A stretch of DNA of 64,000 nucleotides from Candidatus Frackibacter sp. WG13 (GCF_900114655.1 NZ_FOTT01000015.1:1-64000), one strand, 5' to 3'. Shown: positions 1-64,000, counted from the stretch's first letter. The notes: generated from the letters alone by a model not told the origin. A program made the numbers and translations.

Positions 1-15
1 AACTAACCTAGTAGT

Positions 16-86
16 ATAGATTGAAATTTAATCTATATGAAGTAGTTAGAAGCTCCATCTAAATCTTATTTTTGATTTAGATGGAG
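16..86. repeat. Two adjacent perfect hairpins
   Basis: Two inverted repeats lie side by side. The first has 8-bp arms (TATAGATT / AATCTATA) near 16-37. The second has 13-bp arms, CTCCATCTAAATC at 53-65 and its exact complement at 74-86, with an 8-nt T-rich loop. No U-tract follows the second hairpin, so it is not a classical terminator. It directly abuts the remnant of an SDR gene. Confidence 0.6.
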
Positions 87-137
87 AGGTTCACAACTGG
101 AGCTCAATATGTGATCGATGGAGGTATGACAGTCTAA
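81..137 (+). pseudogene. C-terminal remnant of a short-chain dehydrogenase gene
   Basis: The reading frame ending in TAA at 135-137 encodes TTGAQYVIDGGMTV, the typical C-terminus of SDR enzymes such as FabG-like reductases (G-x-x-Y-V-I-D-G-G-x). Upstream, the same frame meets a stop at 78-80 inside a hairpin, so only about 18 codons survive. I read this as the relic of a deleted or disrupted SDR gene. Because it lies at the window edge, the upstream body of the gene cannot be judged. Confidence 0.45.
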
Positions 138-147
138 TAGATATAAA

Positions 148-180
148 GGCACTTCTCTAATTAGGGAAGTGTCTTATTGT
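148..180 (+). terminator. Rho-independent terminator
   Basis: The stem GGCACTTCTC / GGGAAGTGTC (with G-T wobbles) has a 6-nt loop and is followed by TTATTGT. It sits just after the SDR remnant and before the promoter of the radical SAM gene. Confidence 0.6.
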
Positions 181-252
181 AGTATATTAACCCGGCATGA
201 TCGTCTGTTCTATGGTGAAAATTTGAAAGGTGAATAAAACTATGCGTGCAGT

Positions 253-281
253 TTGATAAATAATTACAGATAAAGTATAAT
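253..281 (+). promoter_or_regulatory. SigA-type promoter of the radical SAM gene
   Basis: TTGATA at 253-258 is followed by a 17-nt spacer and TATAAT at 276-281, giving one mismatch to the -35 consensus and a perfect -10. Transcription would begin about 30 nt before the ATG at 320. Confidence 0.7.
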
Positions 282-319
282 AAAAAATAAAGTATTTGTT
301 TTGAAAGGAAGATACGGAG

Positions 320-1954
320 ATGTCAGAAGTTAAAGTAAGTATCTTAGATGGATATTTAGATGAGCCATCTTGTTTAGGAGTGCCTCCATATATCGCTCCA
401 CATATTAGATATACTTATGGAGCATTAAAAGATGCTGGGTTAAAAAATAAAGACATTAATTATTTAACAATTGATCAATTTCGTGATAATGAGGAGCGAT
501 TAATTAGTCAATTACATAATTCGGAGTTTGTAATTATAATTGCAGGAACGACAGTACCAGGTAGGTATTTAGGTGGACAACCTATTTCCTTACAAGAAAT
601 AGAGGAGATTGCTAAAAGATTAGACCAAGCTCAAGTTATTTTGAGTGGACCAATAATCAACTGCAGTTTGGAAGTGAAGTTTATTGACCAGTTAGCAAAA
701 GAGGTTCCCGGTTTAACTATATATCAAGAATTAACTAATACTAATCTACATAATAAATTAGAGTCATCAGAATTAATAGATAGATGGGCAGTATTAGGCG
801 CAGAAGTGACCAATGAACATCCCAATTTTCCTCATTTAGTCTGTGAATTAGAGACATTTAGAGGTTGTCCTAGGGAGAGCCATTGTTCTTTTTGTAGTGA
901 AGGATTTAAGGAAGTTATATATCAACGGAGTGTCGAGGGGGTCATTAAAGAAGTAAAGAATTTAGCTAAGTTAGGTAATCAATACTTTAGATTAGGTTGT
1001 CAGACTGATTTATTACTCTATCAGGCTAAGCAAGTGGGTGATAAGCTAGTTCCTAATCCGACAGCAATTGAAAAACTTTATTCGGGAATTAGAGAGGTAG
1101 CTCCTAATTTAAAAGTCTTACATATGGACAACGTTAATCCAGCTACGATTGCTGATTTTACTGATGAAGCTGCTCAGATTTTGGAGACGATTGCTAAATA
1201 TAATACTGCTGGGGATGTGGCTGCTTTTGGGTTAGAATCAGCTGACCCTAAGGTATTAAAAGCTAATAATATCGGTACTAATAAAAAGAAGACTATGCAA
1301 GCAATAAAAATGATGAATGAAGCGAGTGGTTATCGAGAAGACGGAGTACCTAAACTGTTACCAGGAATTAATCTCTTACATGGGTTACAGGGTGAGAGTA
1401 AGAAGACTATGGAATTGAACTTTAATTTTTTAAAAAAAATCTTAGATTCAGATCTTTTAGTACGAAGAATTAATATTCGCCAGGTAAACCCTTTAAAAGA
1501 TTATGAAGCAGTTCATGGATATAGTAAGCATGATTTTAAAGAATATAAAGAGAAAGTTAATGAAGAGATTAATAAACCGATGTTAAAACGATTATTTCCA
1601 GTGGAAACTATATTAAAAGAGGTAATTATTGAAGAAGTTAAAGGAAAGCTATCTTTTGGTAGACAGTTAGGAACTTATCCTATCTTAGTAGGAGTTCCTG
1701 GTCAGCGGGAGATAGGTGAAATTTTGGATGTGAAGGTTATTGATCATGGATATCGTTCAATAACTGGCTTGCCGTGGCCGTTTAATATTAATCAAGCAGG
1801 AGTAGCAGAATTAGAAGCACTGCCGGGAATTGGTAAGAAGCGTGCTATGCGTATCTTTATGAAGAAGGATATTAAGGATTTGGAACATCTTAATGAGATT
1901 CTAGATTATAGTTATGATATAGAGAAGTTAAAAGAGTTAGTAGTCTTTGATTAA
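320..1954 (+). CDS. Radical SAM protein with C-terminal helix-hairpin-helix
   Basis: This is a 544-aa radical SAM protein of unknown substrate. The likely cluster cysteines are C183, C189 and C192, in the motif GCPRESHCSFC. This is CX5CX2C spacing rather than the usual CX3CX2C. The region before them (about 1-160) resembles the Rossmann-like N-terminal part of B12-binding-type radical SAM proteins. Residues about 491-515 form a helix-hairpin-helix (AELEALPGIGKKRAMRI), a fold that normally binds nucleic acid. It has its own SigA-type promoter and an AAAGGAAG Shine-Dalgarno. It may act on RNA or DNA, but this is inference. The family assignment is firm and the reaction is unknown. Confidence 0.8.
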   Translation: MSEVKVSILDGYLDEPSCLGVPPYIAPHIRYTYGALKDAGLKNKDINYLTIDQFRDNEERLISQLHNSEFVIIIAGTTVPGRYLGGQPISLQEIEEIAKRLDQAQVILSGPIINCSLEVKFIDQLAKEVPGLTIYQELTNTNLHNKLESSELIDRWAVLGAEVTNEHPNFPHLVCELETFRGCPRESHCSFCSEGFKEVIYQRSVEGVIKEVKNLAKLGNQYFRLGCQTDLLLYQAKQVGDKLVPNPTAIEKLYSGIREVAPNLKVLHMDNVNPATIADFTDEAAQILETIAKYNTAGDVAAFGLESADPKVLKANNIGTNKKKTMQAIKMMNEASGYREDGVPKLLPGINLLHGLQGESKKTMELNFNFLKKILDSDLLVRRINIRQVNPLKDYEAVHGYSKHDFKEYKEKVNEEINKPMLKRLFPVETILKEVIIEEVKGKLSFGRQLGTYPILVGVPGQREIGEILDVKVIDHGYRSITGLPWPFNINQAGVAELEALPGIGKKRAMRIFMKKDIKDLEHLNEILDYSYDIEKLKELVVFD

Positions 1955-2001
1955 TTATACTTAGTGTTTAATTATTTATTATAACACAGGAGGTAAATAA
2001 A

Positions 2002-2304
2002 ATGGCAATTGTAGAAGTGACGGTAGTTCCTTTAGGAACCGGTGATACTAGTCTTAGTCGATATGTAGCTGAATGTCAGAAGGTTTTAAGAAATGAAGAT
2101 GCAATTGAATATCAGTTAACACCGATGGGAACTATTATTGAAGGGGAATTAGATGTGATTTTTGAAGTGATTAAAAAATTACATGAAGTCCCATTTCAAA
2201 ATGGTGCTATGCGAGTTTCTACTTCAATTAAGATTGATGACCGGAGAGATAAAGAAGCTAGTATGGGACAGAAATTAGCATCGGTTGACCATAAATTAGA
2301 TTAG
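2002..2304 (+). CDS. MTH1187-family thiamine-binding protein
   Basis: This 100-aa protein matches the MTH1187/YkoF-type thiamine-binding family (Pfam Thiamine_BP, formerly UPF0045). These are small ferredoxin-like fold proteins that bind thiamine or hydroxymethylpyrimidine. Family features visible are the opening IVEVTVVPLGTG, the central YQLTPMGTIIEG strand and the closing STSIKIDDRRD segment. A good AGGAGG lies 8 nt before the ATG. It is 47 nt downstream of the radical SAM gene and may be co-transcribed with it. There is no transport gene alongside, so its cellular role cannot be placed from context. Confidence 0.85.
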   Translation: MAIVEVTVVPLGTGDTSLSRYVAECQKVLRNEDAIEYQLTPMGTIIEGELDVIFEVIKKLHEVPFQNGAMRVSTSIKIDDRRDKEASMGQKLASVDHKLD

Positions 2305-2326
2305 GTAGAGTCATATTCTGCTTTTC

Positions 2327-2355
2327 TTGCTTAAATTAAGCAGTTGTGGTACAAT
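2327..2355 (+). promoter_or_regulatory. SigA-type promoter for the cysteine desulfurase-thiI operon
   Basis: TTGCTT (2327-2332), a 17-nt spacer and TACAAT (2350-2355) lie about 95 nt before the cysteine desulfurase ATG. Confidence 0.6.
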
Positions 2356-2451
2356 ATTATACTGGATTACTAAAAGAATAGACATATTTTGAAGAAATCT
2401 CTTTCATAATAAAATTAAAATGATTACTAATTAAGAAAAGAGGATGATGCT

Positions 2452-3612
2452 ATGAAAGAAGTATATTTAGATAATAGTGCAACTACTAAACCCAGAAAAG
2501 AAGTTGTGGAGGCGATGATGGAGCCTTTAACTAATAATTATGGCAACCCTTCATCACTTCATCAAAAGGGCATAGACGCAGAAAAACTGCTTAAGGAAGC
2601 AAGAAGAAAAGTGGCAAAGGTTATTAGAGCTAATGAAGAAGAGATTATTTTTACTTCTGGAGGAACGGAATCTAATAATCTAGCTATCAAAGGAACGGTC
2701 GATACATTAAAGAGATATGGTAACCATCTGATTACTACTAAGGTTGAACATTCTTCTGTCTTACATCCATTTCAGGATTTAGAGCAAGAAGGTTGGAAGG
2801 TTACTTATCTTGATGTAGATGAAAATGGTATCTTAGATTTAGACCATTTACGTGAAGAGATCTCTGAAGATACAATTTTAGTTAGTATTATGTACGTCAA
2901 TAGTGAAGTAGGAGCGATTCAACCGATTGATGAGGTTGAAAAGATAGTTAGAGAGTATAAGGATAGTAAACTTTATTTACATGTAGATGCCGTTCAGGCT
3001 TTAGATAAGATAGAAATTGATCTATCTAACTCTATAATTGATTTACTTTCTATGAGTGGCCACAAAATTCATGGTCCTAAAGGGAGCGGTGGATTATATG
3101 TAGCAAAAGATACGAGATTAAAGTCACTAATAACTGGTGGTGGACAAGAGAACGGTTATCGTGCTGGAACAGAGAATGTACCTGGTTTCGTAGGTTTTGG
3201 TGAAGCAGTTAAATTAGCTACTGAGGATGTGGAGAAAAATGTGGCACAGATGCAGGAATTAAAGACGCGATTAGCTGATGGTGTTATCTCTAGTTTAGAT
3301 GAAGTTCAGATTAATGGCCCTGAACTAAAGAATGGTGCCCCTCATATTTTAAACCTTTCATTCCGGGGTTTAAAAGGTGAAGTCTTAGTTCATGCTTTAG
3401 AAGAAGAGAATATTTATGTTTCTACTGGTTCAGCCTGTTCTTCAAAAGATTCTGCACCAAGTCATGTTTTAACAGCTATGGGAGTAGACGAAGATGCTAT
3501 GGAAGGGACATTACGATTTAGTTTATCTACTTTTAATAATGAAGAAGAAATAGATTACACTATTGAAAAGTTAATAAAAAGCGTACCACAGTTACGTAAA
3601 ATTAGTGGTTAA
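2452..3612 (+). CDS. Cysteine desulfurase (NifS/IscS-like)
   Basis: This is a PLP-dependent cysteine desulfurase, converting L-cysteine to L-alanine and enzyme-bound persulfide. It has 386 aa, a normal family length. The PLP lysine is K205 in MSGHKIHGPKG. The catalytic cysteine is C329 in STGSACSS, in the long mobile loop typical of class I (IscS/NifS) enzymes. It is followed 67 nt later by thiI, the pairing seen in Bacillus (NifZ-ThiI), which suggests dedicated sulfur supply for tRNA 4-thiouridine rather than general Fe-S assembly. No iscU is nearby. Confidence 0.93.
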   Translation: MKEVYLDNSATTKPRKEVVEAMMEPLTNNYGNPSSLHQKGIDAEKLLKEARRKVAKVIRANEEEIIFTSGGTESNNLAIKGTVDTLKRYGNHLITTKVEHSSVLHPFQDLEQEGWKVTYLDVDENGILDLDHLREEISEDTILVSIMYVNSEVGAIQPIDEVEKIVREYKDSKLYLHVDAVQALDKIEIDLSNSIIDLLSMSGHKIHGPKGSGGLYVAKDTRLKSLITGGGQENGYRAGTENVPGFVGFGEAVKLATEDVEKNVAQMQELKTRLADGVISSLDEVQINGPELKNGAPHILNLSFRGLKGEVLVHALEEENIYVSTGSACSSKDSAPSHVLTAMGVDEDAMEGTLRFSLSTFNNEEEIDYTIEKLIKSVPQLRKISG

Positions 3613-3679
3613 GTTGTGATTAATAGAAGGTCAGTAGTTGAGTTATGACTAAGGGAGGAACTGTTGGGAGGGAGAATTA

Positions 3680-4855
3680 ATGAAAGATTTAATTTTAGTT
3701 CGCTATGGGGAGATTGGAACTAAAGGTGGCAATCGTCACCTTTTTGAAGATAAGTTAATAAGCAATATTGAACAGAGTTTAACAGAGATAGCTAAAGCAG
3801 ATGTTTATAAGACAGATGGGCGGATCTTCGTTGAAACAGAAATGAATGATGTAGATGTAGTGACTGATAGACTACAGAAAGTTTTTGGGATAGTTGGCGT
3901 CTGCCCAGCGAAAGAGACTGCCTTAGATTTTGAGGAGATTAAGGAAGCGGGTTTAGAATTAGTAGAAAAGGAGTTATCTGATAAAGCTAAAACATTTAAA
4001 GTCGAAACTAGACGCATTAATAAAGGCTTTGAGTATGACTCTATGGAAATTAATCGTGAATTAGGTGCTCATGTCTTGCGTAACACTGAAGATTTAACAG
4101 TAGATGTGCATAATCCAGACTTTAAATTAAATGTAGAGATTAGATATAGACAGGCTTATGTCTATGCAAATGATCTACCGGGGGTAGGTGGATTGCCGGT
4201 AGGTAGTAGTGACAAAGCAGGCTTGTTACTTTCGGGAGGAATAGATAGTCCTGTAGCCGGTTGGATGGCTATGAAACGAGGGGTAGAACTGATTCCTATT
4301 TATTTTCATAGTCCTCCGTTTACTAGCGAACGAGCTAAGGAGAAAGTGATCGATCTTTGTCGTGTGTTAGCTAGCTATGCTGGTGGGAGTATTAATTTGA
4401 GAGTAGTACCATTTACTGAAATCCAAACGGCGATTAAGGATGAATGCCCTAAAAAGTTGTTAACAATCATTATGCGACGGTTAATGATGAAGATTGCAGA
4501 AGAGATTACTGAAAATGAAGATGGTAAGGCTTTAATCACTGGAGAAAGTATTGGTCAGGTAGCTAGTCAGACTTTAGATAGTATGTACGTAACCAATGCT
4601 ATGACTAAGATGCCTGTCTTTAGACCACTGATCGGTTTAGATAAGAATGAAATAAAGAGAAGAGCAAAGGATATAGGTACTTATGAAATATCAATCCAAC
4701 CGTATGATGATTGTTGTACACTTTTTGTTCCAGATAATCCAGAAACTAAACCTAAATTAAGGTTTGTTGAGTATGCTGAGGAAGATTTAGCAGTTGAAGA
4801 ATTAGTATCAGAAGCAATTACACAGACAGAGATTATTAAAATCGAAAATGATTAA
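3680..4855 (+). CDS. thiI: tRNA 4-thiouridine synthetase ThiI
   Basis: ThiI adenylates U8 of tRNA and transfers persulfide sulfur to it. The 391-aa protein carries an N-terminal ferredoxin-like plus THUMP region (about 1-165) and an ATP-pyrophosphatase domain with the PP-loop SGGIDSP at 185-191. It lacks the C-terminal rhodanese domain of the E. coli enzyme, as in Bacillus ThiI, so the neighbouring cysteine desulfurase probably delivers sulfur directly. A DDCC pair occurs near residue 350 in the region holding the conserved resolving cysteine. A terminator follows directly. Confidence 0.95.
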   Translation: MKDLILVRYGEIGTKGGNRHLFEDKLISNIEQSLTEIAKADVYKTDGRIFVETEMNDVDVVTDRLQKVFGIVGVCPAKETALDFEEIKEAGLELVEKELSDKAKTFKVETRRINKGFEYDSMEINRELGAHVLRNTEDLTVDVHNPDFKLNVEIRYRQAYVYANDLPGVGGLPVGSSDKAGLLLSGGIDSPVAGWMAMKRGVELIPIYFHSPPFTSERAKEKVIDLCRVLASYAGGSINLRVVPFTEIQTAIKDECPKKLLTIIMRRLMMKIAEEITENEDGKALITGESIGQVASQTLDSMYVTNAMTKMPVFRPLIGLDKNEIKRRAKDIGTYEISIQPYDDCCTLFVPDNPETKPKLRFVEYAEEDLAVEELVSEAITQTEIIKIEND

Positions 4856-4860
4856 GTAAG

Positions 4861-4888
4861 AAGGTGGAGCTAATAGCTCCACCTTTTT
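4861..4888. terminator. Terminator after thiI, possibly bidirectional
   Basis: A perfect stem (AAGGTGGAGC / GCTCCACCTT) with loop TAATA is followed by TTTTT. It separates thiI from the convergent DUF1540 gene. Confidence 0.85.
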
Positions 4889-4894
4889 AAATAT

Positions 4895-5104
4895 CTATTT
4901 ATTTGCTGGCTTGAAAGTGACACATTGGGTTTCACCAGATGTATTAGAAGTCACCTGTTCACTGAAAGACCCAACTTCCATTCCTGCTTTTGTATTAGTA
5001 TTAGCTGAAAAGTTAGTATCACTAACACTAATTTTATCTGCTTCGCAGACATTACCACTTCCATAATAAGCGCAGTTGCTAACATTACATGCTATTTTAG
5101 ACAT
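4895..5104 (-). CDS. DUF1540 domain protein
   Basis: This 69-aa protein fits DUF1540. The N-terminus has the spaced cysteines C6, C11 and C19 (CNVSNCAYYGSGNVC) and the C-terminus ends in ETQCVTF. Such proteins probably bind a metal through four Cys; they are common in spore-forming Firmicutes and their function is unknown. The ATG follows a strong AGGAGGTGA Shine-Dalgarno. It is a single gene, convergent with thiI and divergent from the lysine aminomutase gene. Confidence 0.85.
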   Translation of the reverse strand: MSKIACNVSNCAYYGSGNVCEADKISVSDTNFSANTNTKAGMEVGSFSEQVTSNTSGETQCVTFKPANK

Positions 5105-5117
5105 TATGCCTTCACCT

Positions 5118-5160
5118 CCTTATTCCCCGGGAATATAACTTTATAATTCCCAGTTGCAAA
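5118..5160 (-). promoter_or_regulatory. Candidate promoter and operator of the DUF1540 gene
   Basis: On the minus strand, TTGCAA, a 16-nt spacer and TATATT lie upstream of the DUF1540 ATG. A near-palindrome with GGGAAT / ATTCCC arms covers the spacer and -10 region, as a repressor operator would. A second palindrome, TATTCCCCGGGAATA, overlaps it. This is visual pattern matching only. Confidence 0.35.
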
Positions 5161-5317
5161 ATTTATATTCATCAAATGGTTTTTGAAACATAGTATATAA
5201 GTGGGAATATTTAATTAGTTAAAATTAATTTACAGAATAAGGAGGAATACTGAGTCTTTTATTTAATAATATAAAAGGCTTTAAATTATCAACAAACAAT
5301 AAGGAGTGATAATTAAA

Positions 5318-6562
5318 GTGGAATCATCAGAAAATATCGATGAATCATGGGATTGTACTCCCGAAGAATGGAACGATTGGCAATGGCAATTAGAAAACAG
5401 TATTACTAATGTTGAAGAGTTACAGGAACACTTTGACCTTTCAGACCAACAAGCTCAAGAGATTGAGGAAGCAACTAATATCTTTCCTATGTCAATAACC
5501 CCTTATTATGCTTCGCTAATTGATTTTGATTCTGAATACTGTCCAATTCGTCTGCAATCAATACCACAGAAATCAGAACTAGAAGAATCTGCTTATGAAA
5601 TGAGTGACCCTCTACATGAAGAAGAAGATTCACCAGTACCAGGTTTAACACATCGCTATCCTGACCGAGTATTATTATTAGTAACCAATAAGTGTTCGAT
5701 GTTTTGTCGACACTGCACTCGCAAAAGAAAAGTAGGGGACAGCCAGCAAAAGGTTGATTTAGAACAGATTAAAACTGGGATTGAATATATTAAGGATAAT
5801 CCTCAAATTAGAGATGTACTCTTATCTGGTGGAGACCCATTATTATTAGATTTAGATGTATTAGAAGAAATTATTGTTGAGTTAAAAGAAATCTCTCATG
5901 TAGATGTAGTAAGAATAGGTAGTAGAGTTCCAGTCGTTTTACCACAAAGAATAGATGATGAATTAATTAGTATGCTAAAAAAGTATTCTCCTATTTGGAT
6001 TAACACCCATTTTAATCATAAAAAAGAGTTAACAACGACTGCTAAAAAAGCTTTAGATAGATTAGCAGATAATGGTTTCCCATTAGGGAATCAGACTGTT
6101 TTATTAAGGAATGTTAATGATTGTCCATTAGTAATGAAAGAATTGATGCATGAGCTAGTTAAGAATAGAATTAGACCATATTACTTATATCAATGTGACC
6201 TTTCACGAGGAATTGAGCATTTCCGTACTTCGATTTCAGCAGGAATCGAAATTATGGAGTCATTAATTGGTCATACTTCTGGATTTGCAGTACCACGTTA
6301 TGTAGTCGATGCACCAGGAGGAGGCGGTAAGATTCCAGTTACTCCTAACTATGTAGTTTCTTCATCAAGACAGAAGACAGTGCTTAGAAATTATGAAGGA
6401 AATATTGTAGTTTACACTGAACCAGAAATTAAGAGTGATGAATGTCCAGAAGAGTGTAATGTTTGTACGGAGATTGAAGAGAAAGCTGATAATGGCGAAA
6501 CAGTAGAACCCCAGGGAGTGCAGAAGTTACTTTCTGAGGAGAATGACGAGATAAGTTTGTAG
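5318..6562 (+). CDS. ablA: Lysine 2,3-aminomutase
   Basis: This radical SAM/PLP enzyme converts L-alpha-lysine to L-beta-lysine. I place the start at GTG 5318 because AAGGAG at 5301-5306 overlaps the earlier GTG at 5306 but stands 11 nt before 5318; this gives 414 aa. The cluster motif CSMFCRHC (C126, C130, C133) and the PLP-binding PGGGGK loop are intact, and Cys-rich segments near the C-terminus (CPEECNVC) match the zinc-binding tail. The acetyltransferase ablB follows 98 nt later. The pair makes N-epsilon-acetyl-beta-lysine, a compatible solute for life at high salt (established in methanogens; inferred here). Confidence 0.95.
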   Translation: MESSENIDESWDCTPEEWNDWQWQLENSITNVEELQEHFDLSDQQAQEIEEATNIFPMSITPYYASLIDFDSEYCPIRLQSIPQKSELEESAYEMSDPLHEEEDSPVPGLTHRYPDRVLLLVTNKCSMFCRHCTRKRKVGDSQQKVDLEQIKTGIEYIKDNPQIRDVLLSGGDPLLLDLDVLEEIIVELKEISHVDVVRIGSRVPVVLPQRIDDELISMLKKYSPIWINTHFNHKKELTTTAKKALDRLADNGFPLGNQTVLLRNVNDCPLVMKELMHELVKNRIRPYYLYQCDLSRGIEHFRTSISAGIEIMESLIGHTSGFAVPRYVVDAPGGGGKIPVTPNYVVSSSRQKTVLRNYEGNIVVYTEPEIKSDECPEECNVCTEIEEKADNGETVEPQGVQKLLSEENDEISL

Positions 6563-6660
6563 AAGTTAAGACTGAGATAGCTACTGCATCTAGTTTAATA
6601 ACTTTTTAGTGGGCTTTACTGACACTGATTACTCATTAACAGAATAGGAGGGATTGTCAT

Positions 6661-7542
6661 ATGTCAATTTCTCAATTGAAATCTGAAACTAAGTATAAGA
6701 AGACAAAGATTATTCGGGGACGTGATTATGAAGCTAAAGCTAAATATTCTGATTTAAATCAACGTATTGTAGTTGAGTCATACAGTGGCACTGGTTTAAA
6801 TAATTTAGGAAATCGTTTGAAAGGAGAAGCTAAATCAAACGAATATGGTAAGATTTGGGTTAAAGTTAGGTTTAGTGACCATCAACAGTTTTCTAATATT
6901 GGATTTATAGCTGAAGGATTAATTGAAGATTACTATTTAGATGAAGCTGCAATTATTATGGCTTTCTATCCTGATTCGGAGCGAAGTCGCCAACAGAATA
7001 GAGAGAAGAAAGATCAGATTGTAGCAGACTTGCTGCAAGAAGAAAGTGATCAAGGTCTAGTAGAGTTAGATGATGATTGTGAATTTAAAATAGCAGAGCC
7101 TAGCGATATAACAGCAATGACAGAGCTATATAAAGAAGTCTTTACTTCCTATCCAACTCCTATCTTTAAGAAGGAGTATATTGAAGAGAGTATGAATTCT
7201 GATGTTATTTATGGTTTGCTTTATGATGGGGAAGACTTAGTAGCTGCTGCGTCTGCGGAGACTAATCCTGAATTTAAGAATGCAGAGATGACTGATTTTG
7301 CTACTTTACCTAGCGCACGAGGCAACGGATATGCTAGTTATATTTTAAATAAGCTAGAATCTGAATTGAAAGCTAGAAGATATCATTCTCTTTATAGTAT
7401 TGCTCGCTCAACTTCTTACGGGATGAATAAGGTATTTAAAGAAGCAGAATATGAGTATAATGGCCGTTTAATACAGAACTGTCATATCGCTGGTGGTTTT
7501 GAGGATATGAACCTTTGGTGTAAGGTATTAAATAATAATTAA
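6661..7542 (+). CDS. ablB: Beta-lysine N6-acetyltransferase
   Basis: This 293-aa protein is the second enzyme of N-epsilon-acetyl-beta-lysine synthesis. It acetylates the epsilon-amino group of beta-lysine using acetyl-CoA. Residues about 140-293 form a GNAT fold, with an acetyl-CoA loop around LPSARGNGYASYIL. The N-terminal 130 residues are the AblB-specific domain. It follows the aminomutase gene and has an AGGAGG 8 nt before its ATG. A terminator follows, so this is a two-gene osmolyte operon. Salt regulation is likely from the biology, but no specific operator was recognised. Confidence 0.92.
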   Translation: MSISQLKSETKYKKTKIIRGRDYEAKAKYSDLNQRIVVESYSGTGLNNLGNRLKGEAKSNEYGKIWVKVRFSDHQQFSNIGFIAEGLIEDYYLDEAAIIMAFYPDSERSRQQNREKKDQIVADLLQEESDQGLVELDDDCEFKIAEPSDITAMTELYKEVFTSYPTPIFKKEYIEESMNSDVIYGLLYDGEDLVAAASAETNPEFKNAEMTDFATLPSARGNGYASYILNKLESELKARRYHSLYSIARSTSYGMNKVFKEAEYEYNGRLIQNCHIAGGFEDMNLWCKVLNNN

Positions 7543-7554
7543 GATATAATGATT

Positions 7555-7598
7555 AAGATACTCCTGATCTATTTTATAGGTTAGGAGTATCTTTGTTA
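7555..7598 (+). terminator. Terminator of the ablAB operon
   Basis: Arms AAGATACTCCT / AGGAGTATCTT are separated by about 18 nt with additional internal pairing and are followed by TTGTT. It lies 13 nt after the ablB stop. Confidence 0.75.
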
Positions 7599-7689
7599 AA
7601 GAGAATAATTGGGGAAACATCTCCAATAAATATTTCCTGGAAAATAATTGAAAACAATTTAAAAGTTTAATTAAAATATAAAAAGAAGC

Positions 7690-8080
7690 CAACAATGATC
7701 TGCGCTCCGGCTACTGCAGACCCTCAGGAACCCACAGCAATCTTTCGACTACTATAGATCCGTTCCGAGCCTACAATAACCTTTGCTCGAAGATGATAGA
7801 ACCAATCTCGAAACCAAGAGCAGTCTCTCGACCACAAAACAGGATCCCTCCAGATCCTATCATCTTCTTAGGTCGACCAGCATAGATCCCTGACGAACCC
7901 GGAACAATAACCTCTTCGGCTAAATTGCAGGCCCTTTCAGAACCTATACTGATCTTCGCTCTAACCATTATAGACCGAAAATAAATTCGGCCTATAATAA
8001 TCTTTGCTCGACCAACCTAAATCCCAAATAGAATTTGGAACCTAAATCAATCTTACCTCGACCATTGCTGACCTCTTACA
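7690..8080. repeat. Degenerate tandem repeats, about 42 nt per unit
   Basis: About eight or nine imperfect units fill this gene-free stretch. Read on the minus strand, units carry a core like GCAAAGATTATTATAGG, then a GGGATCTATA-like segment, then GGTCGAG. The TCGA anchor recurs at about 7745, 7787, 7828, 7872, 7915, 7959, 8007 and 8057, so spacing is 41-50 nt. The stretch is clearly richer in GC than its flanks. Spacing is not a strict multiple of three, so the 65-codon minus-strand frame inside it (7771-7968) is not convincing as a gene. Origin and function are unknown. Confidence 0.75.
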
Positions 8081-8129
8081 CTAATTATCATATCCTTTTC
8101 AGTAGTTTTTATACATGAAAATTTAATTT

Positions 8130-8291
8130 TCACATATTATCAGCACTTGTATTATTATCTTCGTCAATAACAATAATTCCTTCCTTATCTATATTAGAGG
8201 AATAATTGGCTGATGGAGAACCAGAATTATCATTAATAATATAGTAGGCATTATTATTTTTGGGTTCAAATTTTAAAAAAATTTCACTCAT
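8130..8291 (-). CDS. 53-aa hypothetical acidic protein
   Basis: This is a small reading frame of 53 codons, beginning MSEIFLKFEPKNNN and ending DEDNNTSADNM. It is supported by a near-perfect GAAGGAGGT Shine-Dalgarno 7 nt before the ATG. The product is acidic, rich in Asn, Ser and Asp, and has no membrane segment or recognisable domain. It lies downstream of the ClpP-fold protease gene on the same strand, beyond a terminator-like hairpin, so it may be read from its own promoter. The composition recalls small stress- or spore-associated proteins, but I cannot assign a function. Confidence 0.6.
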   Translation of the reverse strand: MSEIFLKFEPKNNNAYYIINDNSGSPSANYSSNIDKEGIIVIDEDNNTSADNM

Positions 8292-8334
8292 ATTTAATTA
8301 CCTCCTTCAAATAATTTTATATATGATTAGAACA

Positions 8335-8390
8335 CAAAAAGGTCATATTGACCAAAAAATGTATTCTGCCGCGAAAGGTAACCTTTTTGT
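8335..8390. terminator. Hairpins after the ClpP-fold protease gene
   Basis: GGTCATATTGACC (8341-8353) is flanked by A-runs on one side and T-runs on the other when read on the minus strand, which suits a terminator of the minus-strand protease gene. A second palindrome, AAAGGTAACCTTT, lies nearer the stop codon. Confidence 0.6.
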
Positions 8391-8407
8391 GGTTGTACCA
8401 TATGCTA

Positions 8408-9388
8408 TTATCTAAAAGATGAAACCCATTTTTGTTGAATAATATTGACCTCTGGTTCTTGCATCATTTCATCCTGTTGTACCTTTCCCTTAAACATAAA
8501 TGAATCTAATGAATTCTGACTCTCAATGTAACCGCCACAAACTTCAAATTCATTACTATGTCTATTTGTATAATCTAAAGGTTGGAATGGTTTCTTTAAT
8601 TCTAAGTCCTTTTCATATATTTCATAGAGACGCCAAAGTAAGCCTTCTAATTCTGGTTCAGCTAGCTTAACTGGTAATTTAACATCTGATGCTTCTTTAC
8701 GAGAGATCATGTAATTGTGAGCATAAAGTTTTTCTGTCAAATAATTTATAATATTTTCTACTACTACTTCATCTTCACCTAAAGAGTGTAAAGATAATAA
8801 TTTTTTGGCTGTGGATCTAATTAGTAAGTAGTTACGACGTACATTTCCTAAAGCTAAAGGGTGTACCTTATTTACTAAATATGAGAATACTTTAATTAGA
8901 TTCTCTTCACTCTTTAAATTAAATTTCTGCTGAGCTAAATCAAAGTAAGAGCTAACATCCTCAACACTGATAGGAATTTTTGCTTCAGGGTTATTCGGAT
9001 CTTGTGGATTAAAAGCATTAGCTACAGTAGGGTCAATAGGACCTAACTCCCCCATTTTGCCCATCACAATCTCATTAGCTCCAAGACAGATTAATGTCCC
9101 GGCACTATAAGCCCTAAATGGTACTAAAACAGAGAAAAAATTACAATATTCACGGATTAAATTTACTAACCGCCAAGGTGTTAGTACATCTCCTCCGCGG
9201 GTATAGATAAATAAATCGACTTTTTCTTTAGGTTCTAACCTTTCTAAATGCTGATAAATAATCTTAATTGCATCGGGTGCAATCCTAGTGCTTATATTCT
9301 TTCTATCCCCTGTAAAATAACAGATGACATTTGAATTCCGTCTGTTACTTATTTCATTTATAATCTCTAACCTATTATCTCTACCCAC
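8408..9388 (-). CDS. SDH-family ClpP-fold serine protease
   Basis: The protein has about 326 aa and belongs to the SDH/SppA-like ClpP-crotonase fold (Pfam SDH_sah). Visible landmarks are DLFIYTRGGDVLTPWRLV (oxyanion region), the likely nucleophile in RAYSAGTLICLGAN, and MGKMGELGPIDP, the hallmark that follows it. There is no signal peptide or membrane segment, so it is probably cytoplasmic. I choose GTG 9388 because AGGAGG lies 6 nt before it; TTG 9391 is the alternative. It is divergent from two small heat-shock genes, which suggests a shared protein quality-control theme. The substrate is unknown. Confidence 0.8.
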   Translation of the reverse strand: MGRDNRLEIINEISNRRNSNVICYFTGDRKNISTRIAPDAIKIIYQHLERLEPKEKVDLFIYTRGGDVLTPWRLVNLIREYCNFFSVLVPFRAYSAGTLICLGANEIVMGKMGELGPIDPTVANAFNPQDPNNPEAKIPISVEDVSSYFDLAQQKFNLKSEENLIKVFSYLVNKVHPLALGNVRRNYLLIRSTAKKLLSLHSLGEDEVVVENIINYLTEKLYAHNYMISRKEASDVKLPVKLAEPELEGLLWRLYEIYEKDLELKKPFQPLDYTNRHSNEFEVCGGYIESQNSLDSFMFKGKVQQDEMMQEPEVNIIQQKWVSSFR

Positions 9389-9573
9389 CAAACTCCTCCT
9401 TTATTATCTTTTAATTAACTGAATTCATAACAAAATTTCGAGCATAATTATTAATATTATTTAATTTGTAGTTTTTATTATTCATTTAAATTAAAAATTA
9501 ATTAAAACTTCTAATAATTAATTATTAAAATCTAAATAATATATTAGAAAGCATTTATTAAGGAGGAGATTTT

Positions 9574-9945
9574 GTGGATAATAATTTTCATGTACAAAAT
9601 GCCCAAGGAAGTTCTTCTACTGGAAGTTCAAAATATAATAACCAAACATACTTTACACCGCAAGTAGATGTTGTAGAAGATAGTTCTACAATCCATTATA
9701 TTTATGAACTTCCAGGAGTTAATCCGAAAGAGATGAACGTTGAGCTTTCAGATGAAAGTGTTTATGTTGAAGGGAATATAGGTTCAATTAATCAACAACC
9801 GATTAAATTTTTGCACCAAGAGCGCAGGAAAGGTTCCTTTTTCCGTAAACTTAAGCTGCCTGTAAATGTTGATATTGATGCTGCAAAAGCTGATTTTTCA
9901 CATGGTTTACTAAAAGTTTCTTTTCCTAAAACCAGAAATTACTAG
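9574..9945 (+). CDS. Hsp20/alpha-crystallin small heat-shock protein
   Basis: This 123-aa ATP-independent chaperone has its alpha-crystallin domain at about residues 30-121. ELPGVNPKEMNVELS, the RRKGSFFRKLKLP segment and the closing A-x-x-x-x-G-L-L-x-V signature (ADFSHGLLKVSFP) are clear. The GTG start follows AAGGAGGAG. The N-terminal arm is short and Ser/Asn/Gln-rich. It forms a pair with a second Hsp20-like gene 70 nt downstream. Confidence 0.9.
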   Translation: MDNNFHVQNAQGSSSTGSSKYNNQTYFTPQVDVVEDSSTIHYIYELPGVNPKEMNVELSDESVYVEGNIGSINQQPIKFLHQERRKGSFFRKLKLPVNVDIDAAKADFSHGLLKVSFPKTRNY

Positions 9946-10018
9946 TATTATTTATCTTACAAAAGTCCATTATAAGGTTGGATAAAGAACATAAACTGGT
10001 AAAAATTATAGGAGGTTG

Positions 10019-10666
10019 ATGAGAATTTTACAGACACAACAGAGCCCATTTTTAGCGAGAAGTTCGTTTAGTATTCCGCAACAACAAGCATTTACAAATC
10101 AAGCACTACAGAGTGGGGTAATGAATACTGGTTATATCCCTCAGCAGCAAGCATTTGCTGGTCAAGGTTTACAGAGTGGAATGATTAATACTGGTTATGC
10201 TCCAATTTCTCAAGCTTGGTCTTATCGTCTTCAGCCTGTTTCTAATGCTGCAGCTTCTAATGCAATGAGTACAGGTATATCACAACAACAAATGGGAGGA
10301 CAGCAGTATACTCAGACTACTGCTACGCCTATGACTTCTACTGCAATGATGCAGCAACAGTCTACAGGAATTGTTGATCCTAGCATCGATATTTCAGAAA
10401 CTAAGAATGATTTAATTGTTGCTTGCAATATTCCGAATGCAAATCTTAATAATATGAATTTAACTGCAACTGAAAATTCCTTATCGATTTCTGCACAAGC
10501 ATTTGTTGGTAATCAAGTAAGTAGTGTTCATAGAACAATACCTTTATCAACAACAGTAAGAGCAGAAGCAGTTGATGCTAACTATTCTAATGGTATTTTA
10601 CAAGTGAGAATGCCAAAGAAAGAAGCAGGTACTAGAAAGCAATTGCAAGTAAACGTTACTGAGTAA
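10019..10666 (+). CDS. Hsp20-like protein with Gln-rich repeat arm
   Basis: This 215-aa protein has a C-terminal alpha-crystallin-type domain (about 120-210; VACNIPNANLNNMNLTATE, then ANYSNGILQVRMPK). Its long N-terminal arm is rich in Gln, Ser, Thr and Met. The arm contains two tandem 21-residue repeats starting IPQQQAF and ending NTGY (about 19-39 and 40-60). The domain has weak conservation and lacks the usual I-x-I tail, so it may be a spore-coat-type (CotM/CotP-like) or specialised Hsp20. I use ATG 10019 because TTG 10016 abuts AGGAGG; the spacing is short for either. Confidence 0.75.
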   Translation: MRILQTQQSPFLARSSFSIPQQQAFTNQALQSGVMNTGYIPQQQAFAGQGLQSGMINTGYAPISQAWSYRLQPVSNAAASNAMSTGISQQQMGGQQYTQTTATPMTSTAMMQQQSTGIVDPSIDISETKNDLIVACNIPNANLNNMNLTATENSLSISAQAFVGNQVSSVHRTIPLSTTVRAEAVDANYSNGILQVRMPKKEAGTRKQLQVNVTE

Positions 10667-10728
10667 TTATTAACAGTTAATTGAGTTTTAAAAACCGGTT
10701 TATGTTCACTAATAAAATAATAATTAAT

Positions 10729-10766
10729 GAAAACCTCTAATCTCAAGATTAGAGGTTTTCATTTAT
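10729..10766 (+). terminator. Terminator after the Hsp20 pair
   Basis: Perfect 15-bp arms (GAAAACCTCTAATCT and complement) have a 2-nt spacer and are followed by ATTT. The 10767-10990 stretch beyond it is AT-rich with nothing recognisable. Confidence 0.75.
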
Positions 10767-10998
10767 CTTGCAATTAATAATAAAGAATGTTATATTAATA
10801 TATAGTTATGCTAATTTTATAGTAAACTAACAATTTTAGCTATATAAGGTGCATAATTAATTGCTGGTGCCAGAAATTCTGTATTAATTATGTTTGAAAT
10901 TTAATTATGAAATTAGCTTATACAAGAATAGGATTAGTCTAAACAAAACTTATTAAAATCTTAATAATTTATTGTGAATTGGGAAATTTTATTATTAA

Positions 10999-11027
10999 AG
11001 AGGATTATTAAATGTTATCTAGAATTA
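10999..11027 (+). promoter_or_regulatory. SigH-like promoter of the yicC operon
   Basis: AGAGGATTA and CTAGAATTA are placed so that AGGA and GAAT are separated by exactly 17 nt, matching the SigH consensus (RnAGGAwww-N11/12-RnnGAATww) except for one base. It lies 50 nt before the yicC start. Confidence 0.5.
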
Positions 11028-11076
11028 TTTAGTGCAAGGTTGTTAATTGAAAGGATTAAGAAGAGGTGGAGTAATA

Positions 11077-11961
11077 ATGATTAGAAGCATGACCGGTTAT
11101 GGAAGAGCACAATTAGAAGATGATACTGAACAATTAATAGTGGAGGTTAAGTCTGTTAATTATAAGTATCGAAAGATTTATTTACATATGTCAGAACAAT
11201 TATCAGGATTAGAGCCTAAGATTAATGAAATTTTAAAAGGCGAGGTAAGTCGAGGACGAATCGATTACTCTTTAAGAATCAAGAGTGATGATGATCAGGA
11301 TGTGAAGGTTCGAGCTAATAAAAAAGCAGTTAAAGAGTATATTGATTCTTTACAAAAACTTCAGGATGAATTTGGTTTAACAGGAGAAATAGATATTAAT
11401 TTACTAACTCAATTCTCTGATGTATTAAGTGTAGAAGAAGTAGAGAAGGATATCGAAGAACTATGGCCGAAGGTGAAGGAAGTTACTAAGAAGGCTTTAG
11501 GTAATTTAATGGAGATGAGAAGTAAAGAAGGGGAACAGCTTTTTTCTGATTTTATACATAGATTAGAGAGAATTGAACACCTTATTAGTAAAGTAGAAAC
11601 TAGAGTTCCAGAGATAGTAGAGGAATATCAGTCTAAATTAGAGAATAGAGTCAATGACTTATTAAATAATGTAGAAATAGAAGAAGATAGATTAGCCAGT
11701 GAGGTAGCTATAATTGCTGACAAAAGTAACGTTACTGAGGAGATAGTTAGGGTTAAGAGTCACTTAGAGCAGTTTAGAGAGACTTTAGGTGAAGACATAG
11801 CAGAACCGGTAGGAAGAAAATTAGACTTTATTGCTCAGGAGATGCATAGAGAAATTAATACTATTGGTTCTAAGGTAAGTGACTCAGAAACTAGTAATTA
11901 TATTATAGATTTAAAGAGTGAAGTAGATAAAATTAGAGAACAGGTGCAAAATATAGAGTAA
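11077..11961 (+). CDS. yicC: YicC-family endoribonuclease
   Basis: This is a YicC/YloC-family protein, shown to be an endoribonuclease in E. coli and Bacillus. I choose the internal ATG at 11077 because the family begins MIRSMTGYGRA and AGAGGTGGAG precedes it; this gives 294 aa. The conserved VEVKSVNYKYRKIY motif is near residue 30 and the E-M-H-R-E-I-N-T-I-G-S-K block is near the C-terminus. It is the first gene of yicC-remA-gmk-rpoZ-coaBC-luxS, the usual Firmicutes order. Confidence 0.93.
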   Translation: MIRSMTGYGRAQLEDDTEQLIVEVKSVNYKYRKIYLHMSEQLSGLEPKINEILKGEVSRGRIDYSLRIKSDDDQDVKVRANKKAVKEYIDSLQKLQDEFGLTGEIDINLLTQFSDVLSVEEVEKDIEELWPKVKEVTKKALGNLMEMRSKEGEQLFSDFIHRLERIEHLISKVETRVPEIVEEYQSKLENRVNDLLNNVEIEEDRLASEVAIIADKSNVTEEIVRVKSHLEQFRETLGEDIAEPVGRKLDFIAQEMHREINTIGSKVSDSETSNYIIDLKSEVDKIREQVQNIE

Positions 11962-12009
11962 AAATATAATAAGTATTTTATTTATAGGTATATAAGGGGG
12001 ACATTAAAG

Positions 12010-12255
12010 ATGAAAGTAGAACTAATTAATATCGGATTTGGGAATATTGTGGCTGCAAATCGGATTATAGCGATTGTGAGTCCAGAATCTGCACCAATTA
12101 AGAGAATAATTCAAGAAGCAAGAGATAGAGGTATGTTAATTGATGCTACATATGGCCGAAGAACAAGAGCAGTAGTAATAACCGATAGTGACCATATTAT
12201 CTTATCAGCAGTTCAGCCAGAAACAGTCTCGCAGCGATTAGGTGATGATGAATAA
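12010..12255 (+). CDS. remA: RemA-family DNA-binding regulator (DUF370)
   Basis: The 81-aa protein matches RemA/YlzA (DUF370), beginning [19 protein letters not shown] and with the conserved [19 protein letters not shown] core. In Bacillus, RemA is a ring-forming DNA-binding activator of matrix and osmolyte genes. It lies between yicC and gmk, its usual position, with an AAGGGGG Shine-Dalgarno. In a halophile a link to osmotic control would be natural, but nothing in the sequence proves it. Confidence 0.93.
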
Positions 12256-12279
12256 AGGGAGCAAAAGGAGAGGAAGCTA

Positions 12280-12852
12280 ATGTCGGAAAAAGGAAAATTG
12301 ATTATATTATCAGGCCCTTCGGCTGTAGGAAAGGGAACAGTAATTGAAGCACTAATGGCTGAGTACCAAGATATAGCTTATTCTATTTCTGCAACTACTC
12401 GCAAACCTCGTTCTGGTGAAAAGGATGGGGTTGATTACTTTTTTCTTTCAGAAAAAGAGTTTAAGCAGAAGATAAAAGAAGATGAATTTATAGAATGGGC
12501 TGAGGTTCATGGTAATTATTATGGTACTCCTAAGGACTATGTAGAAGATACTATGGCCAAAGGTCAAGATGTAATCTTAGAAATAGATATTCAAGGAGCT
12601 GCTCAAGTTAAAGACAAATATGCAGAAGAAGTATTTATCTTTTTGGCACCTCCTTCTTTGAAAGAATTAGAATCACGAATTCATAAACGAGGAACTGATA
12701 GCAAAGAAGCAATCGAAGTTAGAATGGAAAATGCAACGGAAGAGATGGAGAAAGCAGAGAACTATGATTATATGATAGTAAATGATAAAGTAGAAAAGGC
12801 TGTAGAGCAATTAAAGGCAATCATTATTGCTGAAAGGTGTAAGATAGACTAA
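12280..12852 (+). CDS. gmk: Guanylate kinase
   Basis: Guanylate kinase phosphorylates GMP to GDP with ATP. The 190-aa protein has the P-loop GPSAVGKGT (about 12-20), the GMP-binding segment SISATTRKPRSGEKDGVDYFF and the lid region SRIHKRGTDSKE. The length is about 15 residues short of E. coli Gmk but usual for Clostridia-like groups. It is 24 nt downstream of remA in the same operon. Confidence 0.96.
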   Translation: MSEKGKLIILSGPSAVGKGTVIEALMAEYQDIAYSISATTRKPRSGEKDGVDYFFLSEKEFKQKIKEDEFIEWAEVHGNYYGTPKDYVEDTMAKGQDVILEIDIQGAAQVKDKYAEEVFIFLAPPSLKELESRIHKRGTDSKEAIEVRMENATEEMEKAENYDYMIVNDKVEKAVEQLKAIIIAERCKID

Positions 12853-12874
12853 AAATTTAAGGGGGAATGATAAA

Positions 12875-13084
12875 ATGTTAGCATATCCACCAATGGATAA
12901 ATTATTAGAAAAGACGGGAGACGAGTATACTTTAGTTATTCAAGCTGCTAGACGTGGACGAAAGTTAAATCAAGGTGAAGAGCCAGTAGTAGAATGTAAG
13001 ACATCAAAGCCAGTTTCAAATGCTTTAGAAGAAATCTTAGCTGGCAAATTACAATATATCCCTGTAGAAAAACAAAAAGAGTAA
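12875..13084 (+). CDS. rpoZ: RNA polymerase omega subunit
   Basis: This 69-aa protein is RpoZ, which binds the beta-prime subunit and assists RNA polymerase assembly. It has YTLVIQAARRGRKLN (the omega signature A-A-R-R-A/G-R-x-L) and a downstream KPVSNALEEILAGKL segment. It is 22 nt downstream of gmk and 12 nt upstream of coaBC. Confidence 0.95.
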   Translation: MLAYPPMDKLLEKTGDEYTLVIQAARRGRKLNQGEEPVVECKTSKPVSNALEEILAGKLQYIPVEKQKE

Positions 13085-13096
13085 TGGAGCGTTAAT

Positions 13097-14323
13097 ATGA
13101 AGAATAATAATCTGTTAAGCAGCTTAAAAAAGAAGAATATTTTATTAGGGGTTACCGGAGGTATTGCTGCTTATAAATCATTAGAAATAGTTAGTAGGTT
13201 AAAGAAGGCAGGTGCTGAGGTAGATGTAATTATGACTGAGGCTGCCACGAAGTTTGTACAACCGCTTAGCTTCCGCTCTTTAAGTCATAATCCGGTAGTG
13301 ATTGATATGTTTTCTGAACCTAAACAATGGGATGTTAAACATATTGCCTTGGCAGAAAAAGCTGATCTTTTTCTAGTTGCACCTGCAACCGCTAATATTA
13401 TTGGTAAGATTACTAATGGAATAGCTGATGATATGTTATCAACAACGATAATGGCTACGACTGCGCCAAAAGTCTTAGCACCAGCTATGAATCATAATAT
13501 GTATATGAATTCGGTAGTACAGCGTAATCTAAATGACTTAAATGAATTAGGTTATAAAATAATCGAAGCAGATTCTGGATATTTAGCCTGTGGAGTAGAA
13601 GGTAAAGGAAGGTTACCTGACCCAGAGGTAATAGTAAATTATATAGCTGAAGAATTAAGGGAAGAGCCAAAAGATGATTTAGTAGGAAAGAATATATTAG
13701 TAACTGCTGGAGGAACACAAGAGCCATTAGATCCAGTTCGTTACTTAGGAAATTATTCATCAGGGAAGATGGGCTATGCCATTGCTAGACAAGCAGTTAA
13801 TCGAGGAGCTAATGTCACATTAATTAGTGCCCCTACCAATTTAAAGGCTCCCACTGAGGTTAAAGTGGTTTCGGTAAAAACAGCAAAAGAGATGTATGAA
13901 GCAGTAATGGAGATTCAGAGTGAACAGGATATCATTATAAAAGCAGCTGCAGTAGCCGATTATCGTCCAGAAATTAAAGCTAAGAATAAATTAAAGAAAG
14001 ATGGTTCTGATTTGCAGATTAAGTTAAAGCGTAATCCGGATATTTTAGCTGAATTAGGAGAAGTAAAAGAAGATAAGGTTTTAGTAGGCTTTGCTGCTGA
14101 ATCAGAAGAGTTAGTAGCTAATGCTAAAAAAAAGCTAGAGAATAAGAATTTAGATTTAATTATTGCTAATGATATCACGGCAGAAGACGCCGGTTTTGGT
14201 ACAGACACTAACCGGGTGATTATGATTAGTAAAGATGAAGAGCTAGAAATCCCTAAGACTTCTAAAGATAAAGTGGCACAGAAATTATTAGATAAGGTAA
14301 GTAAACTTTTAAAGATCAGTTAA
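13097..14323 (+). CDS. coaBC: Bifunctional phosphopantothenoylcysteine decarboxylase/synthetase
   Basis: CoaBC performs two steps of coenzyme A synthesis: CTP-dependent ligation of cysteine to 4-phosphopantothenate (CoaB) and FMN-dependent decarboxylation (CoaC). The 408-aa protein shows the CoaC flavin region GVTGGIAAYKS at about 18-28, PAMNHNMY near 130, and the CoaB start GGTQEPLDPVR near 204 followed by NYSSGKMG. The operon position upstream of priA is typical, although luxS, an ABC importer and metK intervene here. Confidence 0.96.
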   Translation: MKNNNLLSSLKKKNILLGVTGGIAAYKSLEIVSRLKKAGAEVDVIMTEAATKFVQPLSFRSLSHNPVVIDMFSEPKQWDVKHIALAEKADLFLVAPATANIIGKITNGIADDMLSTTIMATTAPKVLAPAMNHNMYMNSVVQRNLNDLNELGYKIIEADSGYLACGVEGKGRLPDPEVIVNYIAEELREEPKDDLVGKNILVTAGGTQEPLDPVRYLGNYSSGKMGYAIARQAVNRGANVTLISAPTNLKAPTEVKVVSVKTAKEMYEAVMEIQSEQDIIIKAAAVADYRPEIKAKNKLKKDGSDLQIKLKRNPDILAELGEVKEDKVLVGFAAESEELVANAKKKLENKNLDLIIANDITAEDAGFGTDTNRVIMISKDEELEIPKTSKDKVAQKLLDKVSKLLKIS

Positions 14324-14359
14324 AAAAGTGATGTATTTGAAAAAGGAGTGAAGCGCAGA

Positions 14360-14803
14360 ATGGATATCAAAGTAGAAAGCTTTCAGTTAGACCATACAAA
14401 AGTTAATGCTCCGTATGTAAGAAAAGCAGGTAAGATTGAGACTCCAAAAGGAGATATTATCCAAAAGTATGATTTGAGATTACTACAACCTAATGAAGGG
14501 GCAGTATCTACCGCAGCCTTACATTCTTTAGAACATCTATTAGCTGGTTATATGCGCGAAAGGATTGAGAATATAGTTGATATTTCGCCGATGGGATGTA
14601 GAACTGGATTCTATCTTATTGTAGTAGGGGAGCCTGCAGTTGATGAAGTTAAAGCAGCATTAATTGATTCATTAAAAGTTATATTAGAGACCGATGAAGT
14701 AGAAGCAACTACAGCTAAAGAATGTGGCAACTATCGTGATCATTCATTATTTGGTGCTAAAGAATATTCTAAGGAAGTCCTAGCTAACTTTAAAAACAAG
14801 TAA
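14360..14803 (+). CDS. luxS: S-ribosylhomocysteine lyase LuxS
   Basis: LuxS cleaves S-ribosylhomocysteine to homocysteine and DPD, the precursor of autoinducer-2, recycling SAM-derived waste. I use ATG 14360, 11 nt after AAAGGAG, rather than GTG 14348; this gives 147 aa. The metal-binding HSLEH motif, the active-site Cys in SPMGCRTGF and the third metal ligand in [10 protein letters not shown] are all present. It lies 36 nt after coaBC and 3.8 kb before metK, so two SAM-cycle genes flank the ABC importer. Confidence 0.95.
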
Positions 14804-14809
14804 TTATGA

Positions 14810-14838
14810 TTGACTTTTAATAAAAAATTAGTTATAAT
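14810..14838 (+). promoter_or_regulatory. SigA promoter of the ABC importer leader
   Basis: TTGACT, exactly 17 nt, then a perfect TATAAT. It begins just after the luxS stop and would start a leader RNA of about 325 nt before the lipoprotein gene. Confidence 0.85.
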
Positions 14839-14844
14839 TTGTAG

Positions 14845-15128
14845 TGTAGAGGTTAGGTAGTCTAACATAAGCTAGGATTAGTAGGAAATATTAGTAGGAT
14901 TAGTAGTTAGATTTAGTAAGTAGTACGTTAATTAAAAAAGGGTAGTTAGGTTTTTACGGTGGGAGATAACTTATATATGCTATCTAAACTTATTATGCTT
15001 ATTAGGATATTTATACATTAAAAGTATTAGAGTGTTAAATATTCCTAGTAAAGTATTCATAAGGGATAGTATATAATGTAGTTTGCCTATGGATAACTAA
15101 GGCACTCCGACTAGGAGTGTCTTTTTTT
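14845..15128 (+). promoter_or_regulatory. Attenuator-like leader ending in a terminator
   Basis: A long untranslated leader ends in a strong terminator (GGCACTCC / GGAGTGTC, then seven T) at 15101-15128, only 42 nt before the first importer gene. An upstream segment, TTCCTAGT (about 15042-15049), can pair with ACTAGGAG inside the terminator and AGAGTG (near 15031) with its left arm, which would make an antiterminator. I see no T-box AGGGTGGNACCGCG and no obvious Trp-rich leader peptide, so the signal sensed is unknown. Confidence 0.55.
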
Positions 15129-15170
15129 ATTTTAAATTATGAACTTTAAAAGAGGAGTGAGTAGTTAACG

Positions 15171-16169
15171 ATGAACTTAACAAAGAAGAATTTAATTGTA
15201 GGACTGTTAGTATTGACTTTGATTTTAACAGTAGTAGGTTGTAGTCAGAAAGCTAGTAATAATGCTGATGGTAAATTGAAAATAGGAGTTGTTCAGATTG
15301 TAGAACATCCGGCATTAGATGCTGCGCGGAAAGGTTTTGTTGATTACTTAAATGAAAACGATTATAAAGAAGGTAAAGATGTAGTTTATGACTATCAAAA
15401 TGCTCAAGGAGATATGTCTAATGCACAAACGATAGCTCAACAGTTTAAGAATGATCAAGTAGATATGATTCTAGCAATAGCAACGCCAACTGCTCAGGCA
15501 GCAGCAAATGTTACTTCTGAGATTCCAATTTTAATTACAGCAGTTACTGACCCAAAAGCGGCAGGTTTAGTTAAAGATTTAAAAACGCCAGGAACTAATG
15601 TAACAGGAACTAGTGATTTAACTCCAGTTCGGAAGCAGTTAGAACTATTAAAGAAGATTAGCCCAGACGTTAAGGATGTAGGGATTTTATATAATGCAGG
15701 AGAAACCAATTCGGTAGTGCAAGCGAAACTTGCTAAGAAAGTAGCTAAGGACTTAGGATTGAACTTAGTAGAAGCAACAGTTAGCACGACTAGCGGGGTT
15801 TTGCAGGCAGCCCAGTCATTAGTAGGTAGAGTAGATGCATTCTATGTACCAACAGATAATACGGTAGCATCTTCTATTCAAGCAGTAGCTAAGGTTGCTT
15901 ACGACGAAGACTTACCTTTAATTGTTGGTGAGAAAGGGATGGTTGAAGGTGGAGCTTTAGCTACTAGAGGAATCGATTATTATAAGTTAGGAAGACAGAC
16001 AGGAAAGATGGCGACTAAAGTACTTAAAGGTGCTAATCCAGCTAAAATGCCGATTGAGTACTTAGAAAATACTGAATTAATTATTAACCAGGATGCAGCT
16101 AAAGAGATGAATATAGATCTACCACAAAAATTAGTAGATGAGGCGGCAGAAATTTTAAAAGTTAATTAA
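15171..16169 (+). CDS. ABC transporter substrate-binding lipoprotein (PF04392 family)
   Basis: This 332-aa lipoprotein has a signal peptide with lipobox VVGCS (Cys near residue 24). The body matches the ABC_sub_bind family (TrpX-like), with GVVQIVEHPALDAARKGF at the start of the mature domain. Related systems import tryptophan or other aromatic amino acids, but the family is broad and the ligand cannot be read from sequence. It is followed by its permease (31 nt) and ATPase (18 nt). Confidence 0.88.
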   Translation: MNLTKKNLIVGLLVLTLILTVVGCSQKASNNADGKLKIGVVQIVEHPALDAARKGFVDYLNENDYKEGKDVVYDYQNAQGDMSNAQTIAQQFKNDQVDMILAIATPTAQAAANVTSEIPILITAVTDPKAAGLVKDLKTPGTNVTGTSDLTPVRKQLELLKKISPDVKDVGILYNAGETNSVVQAKLAKKVAKDLGLNLVEATVSTTSGVLQAAQSLVGRVDAFYVPTDNTVASSIQAVAKVAYDEDLPLIVGEKGMVEGGALATRGIDYYKLGRQTGKMATKVLKGANPAKMPIEYLENTELIINQDAAKEMNIDLPQKLVDEAAEILKVN

Positions 16170-16199
16170 GTTTTATCAGTAAAGAATGGAGTGTTATAT

Positions 16200-17093
16200 A
16201 TGGCTTTGGATGTAATATTTAGTTCAATGGAACAAGGGTTAGTTTATGGGATTATGGCTTTAGGTGTTTACCTAACTTTTAGAATTTTAGACTTTCCCGA
16301 CTTAACTGTAGATGGCAGTTTTCCTTTGGGAGCTGCAGTTACGGCTAAATTAATTGTTAGTGGTGTTGACCCAGTTTTAGCAACTCTGGTAGCTATAGTT
16401 ATCGGAGCTTTAGCAGGAGTAATTACTGGTCTTTTGAATACTAAACTAAAAATCACTGGTCTTTTGTCAGGTATTTTAACAATGACTGCTCTTTATTCTA
16501 TTAATTTACGGATTATGGGGCGGGCTAATATTCCTTTGCTTAATCAAGAGACGATATTGACAAAGCTAAAAGCAATAGGTCTTAATGGTGAATGGCAGGC
16601 TGGTATCTTCTTTTTAGTACTAATCTTAGCCTTAAAGTTTTTAGTTGACTGGTTCTTGCATACAGAATTAGGTTTAGCTTTAAGAGCGACTGGTGACAAT
16701 AAACAGATGATTAGAAGTTTAGGAGTTAATACTGATTTTATGATTATTTTAGGTTTAGCTTTATCAAATTCGTTAGTAGCTTTATCTGGTTCCTTAGTAG
16801 CTCAATATCAAGGATTTGCCGATGTTGGGATGGGAATTGGAATGATTATTATCGGTTTAGCGTCAGTTATTATTGGGGAAGTAGTCTTTAGTGACCGAAT
16901 TATTACTTTAGCTACTATAAGTGTAATTGGGGGTTCTTTGCTTTATCGATTAGCAATTACTGCTGCTCTAAGACTAGGTTTTGCTCCCACAGATTTAAAG
17001 ATTGTAACGGCACTTTTAGTAGTGATTGCCTTAGGAGCACCGACTTTAAAGAAAGAGTTAGATTTCAGTTTTTTATCTAAAAGTAGCACGTAA
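16200..17093 (+). CDS. ABC transporter permease (TrpY-like)
   Basis: This 297-aa hydrophobic protein has about eight or nine membrane segments and belongs to the branched-chain-type permease family (BPD_transp_2). It opens with a membrane segment around MEQGLVYGIMALGVYL and carries the conserved RILDFPDLTVDGSFPLGAA segment characteristic of permeases paired with PF04392 binding proteins. I choose ATG 16200, 8 nt after GGAG, rather than GTG 16191. It forms the membrane channel of the importer with the neighbouring lipoprotein and ATPase. Confidence 0.88.
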   Translation: MALDVIFSSMEQGLVYGIMALGVYLTFRILDFPDLTVDGSFPLGAAVTAKLIVSGVDPVLATLVAIVIGALAGVITGLLNTKLKITGLLSGILTMTALYSINLRIMGRANIPLLNQETILTKLKAIGLNGEWQAGIFFLVLILALKFLVDWFLHTELGLALRATGDNKQMIRSLGVNTDFMIILGLALSNSLVALSGSLVAQYQGFADVGMGIGMIIIGLASVIIGEVVFSDRIITLATISVIGGSLLYRLAITAALRLGFAPTDLKIVTALLVVIALGAPTLKKELDFSFLSKSST

Positions 17094-17110
17094 TTGAGGA
17101 GTGAAGTATA

Positions 17111-17908
17111 ATGTTAAGATTAAAAGGTGTAAGGAAAGTATTTAATCAAGGAACAATTAATGAGAATATTGCATTAAAAGGATTAGATTTAGAATTAGCT
17201 ACTGGGGATTTTGTGACGATTATTGGCAGCAATGGCGCAGGAAAGTCTACACTTTTAAACTCAATTGCAGGCAGTTTTGGTATAGATGCAGGTAAGATTG
17301 TAATAGACGAATTAGATGTGACGGGTAAGCCAGACTATAAGCGAGCCGGCTTAATTGGACGTGTCTTTCAAGACCCGTTACAGGGGACTGCTGCTTCTAT
17401 GACAATCGAAGAGAATTTAGCCATGGCAGCTGTTAGAGGGAAAAAGCGTGGATTAAAGATAGGAGTCAATAAAGAGCGGCGAGCTGAATTTAAGGAGTAT
17501 TTAAGTCTGCTAGGACTTGGTTTAGAAGATAGATTAACTGATAAAGTTGGTCTATTATCTGGGGGACAACGTCAGTCTTTAACTTTATTGATGGCTACGA
17601 TTGCTAAACCCAAAGTCTTATTATTAGATGAGCATACAGCAGCTTTAGACCCTAAAACTGCTGAGCAGGTAATTCAGTTGACTAAGAAGATAGTAGTCAA
17701 GAATAATTTAACGGTACTGATGGTAACTCATGATTTAAACCAAGCATTAAATATGGGGAACCGCACGATTATGATGGATAGTGGTGAGATAGTACTTGAT
17801 ATTAAGAATCCGGCTAGAAAGCATATGACTGTAGATGATTTATTAGATAAATTTGCACAGAAAAAAGGAAAAGAGTTAATGAACGATCGGATATTGTTAG
17901 CTCAATAA
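17111..17908 (+). CDS. ABC transporter ATP-binding protein (TrpZ-like)
   Basis: This 265-aa ATPase of the importer has Walker A GSNGAGKST (about 39-47), signature LSGGQRQ (about 151-157) and Walker B VLLLDEHTAALDP, with His in place of the more common Pro after the Glu, as in relatives of this subfamily. The switch histidine is in MVTHDLNQ. It ends the three-gene importer operon; a terminator follows. Confidence 0.92.
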   Translation: MLRLKGVRKVFNQGTINENIALKGLDLELATGDFVTIIGSNGAGKSTLLNSIAGSFGIDAGKIVIDELDVTGKPDYKRAGLIGRVFQDPLQGTAASMTIEENLAMAAVRGKKRGLKIGVNKERRAEFKEYLSLLGLGLEDRLTDKVGLLSGGQRQSLTLLMATIAKPKVLLLDEHTAALDPKTAEQVIQLTKKIVVKNNLTVLMVTHDLNQALNMGNRTIMMDSGEIVLDIKNPARKHMTVDDLLDKFAQKKGKELMNDRILLAQ

Positions 17909-17946
17909 AGTTATATTATTTAATGAAACAGAAGAATATCTCTATT

Positions 17947-17974
17947 AAGGAAGCTACTTAGCTTCCTTTTTTTT
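17947..17974 (+). terminator. Terminator of the ABC importer operon
   Basis: AAGGAAGC / GCTTCCTT with a 6-nt loop is followed by six further T. Confidence 0.88.
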
Positions 17975-18040
17975 GATTAATTATTTCTAATAATGATAGA
18001 ATAAGTATAAAGAAGATTATAAGCAAGAAGGTGAAGTAAT

Positions 18041-18283
18041 ATGTCTAATAATAATAAAAGTGGCGGGTATGTTCCGATTTACTTTACTCAAGATGAATAT
18101 GATGCTAAGATAGTAAAATCTTGCTTAGAAGCAGGAGGATTTAAGGCTAGGATTCATCTCGATGCTCGAGTAGGCTATGGGATTATTATTGATCCTTTAG
18201 ATAATATTAAAGTTTTAGTACCAGTTAATGAAGCGGAAGCTGCAGTAGAGTTTTTGACAGAATCTGAATTAGAAGTCGATTGA
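18041..18283 (+). CDS. DUF2007 small protein
   Basis: This 80-aa protein fits DUF2007 (putative signal-transducing protein): YVPIYFTQDEYDAKIVKSCL, then a glycine-rich turn and IKVLVPVNEAEAAVEFL. The fold resembles ferredoxin-like regulatory domains, and its function is not established. It stands alone between two terminated units, with AGAAGGTGA 7 nt before ATG. Confidence 0.75.
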   Translation: MSNNNKSGGYVPIYFTQDEYDAKIVKSCLEAGGFKARIHLDARVGYGIIIDPLDNIKVLVPVNEAEAAVEFLTESELEVD

Positions 18284-18345
18284 GGAGTAGAGATGAAAAA
18301 ATTAAGATTAAAGGTGAAATTAAGGTTGATTTGGCAAAATATTAA

Positions 18346-18374
18346 TTGACAAGTATTCGTGAATATGTTAATAT
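18346..18374 (+). promoter_or_regulatory. SigA promoter of metK
   Basis: A perfect TTGACA at 18346-18351, a 17-nt spacer and TAATAT at 18369-18374 lie just upstream of the SAM riboswitch. Confidence 0.85.
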
Positions 18375-18402
18375 GTTATTGTGTTTATAAGTACATATGG
18401 CA

Positions 18403-18546
18403 TTACATCAAGAGAGGTGGAGGGACAGGCCCTATGAAACCCGGCAACCAGCATGAAAGCGTATGGTGCTAAGTCCTGCAAGGAAGATAACTTGAGGGAT
18501 GTAGTAATTGTTAGAACATCTCTCCGCTAAGGAGAGAATTTTTTTA
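18403..18546 (+). promoter_or_regulatory. SAM-I (S-box) riboswitch with terminator
   Basis: The aptamer (18403-18506) shows AGAGAGGTGGAGGGA, CCCTATGAAACCCGGCAACC and the GGTGCTAAGTCCTGC block, all hallmarks of the S-box. P1 is TTACATC pairing with GATGTAG. A terminator (TCTCTCC / GGAGAGA with a seven-T tail, 18519-18546) follows. High SAM should stabilise P1 and shut off metK. Confidence 0.97.
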
Positions 18547-18563
18547 TTTTAAGAGGTGATAAT

Positions 18564-19757
18564 ATGTCTAATAATCGTTATTTATTTACTTCAGAATCAG
18601 TAACTGAAGGTCATCCAGATAAAGTTGCTGATCAGATTTCAGATGCAGTTTTAGATGCTATTTTTAGCCAAGATCCAAATTCTAGAGTTGCATGTGAAAC
18701 ATTAGTAACTACGGGGATGATTTTGGTTTCAGGAGAGATATCGACTGATTGTTATGTTGATATTCCAAAGGTTGCTCGGGAAAAAGTTAAAGAGATTGGG
18801 TATACGCGAGCAAAGTATGGCTTTGATGCTGAGACTTGTGCAGTTTTAACTTCTATTGATGAACAGTCTCCTGATATTGCTATGGGAGTAGATGAGGCTT
18901 TAGAAGCAAAAGAAGGTGAAACAGAAGAAGATGAAGAATTAGGTGCTGGTGATCAAGGGTTAATGTTTGGCTATGCTAGTAATGAAACAAAGGAATTAAT
19001 GCCTTTGCCGATTACTTTAGCTCATAAGTTGGCACAGAGACTAGCTGAAGTACGTAAGGATGACACATTACCTTACTTACGCCCTGATGGCAAGACTCAG
19101 GTTACTGTTGAGTATGAAGATGATAAACCAGTAAGGGTAGATACTGTGGTAGTCTCTACTCAGCATAGAGCGGATGTCTCTTTAGAACAGATTGAACGTG
19201 ACATTATAGCTAAGGTAATCAAACCAATTGTATCAGAGGATATGTTAGATAAAGAGACTAGATACTTAGTAAATCCAACTGGTCGTTTTGTAATTGGAGG
19301 ACCAAAAGGTGATGTTGGTTTAACTGGAAGAAAGATTATTGTTGACACTTATGGTGGAACTGCTCGCCATGGAGGAGGAGCTTTTTCCGGCAAAGATCCA
19401 ACTAAGGTAGATAGGTCAGCAGCTTATGCAAGTCGTTATGTGGCTAAAAATGTAGTAGCAGCCGGTTTAGCAGATAAGTGCGAGGTACAATTGGCTTATG
19501 CGATTGGTGTTGCTTCACCAGTATCAATTATGGTAGATACTTTTGGCACAGCTAAGGTTGAAGAAGAAGTTGTTGAAGAACTAATTCGCAAGCATTTTGA
19601 TTTGCGTCCAGCGAAGATTATTGAAGAATTAGAGTTAAGACAGCCAATTTATCAGCAAGTTGCAGCTTACGGTCATTTTGGACGTGATGAAATAGATTTA
19701 CCATGGGAACGAACTGACAAAGCTGAGGTTCTGCGTGCCGAGGGACTAGACAATTAA
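18564..19757 (+). CDS. metK: S-adenosylmethionine synthetase
   Basis: MetK makes SAM from methionine and ATP. The 397-aa protein has the expected length and motifs: [19 protein letters not shown] at the N-terminus, [12 protein letters not shown] (ATP site) and [19 protein letters not shown] (phosphate-binding loop). Control by the SAM-I riboswitch immediately upstream is textbook feedback. Its 3-prime end has been partly duplicated downstream (see the repeat at 19743-19865). Confidence 0.98.
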
Positions 19758-19865
19758 CTTTCAAACTAGAAAGCATAGTATAACGTAGGTTCACAGCCAG
19801 CTTTGGTTTTTAAGCTGGATGAGGACTAGACAATTAAACTTTCAAACTAGAAAGCATAGTATAAC
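19743..19865. repeat. Duplicated metK 3-prime tail around a hairpin
   Basis: The 42-nt tail of metK including its stop (19743-19784) is repeated at 19823-19865 with a single extra A. Each copy contains CTTTC / GAAAG arms. The 38-nt insert between them carries a hairpin, CCAGCTT / AAGCTGG (19797-19818). This looks like slippage duplication or the scar of a small mobile hairpin element. Confidence 0.85.
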
Positions 19866-19882
19866 AATAAAAAATTGAGAAT

Positions 19883-19916
19883 AAAAAGCTAGGCATAATA
19901 TTATGCCTAGCTTTTT
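19883..19916. terminator. Terminator of metK
   Basis: A fully palindromic 34-nt sequence centred on GGCATAATATTATGCC has A-runs before and T-runs after, so it can work in both directions. Confidence 0.9.
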
Positions 19917-19993
19917 GTCATAGTAATTGGCAGTTGACAATTCTTTAATTATACTTGATCAATATTAGGTTTATCAACATATAAATCTTTTTT

Positions 19994-20022
19994 AAAGGAA
20001 TATTGGTGTGGGTCTTGAATAA
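19994..20022 (+). promoter_or_regulatory. SigH-like promoter of the priA operon
   Basis: AAAGGAATA and CTTGAATAA are placed with 17 nt between AGGA and GAAT, about 47 nt before the priA start. It fits the SigH consensus except one base. Confidence 0.45.
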
Positions 20023-20068
20023 TAATATTGGTGAGAATTAATGGTTTAAATAGAAGGTGGGCAATAAT

Positions 20069-22312
20069 ATGCAATTTAAATATGCGAAAGTAGTTGTGGA
20101 TGTACCAGTTAGTGATGTAGATAAACCATTTACATATCTAGTGCCAATGGAGTTGAGGGACCAAATAGAGATTGGCTACGAAGTGGAAGTACCTTTCGGG
20201 CATCGTAATTTAACTGGTTATGTAGTGGGTATAAAAGAAGAATTAGACATAGAAATAGATAATTTAAAAGAAATAGTAAAGCTTAAAAGTTCTTTGCCGT
20301 TATTTAATAATGAGATACTAGCTTTAGCTAAATGGATATCGGAATATTATCAATCTCATTTAATTACTGTTTTGAAAGCGGTAATTCCGTCAGGACATAG
20401 GAATGAGAAGGAGAAACGAATAGTAAGGTTGAGTCATTCATTAGATAAAGTAGAAGAAAAACTAGAAAAACTTAATAATAGAGCTTACAAACAGAAAGAA
20501 GTTTTACGTTATTTACTAGAGAATCAGCATCAGAATTTAAATACAACAGCTTTAGCAAAAGCAGTAGACACTAGCTCAGGAACCATAAGGAGATTACATG
20601 AGAAAGGATTAATTACATATGAAAGAATGACAGTTAAACGGACTCCGTATTCAGAAGTTGATTTTGAGTCTACAGAACATTTAGAGTTGACCTCTGAACA
20701 ACAGATTGCTTTAGATAAGATAGAAGGCCTATTAAAGGAATCTAATGCTAATACTATGTTATTAAAAGGAGTAACTGGTAGTGGTAAGACAGAAATTTAC
20801 CTACAAGCTATTGATAAAACTTTACATTCTGGACAAGAGGCAATAGTTTTAGTGCCGGAGATATCATTAACTCCACAGACTGTAGAACGATTTAAAAGTA
20901 GATTTGGGTCTAAAGTAGCAATTTATCATAGTCGGCTTTCTGAAGGGGAGAGATATGATGAATGGTTAAGGATGAAAAAAGGGAAAGCTAGTATAGTAGT
21001 GGGAGCTAGATCAGCTATCTTTGCACCATTTAATAATCTAGGTTTAATAATTATTGATGAAGAACATGAGACTTCTTATAAACAAAGTACCCATCCTAAG
21101 TACCAAACTCGTGATGTTGCTAATAAAAGAGCAGAATTAAATGATGCACTAACTGTTTTAGGAACAGCAACTCCATCCTTAGAGAGTTACTATCAAGTTC
21201 AAGTTGGTAATTATAAGTTTGCTAATTTAGATAAACGAGTTGATGATAAGCCATTACCGCCGGTTGAAGTTATTGATATGCGGGAGGAGTTAAAAGTAGG
21301 GAATAAAAGTATGTTTAGTAATAAGTTAGCGGAAGCAATTGAGGATAGATTAGTTAAGAATGAACAGATAATCATATTCTTAAATCGTCGTGGCTTTTCT
21401 ACTTTTGTTCTTTGTCGTGAATGTGGATTTGTTTTGGAATGTCCTAATTGTGATGTTTCATTAACATACCATGCTGACCAAACATTACTTCGCTGTCATT
21501 ATTGTGACTATCAACGTGAAGTTCCTGACATATGTCCTGAATGTGAAAGTCGTTATATTAAGTATTTTGGTGTAGGGACGCAAAAAGTAGAAAAAGCAAT
21601 TAGAGATGAATTTCCTACGGCACGTCTTTTGCGAATGGATGTCGATACTACTACTCGTAAAGGTGCTCACCAAAGAATGATAGATAGATTCAAAAATGAA
21701 GAAGTAGATATTCTACTAGGGACACAAATGATTGCTAAAGGTCATGACTTTCCTAAGGTTACGTTGGTAGGAGTAATTACTGCTGATACAGCTTTGAATT
21801 TTCCTGATTTTAGAGCAGCAGAGCATACATTTCAATTATTAACGCAGGTTGCTGGTAGAACTGGACGAGGGGAGGTTACTGGAGAAGTAATTATTCAAAC
21901 TTATACTCCTGAACATTACAGTATTCAGCTAGCAAAAGAACATGATTATGAGGCGTTTTATGAGCTAGAAATAAATTTTAGAAGAGAATTAAGGTATCCT
22001 CCACTTTCTCATTTAATTAATTTAATTATTAAAGGTGAAGAAGAGGTGGCAGTTAGTAAGATAGCTAATCAATTAGGAGTGGTTTTAGAACAAAAGATTA
22101 AAGAGGATAATTTTAAAATAGATGTTTTAGGGCCAGTACCGGCACCTTTATCTAAGTTAAGAGGAGAATATAGGTGGCAAATTATTTTAAAAGGTGATAA
22201 TATTAAACAAATGAGAAGGGTAAATCAACGCAGTATAGAAATAATAAATGATAATAGTAATTTAGGAAGTGTGACAATTAACGTTGATGTTGACCCTATA
22301 GGAATGTTATAA
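20069..22312 (+). CDS. priA: Primosomal protein N' (PriA helicase)
   Basis: PriA recognises stalled forks and reloads DnaB. I use ATG 20069, about 10 nt after AAGGTGG, giving 747 aa. The N-terminal fork-binding domain is at about 1-190, Walker A GVTGSGKTE near 230, the DEEH box IIDEEHE near 335, and eight zinc cysteines lie between about 450 and 490 (CRECGFVLECPNC, CHYC, CPEC). It begins the long priA-def-fmt-...-rpe transcription unit. Confidence 0.96.
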   Translation: MQFKYAKVVVDVPVSDVDKPFTYLVPMELRDQIEIGYEVEVPFGHRNLTGYVVGIKEELDIEIDNLKEIVKLKSSLPLFNNEILALAKWISEYYQSHLITVLKAVIPSGHRNEKEKRIVRLSHSLDKVEEKLEKLNNRAYKQKEVLRYLLENQHQNLNTTALAKAVDTSSGTIRRLHEKGLITYERMTVKRTPYSEVDFESTEHLELTSEQQIALDKIEGLLKESNANTMLLKGVTGSGKTEIYLQAIDKTLHSGQEAIVLVPEISLTPQTVERFKSRFGSKVAIYHSRLSEGERYDEWLRMKKGKASIVVGARSAIFAPFNNLGLIIIDEEHETSYKQSTHPKYQTRDVANKRAELNDALTVLGTATPSLESYYQVQVGNYKFANLDKRVDDKPLPPVEVIDMREELKVGNKSMFSNKLAEAIEDRLVKNEQIIIFLNRRGFSTFVLCRECGFVLECPNCDVSLTYHADQTLLRCHYCDYQREVPDICPECESRYIKYFGVGTQKVEKAIRDEFPTARLLRMDVDTTTRKGAHQRMIDRFKNEEVDILLGTQMIAKGHDFPKVTLVGVITADTALNFPDFRAAEHTFQLLTQVAGRTGRGEVTGEVIIQTYTPEHYSIQLAKEHDYEAFYELEINFRRELRYPPLSHLINLIIKGEEEVAVSKIANQLGVVLEQKIKEDNFKIDVLGPVPAPLSKLRGEYRWQIILKGDNIKQMRRVNQRSIEIINDNSNLGSVTINVDVDPIGML

Positions 22313-22359
22313 TAAGTAAATAATATAATTTTGAAGAGGATAGTTAAGGAGGAATAGAA

Positions 22360-22797
22360 ATGGCTGTTTTACCAATTAGAAAGGTTGGCGACCCAGTATT
22401 AAGAACGGATACTAAGCCTGTAAAAGAGATTACTGATAAGACAAAGAGATTACTTAAGGATATGGCTGATACTATGTATGATGCTGATGGTGTTGGCTTA
22501 GCAGCACCACAGATTGGTGTATCAAAAAAGATGTTTGTCGTTGATATAGGAGAGGGTTTAATATCATTAGTTAATCCTGAAATTATAGAAAGCTCAGGGG
22601 AAGATATTGATGAAGAAGGTTGTTTAAGCATACCTGGTGAAGCAGGAGATGTACTACGCGCAGAAAAAATAGTAATCAAAGGTTTAAATCCAGAGGGTGA
22701 AGAAGTTAAGATTGAGGCTAATGGCTTATTAGCTAGAGCTTTACAACATGAATTTGATCATTTAAACGGGGTTTTATTTATAGATAAGATGAAGTAG
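22360..22797 (+). CDS. def: Peptide deformylase
   Basis: This 145-aa metalloenzyme removes formyl groups from nascent N-termini. The three signature motifs are intact: GVGLAAPQIG, EGCLSIPG and HEFDHLNG (metal ligands one Cys, two His). It follows priA and precedes fmt, the conserved bacterial order. An AAGGAGG stands 8 nt before ATG. Confidence 0.97.
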   Translation: MAVLPIRKVGDPVLRTDTKPVKEITDKTKRLLKDMADTMYDADGVGLAAPQIGVSKKMFVVDIGEGLISLVNPEIIESSGEDIDEEGCLSIPGEAGDVLRAEKIVIKGLNPEGEEVKIEANGLLARALQHEFDHLNGVLFIDKMK

Positions 22798-22830
22798 TTA
22801 TTGTAATTTATAAAAGGAGGATTTAACTTT

Positions 22831-23793
22831 ATGAAAGTTATATTTATGGGCACTCCTGATTTTTCGGTACCAACTCTTGATAGTTTAGTGGAAGCAGATT
22901 TTACTAATGTATTAGGAGTTGTTACACAACCGGACCGTCCTAGAGGTAGAGGGCAGAAATTACAGCCTTCGCCAGTAAAGAAGAGAGCATTAGAGAATGA
23001 TATATCTGTATTTCAACCAGAGGATATTAATAAGGTAGAGTCTATTAATAGATTAAAAGAGTTATCACCGGATGTAATAGTGGTTGTTGCTTATGGTCAA
23101 ATCTTATCTAAAGAAATTCTAGATATGCCACCATTCGGATGTATAAATGTTCATGCTTCATTACTGCCAAAATATCGGGGTTCTGGTCCATTACATCGAG
23201 TTATTATTAATGGAGAAGATAAAACAGGAATTACTACGATGTATATGGGAGAAGGACTAGATACAGGAGACATAATCTTAAAAGAAGAGATTGGCATTAC
23301 AGAGGATGAAACTGTAGGGACTTTACATAATGAGTTAGCAGAATTAGGAGCTGAAGTTTTGATTAAGACTTTAAATTTAATCAATAAAGATAAAGCACCT
23401 AGAACTCCTCAAGATGATCGTAAAGCTACTTATGCCCAAAAGATAGAGAAAGCAGAAGGGCTGATTGATTGGACAGCTAGTGCTGAGGAAATCAAAGATT
23501 TGATTAGAGGGATGAATCCTTGGCCGGGGGCATATACTTATCATAAAGGAAAACGGTTAAAAGTTTGGATGAGTGAAATCTATGATTCTAAAACTAAGCC
23601 GTCAGTAATTCCAGGTACAGTAGTAGATATAGAAACGGAATCTGGTTTTATAGTGCAGAGTGGAGAGGGACAGTTATTGATTACTGAAGTTCAGCCAGAG
23701 AATAAACAACGGATGTCAGCTAATGATTACTTAAGAGGATATGAATTAGAAGAAGGTAATCTATTAGCAACTGACAAAAGTGTGAGTGAATAA
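22831..23793 (+). CDS. fmt: Methionyl-tRNA formyltransferase
   Basis: Fmt formylates initiator Met-tRNA with 10-formyl-THF. The 320-aa protein shows FMGTPDFSVPTL at the start, NVHASLLPKYRGSGPLHR (catalytic Asn/His region) and GLDTGDI. The C-terminal OB-like domain begins near 208. The stop overlaps the DUF116 start by one base, so the genes are translationally coupled. Confidence 0.97.
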   Translation: MKVIFMGTPDFSVPTLDSLVEADFTNVLGVVTQPDRPRGRGQKLQPSPVKKRALENDISVFQPEDINKVESINRLKELSPDVIVVVAYGQILSKEILDMPPFGCINVHASLLPKYRGSGPLHRVIINGEDKTGITTMYMGEGLDTGDIILKEEIGITEDETVGTLHNELAELGAEVLIKTLNLINKDKAPRTPQDDRKATYAQKIEKAEGLIDWTASAEEIKDLIRGMNPWPGAYTYHKGKRLKVWMSEIYDSKTKPSVIPGTVVDIETESGFIVQSGEGQLLITEVQPENKQRMSANDYLRGYELEEGNLLATDKSVSE

Positions 23794-24569
23794 TGCCATT
23801 AAGTAACCAAGATAAACAGGATACGAACAAAAGATTATTTTTGATTTTATTAGGATTAACTTTATCATTAATAGGAGTTGTAGTAGTTGGCATCTGGTAT
23901 TTAAATTTAGTAGGTCTTAATACTATTAGTCAAGCGATTCTATTAGTTCTTGGTTTAATTATTAGTTTGGCATCTATAATTATAATTATAGGTGTTTTAG
24001 GAATTATTATTACTATTAAGAGAGATGAACCTATCCCCTTACTCTTTATTCCGATGCGGATAGTAATTTCTTATCTATTTCCGCTAATTATCTATTTAGG
24101 TAAGCTATTAGGTTTTGATAAGTTAGAAGTACAGAATTCATTTATTCAAGTCAGCAATCAATTAGTTAAACCAGAAAATCTAGCAGTAAAACCTAAAGAT
24201 GTACTTATGTTGCTACCACATTGTATACAGCAGGCTGAATGTCAGTATAAGGTTACAAATAATTTAGATAATTGTCGTCGTTGTGGGAGATGTCAGATAG
24301 AAGATATTTTAGAAATAAGAGATCAGTATGGAATTAATGTAGCGGTTGCTACTGGAGGAACTTTAGCTCGTAAAATAATTAAGGAATTAAGGCCTAAGGC
24401 TATATTGGCGGTAGCCTGTGAACGAGATTTAACTAGTGGGATTCAGGATATCTATCCAATGCCGGTAATAGGTGTAGTCAATATTAGACCTGAAGGACCA
24501 TGTATTAATACTTTGGTTGATTTAGAAAAGATTGAAACAGCTTTAAATAAAATTATAAGGAGGGATTAA
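23793..24569 (+). CDS. DUF116 membrane protein
   Basis: This 258-aa protein has three hydrophobic segments near 17-37, 43-70 and 80-100. A cytoplasmic DUF116 domain rich in Cys follows (CIQQAECQYKV, NCRRCGRCQ), which probably binds a metal or Fe-S cluster. The family commonly lies between fmt and a zinc peptidase in Clostridia-like genomes. Its function is unknown. Confidence 0.85.
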   Translation: MPLSNQDKQDTNKRLFLILLGLTLSLIGVVVVGIWYLNLVGLNTISQAILLVLGLIISLASIIIIIGVLGIIITIKRDEPIPLLFIPMRIVISYLFPLIIYLGKLLGFDKLEVQNSFIQVSNQLVKPENLAVKPKDVLMLLPHCIQQAECQYKVTNNLDNCRRCGRCQIEDILEIRDQYGINVAVATGGTLARKIIKELRPKAILAVACERDLTSGIQDIYPMPVIGVVNIRPEGPCINTLVDLEKIETALNKIIRRD

Positions 24570-24571
24570 AT

Positions 24572-25267
24572 ATGTTTCCATTCTTTTATGATCCAACTTT
24601 TATTATTATAATTCCAGTTTTGATATTTAGTGCTTATGCACAATTTAAAGTTAAATCTACATTTAACAAATATTTAGAGGTTGCAGCTAGTCAGGGCTAT
24701 ACCGGTGCTGAAGTAGCTCGAGATATTTTACGGCGTAAAGGTCTTGATGATGTAACAGTTGAACAGACTAGGGGGAAGTTAAGTGATCACTATGATCCTA
24801 AGGCTAAGAAATTAAGACTATCATCAGAAGTTTATCAAGGAAGGTCTTTAGCTTCCTTAGGAGTAGCCGCCCATGAAACTGGGCATGCTATACAAGATGC
24901 GGTTGATTATGTGCCATTAAATTTTAGGAATAGCCTATTTCCAGTAGCTAGTTTTGGCTCGCAGTTAGGGCTTCCGTTGGCGGTATTTGGTTTTATCTTC
25001 TTTAAGTCACAACTTTTAGTTCAAATAGGAATAGTCGTCTTTAGTGCAGCAGTTTTATTTCAAGTTGTAACTTTACCTGTCGAGTTTAATGCTAGTTCTA
25101 GAGCAATTGATTTATTAAAAACCGGAGGTTACGTAACTAATGAAGAAGTGAAGCCTGCCAAGAAAGTTTTAAACGCAGCAGCTTTAACTTATGTAGCAGC
25201 GGCATTAGTTTCTGTTGCTCATTTAATAAGATTATTAATTATGTCAAGTATGTTGGATGATGAATAA
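24572..25267 (+). CDS. Zinc metallopeptidase, YugP family
   Basis: This 231-aa membrane peptidase of the Zn_peptidase_2 family has the zinc motif HETGH (in AAHETGHAIQDA), an N-terminal membrane anchor and two or three more membrane segments after the active site. A third ligand, Glu, lies in LPVEFNASSRA. It is two bases downstream of the DUF116 gene. The substrate is unknown; relatives may act in envelope quality control. Confidence 0.88.
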   Translation: MFPFFYDPTFIIIIPVLIFSAYAQFKVKSTFNKYLEVAASQGYTGAEVARDILRRKGLDDVTVEQTRGKLSDHYDPKAKKLRLSSEVYQGRSLASLGVAAHETGHAIQDAVDYVPLNFRNSLFPVASFGSQLGLPLAVFGFIFFKSQLLVQIGIVVFSAAVLFQVVTLPVEFNASSRAIDLLKTGGYVTNEEVKPAKKVLNAAALTYVAAALVSVAHLIRLLIMSSMLDDE

Positions 25268-25269
25268 TT

Positions 25270-25416
25270 ATGTTCTTTTTAATAGTATTAATTCTAATGT
25301 TCTTTCTGTTTCCTCCTCTTATATTACCGTTTCTTTTTTTTATATTTTTGATGATTCTATTTATTCCTTATAAATTTACTTTTGATTTGTTCTCAAAAGT
25401 TATTTGTAAAGACTAG
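25270..25416 (+). CDS. 48-aa hydrophobic small membrane protein
   Basis: A 48-codon frame starts two bases after the zinc peptidase stop. The product is almost entirely Phe/Leu/Ile/Met through residue 32 (likely one or two membrane segments), with a short tail ending SKVICKD. The Shine-Dalgarno is weak, so expression would depend on coupling. It fills the gap before rsmB. It could be a real small membrane protein or chance AT-rich sequence; position and intact frame favour a gene modestly. Confidence 0.45.
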   Translation: MFFLIVLILMFFLFPPLILPFLFFIFLMILFIPYKFTFDLFSKVICKD

Positions 25417-25452
25417 TAATTTACAGGTTTACTGATTGGAGGCTATAAGATA

Positions 25453-26799
25453 TTGCAGAAAAATGCTCGTCAATTAGCTGTAGAAGTTATTTATAGAGTT
25501 AATGAAGAAGGAGGATATTCAAACTTAACTCTGAATCAATTAATAAGAAAGTATGATATTACTGACCGTGATAAGGCTTTAGCAACTCAATTAGTTTATG
25601 GTAGCTTACGGATGCGTAATAGTTTAGATTGGCTAATTAATCAAGTTGCCAATCGCAAGGTAAAGAAGATGGATGGGTGGACTAGAAATATTTTGCGTTT
25701 AGGACTGTATCAGATTCAGTTTTTAGACGGGATTCCTGATGCGGTAGCCTGTAATGAGACGGTTGAGTTAGCTAAAGAATATAAACATCCAGGAGTAGCT
25801 AAGTTTGTTAATGGTGTCTTAAGAAATATATTACGCAGATTAGATTCATTACAGATGCCTAGTATTGAGGATGATCCTGTTCAACATATTAGGTATAAGT
25901 ATTCATTTCCGCAGTGGCTGGTAGAAAGATGGGTTAAAAGGTATGGAGTTAAAGCAACAATAGAAATCTGTCAAGCTTTCAACCAGATTCCAAATACTGT
26001 GATTAGGAGGAATCAGTTAAAGGTAAGTAAGCCTGATTTAGTAGACAGTTTAAGTAAGAATGATATTGAAGTAGAGGAGATTAATAATATTCCGCAAGCA
26101 TTTAAGATTGCTAATTATTCTTCATTATCCGATTTAGATACCTTTCAATCTGGATGCTTTCAAATTCAAGGCTTAGCATCAATACTGACTGGACACATTG
26201 TAGCGCCTAAGCCTGGGGAAAGAGTATTAGACCTGTGTAGTGCCCCAGGGGGCAAGACTACTCACCTAGCAGAGTTGATGGATAATCAAGGTAAGATAAT
26301 AGCCAATGAGTTACATGAACATAAGCTTTCGTTAATTGAAGAGAACTGTAAGCGATTAGGTATTGAGATTGTTAATGTTAAAATTGGTGATGGTCGAAAA
26401 GTAGAGTTTGCAGATTCTTTTGACCGAATATTAATTGATGCTCCTTGTTCTGGTTTAGGAATGATTGCTAAAAAACCGGAAATTAAGTGGCAGAAGAAAC
26501 CTCAGGATATTAAGCAATTAAAGGATATACAATTAGAATTATTAACGGCTGGAAGCGGGTTTTTAAAAGAAGGTGGGGAGTTAGTTTATAGTACCTGTAC
26601 AATTACTGAGGCAGAAAATATAGAAGTCGTCAAAGAATTTGTGAGTAATAACTCAAACTTTGAATTGGTTAATCTAAAATCACAAGTTAAAGAGTTTGGT
26701 ATTGATTCAGAATTTATTAATGAAGGTACTATTCAGTTATTACCTACTTGGCAAGAGAATGAAGGTTATTTTGTAGCTAAATTAAGAAGAATAAGCTAG
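25453..26799 (+). CDS. rsmB: 16S rRNA m5C967 methyltransferase RsmB
   Basis: RsmB methylates C967 of 16S rRNA. The 448-aa protein has an N-terminal NusB-like domain (about 1-140), the SAM motif DLCSAPGGKTTHLAE near 258, the DAPCSG motif with the catalytic Cys and the second Cys in YSTCTI. It starts at TTG 25453 with GGAGG upstream. Confidence 0.95.
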   Translation: MQKNARQLAVEVIYRVNEEGGYSNLTLNQLIRKYDITDRDKALATQLVYGSLRMRNSLDWLINQVANRKVKKMDGWTRNILRLGLYQIQFLDGIPDAVACNETVELAKEYKHPGVAKFVNGVLRNILRRLDSLQMPSIEDDPVQHIRYKYSFPQWLVERWVKRYGVKATIEICQAFNQIPNTVIRRNQLKVSKPDLVDSLSKNDIEVEEINNIPQAFKIANYSSLSDLDTFQSGCFQIQGLASILTGHIVAPKPGERVLDLCSAPGGKTTHLAELMDNQGKIIANELHEHKLSLIEENCKRLGIEIVNVKIGDGRKVEFADSFDRILIDAPCSGLGMIAKKPEIKWQKKPQDIKQLKDIQLELLTAGSGFLKEGGELVYSTCTITEAENIEVVKEFVSNNSNFELVNLKSQVKEFGIDSEFINEGTIQLLPTWQENEGYFVAKLRRIS

Positions 26800-26953
26800 A
26801 TTGTACTTTAATAGTATATCTTATTTATAAGCGTGGAATAATAGTATCTAACTTAGATAAATTATTATTTTAAGGGACTATATGAATATGAGCAATTAAT
26901 TATGTAAGAGTCTTAATTATATAAATGCTTTGTGTTAAAGAAAGGAAGATAGA

Positions 26954-28006
26954 ATGAGTAACAAGGTCGATATTACATCTTTAAATTTTGATGAACTAGA
27001 AGACTTAGTAACTGATTTAGGTGAAGCTTCTTTTAGAGCTAAGCAGATTGCTAATTGGACTTATAAAAAGGGAGCTATCGATTTTGATGGGATGACTAAT
27101 TTAAATCAAGAGCTACAAGATAAGTTGAACGAGGTGGCTTATATTAGTCAATTAAAGGAAATAACTAGAGCTGAGTCAAAAGATGGCACTATTAAATTTT
27201 TATTTGAATTAATAGATGGGAAACGGATTGAGACTGTTTTGATGCCTTATAAAGACGGCAGAAATAGTGTCTGTGTTTCTACCCAAGTTGGCTGTGGAAT
27301 GGGATGTAATTTTTTTGCTACTGGCCTACAAGGTTTAGAGAGAAATCTAACTACTGGTGAAATAGTAGGTCAGGTTTTAACGGTACAACGCCTAATTAGT
27401 AAAGGTGAATTTGGTACTCCGCCGGTAACTAATATTGTTTTTATGGGAATGGGAGAACCTTTAGCAAATTATGATAATCTATTATCAGCAATAAATCTTT
27501 TAAATGATGAAAAAGGATTAAATATTTCTATGCGGAGAATGACTATTTCAACCTGTGGATTAGTTCCAAAGATTGAGAAACTAGCTGATGAGCAGTTACA
27601 AGTAGTATTAGCAATCTCTTTACATGCTGCCAATGATAGATTAAGAAGTGATATGATGCCGATTAATGAAGAGTATCCACTATCGGAGTTAGTTGGTGCT
27701 TGTCAATATTATATTGAAAAGACGAATCGAAGGGTGACCTTCGAATATGCTTTAATAGATGGGGTTAATAATAAGCCAAAGGATGCTAAATCTTTAGCTA
27801 ATTTATTATCAGGATTACTATGTCATGTTAATCTAATTCCTATTAATCCTGTTGATGAATTAGAATTAGTTCGTCCTGATAGAAGGGATATTAAGAGGTT
27901 TAAAGATGTGCTTTCTAAATCTGGAATTGAAGCTACTGTAAGGGTTGAAAGAGGGAAGGATATAGATGCTGCTTGTGGTCAATTAAGAGCTAAGCAAGAT
28001 AATTAA
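26954..28006 (+). CDS. rlmN: RlmN-type rRNA/tRNA A2503 methyltransferase with altered cluster motif
   Basis: RlmN is a radical SAM enzyme that methylates C2 of A2503 in 23S rRNA and A37 in some tRNAs. The 350-aa protein is full length. The methyl-carrying Cys near the C-terminus (DAACGQL) and the other catalytic Cys (STCGLVPKI) are present. However, the CX3CX2C cluster motif reads C114-GMG-C118-NF-F121: the third ligand Cys is Phe, from TTT at 27314-27316 where TGT is expected. Taken at face value the cluster should not assemble normally and the enzyme would be inactive. A sequencing error or a real single-base mutation are both possible. Confidence 0.93.
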   Translation: MSNKVDITSLNFDELEDLVTDLGEASFRAKQIANWTYKKGAIDFDGMTNLNQELQDKLNEVAYISQLKEITRAESKDGTIKFLFELIDGKRIETVLMPYKDGRNSVCVSTQVGCGMGCNFFATGLQGLERNLTTGEIVGQVLTVQRLISKGEFGTPPVTNIVFMGMGEPLANYDNLLSAINLLNDEKGLNISMRRMTISTCGLVPKIEKLADEQLQVVLAISLHAANDRLRSDMMPINEEYPLSELVGACQYYIEKTNRRVTFEYALIDGVNNKPKDAKSLANLLSGLLCHVNLIPINPVDELELVRPDRRDIKRFKDVLSKSGIEATVRVERGKDIDAACGQLRAKQDN

Positions 28007-28042
28007 GCTTATAATTGTTAAGTGTTAAATGAGGTGAACTGT

Positions 28043-28750
28043 ATGGAGTATGGACTTGAATCTAGTTGTGGTCAAGTTAGAGATTCAAATGAAGATAATT
28101 ATTTACAATTAATAAGACCTTCCTTTGCTCTATTTGCTGTAGCAGATGGAATGGGAGGCCATAATGCTGGGGAAGTAGCCAGTTCAATAGCTGTTGAGGT
28201 TTTAAGAGAATATGACTTTGAATTGGATAATATAGTGCCAAGTGTCTATGAAGTAATTGAATCAATTAATAGAAGAATTTTAGAAGAAGCTAAAACTAAT
28301 GCTGAGTATCAAGGTATGGGAACTACTTTGACTATGACAATCTTAATTGATGATAAATTGTATATTGGACATGTGGGAGATAGTAGGGCTTACTTATTAC
28401 GTGACAAAGAGTTTAAACAATTAACCGAGGATCATTCATTAGTGAATCAATTAGTAAAAAGAGGAGAGATTACTCGGCAGGAGGCTAGAAATCATCCGCA
28501 AAACAATATATTATTGCAGGCTTTAGGTACAGATACAGAAGTGGATATTGATATACTTGAAATTGATATAAGAGAGAATGACCTTTTTTTATTGTGTACT
28601 GATGGCTTAAACTGTATGTTAGAAGACCGGAAGATTAAAAGTGTATTATTAGAATCAGGTGAGTTAGAAGAAAAAGCAGAGAAACTAGTACAATTGGCTA
28701 ATAAATATGGTGGTCATGATAATATAACGGTGGTTCTCTTTAATAGTTAA
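28043..28750 (+). CDS. prpC: PP2C-type Ser/Thr phosphatase PrpC
   Basis: This phosphatase is partner of the downstream PASTA kinase. I use ATG 28043 after GAGGTGA, giving 235 aa beginning MEYGLESSCGQVRDSNED. Metal-binding motifs are complete: RDSNEDN, ADGMGGHNAGE, GHVGDSRAYLL, LLCTDGL and GGHDNIT. It is cytoplasmic and dephosphorylates kinase targets. Confidence 0.95.
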   Translation: MEYGLESSCGQVRDSNEDNYLQLIRPSFALFAVADGMGGHNAGEVASSIAVEVLREYDFELDNIVPSVYEVIESINRRILEEAKTNAEYQGMGTTLTMTILIDDKLYIGHVGDSRAYLLRDKEFKQLTEDHSLVNQLVKRGEITRQEARNHPQNNILLQALGTDTEVDIDILEIDIRENDLFLLCTDGLNCMLEDRKIKSVLLESGELEEKAEKLVQLANKYGGHDNITVVLFNS

Positions 28751-28774
28751 GAGTTAAATATAGAGGTGACTTTA

Positions 28775-30778
28775 ATGATTGGTGAATATTTAAATAATCG
28801 CTATCAAATAAAAAAGAAGATTGGTGAAGGAGGAATGGCCTTAGTTTATGAAGCTAAGGATAAGCTACTTAATAGAAAAGTAGCTATTAAGGTGTTGCGT
28901 TCCCAATTTGCTAATGATACAGAATTTGTGGAGCGTTTCAGACAGGAAGCACAGGCGGTAGCTAGCTTCTCACATCCTAATATTGTTAATATCTTTGATA
29001 TTGGTAAAGATAACGGGACTCATTATATTGTAATGGAGAATGTAAAAGGAGAAACTTTAAAGGAACGAATTGAACAAGAAGATAGATTAGATGTTGTTAT
29101 GGCTCTAGAGATTACTAAACAGATTTCTGAGGCTTTGGTGGTAGCTCATCGTAAACAGATCGTTCACTGTGATATCAAGCCAGCTAATATCTTATTAACA
29201 CCAGAAGGTAGAGCAAAATTGACTGATTTTGGGATTGCTAGAGCTTTAACTTCAGCAACTTTAAAGCAAACAGAGACAGTAATCGGTTCTGCTCACTATT
29301 TTTCTCCTGAACAGGCTAAAGGAGATAAGATTGATGACCGTTCTGACATTTATTCATTAGGAGTTGTTTTATATGAAATGGTTACAGGAGAGGTGCCTTT
29401 TAAAGGTGAAACACCTGTTTCGGTAGCTTTAAAACATATTAAAGACAAACCTACGTTACCCACTAAAATTAATCCAAATTTATCGTTAGAAGTTGAGTCC
29501 ATCATTTTAAAAGCTCTTAATAAAGAATCACGGAAGCGTTATAGTAGTATAGTAGAAATGTTAGAAGCGATTAAGATAGTTATTAATAATAAGAATTTTA
29601 CTAGTCAAGCTCTTAATTCAAATGATAAGATGGATTTAAACCAAAAGACAATAGTAGTTGATAAGAATGACTATCCAACAGATATCCTAGATAAAGAAGA
29701 GTTACAAGAAGAGATAGAAAAAGATGAGTCCCAAAAAGAATCAACAATAGAGAACAATAAACAAGATGATGGTATGGTAGAAAAAAGAAATAATGCAAAG
29801 AAGAAAAGGACAAAAAAGGCTCCTTTTTTGAAAAGGAATTGGAAGAAAGTAATTGGAGCCTTAATCTTAATTTTAATTATCGGCAGTTCAGTATGGGGTT
29901 ATTATCAAGTTATGGACTTTTTAAATGTACCTATAGTTAAAGTTCCTGATTTAATAGGTAAAGATTTAAAAAGTGCTCGGGAAGAATTAGCAAAAGAAGG
30001 ATTAAAGTTAGAAATTTATAATCGTAATTATAATAATCAAATTCCTGAGGGCCATATCATATCACAGTATCCTAAGCAAGGTAAAGAAGTAAAAAGCAAT
30101 CGGGATATCAGTGTGGTTGTTAGTAAAGGGGCTAGACTTACGGAAGTACCAAAAGTAGTTGAGAAGACTTTAAGAGAAGCAAAAATCTCTTTAGATGAGG
30201 CCGATTTAAAATTAGGTAAAGTTACTTTTGTCTTTAATGATCAGATAGAAAAAGGTTTAGTTATTAATCAAGATCCTAGTTCACAAGCGAAAGCTAAGAT
30301 TAATAGCAAAGTAAATCTAATTGTTAGCAAAGGTAAGAAGGCTAAACCGGTAGTAGTACCAAATTTAGTTGGTTTAAATGAAGAGAATGCTAAACAGAGA
30401 TTGAGGAATTTAAATCTAATTATTGGCGAAGTAAAATATCAAGAAAGCTTAAATTATTTTAAAGGTCAAGTAATGGCACAAGAACCTAAGGCAAGCACAA
30501 AGCTTTCGGCAGGTTCTCCGGTTAACCTAACAATTAGTAGTGGCATTAGAAATCTTTATGGTTCTGAAGTGCATCAATTTAGAGTTAGGATTAATATTAA
30601 TCCTGGACAGGAAGACCAACGGGTAAAGATTGTTGTTAATGATGATAATGGTAGACGAATCATCTATAATAAATTACATCATCCAGGAGACTTAGTAAAT
30701 AAGAAAGTAATTAGTGTTGGCTCAACAGTAGTTCAAGTCTTTATTAATAATTCATTAGTTAGAGAACAAAGGTTATAA
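28775..30778 (+). CDS. prkC: PASTA-domain Ser/Thr protein kinase PrkC
   Basis: This membrane kinase senses peptidoglycan fragments. I use ATG 28775 after GAGGTGA, giving 667 aa. The kinase domain is at about 1-270, with glycine loop IGEGGMALVYEA, Lys in VAIKVL and DFG. The catalytic loop is HCDIKPAN, with Cys in place of the Arg of HRD, a variant found in other low-GC bacteria. A Lys-rich juxtamembrane stretch precedes one membrane segment at about 358-385. Three extracellular PASTA repeats follow (about 390-595), then a 70-residue tail. Confidence 0.96.
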   Translation: MIGEYLNNRYQIKKKIGEGGMALVYEAKDKLLNRKVAIKVLRSQFANDTEFVERFRQEAQAVASFSHPNIVNIFDIGKDNGTHYIVMENVKGETLKERIEQEDRLDVVMALEITKQISEALVVAHRKQIVHCDIKPANILLTPEGRAKLTDFGIARALTSATLKQTETVIGSAHYFSPEQAKGDKIDDRSDIYSLGVVLYEMVTGEVPFKGETPVSVALKHIKDKPTLPTKINPNLSLEVESIILKALNKESRKRYSSIVEMLEAIKIVINNKNFTSQALNSNDKMDLNQKTIVVDKNDYPTDILDKEELQEEIEKDESQKESTIENNKQDDGMVEKRNNAKKKRTKKAPFLKRNWKKVIGALILILIIGSSVWGYYQVMDFLNVPIVKVPDLIGKDLKSAREELAKEGLKLEIYNRNYNNQIPEGHIISQYPKQGKEVKSNRDISVVVSKGARLTEVPKVVEKTLREAKISLDEADLKLGKVTFVFNDQIEKGLVINQDPSSQAKAKINSKVNLIVSKGKKAKPVVVPNLVGLNEENAKQRLRNLNLIIGEVKYQESLNYFKGQVMAQEPKASTKLSAGSPVNLTISSGIRNLYGSEVHQFRVRININPGQEDQRVKIVVNDDNGRRIIYNKLHHPGDLVNKKVISVGSTVVQVFINNSLVREQRL

Positions 30779-30791
30779 TGGAGGATGATTA

Positions 30792-31670
30792 ATGAAAGAA
30801 GGAAGGATAATTAAAGCATACGCTGGATTTTACTATGTTCTGGGGTTTAATGATCACAAACTATATGAAACCTCATTACGTGGACGGTTTAAAAAATCAG
30901 ATGTAGAATTTTATGTGGGAGATAAAGTAAGGTTTTCAGTTCTTAATGAAGAAGAAAGAGTTGGTGTAGTAGAAGAATTAATACCAAGGACAATAAAGCT
31001 AGAAAGACCAGCAGTGGCTAATGTAGAACAGGTTGTATTGGTATTTGCTACTAAACATCCAGAATTAGATTATAAGTTATTGGACCGATTCTTGCTATTA
31101 GCAGAGGCATATGATTTAGAAGTACTTTTATCTTTGAACAAAGTAGATTTAATCGGTTTAGAAAGAGCCAAAGACTTAATGGCGCATTATGAAGAAATCG
31201 GTTATCGAGTAGCCTATACAAATGCCAAGAGTAAAGAAGGTATAGATGATTTAAAACAGATGTTAGCAGGGAAATTATCTGTATTTGCAGGTCCTTCTGG
31301 AGTAGGAAAGTCAACTTTATTAAACTTGTTAAATCCAGAGGCCGATTTAAAAACCGGAGAAATTAGCGAGAAGTTGAAGCGAGGGAAGCATACTACTAGA
31401 CATGTGGAACTAATTAAGCTTGATAATGATGGTTTAGTAGCTGATACCCCAGGGTTTACTGCTTTAGATATTAATTTTATATCTCCTCGACAGTTACCTT
31501 ATTTATTTAGGGAGATGTGGGACTATATTCCTAATTGCAAATTTAATAACTGTATTCATCAACATGAGCCTAAATGCAGGGTTAAGGAAGCGGTAGAAGA
31601 AGGAGATATTTCTCAATTAAGATATGATAATTATTTGAGTTTTTTAACTGAAGTACAAGGAGGAAATTAG
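30792..31670 (+). CDS. rsgA: Ribosome small-subunit GTPase RsgA
   Basis: RsgA is a circularly permuted GTPase that matures the 30S subunit. The 292-aa protein shows the permuted order: G4 NKVD near 118, then G1 GPSGVGKST near 174, G3 DTPG near 222, and a C-terminal zinc motif (C-x4-C-x-H-x5-C in [15 protein letters not shown]). An OB domain occupies about 1-65. It lies 13 nt after prkC and 2 nt before rpe. Confidence 0.96.
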
Positions 31671-31672
31671 TA

Positions 31673-32320
31673 ATGATTAAGATTGCACCATCAATTTTAT
31701 CAGCGGATTTTAGTAATTTGGAGGAAGAGATTAAGCGAGTTAGTAATGCAGAGTATCTGCATATAGATGTAATGGATGGTCATTTTGTACCTAATATTAC
31801 GATGGGGCCGATAGTTGTTGATGCTATTAAGGATAAGACAGATAACTTATTAGATGTTCATTTGATGATCGAAAATCCTGATAATTATATTGAAGGCTTT
31901 GCTAATGCGGGTGCAGAGTTGATTACAGTCCATGCTGAAGCTTGTCCTCATTTACATCGTACTGTTCAGAATATTAAAGAACAGGGAGTACAAGCAGGAG
32001 TAGCTTTAAATCCGGCTACGCCATTGGCTTTATTAGAAGATATACTTCTGGATATCGATTTAGCATTATTAATGACTGTTAATCCTGGTTTTGGAGGGCA
32101 GAAGTTTATTCAGAATATGGTTCCAAAGATTAAAAGGTTACGAAGACAGATTGAAGAAGCAGATTTAGCTTTAGATATTCAGGTTGATGGCGGGATTAAA
32201 CCCCATAATATAAAGCGAGTAGTAGAGGCAGGAGCTAATGTGATTGTAGCCGGCTCGGCGGTCTTTGGTGCTAATAATCCTGGACAAGCTGTTGAAGAAT
32301 TAAAAGAGAGTGCAAAATAA
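31673..32320 (+). CDS. rpe: Ribulose-phosphate 3-epimerase
   Basis: This TIM-barrel enzyme interconverts ribulose-5-phosphate and xylulose-5-phosphate. The 215-aa protein has [46 protein letters not shown] and VDGGI with metal and catalytic residues intact. It ends the priA-to-rpe unit. In Bacillus the next conserved genes would be thiN, spoVM and rpmB; here about 20 kb of other genes intervene. Confidence 0.97.
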
Positions 32321-32353
32321 TAACAGCTATTAAATAAAAAAAGATGGAGAAAA

Positions 32354-32382
32354 GAAGGATTTATGCGTTAATTATAGAATAA
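32354..32382 (+). promoter_or_regulatory. SigH-like promoter of the riboflavin operon
   Basis: GAAGGATTT and ATAGAATAA are placed with exactly 17 nt between AGGA and GAAT. All consensus positions of SigH fit. It would transcribe the FMN riboswitch starting about 25 nt downstream. Confidence 0.55.
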
Positions 32383-32410
32383 TTAGAGTGATAGTTATAA
32401 TTAAATATTA

Positions 32411-32606
32411 AATATTTCGGGATTAGGTGCAATTCCTAACCGGCGGTGATGTCTTTTATTGATTAAGTCCGCGAGCCATTAAGTGGTTGATTTGGTGAGA
32501 ATCCAAAACCGACAGTAGAGTCTGGATGTGAGAGGTATATTTATAGGTGTGTTATGCCTGTGTAATTTTTTTAATTCCCGGAATTATTTCGGGAATTTTT
32601 AATTTT
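32411..32606 (+). promoter_or_regulatory. FMN riboswitch (RFN element) with terminator
   Basis: The aptamer (about 32411-32542) carries ATTAGGTGCAATTCCTAACC, CCGGCGGTGAT, TCCGCGAGCC, GGTGAGAATCC and CCGACAGTAGAGTCTGGATG, the RFN signature. A terminator at 32573-32606 (AATTCCCG / CGGGAATT plus T-runs) follows. FMN binding should terminate transcription before ribD. Confidence 0.97.
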
Positions 32607-32669
32607 TACAGAAGAAATTAGGTATAGATTAAAATAATATAGAAACTTTGCAAGAAATGAGGTGTTAAA

Positions 32670-33773
32670 GTGAAAGAGCGTGATTATATGGAGTTAGCAT
32701 TAGAATTAGCAGCAAAAGCTAAAGGACGAACTACACCGAATCCTATGGTAGGAGCGGTAATAGTGAAGGATGGTCAGATAATAGGTCAGGGCTATCATAA
32801 GCAAGCTGGAAGTCCCCATGCAGAAGTTAATGCTTTGCAAGATGCTGGAGATATGGCAGAAGGGGCTACAGTTTATGTTACTTTAGAGCCTTGCTCTCAT
32901 TATGGTAAGACTCCTCCGTGTACTAAGGCTTTGATTGAAGCGGGAGTAGGTAGAGTAGTAACTGCTATGGAAGACCCTAACCCTTTAGTAGCTGGCAGTG
33001 GTTTAGAAGAGTTAGCAGCAGCAGGGATAGAAGTGGAAAGTGGATTATTAGAAACGGAAGCCCAAAAATTAAATGAGGCCTTTATTAAGTATATTACTGA
33101 GGAGAAACCATTTGTGATTTTAAAGAATGCTATGACTCTTGATGGTAAGATTGCTACTAGAACAGGTGATGCTAAATGGATTAGTAGTCCTGATTCACGA
33201 CAGTATGTACATCGGTTAAGGGATGAAGTAGATGGTATCTTAGTTGGGATTGGTACTGTATTAGCTGATAATCCAAGATTAACAACAAGGCTACCTAATA
33301 AAGAGGGTGAAGACCCAATTAGGATAGTATTAGATAGCAGATTAAGAATTCCTTTGAACTATAACCTTATAACTCAAGAATCTGAAGCGGAAACGATAAT
33401 AGCTACTACTGAATTAGCAGATAAAGAGAAGATTAAGCAATTAAAAGAGCTAGGTGTTAGAGTTTTAATCTTACCGTCTGAAGATAATAGAGTGGATCTT
33501 GATTCATTATTGTTAGAACTGGGTAAATTAGAAATAGTTAGTCTGTTAGTAGAAGGGGGAAGTCAGATTAGTGCTTCTTTCTTATTTTCTGGATTAGTAG
33601 ATAAGATTCTTTACTTTATTGCACCAAAGATCATTGGTGGTGAAAAAGCAGCTAGTGTAGTAGGTGGGAAAGGTGTTGCTAAGGTAGCAGATGGAATTGT
33701 GATTAAAGAACGTCAGATTTCAAATGTTGGAGATGATCTATTAATAACTGGTTATCCTGTCAATAGGAGGTGA
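32670..33773 (+). CDS. ribD: Riboflavin deaminase/reductase RibD
   Basis: RibD deaminates and then reduces the pyrimidine product of GTP cyclohydrolase II. The 367-aa protein has an N-terminal zinc deaminase domain (HAEVNAL near 50, PCSHYGKTPPC near 75) and a reductase domain from about 145 (MTLDGKIAT). The start is GTG 32670 after GAGGTG. It is first in ribD-ribE-ribBA-ribH under the FMN riboswitch. Confidence 0.97.
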   Translation: MKERDYMELALELAAKAKGRTTPNPMVGAVIVKDGQIIGQGYHKQAGSPHAEVNALQDAGDMAEGATVYVTLEPCSHYGKTPPCTKALIEAGVGRVVTAMEDPNPLVAGSGLEELAAAGIEVESGLLETEAQKLNEAFIKYITEEKPFVILKNAMTLDGKIATRTGDAKWISSPDSRQYVHRLRDEVDGILVGIGTVLADNPRLTTRLPNKEGEDPIRIVLDSRLRIPLNYNLITQESEAETIIATTELADKEKIKQLKELGVRVLILPSEDNRVDLDSLLLELGKLEIVSLLVEGGSQISASFLFSGLVDKILYFIAPKIIGGEKAASVVGGKGVAKVADGIVIKERQISNVGDDLLITGYPVNRR

Positions 33774-33780
33774 CTTAGTT

Positions 33781-34434
33781 TTGTTTACTGGTATTGTTGA
33801 AGAGTTAGGAGAAGTAAATTCGATTCAAAGAGGGAGTCAATCGGTTGTTTTGGAAATTAAAGCTACGGAAGTATTAAGTGATGTTCAGGTTGGTGATAGT
33901 ATTGCTACTAATGGTGTCTGTCTGACTGTTACTAGTTTTAGTGAGGATAGATTTACAGTTGATGTTATGCCTGAGACTATGCGAAAATCGAGCTTAGGTG
34001 AATTAAAGATAGGCGATATAGTTAACTTAGAGCGAGCATTACGATTACAGGATAGATTAGGAGGTCACTTAGTTTCTGGACATATAGATAGTATAGGAAC
34101 AATTAAGAAGAAAGAGAGAGAGGATAATGCTGTTTTAATTACTATTTCTTTACCACAGGAATTAAAAAGACTGTTGGTTCCTAAGGGTTCGATTGCAATT
34201 GATGGAATTAGTCTAACTATTGCTGAATTAACTGATGATGCATTTACTGTTTCTTTAATTCCTCACACAGCAGAAGTAACTACTTTAGGCGCAAAAGGAG
34301 TAGGAGATATAGTTAATTTAGAAGCAGATTTAATTGGGAAGTATGTAGAACGAATGTTAAACTTTAAAGATGATGATAATAATTCTAAGTCTGAGGTCGA
34401 TTTTGATTTACTGCAGCAGAATGGATTCTTATAG
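33781..34434 (+). CDS. ribE: Riboflavin synthase alpha subunit
   Basis: This enzyme dismutates two 6,7-dimethyl-8-ribityllumazine molecules to riboflavin. The 217-aa protein contains two lumazine-binding repeats, MFTGIVEELGEV from residue 1 and GHIDSIGTI from about residue 100. It starts at TTG 33781, 10 nt after GGAGGTGA that overlaps the end of ribD. Confidence 0.97.
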   Translation: MFTGIVEELGEVNSIQRGSQSVVLEIKATEVLSDVQVGDSIATNGVCLTVTSFSEDRFTVDVMPETMRKSSLGELKIGDIVNLERALRLQDRLGGHLVSGHIDSIGTIKKKEREDNAVLITISLPQELKRLLVPKGSIAIDGISLTIAELTDDAFTVSLIPHTAEVTTLGAKGVGDIVNLEADLIGKYVERMLNFKDDDNNSKSEVDFDLLQQNGFL

Positions 34435-34435
34435 A

Positions 34436-34497
34436 AATTCAGATTTAGGTTAAGGTTGAGTTTAATAATAGTTGACAATTGACAGTTGATAGTTAAG
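34436..34497 (+). repeat. Dispersed GGTTAAGGTTGAG / GACAGTTGATAGTT repeat
   Basis: The ribE-ribBA gap contains TTAGGTTAAGGTTGAG followed by GACAATTGACAGTTGATAGTT. Very similar sequence recurs at 44812-44880, and a shorter part at 48517-48540. This looks like a dispersed intergenic repeat family. Confidence 0.5.
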
Positions 34498-34599
34498 ACC
34501 AGTGAAGCTTGATATAAAGTCTTTGAATTGAAATTAGAAAGTGAAGGAGTTAGCAGATTTTAAGTGATAATACTTTCAACTAATAAAGGAGTGGGAAAG

Positions 34600-35814
34600 A
34601 TGGAGTTTGAATTTAATGATATTGATGAAGCAATAGAAGATATCAAAGAAGGTAAGATGGTTATTGTAGTTGATGATGAGGATAGAGAGAATGAAGGTGA
34701 TATAATTATAGCAGCTGAAAAGGCTACTCCGGAGAATATTAATTTTATGGCTGTTCATGCGCGGGGATTAATCTGTATGCCAATAATTGGTGAGAGGTTA
34801 GATGAATTAGAATTGCCACAGATGGTGAGTCGCAATTCTGATTCTCATGAAACAGCTTTTACTGTTTCTATTGACCATAAGAGTACAACAACCGGTATTT
34901 CTGCTTATGAAAGGTGCAAGACGATTCTAGAAGTATTGAATGAAGATGCGCAGCCGGAAGATTTTTCGCGACCAGGACATATCTTTCCTTTACGAGCTAA
35001 AGAAGGTGGAGTCCTGAGAAGAGCGGGACATACAGAAGCGGCAGTAGATTTAGCTAAGTTAGCTGGGTTATATCCAGCCGGAGTCATCTGTGAGATTATG
35101 CATGAAGATGGTACTATGGCTCGGGTGCCGGAATTAATGGATTTTGCTGAAGAGCATGATTTGAAGATAATTACTATTGAAGACTTAATTAAATATCGAG
35201 TAAGAAGAGATAAACTGATTAAAAGAGTAGCAGAGGTAGATATGCCTACTAAGTATGGAGAGTTTAAAGCATATGGCTATGAAGCAGAGAATAGTGATGA
35301 CTGTCATATGGCGTTAGTTAAAGGTGATGTTACTAATAAAGAAGATGTTTTGGTGAGGGTACATTCAGAATGTTTAACTGGTGATGTTTTAGGTTCATTG
35401 CGTTGTGATTGTGGAGATCAGTTAGGAAGAGCACTTTCTCAAATAGAAGAAGAGGGAGAAGGTGTCTTATTATATATGCGTCAAGAAGGAAGAGGAATTG
35501 GTTTGAGTAATAAATTACGGGCATATGAATTACAAGACCAAGGTAAAGATACAGTAGAAGCCAACGAGTTGTTAGGTTTTGATGCTGATTTACGTGATTA
35601 TGGAATTGGCGCTCAGATTTTAACTGATTTAGAATTGAGTAGTATTCGTTTAATGACTAATAATCCGCGAAAGATAGTTGGGCTTGAAGGTTATGGTCTT
35701 GAAATCAGTAAAAGAGTACCATTAGAGATAGAGCCTAATTGTAATAATGAAAGATATTTAAAGACTAAGAAAGAAAAATTAGGTCATATGTTAGTTAATG
35801 GTCATAAGTCTTAA
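34600..35814 (+). CDS. ribBA: DHBP synthase / GTP cyclohydrolase II fusion
   Basis: This bifunctional enzyme supplies both riboflavin precursors. I choose ATG 34600 after AAAGGAG; the upstream GTG 34564 has no Shine-Dalgarno. The 404-aa protein has an N-terminal RibB domain ([25 protein letters not shown]) and a C-terminal RibA domain with zinc cysteines in [15 protein letters not shown] and the RQEGRGIGL motif. Confidence 0.97.
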
Positions 35815-35875
35815 GTTAAATTGATATTTATCTTCAAAATATACTTATTAATATATTTACGAGAGGGGAATTATA

Positions 35876-36346
35876 ATGAACAAAGTATTTGAAGGAAAGT
35901 TAGTTGGTAAAGGGCTTAAGTTTGGAATCATAGTTGGGAGATTTAATGAGTTTATTTCAAATAAGTTATTATCTGGAGCTTTAGATGCCTTGAAGCGACA
36001 TGATGTAGCAGAGGAAGACGTTGAAGTAGCATGGGTTCCTGGTGCTTTTGAAATTCCTCTAATAGCTAAAAAGATGGCTAAGAGTAATAAATATGATGCA
36101 GTAATCTGTTTAGGAGCTGTAATTAGAGGTGCAACACCCCATTTTGATTATGTATGTAATGAGGTTTCAAAAGGGATTGGGAAAGTTGGTTTACAAGAAG
36201 AGGTTCCGGTTATGTTTGGAGTAATTACTACGGATACTATTGAACAAGCTATAGAAAGAGCAGGTACAAAAGCAGGGAATAAAGGTTGGGAAGCAGCTGT
36301 TGGTGCTTTAGAGATGGCTAATTTAATAAAAGATATTGAAGAATAA
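35876..36346 (+). CDS. ribH: Lumazine synthase
   Basis: RibH condenses the ribityl-pyrimidinedione with dihydroxybutanone phosphate. The 156-aa protein shows [34 protein letters not shown] and [11 protein letters not shown]. It is the last gene of the rib operon and is followed by a strong terminator. Confidence 0.97.
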
Positions 36347-36351
36347 GTATT

Positions 36352-36392
36352 AACCCCTAGAGATATGAGTAATTCTCTAGGGGTTATTTTTC
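36352..36392 (+). terminator. Terminator of the riboflavin operon
   Basis: Perfect 12-bp arms AACCCCTAGAGA / TCTCTAGGGGTT have a 10-nt loop and are followed by ATTTTT. Confidence 0.92.
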
Positions 36393-36450
36393 ATATCCTC
36401 TTAAATTAAAGAATATAAATTTAATAACTTTAAGTTAGGAGGAATAGTTT

Positions 36451-36648
36451 ATGTCTAAACTAGAAACAAGGAGTAAACGATTTCAAATTGGTGATTTAGT
36501 AGTGAAACTATCAGAAACTAAAGAACTATATTTTCGTGTAGTTGATATAAAGGAAGACATAATTAAAATTAATGCTATTAACTTACCAATAAGTACATAT
36601 GTGAAGTCTAATCAGATTAGTAAAGCTAATCAGAATAGAGTTAAATAG
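36451..36648 (+). CDS. 65-aa hypothetical basic protein
   Basis: This small protein with ATG 8 nt after AGGAGG is rich in Lys, Ile and Ser (RFQIGDLVVKLSE, then YVKSNQISKANQ). The pattern suggests a small SH3-like or Tudor-like beta barrel (GDLVVKLSETKELYFRVVDI), but this is a guess from strand pattern. I do not recognise a family. It marks the left end of the accessory block between rpe and rpmB. Confidence 0.65.
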   Translation: MSKLETRSKRFQIGDLVVKLSETKELYFRVVDIKEDIIKINAINLPISTYVKSNQISKANQNRVK

Positions 36649-36679
36649 TTAATAATCACCTAAAAAGTTACAAAAAATT

Positions 36680-36735
36680 GTGAAATAATTATTTAACTTA
36701 GAAAAAGAAGGGATTTTACATATAGAATAGAAAAT
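36680..36735 (+). promoter_or_regulatory. Conserved upstream block of DUF3870 gene 1
   Basis: GTGAAATAATTATTTAAC (36680-36697) followed by TTAGAAAAAGAAGG repeats with a single mismatch at 37254-37285 upstream of gene 2. A SigH-like pair (GAAGGGATT, then GAAAAT at 17 nt) overlaps its right end but fits less well than at the second copy. Confidence 0.5.
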
Positions 36736-36846
36736 AATATATATAGCGAGTTATCTAGCATACAGAATATACATTACAGTACAAAAGTACAGCAAAAAAC
36801 GAGATAAAATTTAAAATTTTTATAATAATCATAAGGGGGCTGACCT

Positions 36847-37161
36847 GTGAAAAAAACTCTTTTCATTGCTGGTTATGCTAAATTGCCTTCAAACATAACA
36901 GCCAATAATTTATATGATGTGTTAGCATGTGCAGTCGAGGTAGAAAAAGAGACAGGGGTAATAGTTGATGCCGATTGTACTTTAGCAACAGAGCTATCTA
37001 GAGATTTTATTAAAAGGTTACTTAAAGGTTATGATTTGCTTAATGACTTTGATACTATTATTTCTCAAATAGAAGAAAGATACCATGGAAATGCTAATAA
37101 AGCATTAATTACTGCTATAAAAAAGATTAAGGATAAGTATCATTCACATACTAATAATTAA
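36847..37161 (+). CDS. DUF3870 protein, copy 1
   Basis: This 104-aa protein of the DUF3870 family has the conserved GYAKLPSN, YDVLACAVEVEKETG and VDADCTLATELSRDF motifs. The family is common in anaerobic Firmicutes, often near sigma-54-type regulators and metabolic genes, and has no proven function. GTG start after GGGGG. It is roughly 75-80% identical to the copy 266 nt downstream, so they arose by tandem duplication. Confidence 0.85.
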   Translation: MKKTLFIAGYAKLPSNITANNLYDVLACAVEVEKETGVIVDADCTLATELSRDFIKRLLKGYDLLNDFDTIISQIEERYHGNANKALITAIKKIKDKYHSHTNN

Positions 37162-37253
37162 ACTATTTATGAAATGAACACAAATTAGAGTGTTAGATTA
37201 AATTTATTTTAATTGAATATTATGGAACATCGTGTAAAATTACCAAAAAATAT

Positions 37254-37309
37254 GTGAAATAATTATTTAATTTAGAAAAAGAAGGACTTTTGATTTTAAA
37301 GTAGAATAA
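37254..37309 (+). promoter_or_regulatory. SigH-like promoter of DUF3870 gene 2
   Basis: GAAGGACTT and GTAGAATAA lie with exactly 17 nt between AGGA (37283-37286) and GAAT (37304-37307). The 32-nt block directly upstream is shared with DUF3870 gene 1. Confidence 0.5.
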
Positions 37310-37426
37310 TATATTATAGATAATAAATAATACAGCATATTTAGCATATTTCCTAATATTAAAAACGACAGATTAAAGGATTTTGTTGAATTATGATGTA
37401 CTAATCATTCCAGGAGGACTAACTAT

Positions 37427-37741
37427 ATGAAGAGGACAATTTTCTTTACTAGTTATGCTAAACTACCTTCAAATACTACTGCTAATAATTTATATGATGT
37501 ATTAGCATGTGTAGTAGAGGTAGAAAAAGAGACAGGAGTAATAGTTGATGCTGATTGCACTTTAGCAACAGAGCTATCTAGGGATTTTGTTAAAAGATTA
37601 CTTAAGGGGTATAATTTATTAAATGATTTTCCCGAAGTAATTAATGAGATAGAGGAAAGATACTGTGGTAACGCAGATAAAGCGTTAATTACAGCTGTTA
37701 AAAAGATTAGTGCTCAATATCAATCTTATATTAGTAATTGA
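37427..37741 (+). CDS. DUF3870 protein, copy 2
   Basis: This is a second 104-aa DUF3870 protein. The first 75 residues are almost identical to copy 1 and the C-terminal third (PEVINEIEERYCGNADKAL) has diverged more. ATG after AGGAGG. The promoter-proximal block is conserved too, so the duplication included the control region. Both copies precede the dicarboxylate symporter, which hints at a role in the same metabolism, without proof. Confidence 0.85.
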   Translation: MKRTIFFTSYAKLPSNTTANNLYDVLACVVEVEKETGVIVDADCTLATELSRDFVKRLLKGYNLLNDFPEVINEIEERYCGNADKALITAVKKISAQYQSYISN

Positions 37742-37788
37742 GATTGATATTATTCATAAGATTCAGAAAATTTAAAACAGATTGCCAT

Positions 37789-37927
37789 TTTATCTGTGGT
37801 GAAGCGGTTTCCAGCCAATTCACATTCAGCAGATAAAGTCTGGTCAGTGTATCCGATTAAATCTTATTTAATCATAGTAAGGATTACTATGTTAAATAGG
37901 AAGGGTATGTTGACCAGTTTTTATTTT
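37789..37927 (+). promoter_or_regulatory. Structured leader 1, candidate new regulatory RNA
   Basis: P1 is TTTATCTG (37789-37796) pairing with CAGATAAA (37830-37837) and encloses a hairpin GTGAA / TTCAC with the loop GCGGTTTCCAGCCAA. A long stem follows: CTGGTCAGTGTATCC (37840-37854) with GGGTATGTTGACCAG (37903-37917), ending in TTTTTATTTT. It encloses two perfect hairpins (GATTAAAT / ATTTAATC and ATAGTAA / TTACTAT). CAGA-TAAAG-TCTG at the junction could form an alternative hairpin. The layout is aptamer plus terminator. It lies 280 nt before the symporter gene and shares features with the leader at 40037. It matches no riboswitch class I can name. Confidence 0.5.
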
Positions 37928-38208
37928 GAAATAGGATAAATAATGATAGTCGAATTCTTGCACAATTGTTTAAAAAGTCCGAATGTTGCATCAAATATTA
38001 TTTACCTATAATTTATTAAAATTTTCTGAATATTATTGTTTTCACAATCTTACAAGTTTTATGTGTTTATATTATAGGGAGGTGATAAATGGTTTGATCG
38101 GCAATAATTAAAAGTGGTATAGTTCTGAGTAAGATTATAAAGTTTTGTATAATAGTATTGGGTAGCTATTATAAAATTTTATAATTAAAAATTAAAAGGG
38201 GGAGTATT

Positions 38209-39909
38209 ATGAGTAGTATAGCAGATAAGTTAAAGACATTTTGGGATTATTTATGGCATTTAAACAAGCAAACAAAGAGTTTGTTGAAGATGGACACATC
38301 AGCAATGATGGCTGCAGTTTCAGAATCAGATGCTGCTGATCAGCAGGAAGCTGAAGAGTTATTAGATAAGCAGTCAAATAATGGCGGAGATGGTGGAGAT
38401 GATCAGTCGCCATTTGATGTTGATGAAAACTATGGAATGAGACAAAAAGTAGGGCTAGTATTAGGACCATTATTCTTCTTAGTAATTATGATGTTACCAA
38501 CTCCGGAGGGATTATCACCAGAAGGCCAGGCAGTGGCAGGTGTTGCAGCTTGGATGGCATCTTGGTGGATTAGTGAAGCAATACCGATTCCGGCAACTTC
38601 ATTGTTACCATTAGTGCTTTTCCCATTTGCAGGAGTTATGGATGATTCGCCAGCGGCAGCACCGTATGCTAATCATTTGATCTTCTTATTTATGGGTGGA
38701 TTCTTACTTGCTGTTGCTATGCAGAGATGGAACTTACACCGTAGAATTGCATTAAAAATTATTAAAATAGTAGGAACTAATGCAAGCAAAATGATCTTAG
38801 GGTTTATGATAGCCACTGGCTTCTTGTCAATGTGGATTTCTAATACTGCAACAACTATGATGATGACTCCTATTGCATTGTCAGTAGTAATGCAGGTAGC
38901 AGATTTAGCTAAGCGAAAAGGCATAGATGTTGAGCAAGGTAAGTTTAAGTTTGGTACGGCGTTGATGCTCTGTATTGCTTATTCAGCATCCATTGGAGGA
39001 GTAGGAACGATTATTGGTACGCCGCCAAATACAGTGTTTGTTGGTGTAGTTAATGAGATGTATGGTATAGATATTGGTTTTGCGCAATGGATGATGTATG
39101 GAGTACCTATTGCAGTGATAGGAATCTTCTTTGCTTGGATTTATGTAACTAAATTTGCGGTTAAGATTGAGTTAGATGAACTTCCAGGTGGTTTAAAGGT
39201 TATCGATAAAGAGCTTAAGAAGTTAGGTAGGATGACTGGACCAGAGAAGAAAGTGTTGGTAGTCTTTACTTTGGTTGCTTTATCTTGGATCAGTAGAAAG
39301 TTTGTTATTAGTAAGTTCTTCCCGTTTGTTCATGATAGTACTCTTGCTATCTTAGGAGCAGTAGTACTATTCTTGATTCCGGTTGACTTAAAGAAAGGTA
39401 AGTTCTTACTAGATTGGACTACTGCCGTTAAGATTCCTTGGGGAATTATCTTACTATTCGGTGGAGGTCTATCATTAGCTTCTGGATTTAAGTCTAGTGG
39501 TTTAGCTGAATGGATTGGAGGACAGTTAGGTGGTTTAGAAGGAATGCCGATGTTCTGGATTATGTTCGCAGTAGTAACGATGACTATCTTCTTAACTGAG
39601 GTTACATCCAATACCGCATCAACTACGATGTTAATGCCGATTATGGCGGCTATGGCTTCAGCAATGAGTGTACATCCTTACGGGATGATGGTTACTGCAG
39701 AGACAGCAGCTTCATTTGCATTTATGTTACCAGTAGCAACACCGCCAAACGCTGTTGTATTTGGTAGTGGATATGTAACAATCCCGCAAATGGCTAAGAC
39801 TGGTTTGGGGCTTAATATATTCGGGATAATTATAATTTCATTACTTGCTTATTTCTGGTTACCAATAACTTGGGGCATTAACCTCTTACAAGTACCAGGT
39901 TGGATGTAA
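38209..39909 (+). CDS. DASS-family sodium/dicarboxylate symporter
   Basis: This 566-aa protein belongs to the SLC13/DASS family of Na+-coupled di- or tricarboxylate transporters. Twelve or so membrane segments begin near residue 80. The two family SNT motifs are clear: ISNTATTMMMTPIAL and TSNTASTTMLMPI, which bind carboxylate and sodium. The VATPPNAVVFGSG signature is near the C-terminus. The N-terminal 75 residues are an acidic, Gly/Asp-rich extension not typical of the family. Position before fumarase and malic enzyme genes suggests uptake of malate, fumarate or succinate. Confidence 0.93.
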   Translation: MSSIADKLKTFWDYLWHLNKQTKSLLKMDTSAMMAAVSESDAADQQEAEELLDKQSNNGGDGGDDQSPFDVDENYGMRQKVGLVLGPLFFLVIMMLPTPEGLSPEGQAVAGVAAWMASWWISEAIPIPATSLLPLVLFPFAGVMDDSPAAAPYANHLIFLFMGGFLLAVAMQRWNLHRRIALKIIKIVGTNASKMILGFMIATGFLSMWISNTATTMMMTPIALSVVMQVADLAKRKGIDVEQGKFKFGTALMLCIAYSASIGGVGTIIGTPPNTVFVGVVNEMYGIDIGFAQWMMYGVPIAVIGIFFAWIYVTKFAVKIELDELPGGLKVIDKELKKLGRMTGPEKKVLVVFTLVALSWISRKFVISKFFPFVHDSTLAILGAVVLFLIPVDLKKGKFLLDWTTAVKIPWGIILLFGGGLSLASGFKSSGLAEWIGGQLGGLEGMPMFWIMFAVVTMTIFLTEVTSNTASTTMLMPIMAAMASAMSVHPYGMMVTAETAASFAFMLPVATPPNAVVFGSGYVTIPQMAKTGLGLNIFGIIIISLLAYFWLPITWGINLLQVPGWM

Positions 39910-39950
39910 TAATTAAATAAAAATTCAAAAAAGTAATAATATTAGAAGGA

Positions 39951-39986
39951 GTTTCTAAATAAATCTATAAATAAGTGTTTAGAAAC
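39951..39986 (+). terminator. Hairpin after the symporter gene
   Basis: GTTTCTAAA / TTTAGAAAC arms have an 18-nt loop. The tail is A-rich rather than T-rich, so termination strength is doubtful. Confidence 0.4.
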
Positions 39987-40006
39987 AAAAATTATAATAA
40001 AGATCG

Positions 40007-40140
40007 CCGCTAAGTTTTTTGCGGGTGATAAGTCACTTTATCTGTGAGAGAATCCGATGAATTAATCGAATTCTTATTTAACAGATGAAATCTGGCTACC
40101 GTGCTAAACTCCTAATTAGGGATTAGTGTGGTAGCCTCTT
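40007..40140 (+). promoter_or_regulatory. Structured leader 2, candidate new regulatory RNA
   Basis: Small hairpins CCGC / GCGG and GTGA / TCAC are followed by TTTATCTGTG (40037-40046). ATCTGT pairs with ACAGAT (40081-40086) around an inner stem AGAATcCGAT / ATCGaATTCT. Next comes CAGATGAAATCTGG, then a 14-bp stem GGCTACCGTGCTAA / TTAGTGTGGTAGCC with three consecutive wobble pairs. Leader 1 has the same TTTATCTGTG, the same CAGATRAARTCTGG junction and a wobble-rich final stem. It lies 28 nt before the NHL gene that begins the fumarase operon. Confidence 0.5.
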
Positions 40141-40167
40141 TAAATATATATAGGGGGAGGTGGAGTG

Positions 40168-41130
40168 ATGGAAGAGGAAAAGAGATTAACCCGAAGAAAA
40201 TTTCTGAAAGGCACACTACTTTCTGGGGCTTCATTAATTTTAGGTGGCTTATTTAACTATGATAACACTGTTTTGGCTAGCACTGTAAAGAAAGGTAAGT
40301 TAAATTCTAAACCGAGGCAAGTAATTACAGGAAATTCAGGAATGAGTTATCCTTTTGACTTAGACGTTGATAACCAGGGAAAAATTTATATTTCAGACAC
40401 AGCTAATTATGAAATTAAAGTATTTAATAATCAGGGCAGGAAAGAAATTGCTTTTGGTAGATTTGGGATTGAAAAGGGAGAATTAAATTATCCTAAAGGT
40501 ATTGCAGTGGGAGATAATGAAATATTTGTAGTTGAAGCTAATAATAGTAGAGTGCAAAGATTTAATAAGAGTGGCAAGGCAAAAGCAGTTATTGGTGGAC
40601 TAGGGCCACAAGATGGAGCTTTTTATTATCCTCAGGGAGCAGATTTTGAGGTAGGAACAGGTTACCTTTATGTAGCTGATACTAGAAATCATCGAATTCA
40701 GGTCTTTAATAGAAAAGGAAAGCTAATTAATATCTTTGGTAAATTAGGAGATAAGAAAGAAGAATTTAAGCTACCAAGTGATATAACAGTAATTAAAGAT
40801 AGAATTTATATTGCTGACCGAGGACATCATTTGATTAAAGTCTTTAATAAAGATGGTAAGTATTTAAGTGAATTTGGTGGTAATGGTAGTCAATTAGGTC
40901 AATTTAGTTATCCAGAAGGTATAGCTGCTAAAGGAAATAAATTATATGTAGCTGATACTAGAAATCATCGAATCCAAATTTTAAATCTAGAAGGAAAGGT
41001 GATTGATAGCTTAGGTAGTAAAGGGCAAGCTCCTGGAAAGTTTAATGACCCGAAAGGAGTTGCAGTTGATAATTCTGGGAAGGTTTATGTAGCTGATACT
41101 AAGAATAATCGGATTCAAGTCTTTAGTTAA
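40168..41130 (+). CDS. Tat-exported NHL-repeat protein
   Basis: This 320-aa protein starts with a twin-arginine signal (RLTRRKFLKG plus a hydrophobic stretch), so it is folded before export. The mature part consists of about six NHL repeats, each with a core such as YVADTRNHRIQVFN, forming a beta-propeller. The first-repeat form is YISDTANYEIKVFN. ATG 40168 follows GGGAGGTGG. It is the first gene before fumarase. An extracytoplasmic propeller in a fumarase operon is unusual; it may be a scaffold for the redox proteins encoded downstream. No catalytic residues are evident. Confidence 0.85.
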   Translation: MEEEKRLTRRKFLKGTLLSGASLILGGLFNYDNTVLASTVKKGKLNSKPRQVITGNSGMSYPFDLDVDNQGKIYISDTANYEIKVFNNQGRKEIAFGRFGIEKGELNYPKGIAVGDNEIFVVEANNSRVQRFNKSGKAKAVIGGLGPQDGAFYYPQGADFEVGTGYLYVADTRNHRIQVFNRKGKLINIFGKLGDKKEEFKLPSDITVIKDRIYIADRGHHLIKVFNKDGKYLSEFGGNGSQLGQFSYPEGIAAKGNKLYVADTRNHRIQILNLEGKVIDSLGSKGQAPGKFNDPKGVAVDNSGKVYVADTKNNRIQVFS

Positions 41131-41169
41131 TTAAATTAATTTTTTAATCTTTGAGAGGAGGGTTTTTTA

Positions 41170-42012
41170 GTGAGAGAAGTAGAGGTAAGTGAAATTACGA
41201 AGGAAATTGCAGAGTTATGTCAAGAAGCAAATTTTGAACTTGGTGAAGATGTGATTAATGCTTTTAAAGATGGATTAGAAAATGATGAATCACCTACTGC
41301 GAAAGCAATTTTAGAGCAATTATTAGAAAATGCTAAGATTGCAAGAGAAGATAGAGTACCTATGTGTCAGGATACTGGATTTACAGTAATATTTGTTGAA
41401 TTAGGTCAAGAAGTTAAGTTAGTTGGTGGGGATTTAGAAGAAGCCATTAATGAGGGAGTTAGACAAGGGTATAAAGAGGGTTATTTAAGAAAGTCAATCG
41501 TTAGTCATCCACTAAAGCGTGAGAATACAGGCGACAATACTCCAGCGGTAATTCATACTAAGATTGTACCAGGAGATAAAATCAAGATAACTGTGGCTCC
41601 TAAAGGTGGCGGAAGTGAGAATATGAGTGAAGTTAGAATGATGAAGCCGGCTGATGGAGTAGAGGGAGTCAAAGATTTTGTCATTGAAAGAGTAAAGGAA
41701 TCAGGTCCTAATCCTTGTCCACCAATTGTAGTAGGAGTAGGAATCGGTGGTACCTTTGAAAAATGTGCTTATTTAGCTAAGAAAGCATTGTTAAGACCAA
41801 TTGGTGATGAAAGTCCACATGAGGATATTGCTCAATTAGAAAAAGAACTTTTAGAAGAAGTTAATAAGCTTGGAATTGGGCCACAAGGTTTAGGTGGAAG
41901 AACTACTGTTTTAGATGTTAATGTTGAGATTTATGGGGCACATATTGCGTCATTACCAGTAGCGGTTAATATTAATTGTCATGCGGCTCGACATAAAGAA
42001 ACTATAATATAA
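41170..42012 (+). CDS. Class I fumarate hydratase, alpha subunit
   Basis: This is the 4Fe-4S-containing catalytic subunit of a two-subunit class I fumarase (or L-tartrate dehydratase family member). The 280-aa protein has the cluster cysteines in VPMCQDTGFT, NPCPPIVVGVG and NINCHAARH. The GTG start follows GAGAGGAGG. The beta subunit starts 20 nt later. Fumarase is the likelier function since malic enzyme and a fumarate reductase-like cluster lie nearby. Confidence 0.92.
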   Translation: MREVEVSEITKEIAELCQEANFELGEDVINAFKDGLENDESPTAKAILEQLLENAKIAREDRVPMCQDTGFTVIFVELGQEVKLVGGDLEEAINEGVRQGYKEGYLRKSIVSHPLKRENTGDNTPAVIHTKIVPGDKIKITVAPKGGGSENMSEVRMMKPADGVEGVKDFVIERVKESGPNPCPPIVVGVGIGGTFEKCAYLAKKALLRPIGDESPHEDIAQLEKELLEEVNKLGIGPQGLGGRTTVLDVNVEIYGAHIASLPVAVNINCHAARHKETII

Positions 42013-42031
42013 CTTTGGAGGTGAATATATA

Positions 42032-42586
42032 ATGGCAGAGATTAAGTTAACTACTCCACTTACGGAAGAGAAGGTTAGAGAATTAGAAGTTGGTGATAAG
42101 GTTCTATTATCAGGTACAATTTATACTGGTCGAGATGCAGCACATGAAAGGTTAGTCAATTTATTAGAAGAAGGTGAAGACTTACCGATAGATGTTGACG
42201 GGCAGGTGATCTACTATGTAGGCCCAGCTCCAGCTAAGCCAGGTAAGCCGATCGGATCTGCTGGTCCAACAACTAGCTACCGTATGGACCCATATACACC
42301 AGCGTTATTAAATGAAGGATTAAGAGGAATGATCGGTAAAGGATCTCGGTCACAGGAAGTTAAAGATGTTATGGAAGAAGAAGGTGCAGTCTATTTTGCT
42401 GCCGTAGGCGGTGCAGCAGCTTTAATTGCTAAATGTATTAAGAAGGCTGAGGTAGTAGCTTATGAAGATTTAGGTACAGAAGCAATTAGAAAATTAGAAA
42501 TTGAAGACTTACCATTAATCGTAGTGAATGATGCTGCTAATAACGACTTATATGAAATAGGAGCAGAAGAGTATAGTGAAGTTTAA
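42032..42586 (+). CDS. Class I fumarate hydratase, beta subunit
   Basis: This 184-aa subunit corresponds to the C-terminal domain of one-chain class I fumarases. It shows the LSGTIYTGRDAAH motif, GPTTSYRMDPYTP and MIGKGSRS, which contribute to substrate binding and catalysis. It is 20 nt after the alpha subunit, with GGAGGTGA before ATG, and is followed by a small membrane protein gene. Confidence 0.93.
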   Translation: MAEIKLTTPLTEEKVRELEVGDKVLLSGTIYTGRDAAHERLVNLLEEGEDLPIDVDGQVIYYVGPAPAKPGKPIGSAGPTTSYRMDPYTPALLNEGLRGMIGKGSRSQEVKDVMEEEGAVYFAAVGGAAALIAKCIKKAEVVAYEDLGTEAIRKLEIEDLPLIVVNDAANNDLYEIGAEEYSEV

Positions 42587-42613
42587 TCAGTGAACGCTGA
42601 GGAGATGAGAGTA

Positions 42614-42934
42614 ATGTTTAAGCTTAATTTAATGACAATTACTACTGCCACTTTAATTCTCATCTTTTTAATTGGCGAGATAAAGAAACGACAGAATAAA
42701 TATATAGGAGAGATAGTTGATATTGACCGGGATATGTTAGGAATTGCAGATGCTTGTTTAGTTAATATCCCGGTTAAAGTAGTACTAACTTCAGGAAGAG
42801 TTGTTGAAACAAAGATAAGTGGTTGTATGTTATGTTGTGACCATTCTTTTGAAGTAGGAGATAGAGTGGAGCTTTTAAAACAAGGAAATAATTATTTGAT
42901 TAAGACTAAAGACTTTAAAAATTGTTGTGATTAA
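42614..42934 (+). CDS. Small membrane-anchored Cys-rich protein, unknown
   Basis: This 106-aa protein has one N-terminal membrane segment (about 5-20). A soluble domain follows with beta-strand pattern (YIGEIVDIDRD, IPVKVVLTSGRVVETKI) and clustered cysteines: GCMLCCDHSF and KNCCD at the end. I choose ATG 42614, following GAGGAGATGAG. It may bind a metal or be an NfeD-like OB fold. I do not recognise the family. It sits between fumarase and the large permease, so a part in dicarboxylate transport is possible. Confidence 0.65.
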   Translation: MFKLNLMTITTATLILIFLIGEIKKRQNKYIGEIVDIDRDMLGIADACLVNIPVKVVLTSGRVVETKISGCMLCCDHSFEVGDRVELLKQGNNYLIKTKDFKNCCD

Positions 42935-42960
42935 AGAAAATAAAGTGAGGTGAGAGGAAC

Positions 42961-44637
42961 TTGGAATATGTAGGGTTTATAACCTTGGGAATCTTTATCT
43001 TAGCAGTTGTTGGAACCCTTTTTAAGAAGATTCCCTTACCATTACAGACGGTAATGATTTTAGTGACGATAGTGAATGTAATAATTGGTGGTGTTGCTCA
43101 TCTCACTCTCCATGAAGGTGGAGGGTTAGCAGCAGCAAAACTTTTGCCGGCTAAAGTTATGGGTGGGATAATAATTCATCCCTTAACAGCTTTATTGGCA
43201 GGCTTATTGATAGCAGGAGCATTATCAGCTTCAGGCGGATTTGATGCAATTAAAGTTATTATTAGTAAGTTGCGCAAATCACCAATCGGAATGGCTGGAA
43301 CGGTAGCAATAATTGTTCAGTTGCCGTTAATGAGTGCATTGCCTTGTGGTCGAATTTTAGCAGCAGCATTACTACCGGTTATATTCTCATTTGGCCCAGA
43401 AGAGATGGGGGTTTTAAATAAACGCCAGTTAATTATTTTAACAGGAGCATATGCTCGAAATGCCTTTGGATCATGTGGACCATCTCCGTTAGGTGGTGTT
43501 GGTGCCATAGGTGAAGGATTTTTAGGAAAGATTGGTTACTTAAGAGCACCCCAGGCGTTCTCTTTATTAATTGGAACAGCATTAGTTGCATTATTCTTGA
43601 AATTCTTAACGACTAAGTTATACCCAGATGATGTAAAGGTTAAAGATGAGAGTAATACTGCGAGTAGGGATATTAAAGTAACAGCACCTGTAAAAGGGTA
43701 TATCTCTTTAGGAATCTTTGTTGTGACATTGGTTGTAGCATTATTTGAGGTGCTAGGTAAGGTTCCAGTTCAGACTCCGTTGGTATTAGGAGCAATCTTA
43801 ATTATGATTGTGGCTAAATTGAACTTAGAAGATTTAATGTCAGGGATTATTTTGATGCCAGCAACAGCTATGGTTTCTGGGTTTTTAGCAGCAGGGAGTT
43901 TAGCTGCAACAGGAGGTTTTGATGCTTTAGGTTTAATCTTTAACGGAGTTGCAGGTACTTGGTTAGGAACAGCAGGTATGATAGCAATTTTAGTTCAGGT
44001 ACAGACAATTTTACCATTGTCTTGTAGTCGAATTTTAACTGCAGCTTTTGTGCCAGTATTATATCTATTAGGACCAGCTGGAACCGGTTTATTAACAGCT
44101 ACACAGTTAGCAATAGTTATGTCAGCCTATATCATTAATGCTACTACTTCTTGTGGACCATCACCATTAGGCGGTGGCGGTATGATGGCTGAAGGTGCTA
44201 TTAGAGCAGAGACTGGTTATTTAAGACCAGCTTTCTCCTTTGCAAGTTTAGCTTTTATGCCTATACTAGCAGCAGTAGTTATGAAAGTGATGAAGTTTAA
44301 TACTTTTCATGAGGCGACGACTAGCTTAGGTGCGTCATTAAATGTTATTCTGATTACAGTAGTATTATTAGCTGTTAATATAGTCTTATTTAAGATTTTA
44401 GCTAATATGGTAACAAGCGGTCAGGTAACACCTCGAATTCTCTACTTTATTCTTTTCAGTATAGGTGGAGCGATTTCGGGAGGGATGTTAGCTTACTTAA
44501 TTGATATGACTAGTATAATTCAGATAGTACAAGGTGCTATTGGTGGTGTAATCGCTGGTAATTTAATGGTACTTATGACACCACGCGGTCAAGAGTATAG
44601 CTTAGAATATGAAGACTCTGTAGAAATGAAAGCTTAA
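42961..44637 (+). CDS. Permease with two-fold internal duplication (ion-transporter-like)
   Basis: This 558-aa polytopic membrane protein starts at TTG after GAGGTGAGAGG. Its two halves are clearly related with an offset of about 226 residues: ASGGFDAI (~90) and ATGGFDAL (~316); LPCGRILAAALLPV (~127) and LSCSRILTAAFVPV (~352); GSCGPSPLGG (~170) and TSCGPSPLGG (~396). Inverted half-repeats with polar SCGPS loops are the plan of ion-transporter-superfamily carboxylate carriers. I cannot name the family. Context suggests a C4-dicarboxylate carrier or exchanger, for example fumarate in and succinate out. The last 50 residues are an extra membrane hairpin. Confidence 0.75.
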   Translation: MEYVGFITLGIFILAVVGTLFKKIPLPLQTVMILVTIVNVIIGGVAHLTLHEGGGLAAAKLLPAKVMGGIIIHPLTALLAGLLIAGALSASGGFDAIKVIISKLRKSPIGMAGTVAIIVQLPLMSALPCGRILAAALLPVIFSFGPEEMGVLNKRQLIILTGAYARNAFGSCGPSPLGGVGAIGEGFLGKIGYLRAPQAFSLLIGTALVALFLKFLTTKLYPDDVKVKDESNTASRDIKVTAPVKGYISLGIFVVTLVVALFEVLGKVPVQTPLVLGAILIMIVAKLNLEDLMSGIILMPATAMVSGFLAAGSLAATGGFDALGLIFNGVAGTWLGTAGMIAILVQVQTILPLSCSRILTAAFVPVLYLLGPAGTGLLTATQLAIVMSAYIINATTSCGPSPLGGGGMMAEGAIRAETGYLRPAFSFASLAFMPILAAVVMKVMKFNTFHEATTSLGASLNVILITVVLLAVNIVLFKILANMVTSGQVTPRILYFILFSIGGAISGGMLAYLIDMTSIIQIVQGAIGGVIAGNLMVLMTPRGQEYSLEYEDSVEMKA

Positions 44638-44658
44638 AGAGATAGGAGGGAAGGATAA

Positions 44659-44811
44659 ATGTATAATATATTTACTTTCTTAGTTGGCGGAGCTATCTCT
44701 GGAGCAGTAACTGCTTACGCTATGGATATGAGTTCTTCAAAGGAGTTAGTTCAAGGAGCGATTGGGGGTATGATTGCTGCGTTAACGATTGTTTTGTTAT
44801 TGCCGCAATAG
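44659..44811 (+). CDS. 50-aa membrane protein copying the permease C-terminus
   Basis: A 50-codon frame with ATG following GGAGGGAAGG encodes a hydrophobic protein with the core GGAISGAVTAYAMDM and VQGAIGGMIAAL. The C-terminal 50 residues of the permease just upstream read GGAISGGMLAYLIDM and VQGAIGGVIAGNL. The two are clearly homologous. Gly-x-x-x-Gly patterns suggest helix packing. It could be a separate subunit assembling with the permease or a duplicated fragment, but the intact frame and good Shine-Dalgarno favour a real gene. Confidence 0.75.
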   Translation: MYNIFTFLVGGAISGAVTAYAMDMSSSKELVQGAIGGMIAALTIVLLLPQ

Positions 44812-44880
44812 AGGTTAAGATTAAGGTTAAGGCTGAGGAATTAAGTAGTTGACAGTTGATAGTTTACAGTTGACAGTTAA
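44812..44880 (+). repeat. Dispersed TTAAGGTTAAGG / GACAGTTGATAGTT repeat
   Basis: The sequence contains AAGATTAAGGTTAAGGCTGAGG followed by GTTGACAGTTGATAGTTTACA and GTTGACAGTTAAAG. It is a second copy of the composite repeat at 34436. The region 44881-44994 after it has only weak AGCCT / AGGCT-type hairpins. Confidence 0.5.
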
Positions 44881-44994
44881 AGTCTTAAAGGCACTTTGAT
44901 TGGCACTGATTGTCTAGCCTAAAAAACAAGGCTGGTCATAAGCCTATGATAACTAATAACTATTGCTTTAGTTTGAAATTTTTTATTAGGTTTT

Positions 44995-45060
44995 ACTGAC
45001 ACAGACTACAGACACAGACTACAGACACAGACTACAGACACAGACTACAGACACTGACCA
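44995..45060 (+). repeat. 13-nt tandem repeat, four units
   Basis: The unit CAGACTACAGACA is repeated exactly at 45002, 45015, 45028 and 45041, with partial units on both sides (TACTGACA before, CACTGACCACTGA after). It directly precedes the ATG of the first redox-cluster gene by about 20 nt, so copy number changes could alter the 5-prime region. A related sequence (TACTGACACTGATTACT) lies before ablB at about 6618. Confidence 0.85.
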
Positions 45061-45077
45061 CTGAAGGGGGTGAGTTA

Positions 45078-45656
45078 ATGGCTGACCAGGATAAGCCATT
45101 GGTTAACCAGGAAGCATTAGAGGCAGAGAAACCAAAAAGAAATCGTCAAGATGATGAACAGCCATTAGTATTACCAGGAATTCATCGTTATCAGTTCTTT
45201 ACTAACTTAAAAGATAGAATGTTAACAAAGAACTTAAACCGATTGGCTATGGCAGGAATTGCTACTGCTACAGGTGGATTAGTAGCTAAACCGATTATGA
45301 ATGGTGTAGGAGAAACGATATACTGTTTGGAAGATAGAGCTTGTTATGCTACTTTAGAACATTGTGCAGTAGGGATTAAGTATCAAGCAGAACTAACTGT
45401 AGCAACTAGAGTAGCTGATTATGAAAGATTTATTAGAAATGGTGGTCTAAAATGTATTGGTTGTGGTAATTGTGTTCCATTCTGTACTTTACGGTTAGAT
45501 CTACCACATGTTTATAAAAGGATGCAAGAGATGACTATGGAGGCTTTAAAGGAAAATAAAGTTCCTAAACAAGTAATAGCTTATGCTTTAAAAGAAGGTT
45601 TAATTGGAGCAGAGTATATTGAAACAGTTAGTAATTGGTATCAAGGTAAGAGTTAA
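45078..45656 (+). CDS. Fe-S protein of unknown family
   Basis: This 192-aa protein has one ferredoxin-like motif CIGCGNCVPFC (about 146-156) and three further cysteines (C83, C90, C97, in CLEDRACYATLEHC) that could hold another metal site. The first 45 residues are charged, then a moderately hydrophobic glycine/alanine-rich stretch (AMAGIATATGGLVAKP) follows. ATG after GGGGGTGAG. It opens the redox cluster and probably passes electrons within the complex. No catalytic domain is visible. Confidence 0.7.
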   Translation: MADQDKPLVNQEALEAEKPKRNRQDDEQPLVLPGIHRYQFFTNLKDRMLTKNLNRLAMAGIATATGGLVAKPIMNGVGETIYCLEDRACYATLEHCAVGIKYQAELTVATRVADYERFIRNGGLKCIGCGNCVPFCTLRLDLPHVYKRMQEMTMEALKENKVPKQVIAYALKEGLIGAEYIETVSNWYQGKS

Positions 45657-45674
45657 GGGAGGGGGGATAAGGAA

Positions 45675-46712
45675 GTGGAAAGATACTTAACACGACCGGT
45701 GAGATTAACGATATTTACTTCTTTATTAGCATTAGTATTTCCAGCAGCTAGACTATTATTAGTTGGATTACTGATTGGTATCGCTTTGTGGAAAGGCATA
45801 AAAGAGTTGAAAGCGGGTAATCAAAATAAGAGTTACGCTTATCTCTCAATTGTGATAATCTTTCTTCTATTAACTGGGTATACCTTTTATAGTGCCCATC
45901 AAGTTAGAACGGCTTTACAGAATGTAGAATTAGATATCAGTCAAGTTAAAGATGGACAATATCAGGGTCAAGGTGAAGGAAAACGCGGGCTAATCAAAGT
46001 TGCTGTTGAAGTAAATGAGGGAGAAGTAACAGAAATAAAGATTTTAGAAGAGAGTGAAACACCATCAATTGGTGGTGTAGCTATGAATAAGTTAAAGAAC
46101 CAAATTTTAAAGAAACAGGCTGTAGAGGTAGATAGTATTAGTGGTGCTACTTTAAGTAGTAATGGATTTAAAGCAGCAGTGAGTAAAGCACTATGGGAAG
46201 GAATGCCTAAGAAGCCAGAAGTGAGCGGTTTAGCTAAGGTGATGTACTTCTTATTAGAGAATAATTTAAATAAGGTGACTTTTAATTCTCTAGCGATACT
46301 CTTCATTATCTTAATGATGGTAGATTATACAATACATGCCATTTTGGCAAAAGATACTGGGCAGTCATTGAATTGTATGAACTGTCAGACCTGTGTTGGA
46401 GCTTGTCCGGTAAAGATAGCAGATGGAGACCCATTCCCAATGACTATGGTATTAGAAGCACGTTTAGGTAACTATGAACGAGTGGAAGAGTTAGCGCCTT
46501 ACTGTGTTGGTTGCTCAAAGTGCTCTGGGAAGTGTCCAGCCGGTATTTCAGCTCCTAGTGTAGCCGGAAGTTCAATTAAGCTTCTAAATAAGAAACGACA
46601 AGAAGAAGCTGCCAAAGAAAGAGATGTTGTTAAAGACCGAGATATAATTCAAGATGAATCGATAGATCAAACTGTTGTAACTACTGACCAAGGCGTTAGT
46701 GTAGAAGGGTAG
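45675..46712 (+). CDS. Membrane FMN-binding / 4Fe-4S electron-transfer protein
   Basis: This 345-aa protein carries N-terminal membrane segments (about 12-40 and 53-73), an FMN-binding domain (about 90-175) with the covalent flavinylation motif DSISGATLSS (Thr159), another membrane segment (about 203-225) and two 4Fe-4S motifs, CMNCQTCVGAC (C234-C244) and CVGCSKCSGKC (C277-C287). The arrangement resembles NosR/RnfG-type conduits that put FMN outside and Fe-S clusters inside. Flavinylation would need ApbE, not encoded in this window. It probably links outside cytochromes with the cytoplasmic flavoprotein. Confidence 0.8.
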   Translation: MERYLTRPVRLTIFTSLLALVFPAARLLLVGLLIGIALWKGIKELKAGNQNKSYAYLSIVIIFLLLTGYTFYSAHQVRTALQNVELDISQVKDGQYQGQGEGKRGLIKVAVEVNEGEVTEIKILEESETPSIGGVAMNKLKNQILKKQAVEVDSISGATLSSNGFKAAVSKALWEGMPKKPEVSGLAKVMYFLLENNLNKVTFNSLAILFIILMMVDYTIHAILAKDTGQSLNCMNCQTCVGACPVKIADGDPFPMTMVLEARLGNYERVEELAPYCVGCSKCSGKCPAGISAPSVAGSSIKLLNKKRQEEAAKERDVVKDRDIIQDESIDQTVVTTDQGVSVEG

Positions 46713-46721
46713 GTGAAACTT

Positions 46722-47306
46722 ATGGAGCTAGATTTAAAAAAGGTAGTTTTGGCTTCCGGAATTCTACTTATTGTTTTAGCTTTAGGATTAGGTTTTAAGA
46801 ATTATTCAGAATCTCCAGCTTTCTGTAAGAGTTGTCATGTTATGGAACCAGCTTATCAAAGTTGGGGTAATTCTCCACACAATAAAGTTAAATGTGTAGA
46901 ATGTCATGCTGATCCTGGCTTTAAAGGGTTTTTAGAGGCAAAGTTAAATGGAGTTAGACAGGCGGCAGTTTACTTTACGAATCCGCCAGAACCAGGTTCT
47001 GCTAATTTAAAGGCTGATGTAGAGAATGACCGTTGCATTGAGTGTCACCGAGCAATAGATGGTCTTAATGTAATAGCTAAAGAAAGTTTACCTGATAGTC
47101 TAAAAAAATTAGGATTAAGAGTAAATCATGAAGGACATATGGAAGAAGGAGTAAAGTGTTCGACATGTCATAAGCAAGCAATTCATAATAAAGGAAATAA
47201 AGAAACGTTAATGCCAGATATGGACTTATGTTTCAGTTGTCATAACAATACCTTCTATAACGGTAAAAAGTTAAAGAAAGATTGTACCGTATGCCATTCA
47301 ATGTAA
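46722..47306 (+). CDS. Membrane-anchored multihaem cytochrome c (NapC/NirT-like), six CXXCH
   Basis: This 194-aa protein has an N-terminal membrane anchor (VVLASGILLIVLALGLGF) and six haem c sites: CKSCH, CVECH, CIECH, CSTCH, CFSCH, CTVCH. The first part matches the NapC/NirT/NrfH quinol-dehydrogenase fold, which normally has four haems; two more sites extend the C-terminus. I choose ATG 46722, where TAGGTGA precedes. A paralogue follows. Multihaem cytochromes are rare in fermentative low-GC halophiles. Confidence 0.88.
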   Translation: MELDLKKVVLASGILLIVLALGLGFKNYSESPAFCKSCHVMEPAYQSWGNSPHNKVKCVECHADPGFKGFLEAKLNGVRQAAVYFTNPPEPGSANLKADVENDRCIECHRAIDGLNVIAKESLPDSLKKLGLRVNHEGHMEEGVKCSTCHKQAIHNKGNKETLMPDMDLCFSCHNNTFYNGKKLKKDCTVCHSM

Positions 47307-47373
47307 CGAGTAAAATGGACACCTTATAAATAATAATTATTAAGGTGTTAATTTGAAAGGGATGGTGAAGTTT

Positions 47374-48015
47374 GTGGAAATTGATGTAAAGAAGTTAATT
47401 GTTGGTGGGAGTATTTTGGTCTTGGTTTTAGTATTAAGTTTAGTCTTTAAAGGTTATTCAGAAACTCCAGGTTTTTGTCGGAGTTGTCATCTAATGGAGG
47501 AAGGATATCAGGCTTGGAAAAACTCATCGCATTATGAAGTTAAATGTGTAGAATGTCATACTAATCCTGGTTTTAAAGGATATTTAGAAGCAAAGATAGC
47601 AGGATTGAGGCAAGCATCAATATACTTTACAAACTCACCAGAGCCTCCAGGGACAGAAGTGTTTCATGCGGAGGTAGGAAACGAACGTTGCATTGAATGT
47701 CATAACGCTATTAATCAAATTAATGGGGTAGCTAAGAAGGATTTGCCAGATAGGTTAAAAGAAATAGGTTTAGTAATGGGGCATCGAACACACATAGAAG
47801 CGAAAGTAAAATGTGCAACTTGTCATAAGTCAGATGCTCATGATTTTGGAGAAGATAAATTAGAAGGTAAGAGTCAGACTTATAAACTCAGTGACATTAA
47901 AGATTTGGATGAATGTCCTAAGGAAGATGAAGTAATCTGTTTTAATTGTCATAATGGGACTTTTTATAATGGAAAGAAACCTAGTCAAGATTGTAGTACA
48001 TGTCATGAACTGTAA
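47374..48015 (+). CDS. Second six-haem NapC/NirT-like cytochrome c
   Basis: This 213-aa paralogue of the preceding cytochrome has the same plan: N-terminal anchor, then CRSCH, CVECH, CIECH, CATCH, CFNCH, CSTCH. I use GTG 47374 because the resulting start MEIDVKKL aligns with MELDLKKV of the first. About 20 extra residues lie before the fifth haem site (DLDECPKEDEV). The tandem pair could form a heterodimer or a stacked haem wire outside the membrane. Confidence 0.87.
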   Translation: MEIDVKKLIVGGSILVLVLVLSLVFKGYSETPGFCRSCHLMEEGYQAWKNSSHYEVKCVECHTNPGFKGYLEAKIAGLRQASIYFTNSPEPPGTEVFHAEVGNERCIECHNAINQINGVAKKDLPDRLKEIGLVMGHRTHIEAKVKCATCHKSDAHDFGEDKLEGKSQTYKLSDIKDLDECPKEDEVICFNCHNGTFYNGKKPSQDCSTCHEL

Positions 48016-48032
48016 AAGGAGGGATTTAAATA

Positions 48033-48515
48033 ATGGGGACTAGACAGAGGAATACTCTATCCCAAGCTAATATTGAACAGATCAAAGGGGTTTTAAATCA
48101 AGTATTAGATGAAAAGAGTCCACCAGTACCTAGATGTCGTTTATTATCTACAGGTTTTGAACCATATCATGGGCTTTATGTAGAGGAAGCTTTAGATGGA
48201 ACTAAGACCTGCTTAGGTTGTGGATTATGTATAGATTCATGCGCAATTTTAAGAAGAGAGCCGGAGCGAAGAGAGAGAACTGGTCAGCGAACCTCTTTAG
48301 CTTTAGAAAGCTTAGTAGGCGATGATTGTGAGAGATGCTTTTCGTGTGCTTTATCTTGTCCGCAGGTTGATACGGTGATTAAAGATTATATTGTGGATGA
48401 TAAAGTAGAAGAGGAGATTCCACAGTTACAAAGTTTAAAAGAGAACGACAATTATTATATGGCGATTTCTGCCTTAGTATTTGGAGTCTTTTTAGGAATG
48501 TTCTTTATGACATAA
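48033..48515 (+). CDS. HdrC-like 4Fe-4S protein with membrane tail
   Basis: This 160-aa protein has two 4Fe-4S motifs, CLGCGLCIDSC (about 60-70) and CERCFSCALSC (about 98-108), in the arrangement of heterodisulfide reductase subunit C. A C-terminal membrane segment (about 141-158, YMAISALVFGVFLGMFF) anchors it. It is 17 nt after the second cytochrome and probably hands electrons between membrane and soluble flavoprotein parts. No CCG cysteine-rich HdrB domain is nearby. Confidence 0.78.
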   Translation: MGTRQRNTLSQANIEQIKGVLNQVLDEKSPPVPRCRLLSTGFEPYHGLYVEEALDGTKTCLGCGLCIDSCAILRREPERRERTGQRTSLALESLVGDDCERCFSCALSCPQVDTVIKDYIVDDKVEEEIPQLQSLKENDNYYMAISALVFGVFLGMFFMT

Positions 48516-48601
48516 GATAAGGTTAAGGCTGAGATTAGAGCTAAATGACTTAGATTATTATAATTATTAATAATATCTGATAAATTATAGGAGGGATATA
48601 A

Positions 48602-49279
48602 ATGTCAGCGGAATTAATCCCAGTTTATATTATGGGTAAGAAACATTATGTACCGGAAACTGCTACTATTTTGAATGCTTTTGAGTATGCTGGATACCAG
48701 GTGATTAGAGGTTGTGGATGTCGAGGTGGTTTCTGTGGTGCTTGTGCTACATTCTATAGATTTAAAGACGACTATAAATTACATGTAGGGTTGGCTTGTC
48801 AGAAGGTAGTTGAACCAAATATGTATTTGACACAGCTACCATTCTTCCCAGCTAACAAGTCGTTATACGATATGGATGCTTTAGAGGCTACAGCTCAGCA
48901 GATTATTGAATTATATCCAGAGATGATGAAGTGTATGGGCTGTAATACTTGTGCTAAAGTCTGTCCACAGGAGTTAGAGCCGATGGAATATGTAGCAGCA
49001 GCAATGAGAGGAGATATTAAAGCAGCAGCTGAGAAATCGTTTGACTGTATTATGTGTGGCTTGTGTGCTTCTCGTTGTCCAGGTGAACTAGTACAGTATA
49101 ATATTGGAATGTTAGCTAGAAGATTATATAGTCGATATATAGCACCGAATGCACAACATTTAGCAAGTAGAGTTTTAGAAATTAAAGACGGTAAATTCAA
49201 TGATGACTTAGAAGAGTTAAAGAGTATGCCTAAAGAGAAGTTGCAGAAAGTATACGAAGAGCGGGATATTGAAGAGTAA
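48602..49279 (+). CDS. FrdB/SdhB-like Fe-S subunit
   Basis: This 225-aa protein combines an N-terminal 2Fe-2S ferredoxin domain (C38, C40, C45, C48 and C66; GCGCRGGFCGAC) with two C-terminal 4Fe-4S motifs (C111-C121, CMGCNTCAKVC; C149-C159, CIMCGLCASRC). The combination resembles succinate dehydrogenase/fumarate reductase iron-sulfur subunits, but the 2Fe-2S domain is shorter and closer to plant-type ferredoxins. It is paired with the flavoprotein 27 nt downstream. Confidence 0.8.
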   Translation: MSAELIPVYIMGKKHYVPETATILNAFEYAGYQVIRGCGCRGGFCGACATFYRFKDDYKLHVGLACQKVVEPNMYLTQLPFFPANKSLYDMDALEATAQQIIELYPEMMKCMGCNTCAKVCPQELEPMEYVAAAMRGDIKAAAEKSFDCIMCGLCASRCPGELVQYNIGMLARRLYSRYIAPNAQHLASRVLEIKDGKFNDDLEELKSMPKEKLQKVYEERDIEE

Positions 49280-49306
49280 AAATACTAACTTTAGGAGGGA
49301 TTTAGA

Positions 49307-50944
49307 ATGGGTTATTTACCATATATGAAAGAGTCGATTAAAAGAGTTGAAGCTACTAGACAACAGAGGGTAAATGAGACTTATCCACGCGCAAGTGCTG
49401 AGGAGAAGAAGGATGTATTAGAGAATTTTCATCCTGATTATGCGGATGCTGGGTTTAAAGAAATGAAGTTTGGGCCTAATAAAGGTGAGAGAATGCCAAA
49501 TAGGTTTGCGGATGTGCTGGAAGCTAAAAGTGTTATTAATCCTGATGAGATAGATTTAGATAATCCGGATTTAGAAACTGATGTATTAGTAATTGGCGGT
49601 GGTGGAGCTGGATCAGCTGCAGCTCTATTAGCACAAGAAAATGGTGCTGATGTGTTAATGACAACTAAGCTCCGTCATGGTGATGCTAATACGATGATGG
49701 CCCAAGGTGGAATTCAAGCTGCTGATAAAGAGAAGGATTCACCGGCAAGACATTACTTAGATGTAATTGGTGGTGGTCACTTTGATAATATTCCAGAGTT
49801 AGTAGAAGCACTAGTGCATGACGCACCGTTAGTAATTAAGTGGTTAGAAGAGTTAGGAGTTATGTTCGATAAGGATGAAGACGGAAGAATGCAGACTCGA
49901 CATGGTGGAGGTACTTCGCGTAAGCGAATGCATTCAGCTAAAGACTACAGTGGCGCAGCGATTATGAGAACACTCCGTGATGAGGTGCGTAATAAAGGAA
50001 TCGAAGTAATTGAGTTTGCACCAGCTGTAGAATTAATTTTAGATGATAAAGGTCAATGTGCAGGAGCTGTACTTTATCATCTAGAAACTAAGAAGTATTC
50101 AGTTGTAAAGGCTAAGACTACTATTTTAGCTACTGGTGGAATTGGCCGTCTTCATATTGGCGGTTTTGCTACTACTAATCATTATGGAGCAACTGCTGAT
50201 GGGTTAGTAATGGCTTATCGAGCTGGAGCAGAATTAGCTTTTATGGATTCTCTGCAGTACCATCCAACTGGATCTGTATTCCCTGAACAGACAGTAGGTC
50301 TTTTGATTACAGAGAAGGTAAGAGGTTTAGGAGCCCAAGAGATAAATGATGAAGGAGAAGAGTTCGTTAATCCGTTAGAAACTAGAGATGTTAGTGCAGC
50401 ATCAATCATTAGAGAATGTGAAGGGCGAGGAAAAGGAATTGAAACGCCTTCAGGTCTACAAGGTGTTTGGTTAGATTCTCCACTTATTGATCTTAAGCAT
50501 GGTGAAGGAACTATAGAAAAAGAGTTACCAGCTATGGTTAGACAGTTTAGAAGGTTCGGTATCGATATTACTAAGGAACCAATGTTAGTTTATCCAACAC
50601 TTCATTATCAAAATGGCGGTATTTTAATTAATGAAGAAGGCGAAACTGGTATTGAAAACTTATTTGTAGCTGGAGAAGCTGCCGGTGGAATCCATGGTAG
50701 AAACCGATTGATGGGTAACTCTTTACTTGATATAGTAGTATTTGGTCGACGGGCTGGTAGAAATGCAGCAGCTAAAGTTGGTAAGGTGAAGCAGGGTGAG
50801 TTAAACTTGAATCACGTTAGAAAGTATCACCATGAATTAGAAGAAGCCGGAATTAAAACAGACCGCGTTTCTCCACAGATCTTACCAGACTATACTCCTG
50901 AAGAGACTAAGAAGAAAACAGGGTTAGTTAAGACTGCGTTTTAA
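49307..50944 (+). CDS. FAD-dependent fumarate reductase/succinate dehydrogenase-like flavoprotein
   Basis: This 545-aa protein has the FAD dinucleotide motif VLVIGGGGAGSAAALLA (about 94-110), the substrate-region HPTG, and HGRNRLMGNSLLDIVVFGRRAG at the C-terminal FAD/substrate face (about 462-483). No signal peptide is seen, so it acts in the cytoplasm. An N-terminal extension of about 85 residues precedes the FAD domain. Fumarate reduction is the likeliest reaction given fumarase and malic enzyme beside it; other members of the superfamily (aspartate oxidase, adenylylsulfate reductase) fit less well. No cytochrome b subunit is encoded. Confidence 0.83.
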   Translation: MGYLPYMKESIKRVEATRQQRVNETYPRASAEEKKDVLENFHPDYADAGFKEMKFGPNKGERMPNRFADVLEAKSVINPDEIDLDNPDLETDVLVIGGGGAGSAAALLAQENGADVLMTTKLRHGDANTMMAQGGIQAADKEKDSPARHYLDVIGGGHFDNIPELVEALVHDAPLVIKWLEELGVMFDKDEDGRMQTRHGGGTSRKRMHSAKDYSGAAIMRTLRDEVRNKGIEVIEFAPAVELILDDKGQCAGAVLYHLETKKYSVVKAKTTILATGGIGRLHIGGFATTNHYGATADGLVMAYRAGAELAFMDSLQYHPTGSVFPEQTVGLLITEKVRGLGAQEINDEGEEFVNPLETRDVSAASIIRECEGRGKGIETPSGLQGVWLDSPLIDLKHGEGTIEKELPAMVRQFRRFGIDITKEPMLVYPTLHYQNGGILINEEGETGIENLFVAGEAAGGIHGRNRLMGNSLLDIVVFGRRAGRNAAAKVGKVKQGELNLNHVRKYHHELEEAGIKTDRVSPQILPDYTPEETKKKTGLVKTAF

Positions 50945-50984
50945 ATAATATACTGTAAACTAATAAGAACGGGGGAGATTAATA

Positions 50985-52211
50985 ATGTCATCAATGAAGG
51001 AAAAAGCTTTAAAGATGCATCGTGAAAATGTAGGAAAGTTAAGTGTGGAAAGTAAGGTTAAGGTTGAAGATAGAGAAGACCTTAGTATTGCGTATACACC
51101 AGGGGTAGCTGAACCATGTAAAGAGATTGATAAAGATGTTGATAAAGTATATGATTATACAGCTAAGAGTAATCTAGTGGCGGTTGTTTCTGATGGAAGT
51201 GCTGTTTTAGGATTAGGTAATATTGGAGCAGAGGCTTCTATGCCTGTAATGGAAGGAAAAGCGGTACTTTTTAAAGAGTTTGCTAATGTAGATGCTTTTC
51301 CAATCTGTGTTAGCACTCAAAATGTGGATGAAATTGTAGAAACAGTTAAGAGATTAGAGCCTACTTTTGGTGGTGTTAACTTAGAAGACATTGCAGCTCC
51401 TAGATGTATGGAGATTGAAGCTAAGTTAAAAGAAGAGACTAATATACCAATCTTTCATGATGACCAGCATGGAACGGCTATTGTAGTTACTTCGGGTTTA
51501 ATTAATGCTTTGAAATATGTAGGTAAAGAGATGGAAGATATAACTGTAGTAGTTAATGGTGCTGGCTCAGCAGGGATTGCGATTGCTAAGTTATTGCTAG
51601 ATGCTGGTGTTGATGATGTGATTATGAGTGATATCTTTGGTATCTTACATCCTGATGAGAAAGAGATGAATTCAATTCAAGCTGAAATGGCTGAAATAAC
51701 AAATAAGAATAATAAAAAAGGTGACTTAGCCGTAGCTATGGAAGACGCTGATGTCTTTATCGGTGTATCTGCTCCTGACATTGTTTCTAAAGAGATGGTA
51801 GCTAGTATGGCGGATGATCCGATCTTATTTGCAATGGCTAATCCGGTTCCAGAAATTCATCCGGATGACGCTAGAGAGGCAGGAGCCAAGGTAGTAGGTA
51901 CTGGGCGCTCTGATTTTGCTAATCAGGTTAATAATGTTTTGGCATTTCCAGGTGTATTTAGAGGAGCTTTAGATGTTAGAGCTACAGATATTAATGAAGA
52001 GATGAAAGTAGCTGCCGCTTATGCTATTGCTAATCTAATTGAAGAAGATGAATTAGCAGCTGATTATGTGATTCCAGATCCGTTTGATGAACGAGTTGTT
52101 CCAGAGATTGCTAAGGCGGTAGCTAAGGCAGCTATTGAGAGTGGAGTAGCGCAATTAGATATTACTCCTGAAGAAGTAGCTACCAAGGCAAAAGAGATGC
52201 TTAAAAAATAG
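50985..52211 (+). CDS. Malic enzyme (oxaloacetate-decarboxylating malate dehydrogenase)
   Basis: This 408-aa enzyme converts malate to pyruvate and CO2 with reduction of NAD(P)+. Visible are the AYTPGVAEPCKEI motif, NLEDIAAPRCMEIE (metal site), IFHDDQHGTAIV and the nucleotide-binding VNGAGSAGIAIAKLL. It follows the flavoprotein by 40 nt and is last in the block. It supplies the oxidative branch: fumarate to malate (fumarase) to pyruvate, while the cluster upstream consumes reducing power by reducing fumarate. Confidence 0.95.
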   Translation: MSSMKEKALKMHRENVGKLSVESKVKVEDREDLSIAYTPGVAEPCKEIDKDVDKVYDYTAKSNLVAVVSDGSAVLGLGNIGAEASMPVMEGKAVLFKEFANVDAFPICVSTQNVDEIVETVKRLEPTFGGVNLEDIAAPRCMEIEAKLKEETNIPIFHDDQHGTAIVVTSGLINALKYVGKEMEDITVVVNGAGSAGIAIAKLLLDAGVDDVIMSDIFGILHPDEKEMNSIQAEMAEITNKNNKKGDLAVAMEDADVFIGVSAPDIVSKEMVASMADDPILFAMANPVPEIHPDDAREAGAKVVGTGRSDFANQVNNVLAFPGVFRGALDVRATDINEEMKVAAAYAIANLIEEDELAADYVIPDPFDERVVPEIAKAVAKAAIESGVAQLDITPEEVATKAKEMLKK

Positions 52212-52235
52212 AGTTAGCCCCTCTTATTAATAAAT

Positions 52236-52270
52236 AATTAAGGGTTCGGATATTATCCGAACCCTTAATT
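52236..52270. terminator. Bidirectional terminator between malic enzyme and rpmB
   Basis: A 35-nt perfect palindrome (AATTAAGGGTTCGGATA and complement around one T) has AT-rich ends. It separates convergent genes and closes the accessory block. Confidence 0.9.
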
Positions 52271-52285
52271 TATATTAAATAAGAT

Positions 52286-52516
52286 TTAGTATGCTCTTTG
52301 TACTTTACCTGCTTTTAGACATTTAGTACAAACTTTAATTCGCTTAGTACTACCGTCTACGATAGCCTTTACTTTCTGAAGGTTAGGCTTTTGAGTACGT
52401 TTAGAACGTCCAGTTACATTACGTCCTACTCCACCTTCTTTTTTAGCTTTACCTCTTCTGGTTACAGCATTTGATTTATTAGATCCTTTTCCACAAATTT
52501 CACAATATCTTGCCAT
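52286..52516 (-). CDS. rpmB: Ribosomal protein L28 with zinc ribbon
   Basis: This 76-aa L28 begins MARYCEICGKGS. It has four cysteines in two CXXC pairs (CEIC near 5 and CTKC near 64), the zinc-containing C+ form. The SKRTQKPNLQKV core is typical. It is divergently transcribed from the DUF1858-asp23-fakA operon, the normal Firmicutes arrangement. Shine-Dalgarno AAGGGGGTG. Confidence 0.96.
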   Translation of the reverse strand: MARYCEICGKGSNKSNAVTRRGKAKKEGGVGRNVTGRSKRTQKPNLQKVKAIVDGSTKRIKVCTKCLKAGKVQRAY

Positions 52517-52581
52517 ATCTAAACACCCCCTTAAATGAAAGCAAATATTAACTTTAAGTAAATAATCAAACTCACTTAATT

Positions 52582-52611
52582 ATTTTAACACAAATTAATA
52601 CTAAATGGCAA
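52582..52611 (-). promoter_or_regulatory. SigA-type promoter of rpmB
   Basis: On the minus strand TTGCCA, an 18-nt spacer and TAAAAT lie about 66 nt before the rpmB ATG. Confidence 0.55.
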
Positions 52612-52639
52612 GACTAAATTAACCATTTTTTCTCTCAGG

Positions 52640-52668
52640 GAAGGATTTTTTTGCAATTTGTTGAATAA
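52640..52668 (+). promoter_or_regulatory. SigH-like promoter of the DUF1858-fakA operon
   Basis: GAAGGATTT and GTTGAATAA have exactly 17 nt between AGGA and GAAT and fit every consensus position of SigH. They lie 25 nt before the DUF1858 gene. Confidence 0.55.
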
Positions 52669-52692
52669 TAATTTAAGTAGGAGGGATAGAAG

Positions 52693-52887
52693 ATGGGTAT
52701 AAATAAGGATATGTCTATTTTAGAAGTTTTGAAGAAGTACCCCGAAGCAAGAAAAGTTTTTATTGATCATGGTCTCGCCTGCAGTAACTGTTTAGGAGCA
52801 GTTTCGGAAAAGATTGAAGATGTAGCACAAAGTCATGAGATTGATATAGAGGAATTAGTTACGGATTTAAATAAAATTATAGAATAA
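52693..52887 (+). CDS. DUF1858 protein
   Basis: This 64-aa protein matches DUF1858: MSILEVLKKYPEARKVF, then GLACSNCLGAVSEKIEDVA, ending in a helix. The conserved CSNC pair may bind a metal or take part in redox. Such proteins often occur with hybrid-cluster or sulfur-related proteins; function unknown. It is first in the operon with the asp23-like gene 13 nt downstream. Confidence 0.88.
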   Translation: MGINKDMSILEVLKKYPEARKVFIDHGLACSNCLGAVSEKIEDVAQSHEIDIEELVTDLNKIIE

Positions 52888-52900
52888 GGAGGAATTAATA

Positions 52901-53263
52901 ATGAACCAAGAGTTAAGAAATGAATTAGGTATGATTACAATTTCTCAGGAAGTAATTTCAATAATTGCGGGGTTAGCTACTATGGAATGTTATGGTTTAG
53001 TGGGGATGGCTTCGCAGCGAGTGCAGGATGGTATATCTGATCTTTTGGGGAAGGAGAATCTAAATAAAGGGGTAGAGGTTAATATTCAAGATGGAAGAGT
53101 AATTGTTGATTTATATATAATAGTAGAGTATGGAATCAATATTTCTGAAGTTTCTAATAATATAATCGATAAGGTTAAATATACTTTGGAAGAGTATACA
53201 GGGACTGAAGTGGGTGAAATTAATATAAATGTGCAAGGAGTGAGAGTGGGTGAAGTTGGTTAA
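52901..53263 (+). CDS. Asp23/Gls24 family envelope stress protein (YloU-like)
   Basis: This 120-aa protein of the Asp23/Gls24 family begins with a segment ITISQEVISIIAGLATMECYGLVGM and ends GTEVGEININVQGVRV. In Bacillus the orthologue YloU sits between rpmB and fakA (yloV), as here. It is probably a membrane-associated stress-response scaffold. Its end overlaps the fakA start by 14 nt. Confidence 0.92.
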   Translation: MNQELRNELGMITISQEVISIIAGLATMECYGLVGMASQRVQDGISDLLGKENLNKGVEVNIQDGRVIVDLYIIVEYGINISEVSNNIIDKVKYTLEEYTGTEVGEININVQGVRVGEVG

Positions 53264-54935
53264 TAGTAAAGGATGTACTAATAAATATAATAATGAAATT
53301 AGCCAAAATATATATGAATTAGATGTATCTATGTGTAAAGAAGCTTTTATTTTTGCTTTAAATTATTTTGCTAATTATAAAGAAGAGATTGATGCATTAA
53401 ATGTCTTTCCAGTACCAGATGGAGATACAGGAACTAATATGTATCTAACCTTCTCTACAGCTATAGATGAAATTAAAGATTTAGAGACTGATTCGATAGC
53501 TATATTATTAGAAGAGATCGCTAATGGTGCTTTAATGGGAGCTAGAGGCAATTCTGGTGTTATCCTTTCTCAACTATTAAGAGGTGTAGCAGAAGTAGCT
53601 AATGACCAAAAAAAGATTGGGACAAAAGAGATAGCTGTTGGATTGAAGAATGCAGCTAAGAAGGCCTATCAAGGGGTTATGAAGCCGATAGAAGGGACTA
53701 TCTTGACTGTAGCTAGAGAGGTTGGGGAAACGGCAGTTACTTTAGCTAAAGAGGAAGAAGATATTATTGAGTTTTTACGTTTAGTTAGTGAGCAGGCATC
53801 TACAACTGTTAAGAAGACTCCAGAGTTATTAGAAGTATTAGAGGAAGCAGGGGTTGTTGATGCTGGGGGAAAAGGTTATGCTGTTATCTTGAGAGGTCTT
53901 TATAAATATTTTGTTTGCGATGGGGAAGTTGTAGTAGATGAGTCGGAATTGGATTTAGTTTCTATTGAAGATAAGCATAATGAAGGAGAAAGAGATGAGT
54001 TATTATATAAATATTGTACTGAATTTTTGATTAATAATACTAATATCAGTGATAAAGAAATTAAGGGCGTACTAAAGGATTATGGTGATTCACTTTTAGT
54101 AGTGGCTAATGACCGAGTGACTAAAGTACATGTTCATACTAATAATCCTGGTCTAGTTTTGGAAGCTGGGTTGAAGTTTGGGGAATTAAATAAGATTAAG
54201 ATTGATAATATGGAAGTAGGAACTTCTTCTAAAAGTCATGGAAAGAGTGATGAGTTAACGATTAAAGAAGAACTTAAAGATAGAATAGGAGTAATAGCTG
54301 TTGCATCTGGCCAAGGTATTATAGAAATTTTAGAGAGCTTAGGAGTCGATCTTATTATAGAAGGCGGTCAGTCTATGAATCCTAGTACTCAAGATTTACT
54401 ATCAGCTATTAAAAAAGTTAATGCTAATAAGATAATAATTTTACCTAATAATAAGAATGTTATTTCTGCAGCAAAACAGGTTATTGAATTAAGTGATAGA
54501 GAAGTGATTGTTTTACCGACTACATCTATTCCCCAAGGGATTGTAGCAATGATGGGCTTTAATCCAAGAGGCGAAATAGTTGATGTTAAAGAAATGATGG
54601 AAGAAGAGATTAGACAGGTTAAGACAGGTCAGGTTACTTATGCGGTTCGTGATGCAATAGTAAATGGAATTGAAATTAAACAGAATAATATATTAGGGCT
54701 AGCAGAGGGCGATATTAAGGTTGTTACTGATGATAAAAAAGAAGCGATTTTAGAGTTATTAGAAGAGATGGTTACTGATAACGATTTATTAATTACTATC
54801 TACTATGGTGAAGAAGTTGATAAAGAAGAAGTTGAGGGTTTAAAAGAGTGTGTAGAAGCTAAATTTGTAGATGTAGATATAGAAATTTATGCTGGAGACC
54901 AACCAATATATTATTATTTAATCTCTGTCGAATAA
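53250..54935 (+). CDS. fakA: Fatty acid kinase ATP-binding subunit FakA (DAK2 family)
   Basis: FakA phosphorylates fatty acids held by FakB/DegV partners. The 561-aa protein has an N-terminal DhaL-type kinase domain with PVPDGDTGTNMYLTF (Mg-ATP ligands, near 50) and GARGNSGVILSQL, then the linker and C-terminal FakA domains (KVHVHTNNPG near 292; VASGQGI near 350). The start is GTG 53250 with AAGGAGTG inside the preceding gene. A DegV-family gene follows. Confidence 0.92.
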   Translation: MKLVNSKGCTNKYNNEISQNIYELDVSMCKEAFIFALNYFANYKEEIDALNVFPVPDGDTGTNMYLTFSTAIDEIKDLETDSIAILLEEIANGALMGARGNSGVILSQLLRGVAEVANDQKKIGTKEIAVGLKNAAKKAYQGVMKPIEGTILTVAREVGETAVTLAKEEEDIIEFLRLVSEQASTTVKKTPELLEVLEEAGVVDAGGKGYAVILRGLYKYFVCDGEVVVDESELDLVSIEDKHNEGERDELLYKYCTEFLINNTNISDKEIKGVLKDYGDSLLVVANDRVTKVHVHTNNPGLVLEAGLKFGELNKIKIDNMEVGTSSKSHGKSDELTIKEELKDRIGVIAVASGQGIIEILESLGVDLIIEGGQSMNPSTQDLLSAIKKVNANKIIILPNNKNVISAAKQVIELSDREVIVLPTTSIPQGIVAMMGFNPRGEIVDVKEMMEEEIRQVKTGQVTYAVRDAIVNGIEIKQNNILGLAEGDIKVVTDDKKEAILELLEEMVTDNDLLITIYYGEEVDKEEVEGLKECVEAKFVDVDIEIYAGDQPIYYYLISVE

Positions 54936-54962
54936 AATTATAGTAAAGTAGGAGGAAATATA

Positions 54963-55823
54963 ATGGCATCAATTAAGATTGTTACTGATAGCACTGCTGA
55001 TTTGTCATTAGAGTTAATAAAAGAATTAGGAATAGAGATGATACCCTTAACTGTTAATTTTAATAATGAATTCTTTGCTGATAAGATAGATATTTCTCCT
55101 AATGAATTCTTTACAAGATTAGAGAAAGTAGATGAATTGCCTAAAACTTCTCAACCAGCAATAGGTAAATTTAAAGAAAAGTATTTTGAATTAGCGAGTG
55201 AGTGCGAGACAATTATTTCACTTCATTTGGCTGGAAAATTGAGTGGCACCTATAGGGCAGCAAGATTAGCAGCAGATATGGTAGAAAAAGAAGCAGATAT
55301 TAATATTGAAGTTATAAATTCTAAAAGTGTTTCTTTAGGTTTAGGATTTTTAGTTCTTTATGCTGTACAAGCTAATAATAATGGCTTGGCTTTACAAGAG
55401 ATAATTGAGGGAATTAAAGAAAGAATAGAGGCATCAATGGTATTATTTACAGTTGATACTTTAGATTATTTAGAGAAAGGTGGAAGAATCGGTAAAGCCA
55501 GTGCTTTTGTAGGTAGCTTATTGAATATCAAACCAATCCTAAAGGTAAATGAAGAAGGAGAAGTCGACCTTCATTCTAAAGCAAGAGGTAAACGGAGGCT
55601 TTTTCGCAAACTTAAGAGTCAAGTTGAAAAAGAATTAGCAGTAAGAGAAGGTTCTTTTAATCCGAGATTAGGTTTGGTACACGGGAATGCACTAAGAGAT
55701 GTAGAAAAGTTGAAAGAAGAATTAAGTGGCTTAGCAGAATGGGATGAGATAGTAGTATCTGAGATTAGTCCAGTAATCGGAACTCATGTTGGGCCGGGTG
55801 CTTTAGGTGTTATAGTAGTATGA
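54963..55823 (+). CDS. DegV-family fatty acid-binding protein (FakB-like)
   Basis: This 286-aa protein binds a fatty acid for phosphorylation by FakA. It shows KIVTDSTADLSLEL at the start, TSQPAIGKF, SLHLAGKLSGTYRAARLA and GTHVGPGALGVIVV at the end, all typical of DegV proteins. It is 27 nt after fakA, supporting the partnership. In Bacillus this position holds serine dehydratase genes instead. Confidence 0.92.
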   Translation: MASIKIVTDSTADLSLELIKELGIEMIPLTVNFNNEFFADKIDISPNEFFTRLEKVDELPKTSQPAIGKFKEKYFELASECETIISLHLAGKLSGTYRAARLAADMVEKEADINIEVINSKSVSLGLGFLVLYAVQANNNGLALQEIIEGIKERIEASMVLFTVDTLDYLEKGGRIGKASAFVGSLLNIKPILKVNEEGEVDLHSKARGKRRLFRKLKSQVEKELAVREGSFNPRLGLVHGNALRDVEKLKEELSGLAEWDEIVVSEISPVIGTHVGPGALGVIVV

Positions 55824-55882
55824 AGATTTGGTAATAATAAATAATATATTATTGTTTATGTTATTTGGCTGAGGTGGAATTA

Positions 55883-58393
55883 ATGAAGCAAAAGAAAGAA
55901 GTTTTAAGCAAATTATTGAAGCCTTTAAAGACGGAAAAGAAGTTAGGTTACAATAATTCTTCTGTCTTTGGAGGTTTTGATGCTTATATTCTAAAATGGC
56001 TTAATGAATTAGCTAATATGACAGATAAAAAAGAAAGTTTAGAAGCAATAGATGAGCTAAGGACTATCTTTACTGATTATGCTGAAGTTAGACCACAAAT
56101 TAGAGAAAAGAAGCTATTAAATAGTAAACAATTATTTAATCAATTGGTTAATTTAATTAAAGAGGGAGATGCTAAGAAAAAAAGAGTACCTAAAAAAGAG
56201 TTAAAGAACGAAAGAGAAAAGAAGCAAAAAATTGAGGGTAAAGTTAATAAAGATAAAAGAGGAAGTAAGAGGACTAAGGAGACTATTATAGATACTGATG
56301 ATGCAAAAACCACTGATACTAGCTTGCCCGAAATCTGGCAAAAATCAGTTCGTTATGTAAAAGGAGTGGGTAAAAAGAGGGCTAAACAGTTGGCTCGATT
56401 AGGTATTCATACTATTTATGATATGTTATTCTATTTTCCTCGTGACTATCGGGATTGGAGTACTAATTCTAAAATAAGAGAGTTAAACTCAGGGAGTCAG
56501 GTAACCGTTCAGGGTCAAGTTATTAATATTGAAGAGATTCGTCCACGTAAGGGATTAGTAATTACTAAGATAGTAATTAATGATGGGACAGGAAGTTTAG
56601 CTGGAGTTTGGTTTAATCAACCATATATTAAACAGAAATTTTCTCGAGGTATACCAGTAGCTTTTAGTGGTAAGGTTAAAAGAGAGTACGGGCAGTTACA
56701 GATGAGTAATCCTAATTATGAATTAATAAATAAAAGCAATAATTTATATGTTGGTAGGGTATTGCCTATTTATCCAACGACTGAGGGGCTTAGTCAAAAC
56801 TTTTTAAGAAAGATAGTTAAGAGAATTCTTGATAAATATTTGAGTGAATTTCCAGAGTTTATTTCCAAGAAATTAAGAGAGCAACATAATTTCTTAGAAA
56901 TTAAGCAGGCATTAAAGAAGATTCATTTTCCTGATAAGATTGAAGAAGCTAAAATGGCTCGAAAAAGATTGGCTTTTGACGAATTATTTATTTTGCAATT
57001 GGGTATAGTTTTAAGAAAGGTAGATTCATTAACTGAGGAAGAAGGAGTAGTACATAATGGAGATGAAAGTTTAATTGATGATTATCTAGTTGATTTACCA
57101 TTTGAACTGACTTCAGCTCAGGCTAAAGTATGGGATGAGATTAAAGAAGATATGAAAGAACCGATACCTATGAATCGTTTAATTCAGGGGGACGTAGGCT
57201 CTGGAAAGACGGTAGTTGCTACTTTAGCACTTTTAAAAGCGGTCAGAAGTGGTTATCAAGGAGCAATGATGGCTCCAACAGAGATTTTAGCTGAACAACA
57301 CTATTTAAGTCTGAAAGAATCTTTAAGCTGTTATGGCATAGAAGTAGCTCTGTTAGTCGGGAGTTTGACTAAACAAGAGAGAGAGACGGTATTAGAAAAG
57401 TTAGTAGAAGGGGATATTGATATCGTAATCGGGACTCATGCCTTAATTCAAGAAGGGATTAATTTTGCTAATTTAGGTTTAGTTATTACTGATGAACAAC
57501 ATAGATTTGGGGTAAGGCAGCGAGCAACATTTAAAGAAAAAGGTGAGAATCCTGATGTTTTGGTAATGACGGCTACGCCTATCCCGCGTACTTTGGCTCT
57601 AACTCTATATGGAGATTTAGATCTATCAGTTATTGATGAATTACCTCCAGGGAGGAAACCGGTAGTTACGGAATGGAGGTCAGAGAAGGCTTATCCTAAA
57701 ATCTATTCTTTTATTCGACAAGAGCTAAGTGCCGGAAGACAAGCATACTTTGTCTGTCCTTTAGTAGAAGAGTCTGAAAAGATAGATGTCAGTTCTGCTG
57801 TTGAGATGGCAGCAGAGCTACAAAATGACATCTTTACTGATTTTAGTATCGGTTTATTACACGGACAATTAAAGTCTGATAAAAAAGAAGCGATTATGCG
57901 TGATTTTCGTGAACAAAAAATTGATATTCTGGTATCTACTACGGTAATTGAGGTAGGGGTTAATGTTCCTAATGCTACTTTGATGGTTATTATTGATGCC
58001 CAAAGATTTGGTTTGGCTCAACTGCATCAGTTACGCGGCAGAGTTGGACGAGGCAAATATCAGTCATACTGTATTTTAATTGCTAATCCTAAGACAGAGA
58101 CAGGACGAGATAGGATGAAGATTATGACTCAGTCTACCGATGGTTTTGTAATTGCAGAAGAAGACTTAAAATTAAGGGGACCTGGTGAATTCTTTGGTAC
58201 TCGCCAACATGGTCTACCGGATTTAAAGATAGCAAATCTTTTACGGGATAGTGAGCTATTAGAAATAGCTAGAGAACAAGCTTTAGGTGTGGTTGAAAAG
58301 GACCCTGAGCTTAATGAATTGAGGCATCGATTATTAAAAGCATTTATTCAGTTAAAATTTGGGGCTGATTTCGAATTAATAGATATTAGTTAA
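55883..58393 (+). CDS. recG: ATP-dependent DNA helicase RecG with N-terminal extension
   Basis: RecG remodels stalled forks and Holliday junctions. I use ATG 55883 after GAGGTGG, giving 836 aa, about 150 more than typical RecG. The extra N-terminus has a helical region (about 1-95) and then a very Lys/Arg-rich, low-complexity linker (about 98-150). The wedge (OB) domain follows, then helicase motifs GDVGSGKT, TDEQHRFG (DEQH box), TATPIPRT and QLRGRVGRG. All catalytic motifs are intact. Confidence 0.95.
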   Translation: MKQKKEVLSKLLKPLKTEKKLGYNNSSVFGGFDAYILKWLNELANMTDKKESLEAIDELRTIFTDYAEVRPQIREKKLLNSKQLFNQLVNLIKEGDAKKKRVPKKELKNEREKKQKIEGKVNKDKRGSKRTKETIIDTDDAKTTDTSLPEIWQKSVRYVKGVGKKRAKQLARLGIHTIYDMLFYFPRDYRDWSTNSKIRELNSGSQVTVQGQVINIEEIRPRKGLVITKIVINDGTGSLAGVWFNQPYIKQKFSRGIPVAFSGKVKREYGQLQMSNPNYELINKSNNLYVGRVLPIYPTTEGLSQNFLRKIVKRILDKYLSEFPEFISKKLREQHNFLEIKQALKKIHFPDKIEEAKMARKRLAFDELFILQLGIVLRKVDSLTEEEGVVHNGDESLIDDYLVDLPFELTSAQAKVWDEIKEDMKEPIPMNRLIQGDVGSGKTVVATLALLKAVRSGYQGAMMAPTEILAEQHYLSLKESLSCYGIEVALLVGSLTKQERETVLEKLVEGDIDIVIGTHALIQEGINFANLGLVITDEQHRFGVRQRATFKEKGENPDVLVMTATPIPRTLALTLYGDLDLSVIDELPPGRKPVVTEWRSEKAYPKIYSFIRQELSAGRQAYFVCPLVEESEKIDVSSAVEMAAELQNDIFTDFSIGLLHGQLKSDKKEAIMRDFREQKIDILVSTTVIEVGVNVPNATLMVIIDAQRFGLAQLHQLRGRVGRGKYQSYCILIANPKTETGRDRMKIMTQSTDGFVIAEEDLKLRGPGEFFGTRQHGLPDLKIANLLRDSELLEIAREQALGVVEKDPELNELRHRLLKAFIQLKFGADFELIDIS

Positions 58394-58476
58394 GTGGGGA
58401 AAATTAATAATAAGATTATGGGAATAATTCATTGGTAGTGTCGATTAATTATATAAAAATTGCAAACAAATTTATT

Positions 58477-58508
58477 AGAAGTTGGTGTTAATAACACCAA
58501 CTTCTTTT
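58477..58508 (+). terminator. Terminator of the fakA-recG operon
   Basis: A near-perfect inverted repeat (AGAAGTTGGTGTTA and complement) is followed by TTTT. The rest of the gap to 58707 has a strong Shine-Dalgarno-like GGAGG on each strand but no convincing gene; an 18-codon frame at 58537 is too short to support. Confidence 0.85.
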
Positions 58509-58707
58509 GGGAGAGGAGAAATTGGAGGAAGAATTAATGGGGAGGACTCTTATTTTTTCTTCTTTATTACTCCAATATTTCTTAAAAACTTAAAGTAATT
58601 TGTCACCTCCTTTAAGTAGTAGTAATATTTTTTCAGATAGTCGATATTTCTATTCACATTTCGAAGAGAAATCATGAGGTAAATATTTCTGTATAGGAGG
58701 CTTATCG

Positions 58708-59268
58708 ATGCGAGTAATTGCAGGTCAGGTTAAAGGCCAAAAATTAAAATCAAAGACGGGAAGAAAAGCACGACCAACAACAGATCGAGTTAAGGAAGCT
58801 TTATTTAATATGTTTGGTTCTGAAATTGTAGATATAGATGTATTGGATCTTTATGCTGGGTTCGGTGGTTTAGGAATTGAAGCTTTAAGTAGAGGAGCTA
58901 GAAGTGTTACTTTTATAGAAAAAGTAGGTAGTCATATTGAAATTATTAAAGAAAATTTAGAAAATACTGGGTTAGATGAAAGGTCTGAAGTTGTTCAAGG
59001 TGACGTTTTAAAGGAAATAGGACGATTTAATCCTAAGAGTTTTGATATTATCCTAATGGACCCTCCTTATTGGGAAGGATTAATTGTGCCAACTATCAAC
59101 AAAATTTTAAAGTCTAAACTATTAAAACGAGCAGGTATTATTGCTGTAGAACATCATAAGAATGACGAGATAAAAGTAGAATTTTCTGATTTAAATTTGA
59201 TTAGAAGAAGGGATTATGGCAATACAAGACTAAATTTATATATGAAAGTGGAGAAAGGGGAAGTATAA
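58708..59268 (+). CDS. rsmD: 16S rRNA m2G966 methyltransferase RsmD
   Basis: RsmD methylates N2 of G966 in 16S rRNA. The 186-aa protein has [25 protein letters not shown], the SAM motif [19 protein letters not shown] and the catalytic DPPY in [10 protein letters not shown]. The ATG follows GGAGG. The stop overlaps the coaD start by one base. Confidence 0.96.
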
Positions 59269-59759
59269 TGACAAAAATTGCTGTTTATCCGGGAAGTTTT
59301 GACCCGATTACTAATGGACATTTAGATATAATAGAAAGAACTACTAAGATATTTGATAACGTGATTGTAGCTGTTTTTCATAATCCAAATAAGAAACCAT
59401 TATTCTCAATGGAAGAAAGAGTAGAAATAATTACTGAAGCAGTGGCTGATTTTGAAAATGTAGAAGTTGATTCTTTTGAAGGATTATTAACTGATTATAT
59501 CAAACAGCAAAAAGCTCAGGTAATTGTTCGTGGTTTACGGGCTGTTTCTGATTTTGAGACAGAGTTTCAAATGGCATCTATGAATAAGAAGTTAGAGCCA
59601 GAGGTTGAGACTATCTTTATGATGACTAATAATAAGTATGCCTATCTCAGTTCTAGTATCATTAAAGAAGTATCTAATTTTGGTGGGTGTATAGAAGATT
59701 TAGTTCCTGAGCATGTCATTTCCAGACTAAAGAAGAAAATAGGAGGGAATCAGGGATGA
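59268..59759 (+). CDS. coaD: Phosphopantetheine adenylyltransferase
   Basis: CoaD makes dephospho-CoA from 4-phosphopantetheine and ATP. The 163-aa protein has [14 protein letters not shown] with the (T/H)xGH-type nucleotide site, [11 protein letters not shown] and [10 protein letters not shown]. It overlaps rsmD and the next gene by a few bases, the usual rsmD-coaD pairing. Confidence 0.97.
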
Positions 59760-60166
59760 AGGTAAGTGAAATTATAGACGAATTAAGGTTTATGGTCGAG
59801 AATGGAGATAAGATTCCTCTGACTAAAAAGGTCTTGATTGATTCAGATTATGTATTAAATTTAATAGCAGAATTAGAAGAAGAATTACCGGTAGCAATTG
59901 GAGAAGCTGAAGAATTATTGAGTAAGCGGCAAGAAATTTTAGATGACGCGAAGAATCGAGCTGATGAAGAAATTAAAAAGATTATTGCGGAGGTTGATGT
60001 TGTTAAGGAAGCCCAAGAAGTAGCTAATGAAATTAGAGTTGGTGTTAATGAATATGCTGATGAAGTATTAGCAGAAATAGAGAGTGGTTTAGAGAAAAAG
60101 TTAAATGAGATTAGAAAAAATAGAACTGAATTGCAACCAAAAGAACATTTAGAGGAGATTTCCTAA
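59756..60166 (+). CDS. Coiled-coil protein next to coaD (ATPase-subunit-like)
   Basis: This 136-aa, highly charged, mostly helical protein starts with a hydrophobic helix ([15 protein letters not shown]) and is then a long coiled coil (about 40-130). Comparable proteins beside coaD in Clostridia-like genomes are annotated as vacuolar-ATPase H-like or DivIVA-like, without experimental proof. The start overlaps coaD by 4 nt, so it is co-translated. Function unknown. Confidence 0.8.
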
Positions 60167-60196
60167 GACTAGGCTTTTAAAGCTTGGTCTTTTTTG
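60165..60196 (+). terminator. Terminator of the rsmD-coaD operon
   Basis: AAGACTAGGCT / AGCTTGGTCTT (two wobbles) has a short loop and T6 tail and overlaps the preceding stop codon. Confidence 0.85.
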
Positions 60197-60211
60197 TTAT
60201 TTTAAAATAAA

Positions 60212-60302
60212 TAATTAATTTTGAAGGGGCAAACTTGTTGTGAAGCAGGGGCGCAAAGCTATGGGTCTTAAATATAAAGACTGCCAGGCTGCCAAATTAA
60301 TT
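60212..60302 (+). promoter_or_regulatory. c-di-GMP-I (GEMM) riboswitch
   Basis: GGGGCAAAC, a P2 hairpin capped by the GNRA loop GTGA, the GGGGCGCAAAGC junction, and the tetraloop receptor arm TATGGGTCT / GACTGCCAGGCTGCC match the GEMM-I consensus. P1 is formed by TTAATTTTG and CAAATTAA. The base equivalent to G20 appears to be G, favouring c-di-GMP over cGAMP. No canonical terminator follows immediately, so the expression platform is unclear; a GAAAAAAA / TTTTTTTC hairpin lies at 60366-60383. Confidence 0.9.
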
Positions 60303-60361
60303 AGTCTTAGTTTAAAGCAGGTTTAACAACAGCAAGCAAAGTTGAAGCATATGTCTAAAGA

Positions 60362-60419
60362 TGTCGAAAAAAATATTTTTTTCATATAAAAAGAAGGGAA
60401 ATGTTTTTATATGTAGAAC
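60362..60419 (+). promoter_or_regulatory. Possible Spo0A box and SigH-like promoter
   Basis: TGTCGAA at 60362-60368 is an exact Spo0A-box heptamer. GAAGGGAAA and GTAGAACTA lie downstream with 17 nt between AGGG and GAAC, a SigH-like pair with one mismatch in each element. It lies between the riboswitch and the chaperone gene, so there may be a second start site bypassing the riboswitch. Both matches are short. Confidence 0.3.
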
Positions 60420-60548
60420 TATGACATATATCATAAGCAATAAGTGGTAGTTAATTTCATTAGAAATTGACTGGGTAGCATATAAAAGCTGATTTAGCAA
60501 AATAGGTTAAAAGTTAAAATTATAGTTTTTGTTAAGGGGGAGAAGTAG

Positions 60549-61202
60549 ATGACTAGCCAATTTAATGAAGGACTGTGGAAGCGGAGACTACATGTATTGA
60601 ATAAATTAAAAGATATGATGTTGTCGAATAAAGATAGTATTATTCATACTAGAAAAATCAGTAGTTTTCTAACTTCTTTAAGCGAATATGATGATTATCA
60701 CTCTAACGAGTTTTTTGATCAATGCTGGTCGTTGTTAGAGAATAACGTTCAAAATAATGAAAGCTTATGGAAGGAGATTCTTTTCGATTTTAATCGACTT
60801 TTTGTTGGTCCAGATAAGTTACAAGCTCCACCATATGAATCTGTTTATCGAGATGAAGGTTTAATTATGGGACCTTCTACTTTGGAAGTGCGTAATTTTT
60901 ATCAATCTGAAGGCCTTAAACTTGAAAATCAAGGAAAAGAACCAGATGATCATATTGGTATAGAATTAGAGTTTTTAAGTTATATAACTAGGTTAATAAT
61001 TATGTCTCAAGAGAAACAGGCTGAAGAAGAAGTAAATTACTATCAAGAATTATACGAGAAGTTTTTAAATGAACATTTATTACAATGGGGGTTAGAGTTT
61101 GCTGATTTAATAATAGATAAGGCTGAAACTAAGTTTATGAAAGGGGTTGGTCTATATTTAAAGGGGTTTTTAAAAGAAGAGGAGTTACAGGTTAATAGTT
61201 AA
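60549..61202 (+). CDS. TorD/DmsD-family molybdoenzyme chaperone
   Basis: This 217-aa all-helical protein of the TorD/DmsD/NarJ family binds the Tat signal of a molybdoenzyme and aids cofactor insertion. The family core is seen in YESVYRDEGLIMGPSTLEV and the D-D-H-I-G-x-E-L-E-F-L segment. ATG after GGGGGAG. It directly precedes the Tat-exported molybdopterin oxidoreductase, its probable client. Confidence 0.87.
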   Translation: MTSQFNEGLWKRRLHVLNKLKDMMLSNKDSIIHTRKISSFLTSLSEYDDYHSNEFFDQCWSLLENNVQNNESLWKEILFDFNRLFVGPDKLQAPPYESVYRDEGLIMGPSTLEVRNFYQSEGLKLENQGKEPDDHIGIELEFLSYITRLIIMSQEKQAEEEVNYYQELYEKFLNEHLLQWGLEFADLIIDKAETKFMKGVGLYLKGFLKEEELQVNS

Positions 61203-61250
61203 AGTAGTTGTATGTCGGTCAAAGTAAAATAATATAGGAGGTGACTTTAA

Positions 61251-63485
61251 ATGACCGATAAAAATTCTAAAGGATTTAGTAAAGCGTTTTCAAGAAGAAA
61301 CTTTTTAAAAGGAGCTATAGGTGTAGGAGCAGTTGCTGGTCTTAGTTCTTTAATGCCTATTGATTTAGGGAAGAAAACTGTTAAAGCAGGTACAGATTAT
61401 AATTTGGGTTATGATGTTTTTCGTAATGCCTGTCCTCGTAATTGTTATGATACTTGTGGTATTTTGAGTTATGTAAAAGATGGTGTTCTAGAAAAAGTTG
61501 ATGGTGATCCGAAGCATGGCTTTACTCAAGGAAAACTTTGTGTTAAAGGCTATACTTATGCCCATCGAGTTTATAGTCCTGATCGTATAAAATACCCAAT
61601 GATTCAAGAGCCTAGAGGTTCTGGTAATTGGCGAAGAATAAGCTGGGATAAAGCTATGGATATTATAGCGAAGAAGGTTTTAGAGATTAAAGAAGAGTAT
61701 GGTTCTACACTACCTATAGCAATGGATAAATACTCAGGTAACTTTGGTATTTTACATTATGTTGTAGAGGGTATGATGTCTAGTATTGGATATACCACTC
61801 GAAGTTTAGGGACTCCATGTTGGCCAGCGGGTATTGATTCTCAGAATTTTGATATGGGAGCTATATACAATTCAGATCCAGAAGACATGGCTAATTCAGA
61901 TTTGATTATTATCTGGGGAGCTAACCCTGCTTGGTGTTCAATTCATACGATGCCTTTTATTCAAGAAGCTAAAGAAAATGGAGCAAAAGTAGTTGTTATT
62001 GACCCTATCCAAACTCAAACTGCTTCTAAAGCAGATACTTGGTTACAAATAAAGACTGGTACTGATGGAGCTTTAGCATTAGCTATGGCAAAATATATTT
62101 TAGATAATGATTATATAGATAAGAAATATATTGAAGAGAATGTGGTCGGTTTTAAAGAATTTGCTGATTATTTACGAAAAGAAGTTTCAATTAGCTGGGC
62201 CGCAGAAAAGACTGGCTTACCAGAGAAAGTAATTATTCAGTTAGCTAAAGATTATGCTACTACTGCAAAAGCTAATATTTGGGCTGGTTATGGTTTGCAA
62301 CGTCATATTAACGGTGGACAAACCGTTCGAGCAATTGATGCTTTAGGAGCTATTACAGGTAAGATTGGTAAGCCTGGAGCTGGAGTTCAGTATGCGCATT
62401 TAGAAACTTGGGGTTTTAATTACAATGCTATGGTTCAATCTCCACCTTCAGGTTCAGTAGGTGTAGAGAATCCTGATGGAAGTATGTCAAATCGAACAGT
62501 TAATATTAATAATTTTGGTGCTGAAGTACTAGCAGCTGATGACCCACCAATTAAGATGTTATGGATAGCTTGTCGTAATACAATTGATCAGCATCCGGAT
62601 GTTGAAACTTCCAAAAGGGCCTTCGATGCTATGGACTTAGTGGTAACTGTAGATCAATTTATGAATGAGACTGTAAAACATTCAGATATAGTCTTACCTT
62701 GTACAACTCTCTTTGAGCACCCTGATGTAAATGCAAGCTATTGGCATTATTGGGTAAATATTAATGAGCAAGCGATTGATCCTCTCTATGAAGCTAAAAG
62801 TGATTTAGAAATTGCTATGGCTCTGTCACGTAAAATGAATGAGTTGGAACCAGGTTCTTGTACTTTCCCAACTGATATAAGTCAAGAAGAATGGTTAGCT
62901 AAGGAGTTTAACGATGGAATTTATGATATGTTGGGAATTAAAGATTATAATGAATTGAGAAAAGGACCTAAGAAAGCTAATTTACCAACTCAATCTTGGT
63001 CTGATGGTAACTTCCGTACTCCATCAGGTAAGTATGAACTTTATTCTAAGACTGCTACTAAGTATGGTCATCCAGCTATTCCAAGTTATAAGAAAGAAGC
63101 AAAAGCATCGGTGAAGTATCCAGTAAGGCTATTAACTCCTCATTGGAAATATGGTCTTCATTCTCAATTCCAGAATCTAGATTGGATGATGAATATGGAT
63201 TCTGAACCTGAAATAGAGATTCATCCGGATTTAGCTCAGAAGAAGAGAATTAAAGAGGGAGATTTAATTAAACTTTCGAATGAACTAGGGAAGATAAAAG
63301 CAAAGGCTAAATTAACCGGTACTGTACCAAAAGATGCAGTTGTTGCTTATGAAGCTTGGTATAAGGATTCAAATTACTCAGTCAATGATATTGTGAAGGC
63401 AACACCTTCAGATATGGGTGAACATGCTACTGGTAGTCCAGGATTAGCTTTCCACGATAATTTTGTTAAAGTAGAAAAGGTTTAA
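61251..63485 (+). CDS. Tat-exported molybdopterin oxidoreductase (DMSO reductase family)
   Basis: This 744-aa catalytic subunit has a twin-arginine signal (FSRRNFLKG at 13-21), an N-terminal 4Fe-4S site (C61, C65, C69, C97 in CPRNCYDTC and GKLCVKG) and the Mo/W-bis-MGD fold. The candidate metal ligand region is SLGTPCWPAGIDSQ around C190, so Cys rather than the Ser of DMSO reductase proper. The C-terminal MGD-binding domain ends with SPGLAFHDNFVKV. Substrate is unknown: thiosulfate/polysulfide, arsenate, selenate and other anions are all possible. It is followed by a DmsB-like subunit. Confidence 0.92.
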   Translation: MTDKNSKGFSKAFSRRNFLKGAIGVGAVAGLSSLMPIDLGKKTVKAGTDYNLGYDVFRNACPRNCYDTCGILSYVKDGVLEKVDGDPKHGFTQGKLCVKGYTYAHRVYSPDRIKYPMIQEPRGSGNWRRISWDKAMDIIAKKVLEIKEEYGSTLPIAMDKYSGNFGILHYVVEGMMSSIGYTTRSLGTPCWPAGIDSQNFDMGAIYNSDPEDMANSDLIIIWGANPAWCSIHTMPFIQEAKENGAKVVVIDPIQTQTASKADTWLQIKTGTDGALALAMAKYILDNDYIDKKYIEENVVGFKEFADYLRKEVSISWAAEKTGLPEKVIIQLAKDYATTAKANIWAGYGLQRHINGGQTVRAIDALGAITGKIGKPGAGVQYAHLETWGFNYNAMVQSPPSGSVGVENPDGSMSNRTVNINNFGAEVLAADDPPIKMLWIACRNTIDQHPDVETSKRAFDAMDLVVTVDQFMNETVKHSDIVLPCTTLFEHPDVNASYWHYWVNINEQAIDPLYEAKSDLEIAMALSRKMNELEPGSCTFPTDISQEEWLAKEFNDGIYDMLGIKDYNELRKGPKKANLPTQSWSDGNFRTPSGKYELYSKTATKYGHPAIPSYKKEAKASVKYPVRLLTPHWKYGLHSQFQNLDWMMNMDSEPEIEIHPDLAQKKRIKEGDLIKLSNELGKIKAKAKLTGTVPKDAVVAYEAWYKDSNYSVNDIVKATPSDMGEHATGSPGLAFHDNFVKVEKV

Positions 63486-63500
63486 AAGGAGGGATAGAAA

Positions 63501-64000
63501 ATGGCTAAAAAACAGTTAGGTTTTTTGATAAATTCTGAAAGATGTGTAGGTTGTCATGGTTGTGAAATGGCTTGTAAAAATGAGTATCAAATAGATGTTA
63601 AACCGCGTTGGAGGAGAGTATATCTTCTTGAAGAAAAAGAGTATTCAGCTCCAGAAAGAAATCACATGTCTATAGCTTGTAATCATTGTGCTAATCCTGC
63701 ATGTCAAAAGGTATGTCCAGTTGATGCTTATAGTAAAAGGGAAGATGGTATTGTTATGCAGGATCAAGAAAAATGTATTGGTTGCAAGTCTTGTATTAAG
63801 GCTTGTCCTTATAATGCTCCTCAATTTAATGTAAATCTTAAAAAAGTTGAAAAATGTGAGTTATGTTATGAACGCTTAGCTGCTGGGAAAAAACCAGCTT
63901 GTGTAGATAATTGTGTAGTGGGAGCTTTAGATTTGATTGAGTTAAGTGGCTTTCATAAATCAAAAGTTAAAAGGAGTTTGCCAGGGTTCCCAAATCCAAA
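63501..64000 (+). CDS. DmsB/PsrB-like four-cluster ferredoxin subunit (partial)
   Basis: The gene runs off the window after about 166 codons. Four 4Fe-4S motifs are visible: CVGCHGCEMAC, CNHCANPACQKVC, CIGCKSCIKAC and CELCYERL followed by CVDNC. This is the electron-transfer subunit of complex iron-sulfur molybdoenzymes. ATG 63501 follows AAAGGAGGG, 15 nt after the catalytic subunit. A membrane anchor subunit is expected beyond the window. Confidence 0.93.
   Translation, partial: MAKKQLGFLINSERCVGCHGCEMACKNEYQIDVKPRWRRVYLLEEKEYSAPERNHMSIACNHCANPACQKVCPVDAYSKREDGIVMQDQEKCIGCKSCIKACPYNAPQFNVNLKKVEKCELCYERLAAGKKPACVDNCVVGALDLIELSGFHKSKVKRSLPGFPNP

Follow-up and report, generated by a model that had tools for sequence, protein, structure and literature searches.

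A canonical c-di-GMP-I aptamer and a candidate CRP/FNR-type operator in the leader of a molybdoenzyme operon of Candidatus Frackibacter sp. WG13

The 64,000-nt stretch of DNA from Candidatus Frackibacter sp. WG13 analysed here (GCF_900114655.1 NZ_FOTT01000015.1:1-64000; referred to as the window) carries an intact c-di-GMP-I aptamer ahead of a torD-molA-FeSB operon, and we lean towards the view that this aptamer is real but uncoupled from an operon that would be controlled by an FNR-type regulator. A sequence-only reading had proposed that the operon is controlled by c-di-GMP; its c-di-GMP-type aptamer, gene identities, placement and additional aptamer copies stood up to the analysis, whereas the control of the operon by c-di-GMP did not. 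The features of the locus are as follows.

60165–60191, plus strand: intrinsic terminator closing the preceding operon, rsmD-coaD-136 aa (stem of 12 pairs, loop of 3 nt, T-run)
60212–60223, plus strand: 5' arm of aptamer helix P1 (RNAfold of 60210–60305)
60219–60297, plus strand: c-di-GMP-I (GEMM-I) aptamer (RF03167, 60.9 bits; RF01051, 64.4 bits), with a full extent of 60212–60303 including P1
60294–60303, plus strand: 3' arm of aptamer helix P1 (RNAfold of 60210–60305; duplex energy)
60304–60548, plus strand: long leader of 245 nt without an intrinsic terminator (terminator search, cross-copy comparison, folding)
60420–60435, plus strand: putative operator of CRP/FNR geometry, TATGACATATATCATA (perfect motif, also found at nap in three genera)
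60481–60486, plus strand: candidate -10-like hexamer TATAAA (matching TATAAT at 5 of 6 positions, 46 nt behind the operator)
60534–60542, plus strand: Shine-Dalgarno sequence AAGGGGGAG of torD
60549–61202, plus strand: TorD/DmsD-like chaperone, 217 aa (PF02613, 6.6e-32)
61251–63485, plus strand: DmsA/PsrA-like molybdopterin oxidoreductase with TAT signal, 744 aa (PF00384, PF04879, PF01568)
63501–64000, plus strand: DmsB-like 4Fe-4S protein, ending at contig position 64070 (TIGR02951, 165 bits; PF13247)

The presence of a GEMM-I aptamer was borne out by both covariance models. The Rfam scan identified c-di-GMP-I-GGC (RF03167) above its gathering score of 59 bits, and a whole-genome search with the parent model RF01051 (c-di-GMP-I) recovered the same aptamer with an E-value of 2.7e-12, above the gathering score of 35 bits. 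Using the Vc2 numbering scheme (PMC3764141, PMC4744006), the residues equivalent to G20, C44, A47, G83 and C92 are located at 60228, 60252, 60255, 60283 and 60292, respectively. The ligand contacts G20, A47 and C92 are all present, C44 lies opposite the bulged G83 as in the interhelical C44-G83 pair, and G21-C46, C22-G45, A47-A49 (60255–60257) and a GUGA tetraloop are also retained, as are all columns invariant across the 35 copies of the order. Helix covariation over these 35 copies was strong, and none of 500 shuffles reached an equally high value. P1 is longer than in the Rfam model, with RNAfold predicting ten A-U pairs (60212–60221 with 60294–60303) together with a G60223-C60293 pair and one bulged U, at a duplex energy of -5.6 kcal/mol; provided that G60223 corresponds to G14, J1/2 consists of four nucleotides instead of five. 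Judged by its sequence, the element represents a true c-di-GMP-I aptamer of canonical form, and the fully intact core argues for selection or a recent origin.

It is very improbable that this aptamer recognizes cGAMP or another dinucleotide, as in the GEMM-Ib riboswitches of Geobacter or the RF03167 variant. A20 is the switch residue of GEMM-Ib, and an A20G exchange turns GEMM-Ib to c-di-GMP selectivity (PMC6456294); the G at 60228, in place of A20, therefore argues against cGAMP sensing. Although the best Rfam label is the variant family c-di-GMP-I-GGC and extracellular respiration genes are known to be under GEMM-Ib riboswitches (PMC6456294), the parent model gives 64.4 bits and the A47 position carries an A, whereas the RF03167 consensus prints a G. 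The printed consensus reads CGCGAA at this place, the window aptamer CGCAAA, and the other copies CGCAAA or similar. Going by this consensus, it would be the A47 position that names the variant, and the GGC sub-label of the window aptamer, in spite of the gathering score being passed, seems nominal, probably deriving from a short P3 rather than from the ligand pocket.

Between the T-run of the 12-pair terminator and the aptamer start lie about 21 nt, which places the aptamer directly behind the previous operon, and about 250 nt separate its end from the torD ATG at 60549, both as previously described. Profile matches likewise agreed with the proposed torD-like, molybdoenzyme and DmsB-like identities of the genes, and no other set of sense genes lies behind the aptamer. 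The nearest solved chain to the molybdoenzyme is 2vpw, a thiosulfate/polysulfide reductase, and the NCBIfam curated cut-offs were missed for dmsA_ynfE (318.8 of 777.7), PhsA (235.4 of 694) and TorA (183.6 of 909). Past the end of the window the operon goes on with a ferredoxin-like gene (64373–65527) and a PAS histidine kinase gene (65609–67696). The torD-molA-FeSB trio is kept in Desulfosporosinus (about 60% identity of molA), Desulfuromonadales, Deferribacterota, Anaerolineales, Campylobacterota and Enterobacterales, and a DmsC anchor gene follows it in Desulfosporosinus, Desulfuromusa and Citrobacter, whereas none adjoins the trio of the window. Because the kinases found in several homologous loci match that of the window operon over their first ~300 residues (38–41% in Anaerolineales, 23–26% elsewhere), two-component control seems to travel along with the trio.

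Among the genomes and loci compared, the combination of aptamer and operon was peculiar to this locus. No close orthologue was found in the order of the host (best match 36% identity), and the syntenic place behind rsmD-coaD-136 aa contains neither the aptamer nor the operon in the four nearest relatives (G001–G004), where a search for an ancestral aptamer was negative. The aptamer-operon segment is specific to this lineage and was plausibly acquired. No aptamer was detected near the homologous molybdoenzyme genes in 38 loci with flanks of up to ~6 kb, and Rfam identified no other riboswitch beside them in ten of these loci; a conserved pairing was also looked for in the operons of Desulfosporosinus, Deferribacteres, Citrobacter, Campylobacterota and Anaerolineales, and none was found. 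When the positions of listed aptamers and molybdoenzyme matches were compared by inspection in 59 genomes of the class, the window pair was the only one lying close together among the aptamer matches listed. Elsewhere in the class, aptamer copies are found ahead of flagellar flgB operons, genes for chemotaxis receptors, Spo0E-like genes and the like. The genome itself, in which further copies were to be looked for, contains ten according to RF01051, including that of the window, and at least two of these have no downstream sense gene, with the C17 and C31 copies ending in a terminator that faces convergent genes. It also yielded ten GGDEF matches, from which c-di-GMP is very likely made by the host; this does not discriminate between an uncoupled aptamer and a working riboswitch.

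No plain terminator follows the window aptamer, as had already been noted, and this is unusual in the order: one script detected a terminator within 200 nt behind the aptamer in all 34 other copies and none behind the window copy. Five class-level copies were scored as having none; by eye, four of them possess a terminator-like hairpin with a T-run, and the fifth is located 51 nt ahead of a start codon. The predicted accessibility of the torD Shine-Dalgarno sequence was 0.59 with as well as without the folded aptamer, by which a translational switch was rejected. The best competitor of a P1 arm was no better than in shuffled sequences (267 of 500), and 60449–60458 was dropped as an alternative partner of the P1 3' arm because the pairing energy was typical of shuffles. 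Folding of the leader showed no excess over shuffles (z-scores of -0.8 and -1.1), and the small leader ORFs MSKDVEKNIFFI and MFLYVEL were discarded because of weak or absent start signals. A ligand-dependent expression platform in the form of terminator or Shine-Dalgarno control, as expected for RF01051, was not found, and we file the element as a member of this family without claiming a working switch. With neither a terminator, an effect on the Shine-Dalgarno sequence, a P1 competitor above chance nor a conserved pairing, the proposed c-di-GMP control of the reductase is unsupported.

The SigH-like promoter suggested to bypass the aptamer is at chance level, since 203 equally good matches (two mismatches or fewer) occur on this strand in 64 kb. 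A sigma-70 promoter ahead of the aptamer was rejected as well, since 37 of 100 shuffles attained its best score; most other aptamer copies likewise lack a clear one when judged in this crude way. Within the leader lies the putative operator TATGACATATATCATA, a site of the type recognised by regulators responding to oxygen or nitrate, which the first reading had missed. No second TATGA-N6-TCATA occurs in the window, where 0.15 would be expected, and the genome contains 19 such sites compared to 7 for the reversed control. The strict form TATGAY-N4-RTCATA, which was first noticed on inspecting the window leader itself, occurs nine times in the genome versus about 2.4 expected from base composition, with six sites being intergenic and three inside genes. 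The intergenic sites include those of napDA, an HdrC-like operon behind rex, two PAS-type genes, a gene for a multihaem cytochrome that is divergent from one for a PocR-domain kinase, and the window leader.

The motif recurs in perfect form upstream of the nap (nitrate reductase) operons of three genera, represented by this genome and its relatives G004 and G003, and an FNR-like regulator gene adjoins the nap site in this genome and G004. At all three nap promoters and the two PAS-gene promoters, TATAAT or TACAAT starts exactly 22 nt after the site. This spacing of the -10 element is the class II geometry of CRP/FNR promoters, with the activator centred near -41.5. From the motif at nap in three genera and the 22-nt spacing, we infer that TATGAY-N4-RTCATA is the operator of this family's FNR-like regulator, and TATGACATATATCATA matches it. 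The window site has no good -10 hexamer at 22 nt, the best at 20–25 nt being TTTCAT (4/6), and the 46-nt spacing of TATAAA is looser and class I-like; the exact transcription start is therefore uncertain. An FNR-type regulator at this candidate site could also repress. When the upstream regions of homologous operons elsewhere were searched with a simple pattern, no FNR-like sites were recovered.

Most likely, transcription of the torD-molA-FeSB operon would begin at a promoter within the long leader, with a CRP/FNR-family regulator binding to the operator and presumably also serving the nap operon. Because the site is located downstream of the aptamer, RNA initiated at its likely promoter would not contain the riboswitch and would not be switchable by c-di-GMP. 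RNA started further upstream would cross the aptamer, and ligand binding should have little effect on it because there is no terminator or Shine-Dalgarno lock. The operator and the -10-like hexamer between the aptamer and torD thus predict transcript starts downstream of the aptamer, the very outcome that the sequence-only reading had set against its own proposal.

Some observations do not fit easily with an uncoupled aptamer: its core residues are fully intact, the operator lacks a -10 at 22 nt and was noticed only after looking at this leader, about 2.4 strict sites per genome are expected by chance with three of the nine found lying inside genes, and the GEMM-I leader of Vc1 from V. cholerae responds to c-di-GMP without a visible terminator or anti-Shine-Dalgarno sequence (PMC4744006). 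We weighed whether the aptamer could act as a functional c-di-GMP riboswitch through an unusual platform, which is conceivable but doubtful. RNA from just upstream would fold the aptamer, and the bound ligand would influence torD-molA-FeSB at the level of elongation, Rho access, RNA stability or translation. The output of the reductase would then depend on c-di-GMP, possibly in addition to control of the FNR type. Such a switch would agree with the intact ligand core and the long P1, with a live c-di-GMP network as suggested by the ten GGDEF matches and ten aptamer copies, with the operon as sole sense gene set behind the aptamer, and with the platform-less Vc1 as precedent; it is at odds with the missing terminator, Shine-Dalgarno coupling and competing pairing above chance, with the aptamer-operon pairing not being conserved, and with the lack of a clear sigma-70 promoter ahead, although the latter applies to most other copies as well. 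The more specific notion that a c-di-GMP-I riboswitch without terminator or Shine-Dalgarno lock and an FNR-type regulator jointly set the output of the operon, with a single leader connecting the motile/sessile switch and electron-acceptor choice, appears unlikely to us. We consider it improbable that the aptamer represents a stand-alone short RNA or orphan unit without a cis target, like the C17 and C31 copies. Orphans do occur among the ten copies of the genome, and five of the twelve class I copies of C. difficile have no downstream gene (PMC6200980), but the C17 and C31 orphans keep strong terminators, whereas no defined 3' end is evident for the window copy, whose RNA would have to end by Rho or processing.

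Were the coupling real, a c-di-GMP (not a cGAMP) riboswitch would act on a terminal reductase; among the few papers found that connect c-di-GMP riboswitches with respiration or molybdopterin, none was seen to describe such a case. If the aptamer is uncoupled, as we hold more likely, the locus serves as a warning that the proximity of an intact aptamer to a gene does not amount to evidence of regulation, and a comparison of the expression platforms among the copies of one genome offers a cheap test of coupling. In addition, the conserved TATGAY-N4-RTCATA element provides a testable anaerobic regulon in a little-studied halophile family.

Compared to known systems, the operon shares the chaperone, the catalytic subunit with TAT signal and the four-cluster Fe-S subunit with DmsABC/PsrABC-type operons containing TorD, whereas the enzyme falls under every curated cut-off for DmsA, PhsA and TorA, and the neighbouring DmsC anchor gene of the Desulfosporosinus, Desulfuromusa and Citrobacter homologues is missing. 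The leader resembles class II CRP/FNR promoters by the 16-bp palindrome that also occurs upstream of nap beside an FNR-like gene, and differs in that no -10 is recognisable at 22 nt, the hexamer TATAAA being located at 46 nt. The aptamer has the core (G20, G21-C46, A47-A49, C44-G83, C92), the GNRA-type tetraloop and the three helices in common with Vc2 (GEMM-I, RF01051), but has no expression platform, an apparently one nucleotide shorter J1/2 and a location ahead of a respiratory molybdoenzyme operon instead of motility or surface genes. With the Geobacter GEMM-Ib riboswitches it shares the association of a GEMM-type aptamer with genes for anaerobic electron acceptors (PMC6456294); those have A20, sense cGAMP, contain terminators and are targeted at cytochrome, pili and polysaccharide genes. 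The closest parallel in architecture is V. cholerae Vc1 (gbpA), also a GEMM-I leader without an apparent terminator or anti-Shine-Dalgarno sequence (PMC4744006); the response of Vc1 to c-di-GMP is backed by reporter evidence, whereas the window leader is known from its sequence and contains a candidate regulator site between the aptamer and the genes.

In the window organism's own genome (G000), short genes for Spo0E-like phosphatases (PF09388) lie immediately 3' of four c-di-GMP-I aptamers on contigs C18 and C2 (loci L012, L016 and L017), each with a terminator:

C18:283847, aptamer with terminator
C18:284437, aptamer with terminator
C2:20478, aptamer with terminator
C2:43260, aptamer with terminator

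Because these aptamer-terminator units directly precede the Spo0E-like genes, they suggest that the sporulation phosphorelay is under c-di-GMP control; our literature search combining Spo0E, riboswitch and c-di-GMP yielded a general review and nothing more specific. Two orphan c-di-GMP-I units of the same genome are candidates for antisense-acting or stand-alone RNAs:

C17:12207-12290 (L013:7208-7291), aptamer-terminator unit, no sense gene; convergent neighbour, a secreted multihaem CXXCH cytochrome gene (L013:6606-7112)
C31:44461-44537 (L014:8462-8538), aptamer-terminator unit, no sense gene; convergent neighbour, a gene for a 144-aa protein adjoining a GGDEF gene

The window contains two perfect matches to a SigH-like promoter, one of them closely preceding the FMN riboswitch:

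18402-18505, SAM riboswitch aptamer, ordinary
32354-32382, SigH-like promoter, GAAGGATTT-N11-ATAGAATAA
32409-32541, FMN riboswitch aptamer, ordinary
52640-52668, SigH-like promoter, GAAGGATTT-N11-GTTGAATAA

The CRP/FNR-type operator TATGAY-N4-RTCATA is conserved ahead of nap (nitrate reductase), HdrC-like and cytochrome genes, and at the nap and PAS genes a -10 hexamer follows 22 nt 3' of it. Its sites may mark an anaerobic regulon of the organism's family:

L144:4942-4957, operator
L148:2166, operator
L150:1966, operator
L156:2850, operator
L157:2431, operator

The contig end (C4:72936-73154, L009), 5 kb past the histidine kinase gene of the window's torD-molA-FeSB operon, probably encodes, as judged by eye, the helix-turn-helix start of an IS30-type transposase. 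In other phyla, homologous torD-molA-FeSB operons are also accompanied by histidine kinases (L044-L081), which have an N-terminal region of about 300 residues in common with the window operon's kinase, as in these examples:

L058:2713-4596, histidine kinase with the common region
L061:2505-4529, histidine kinase with the common region
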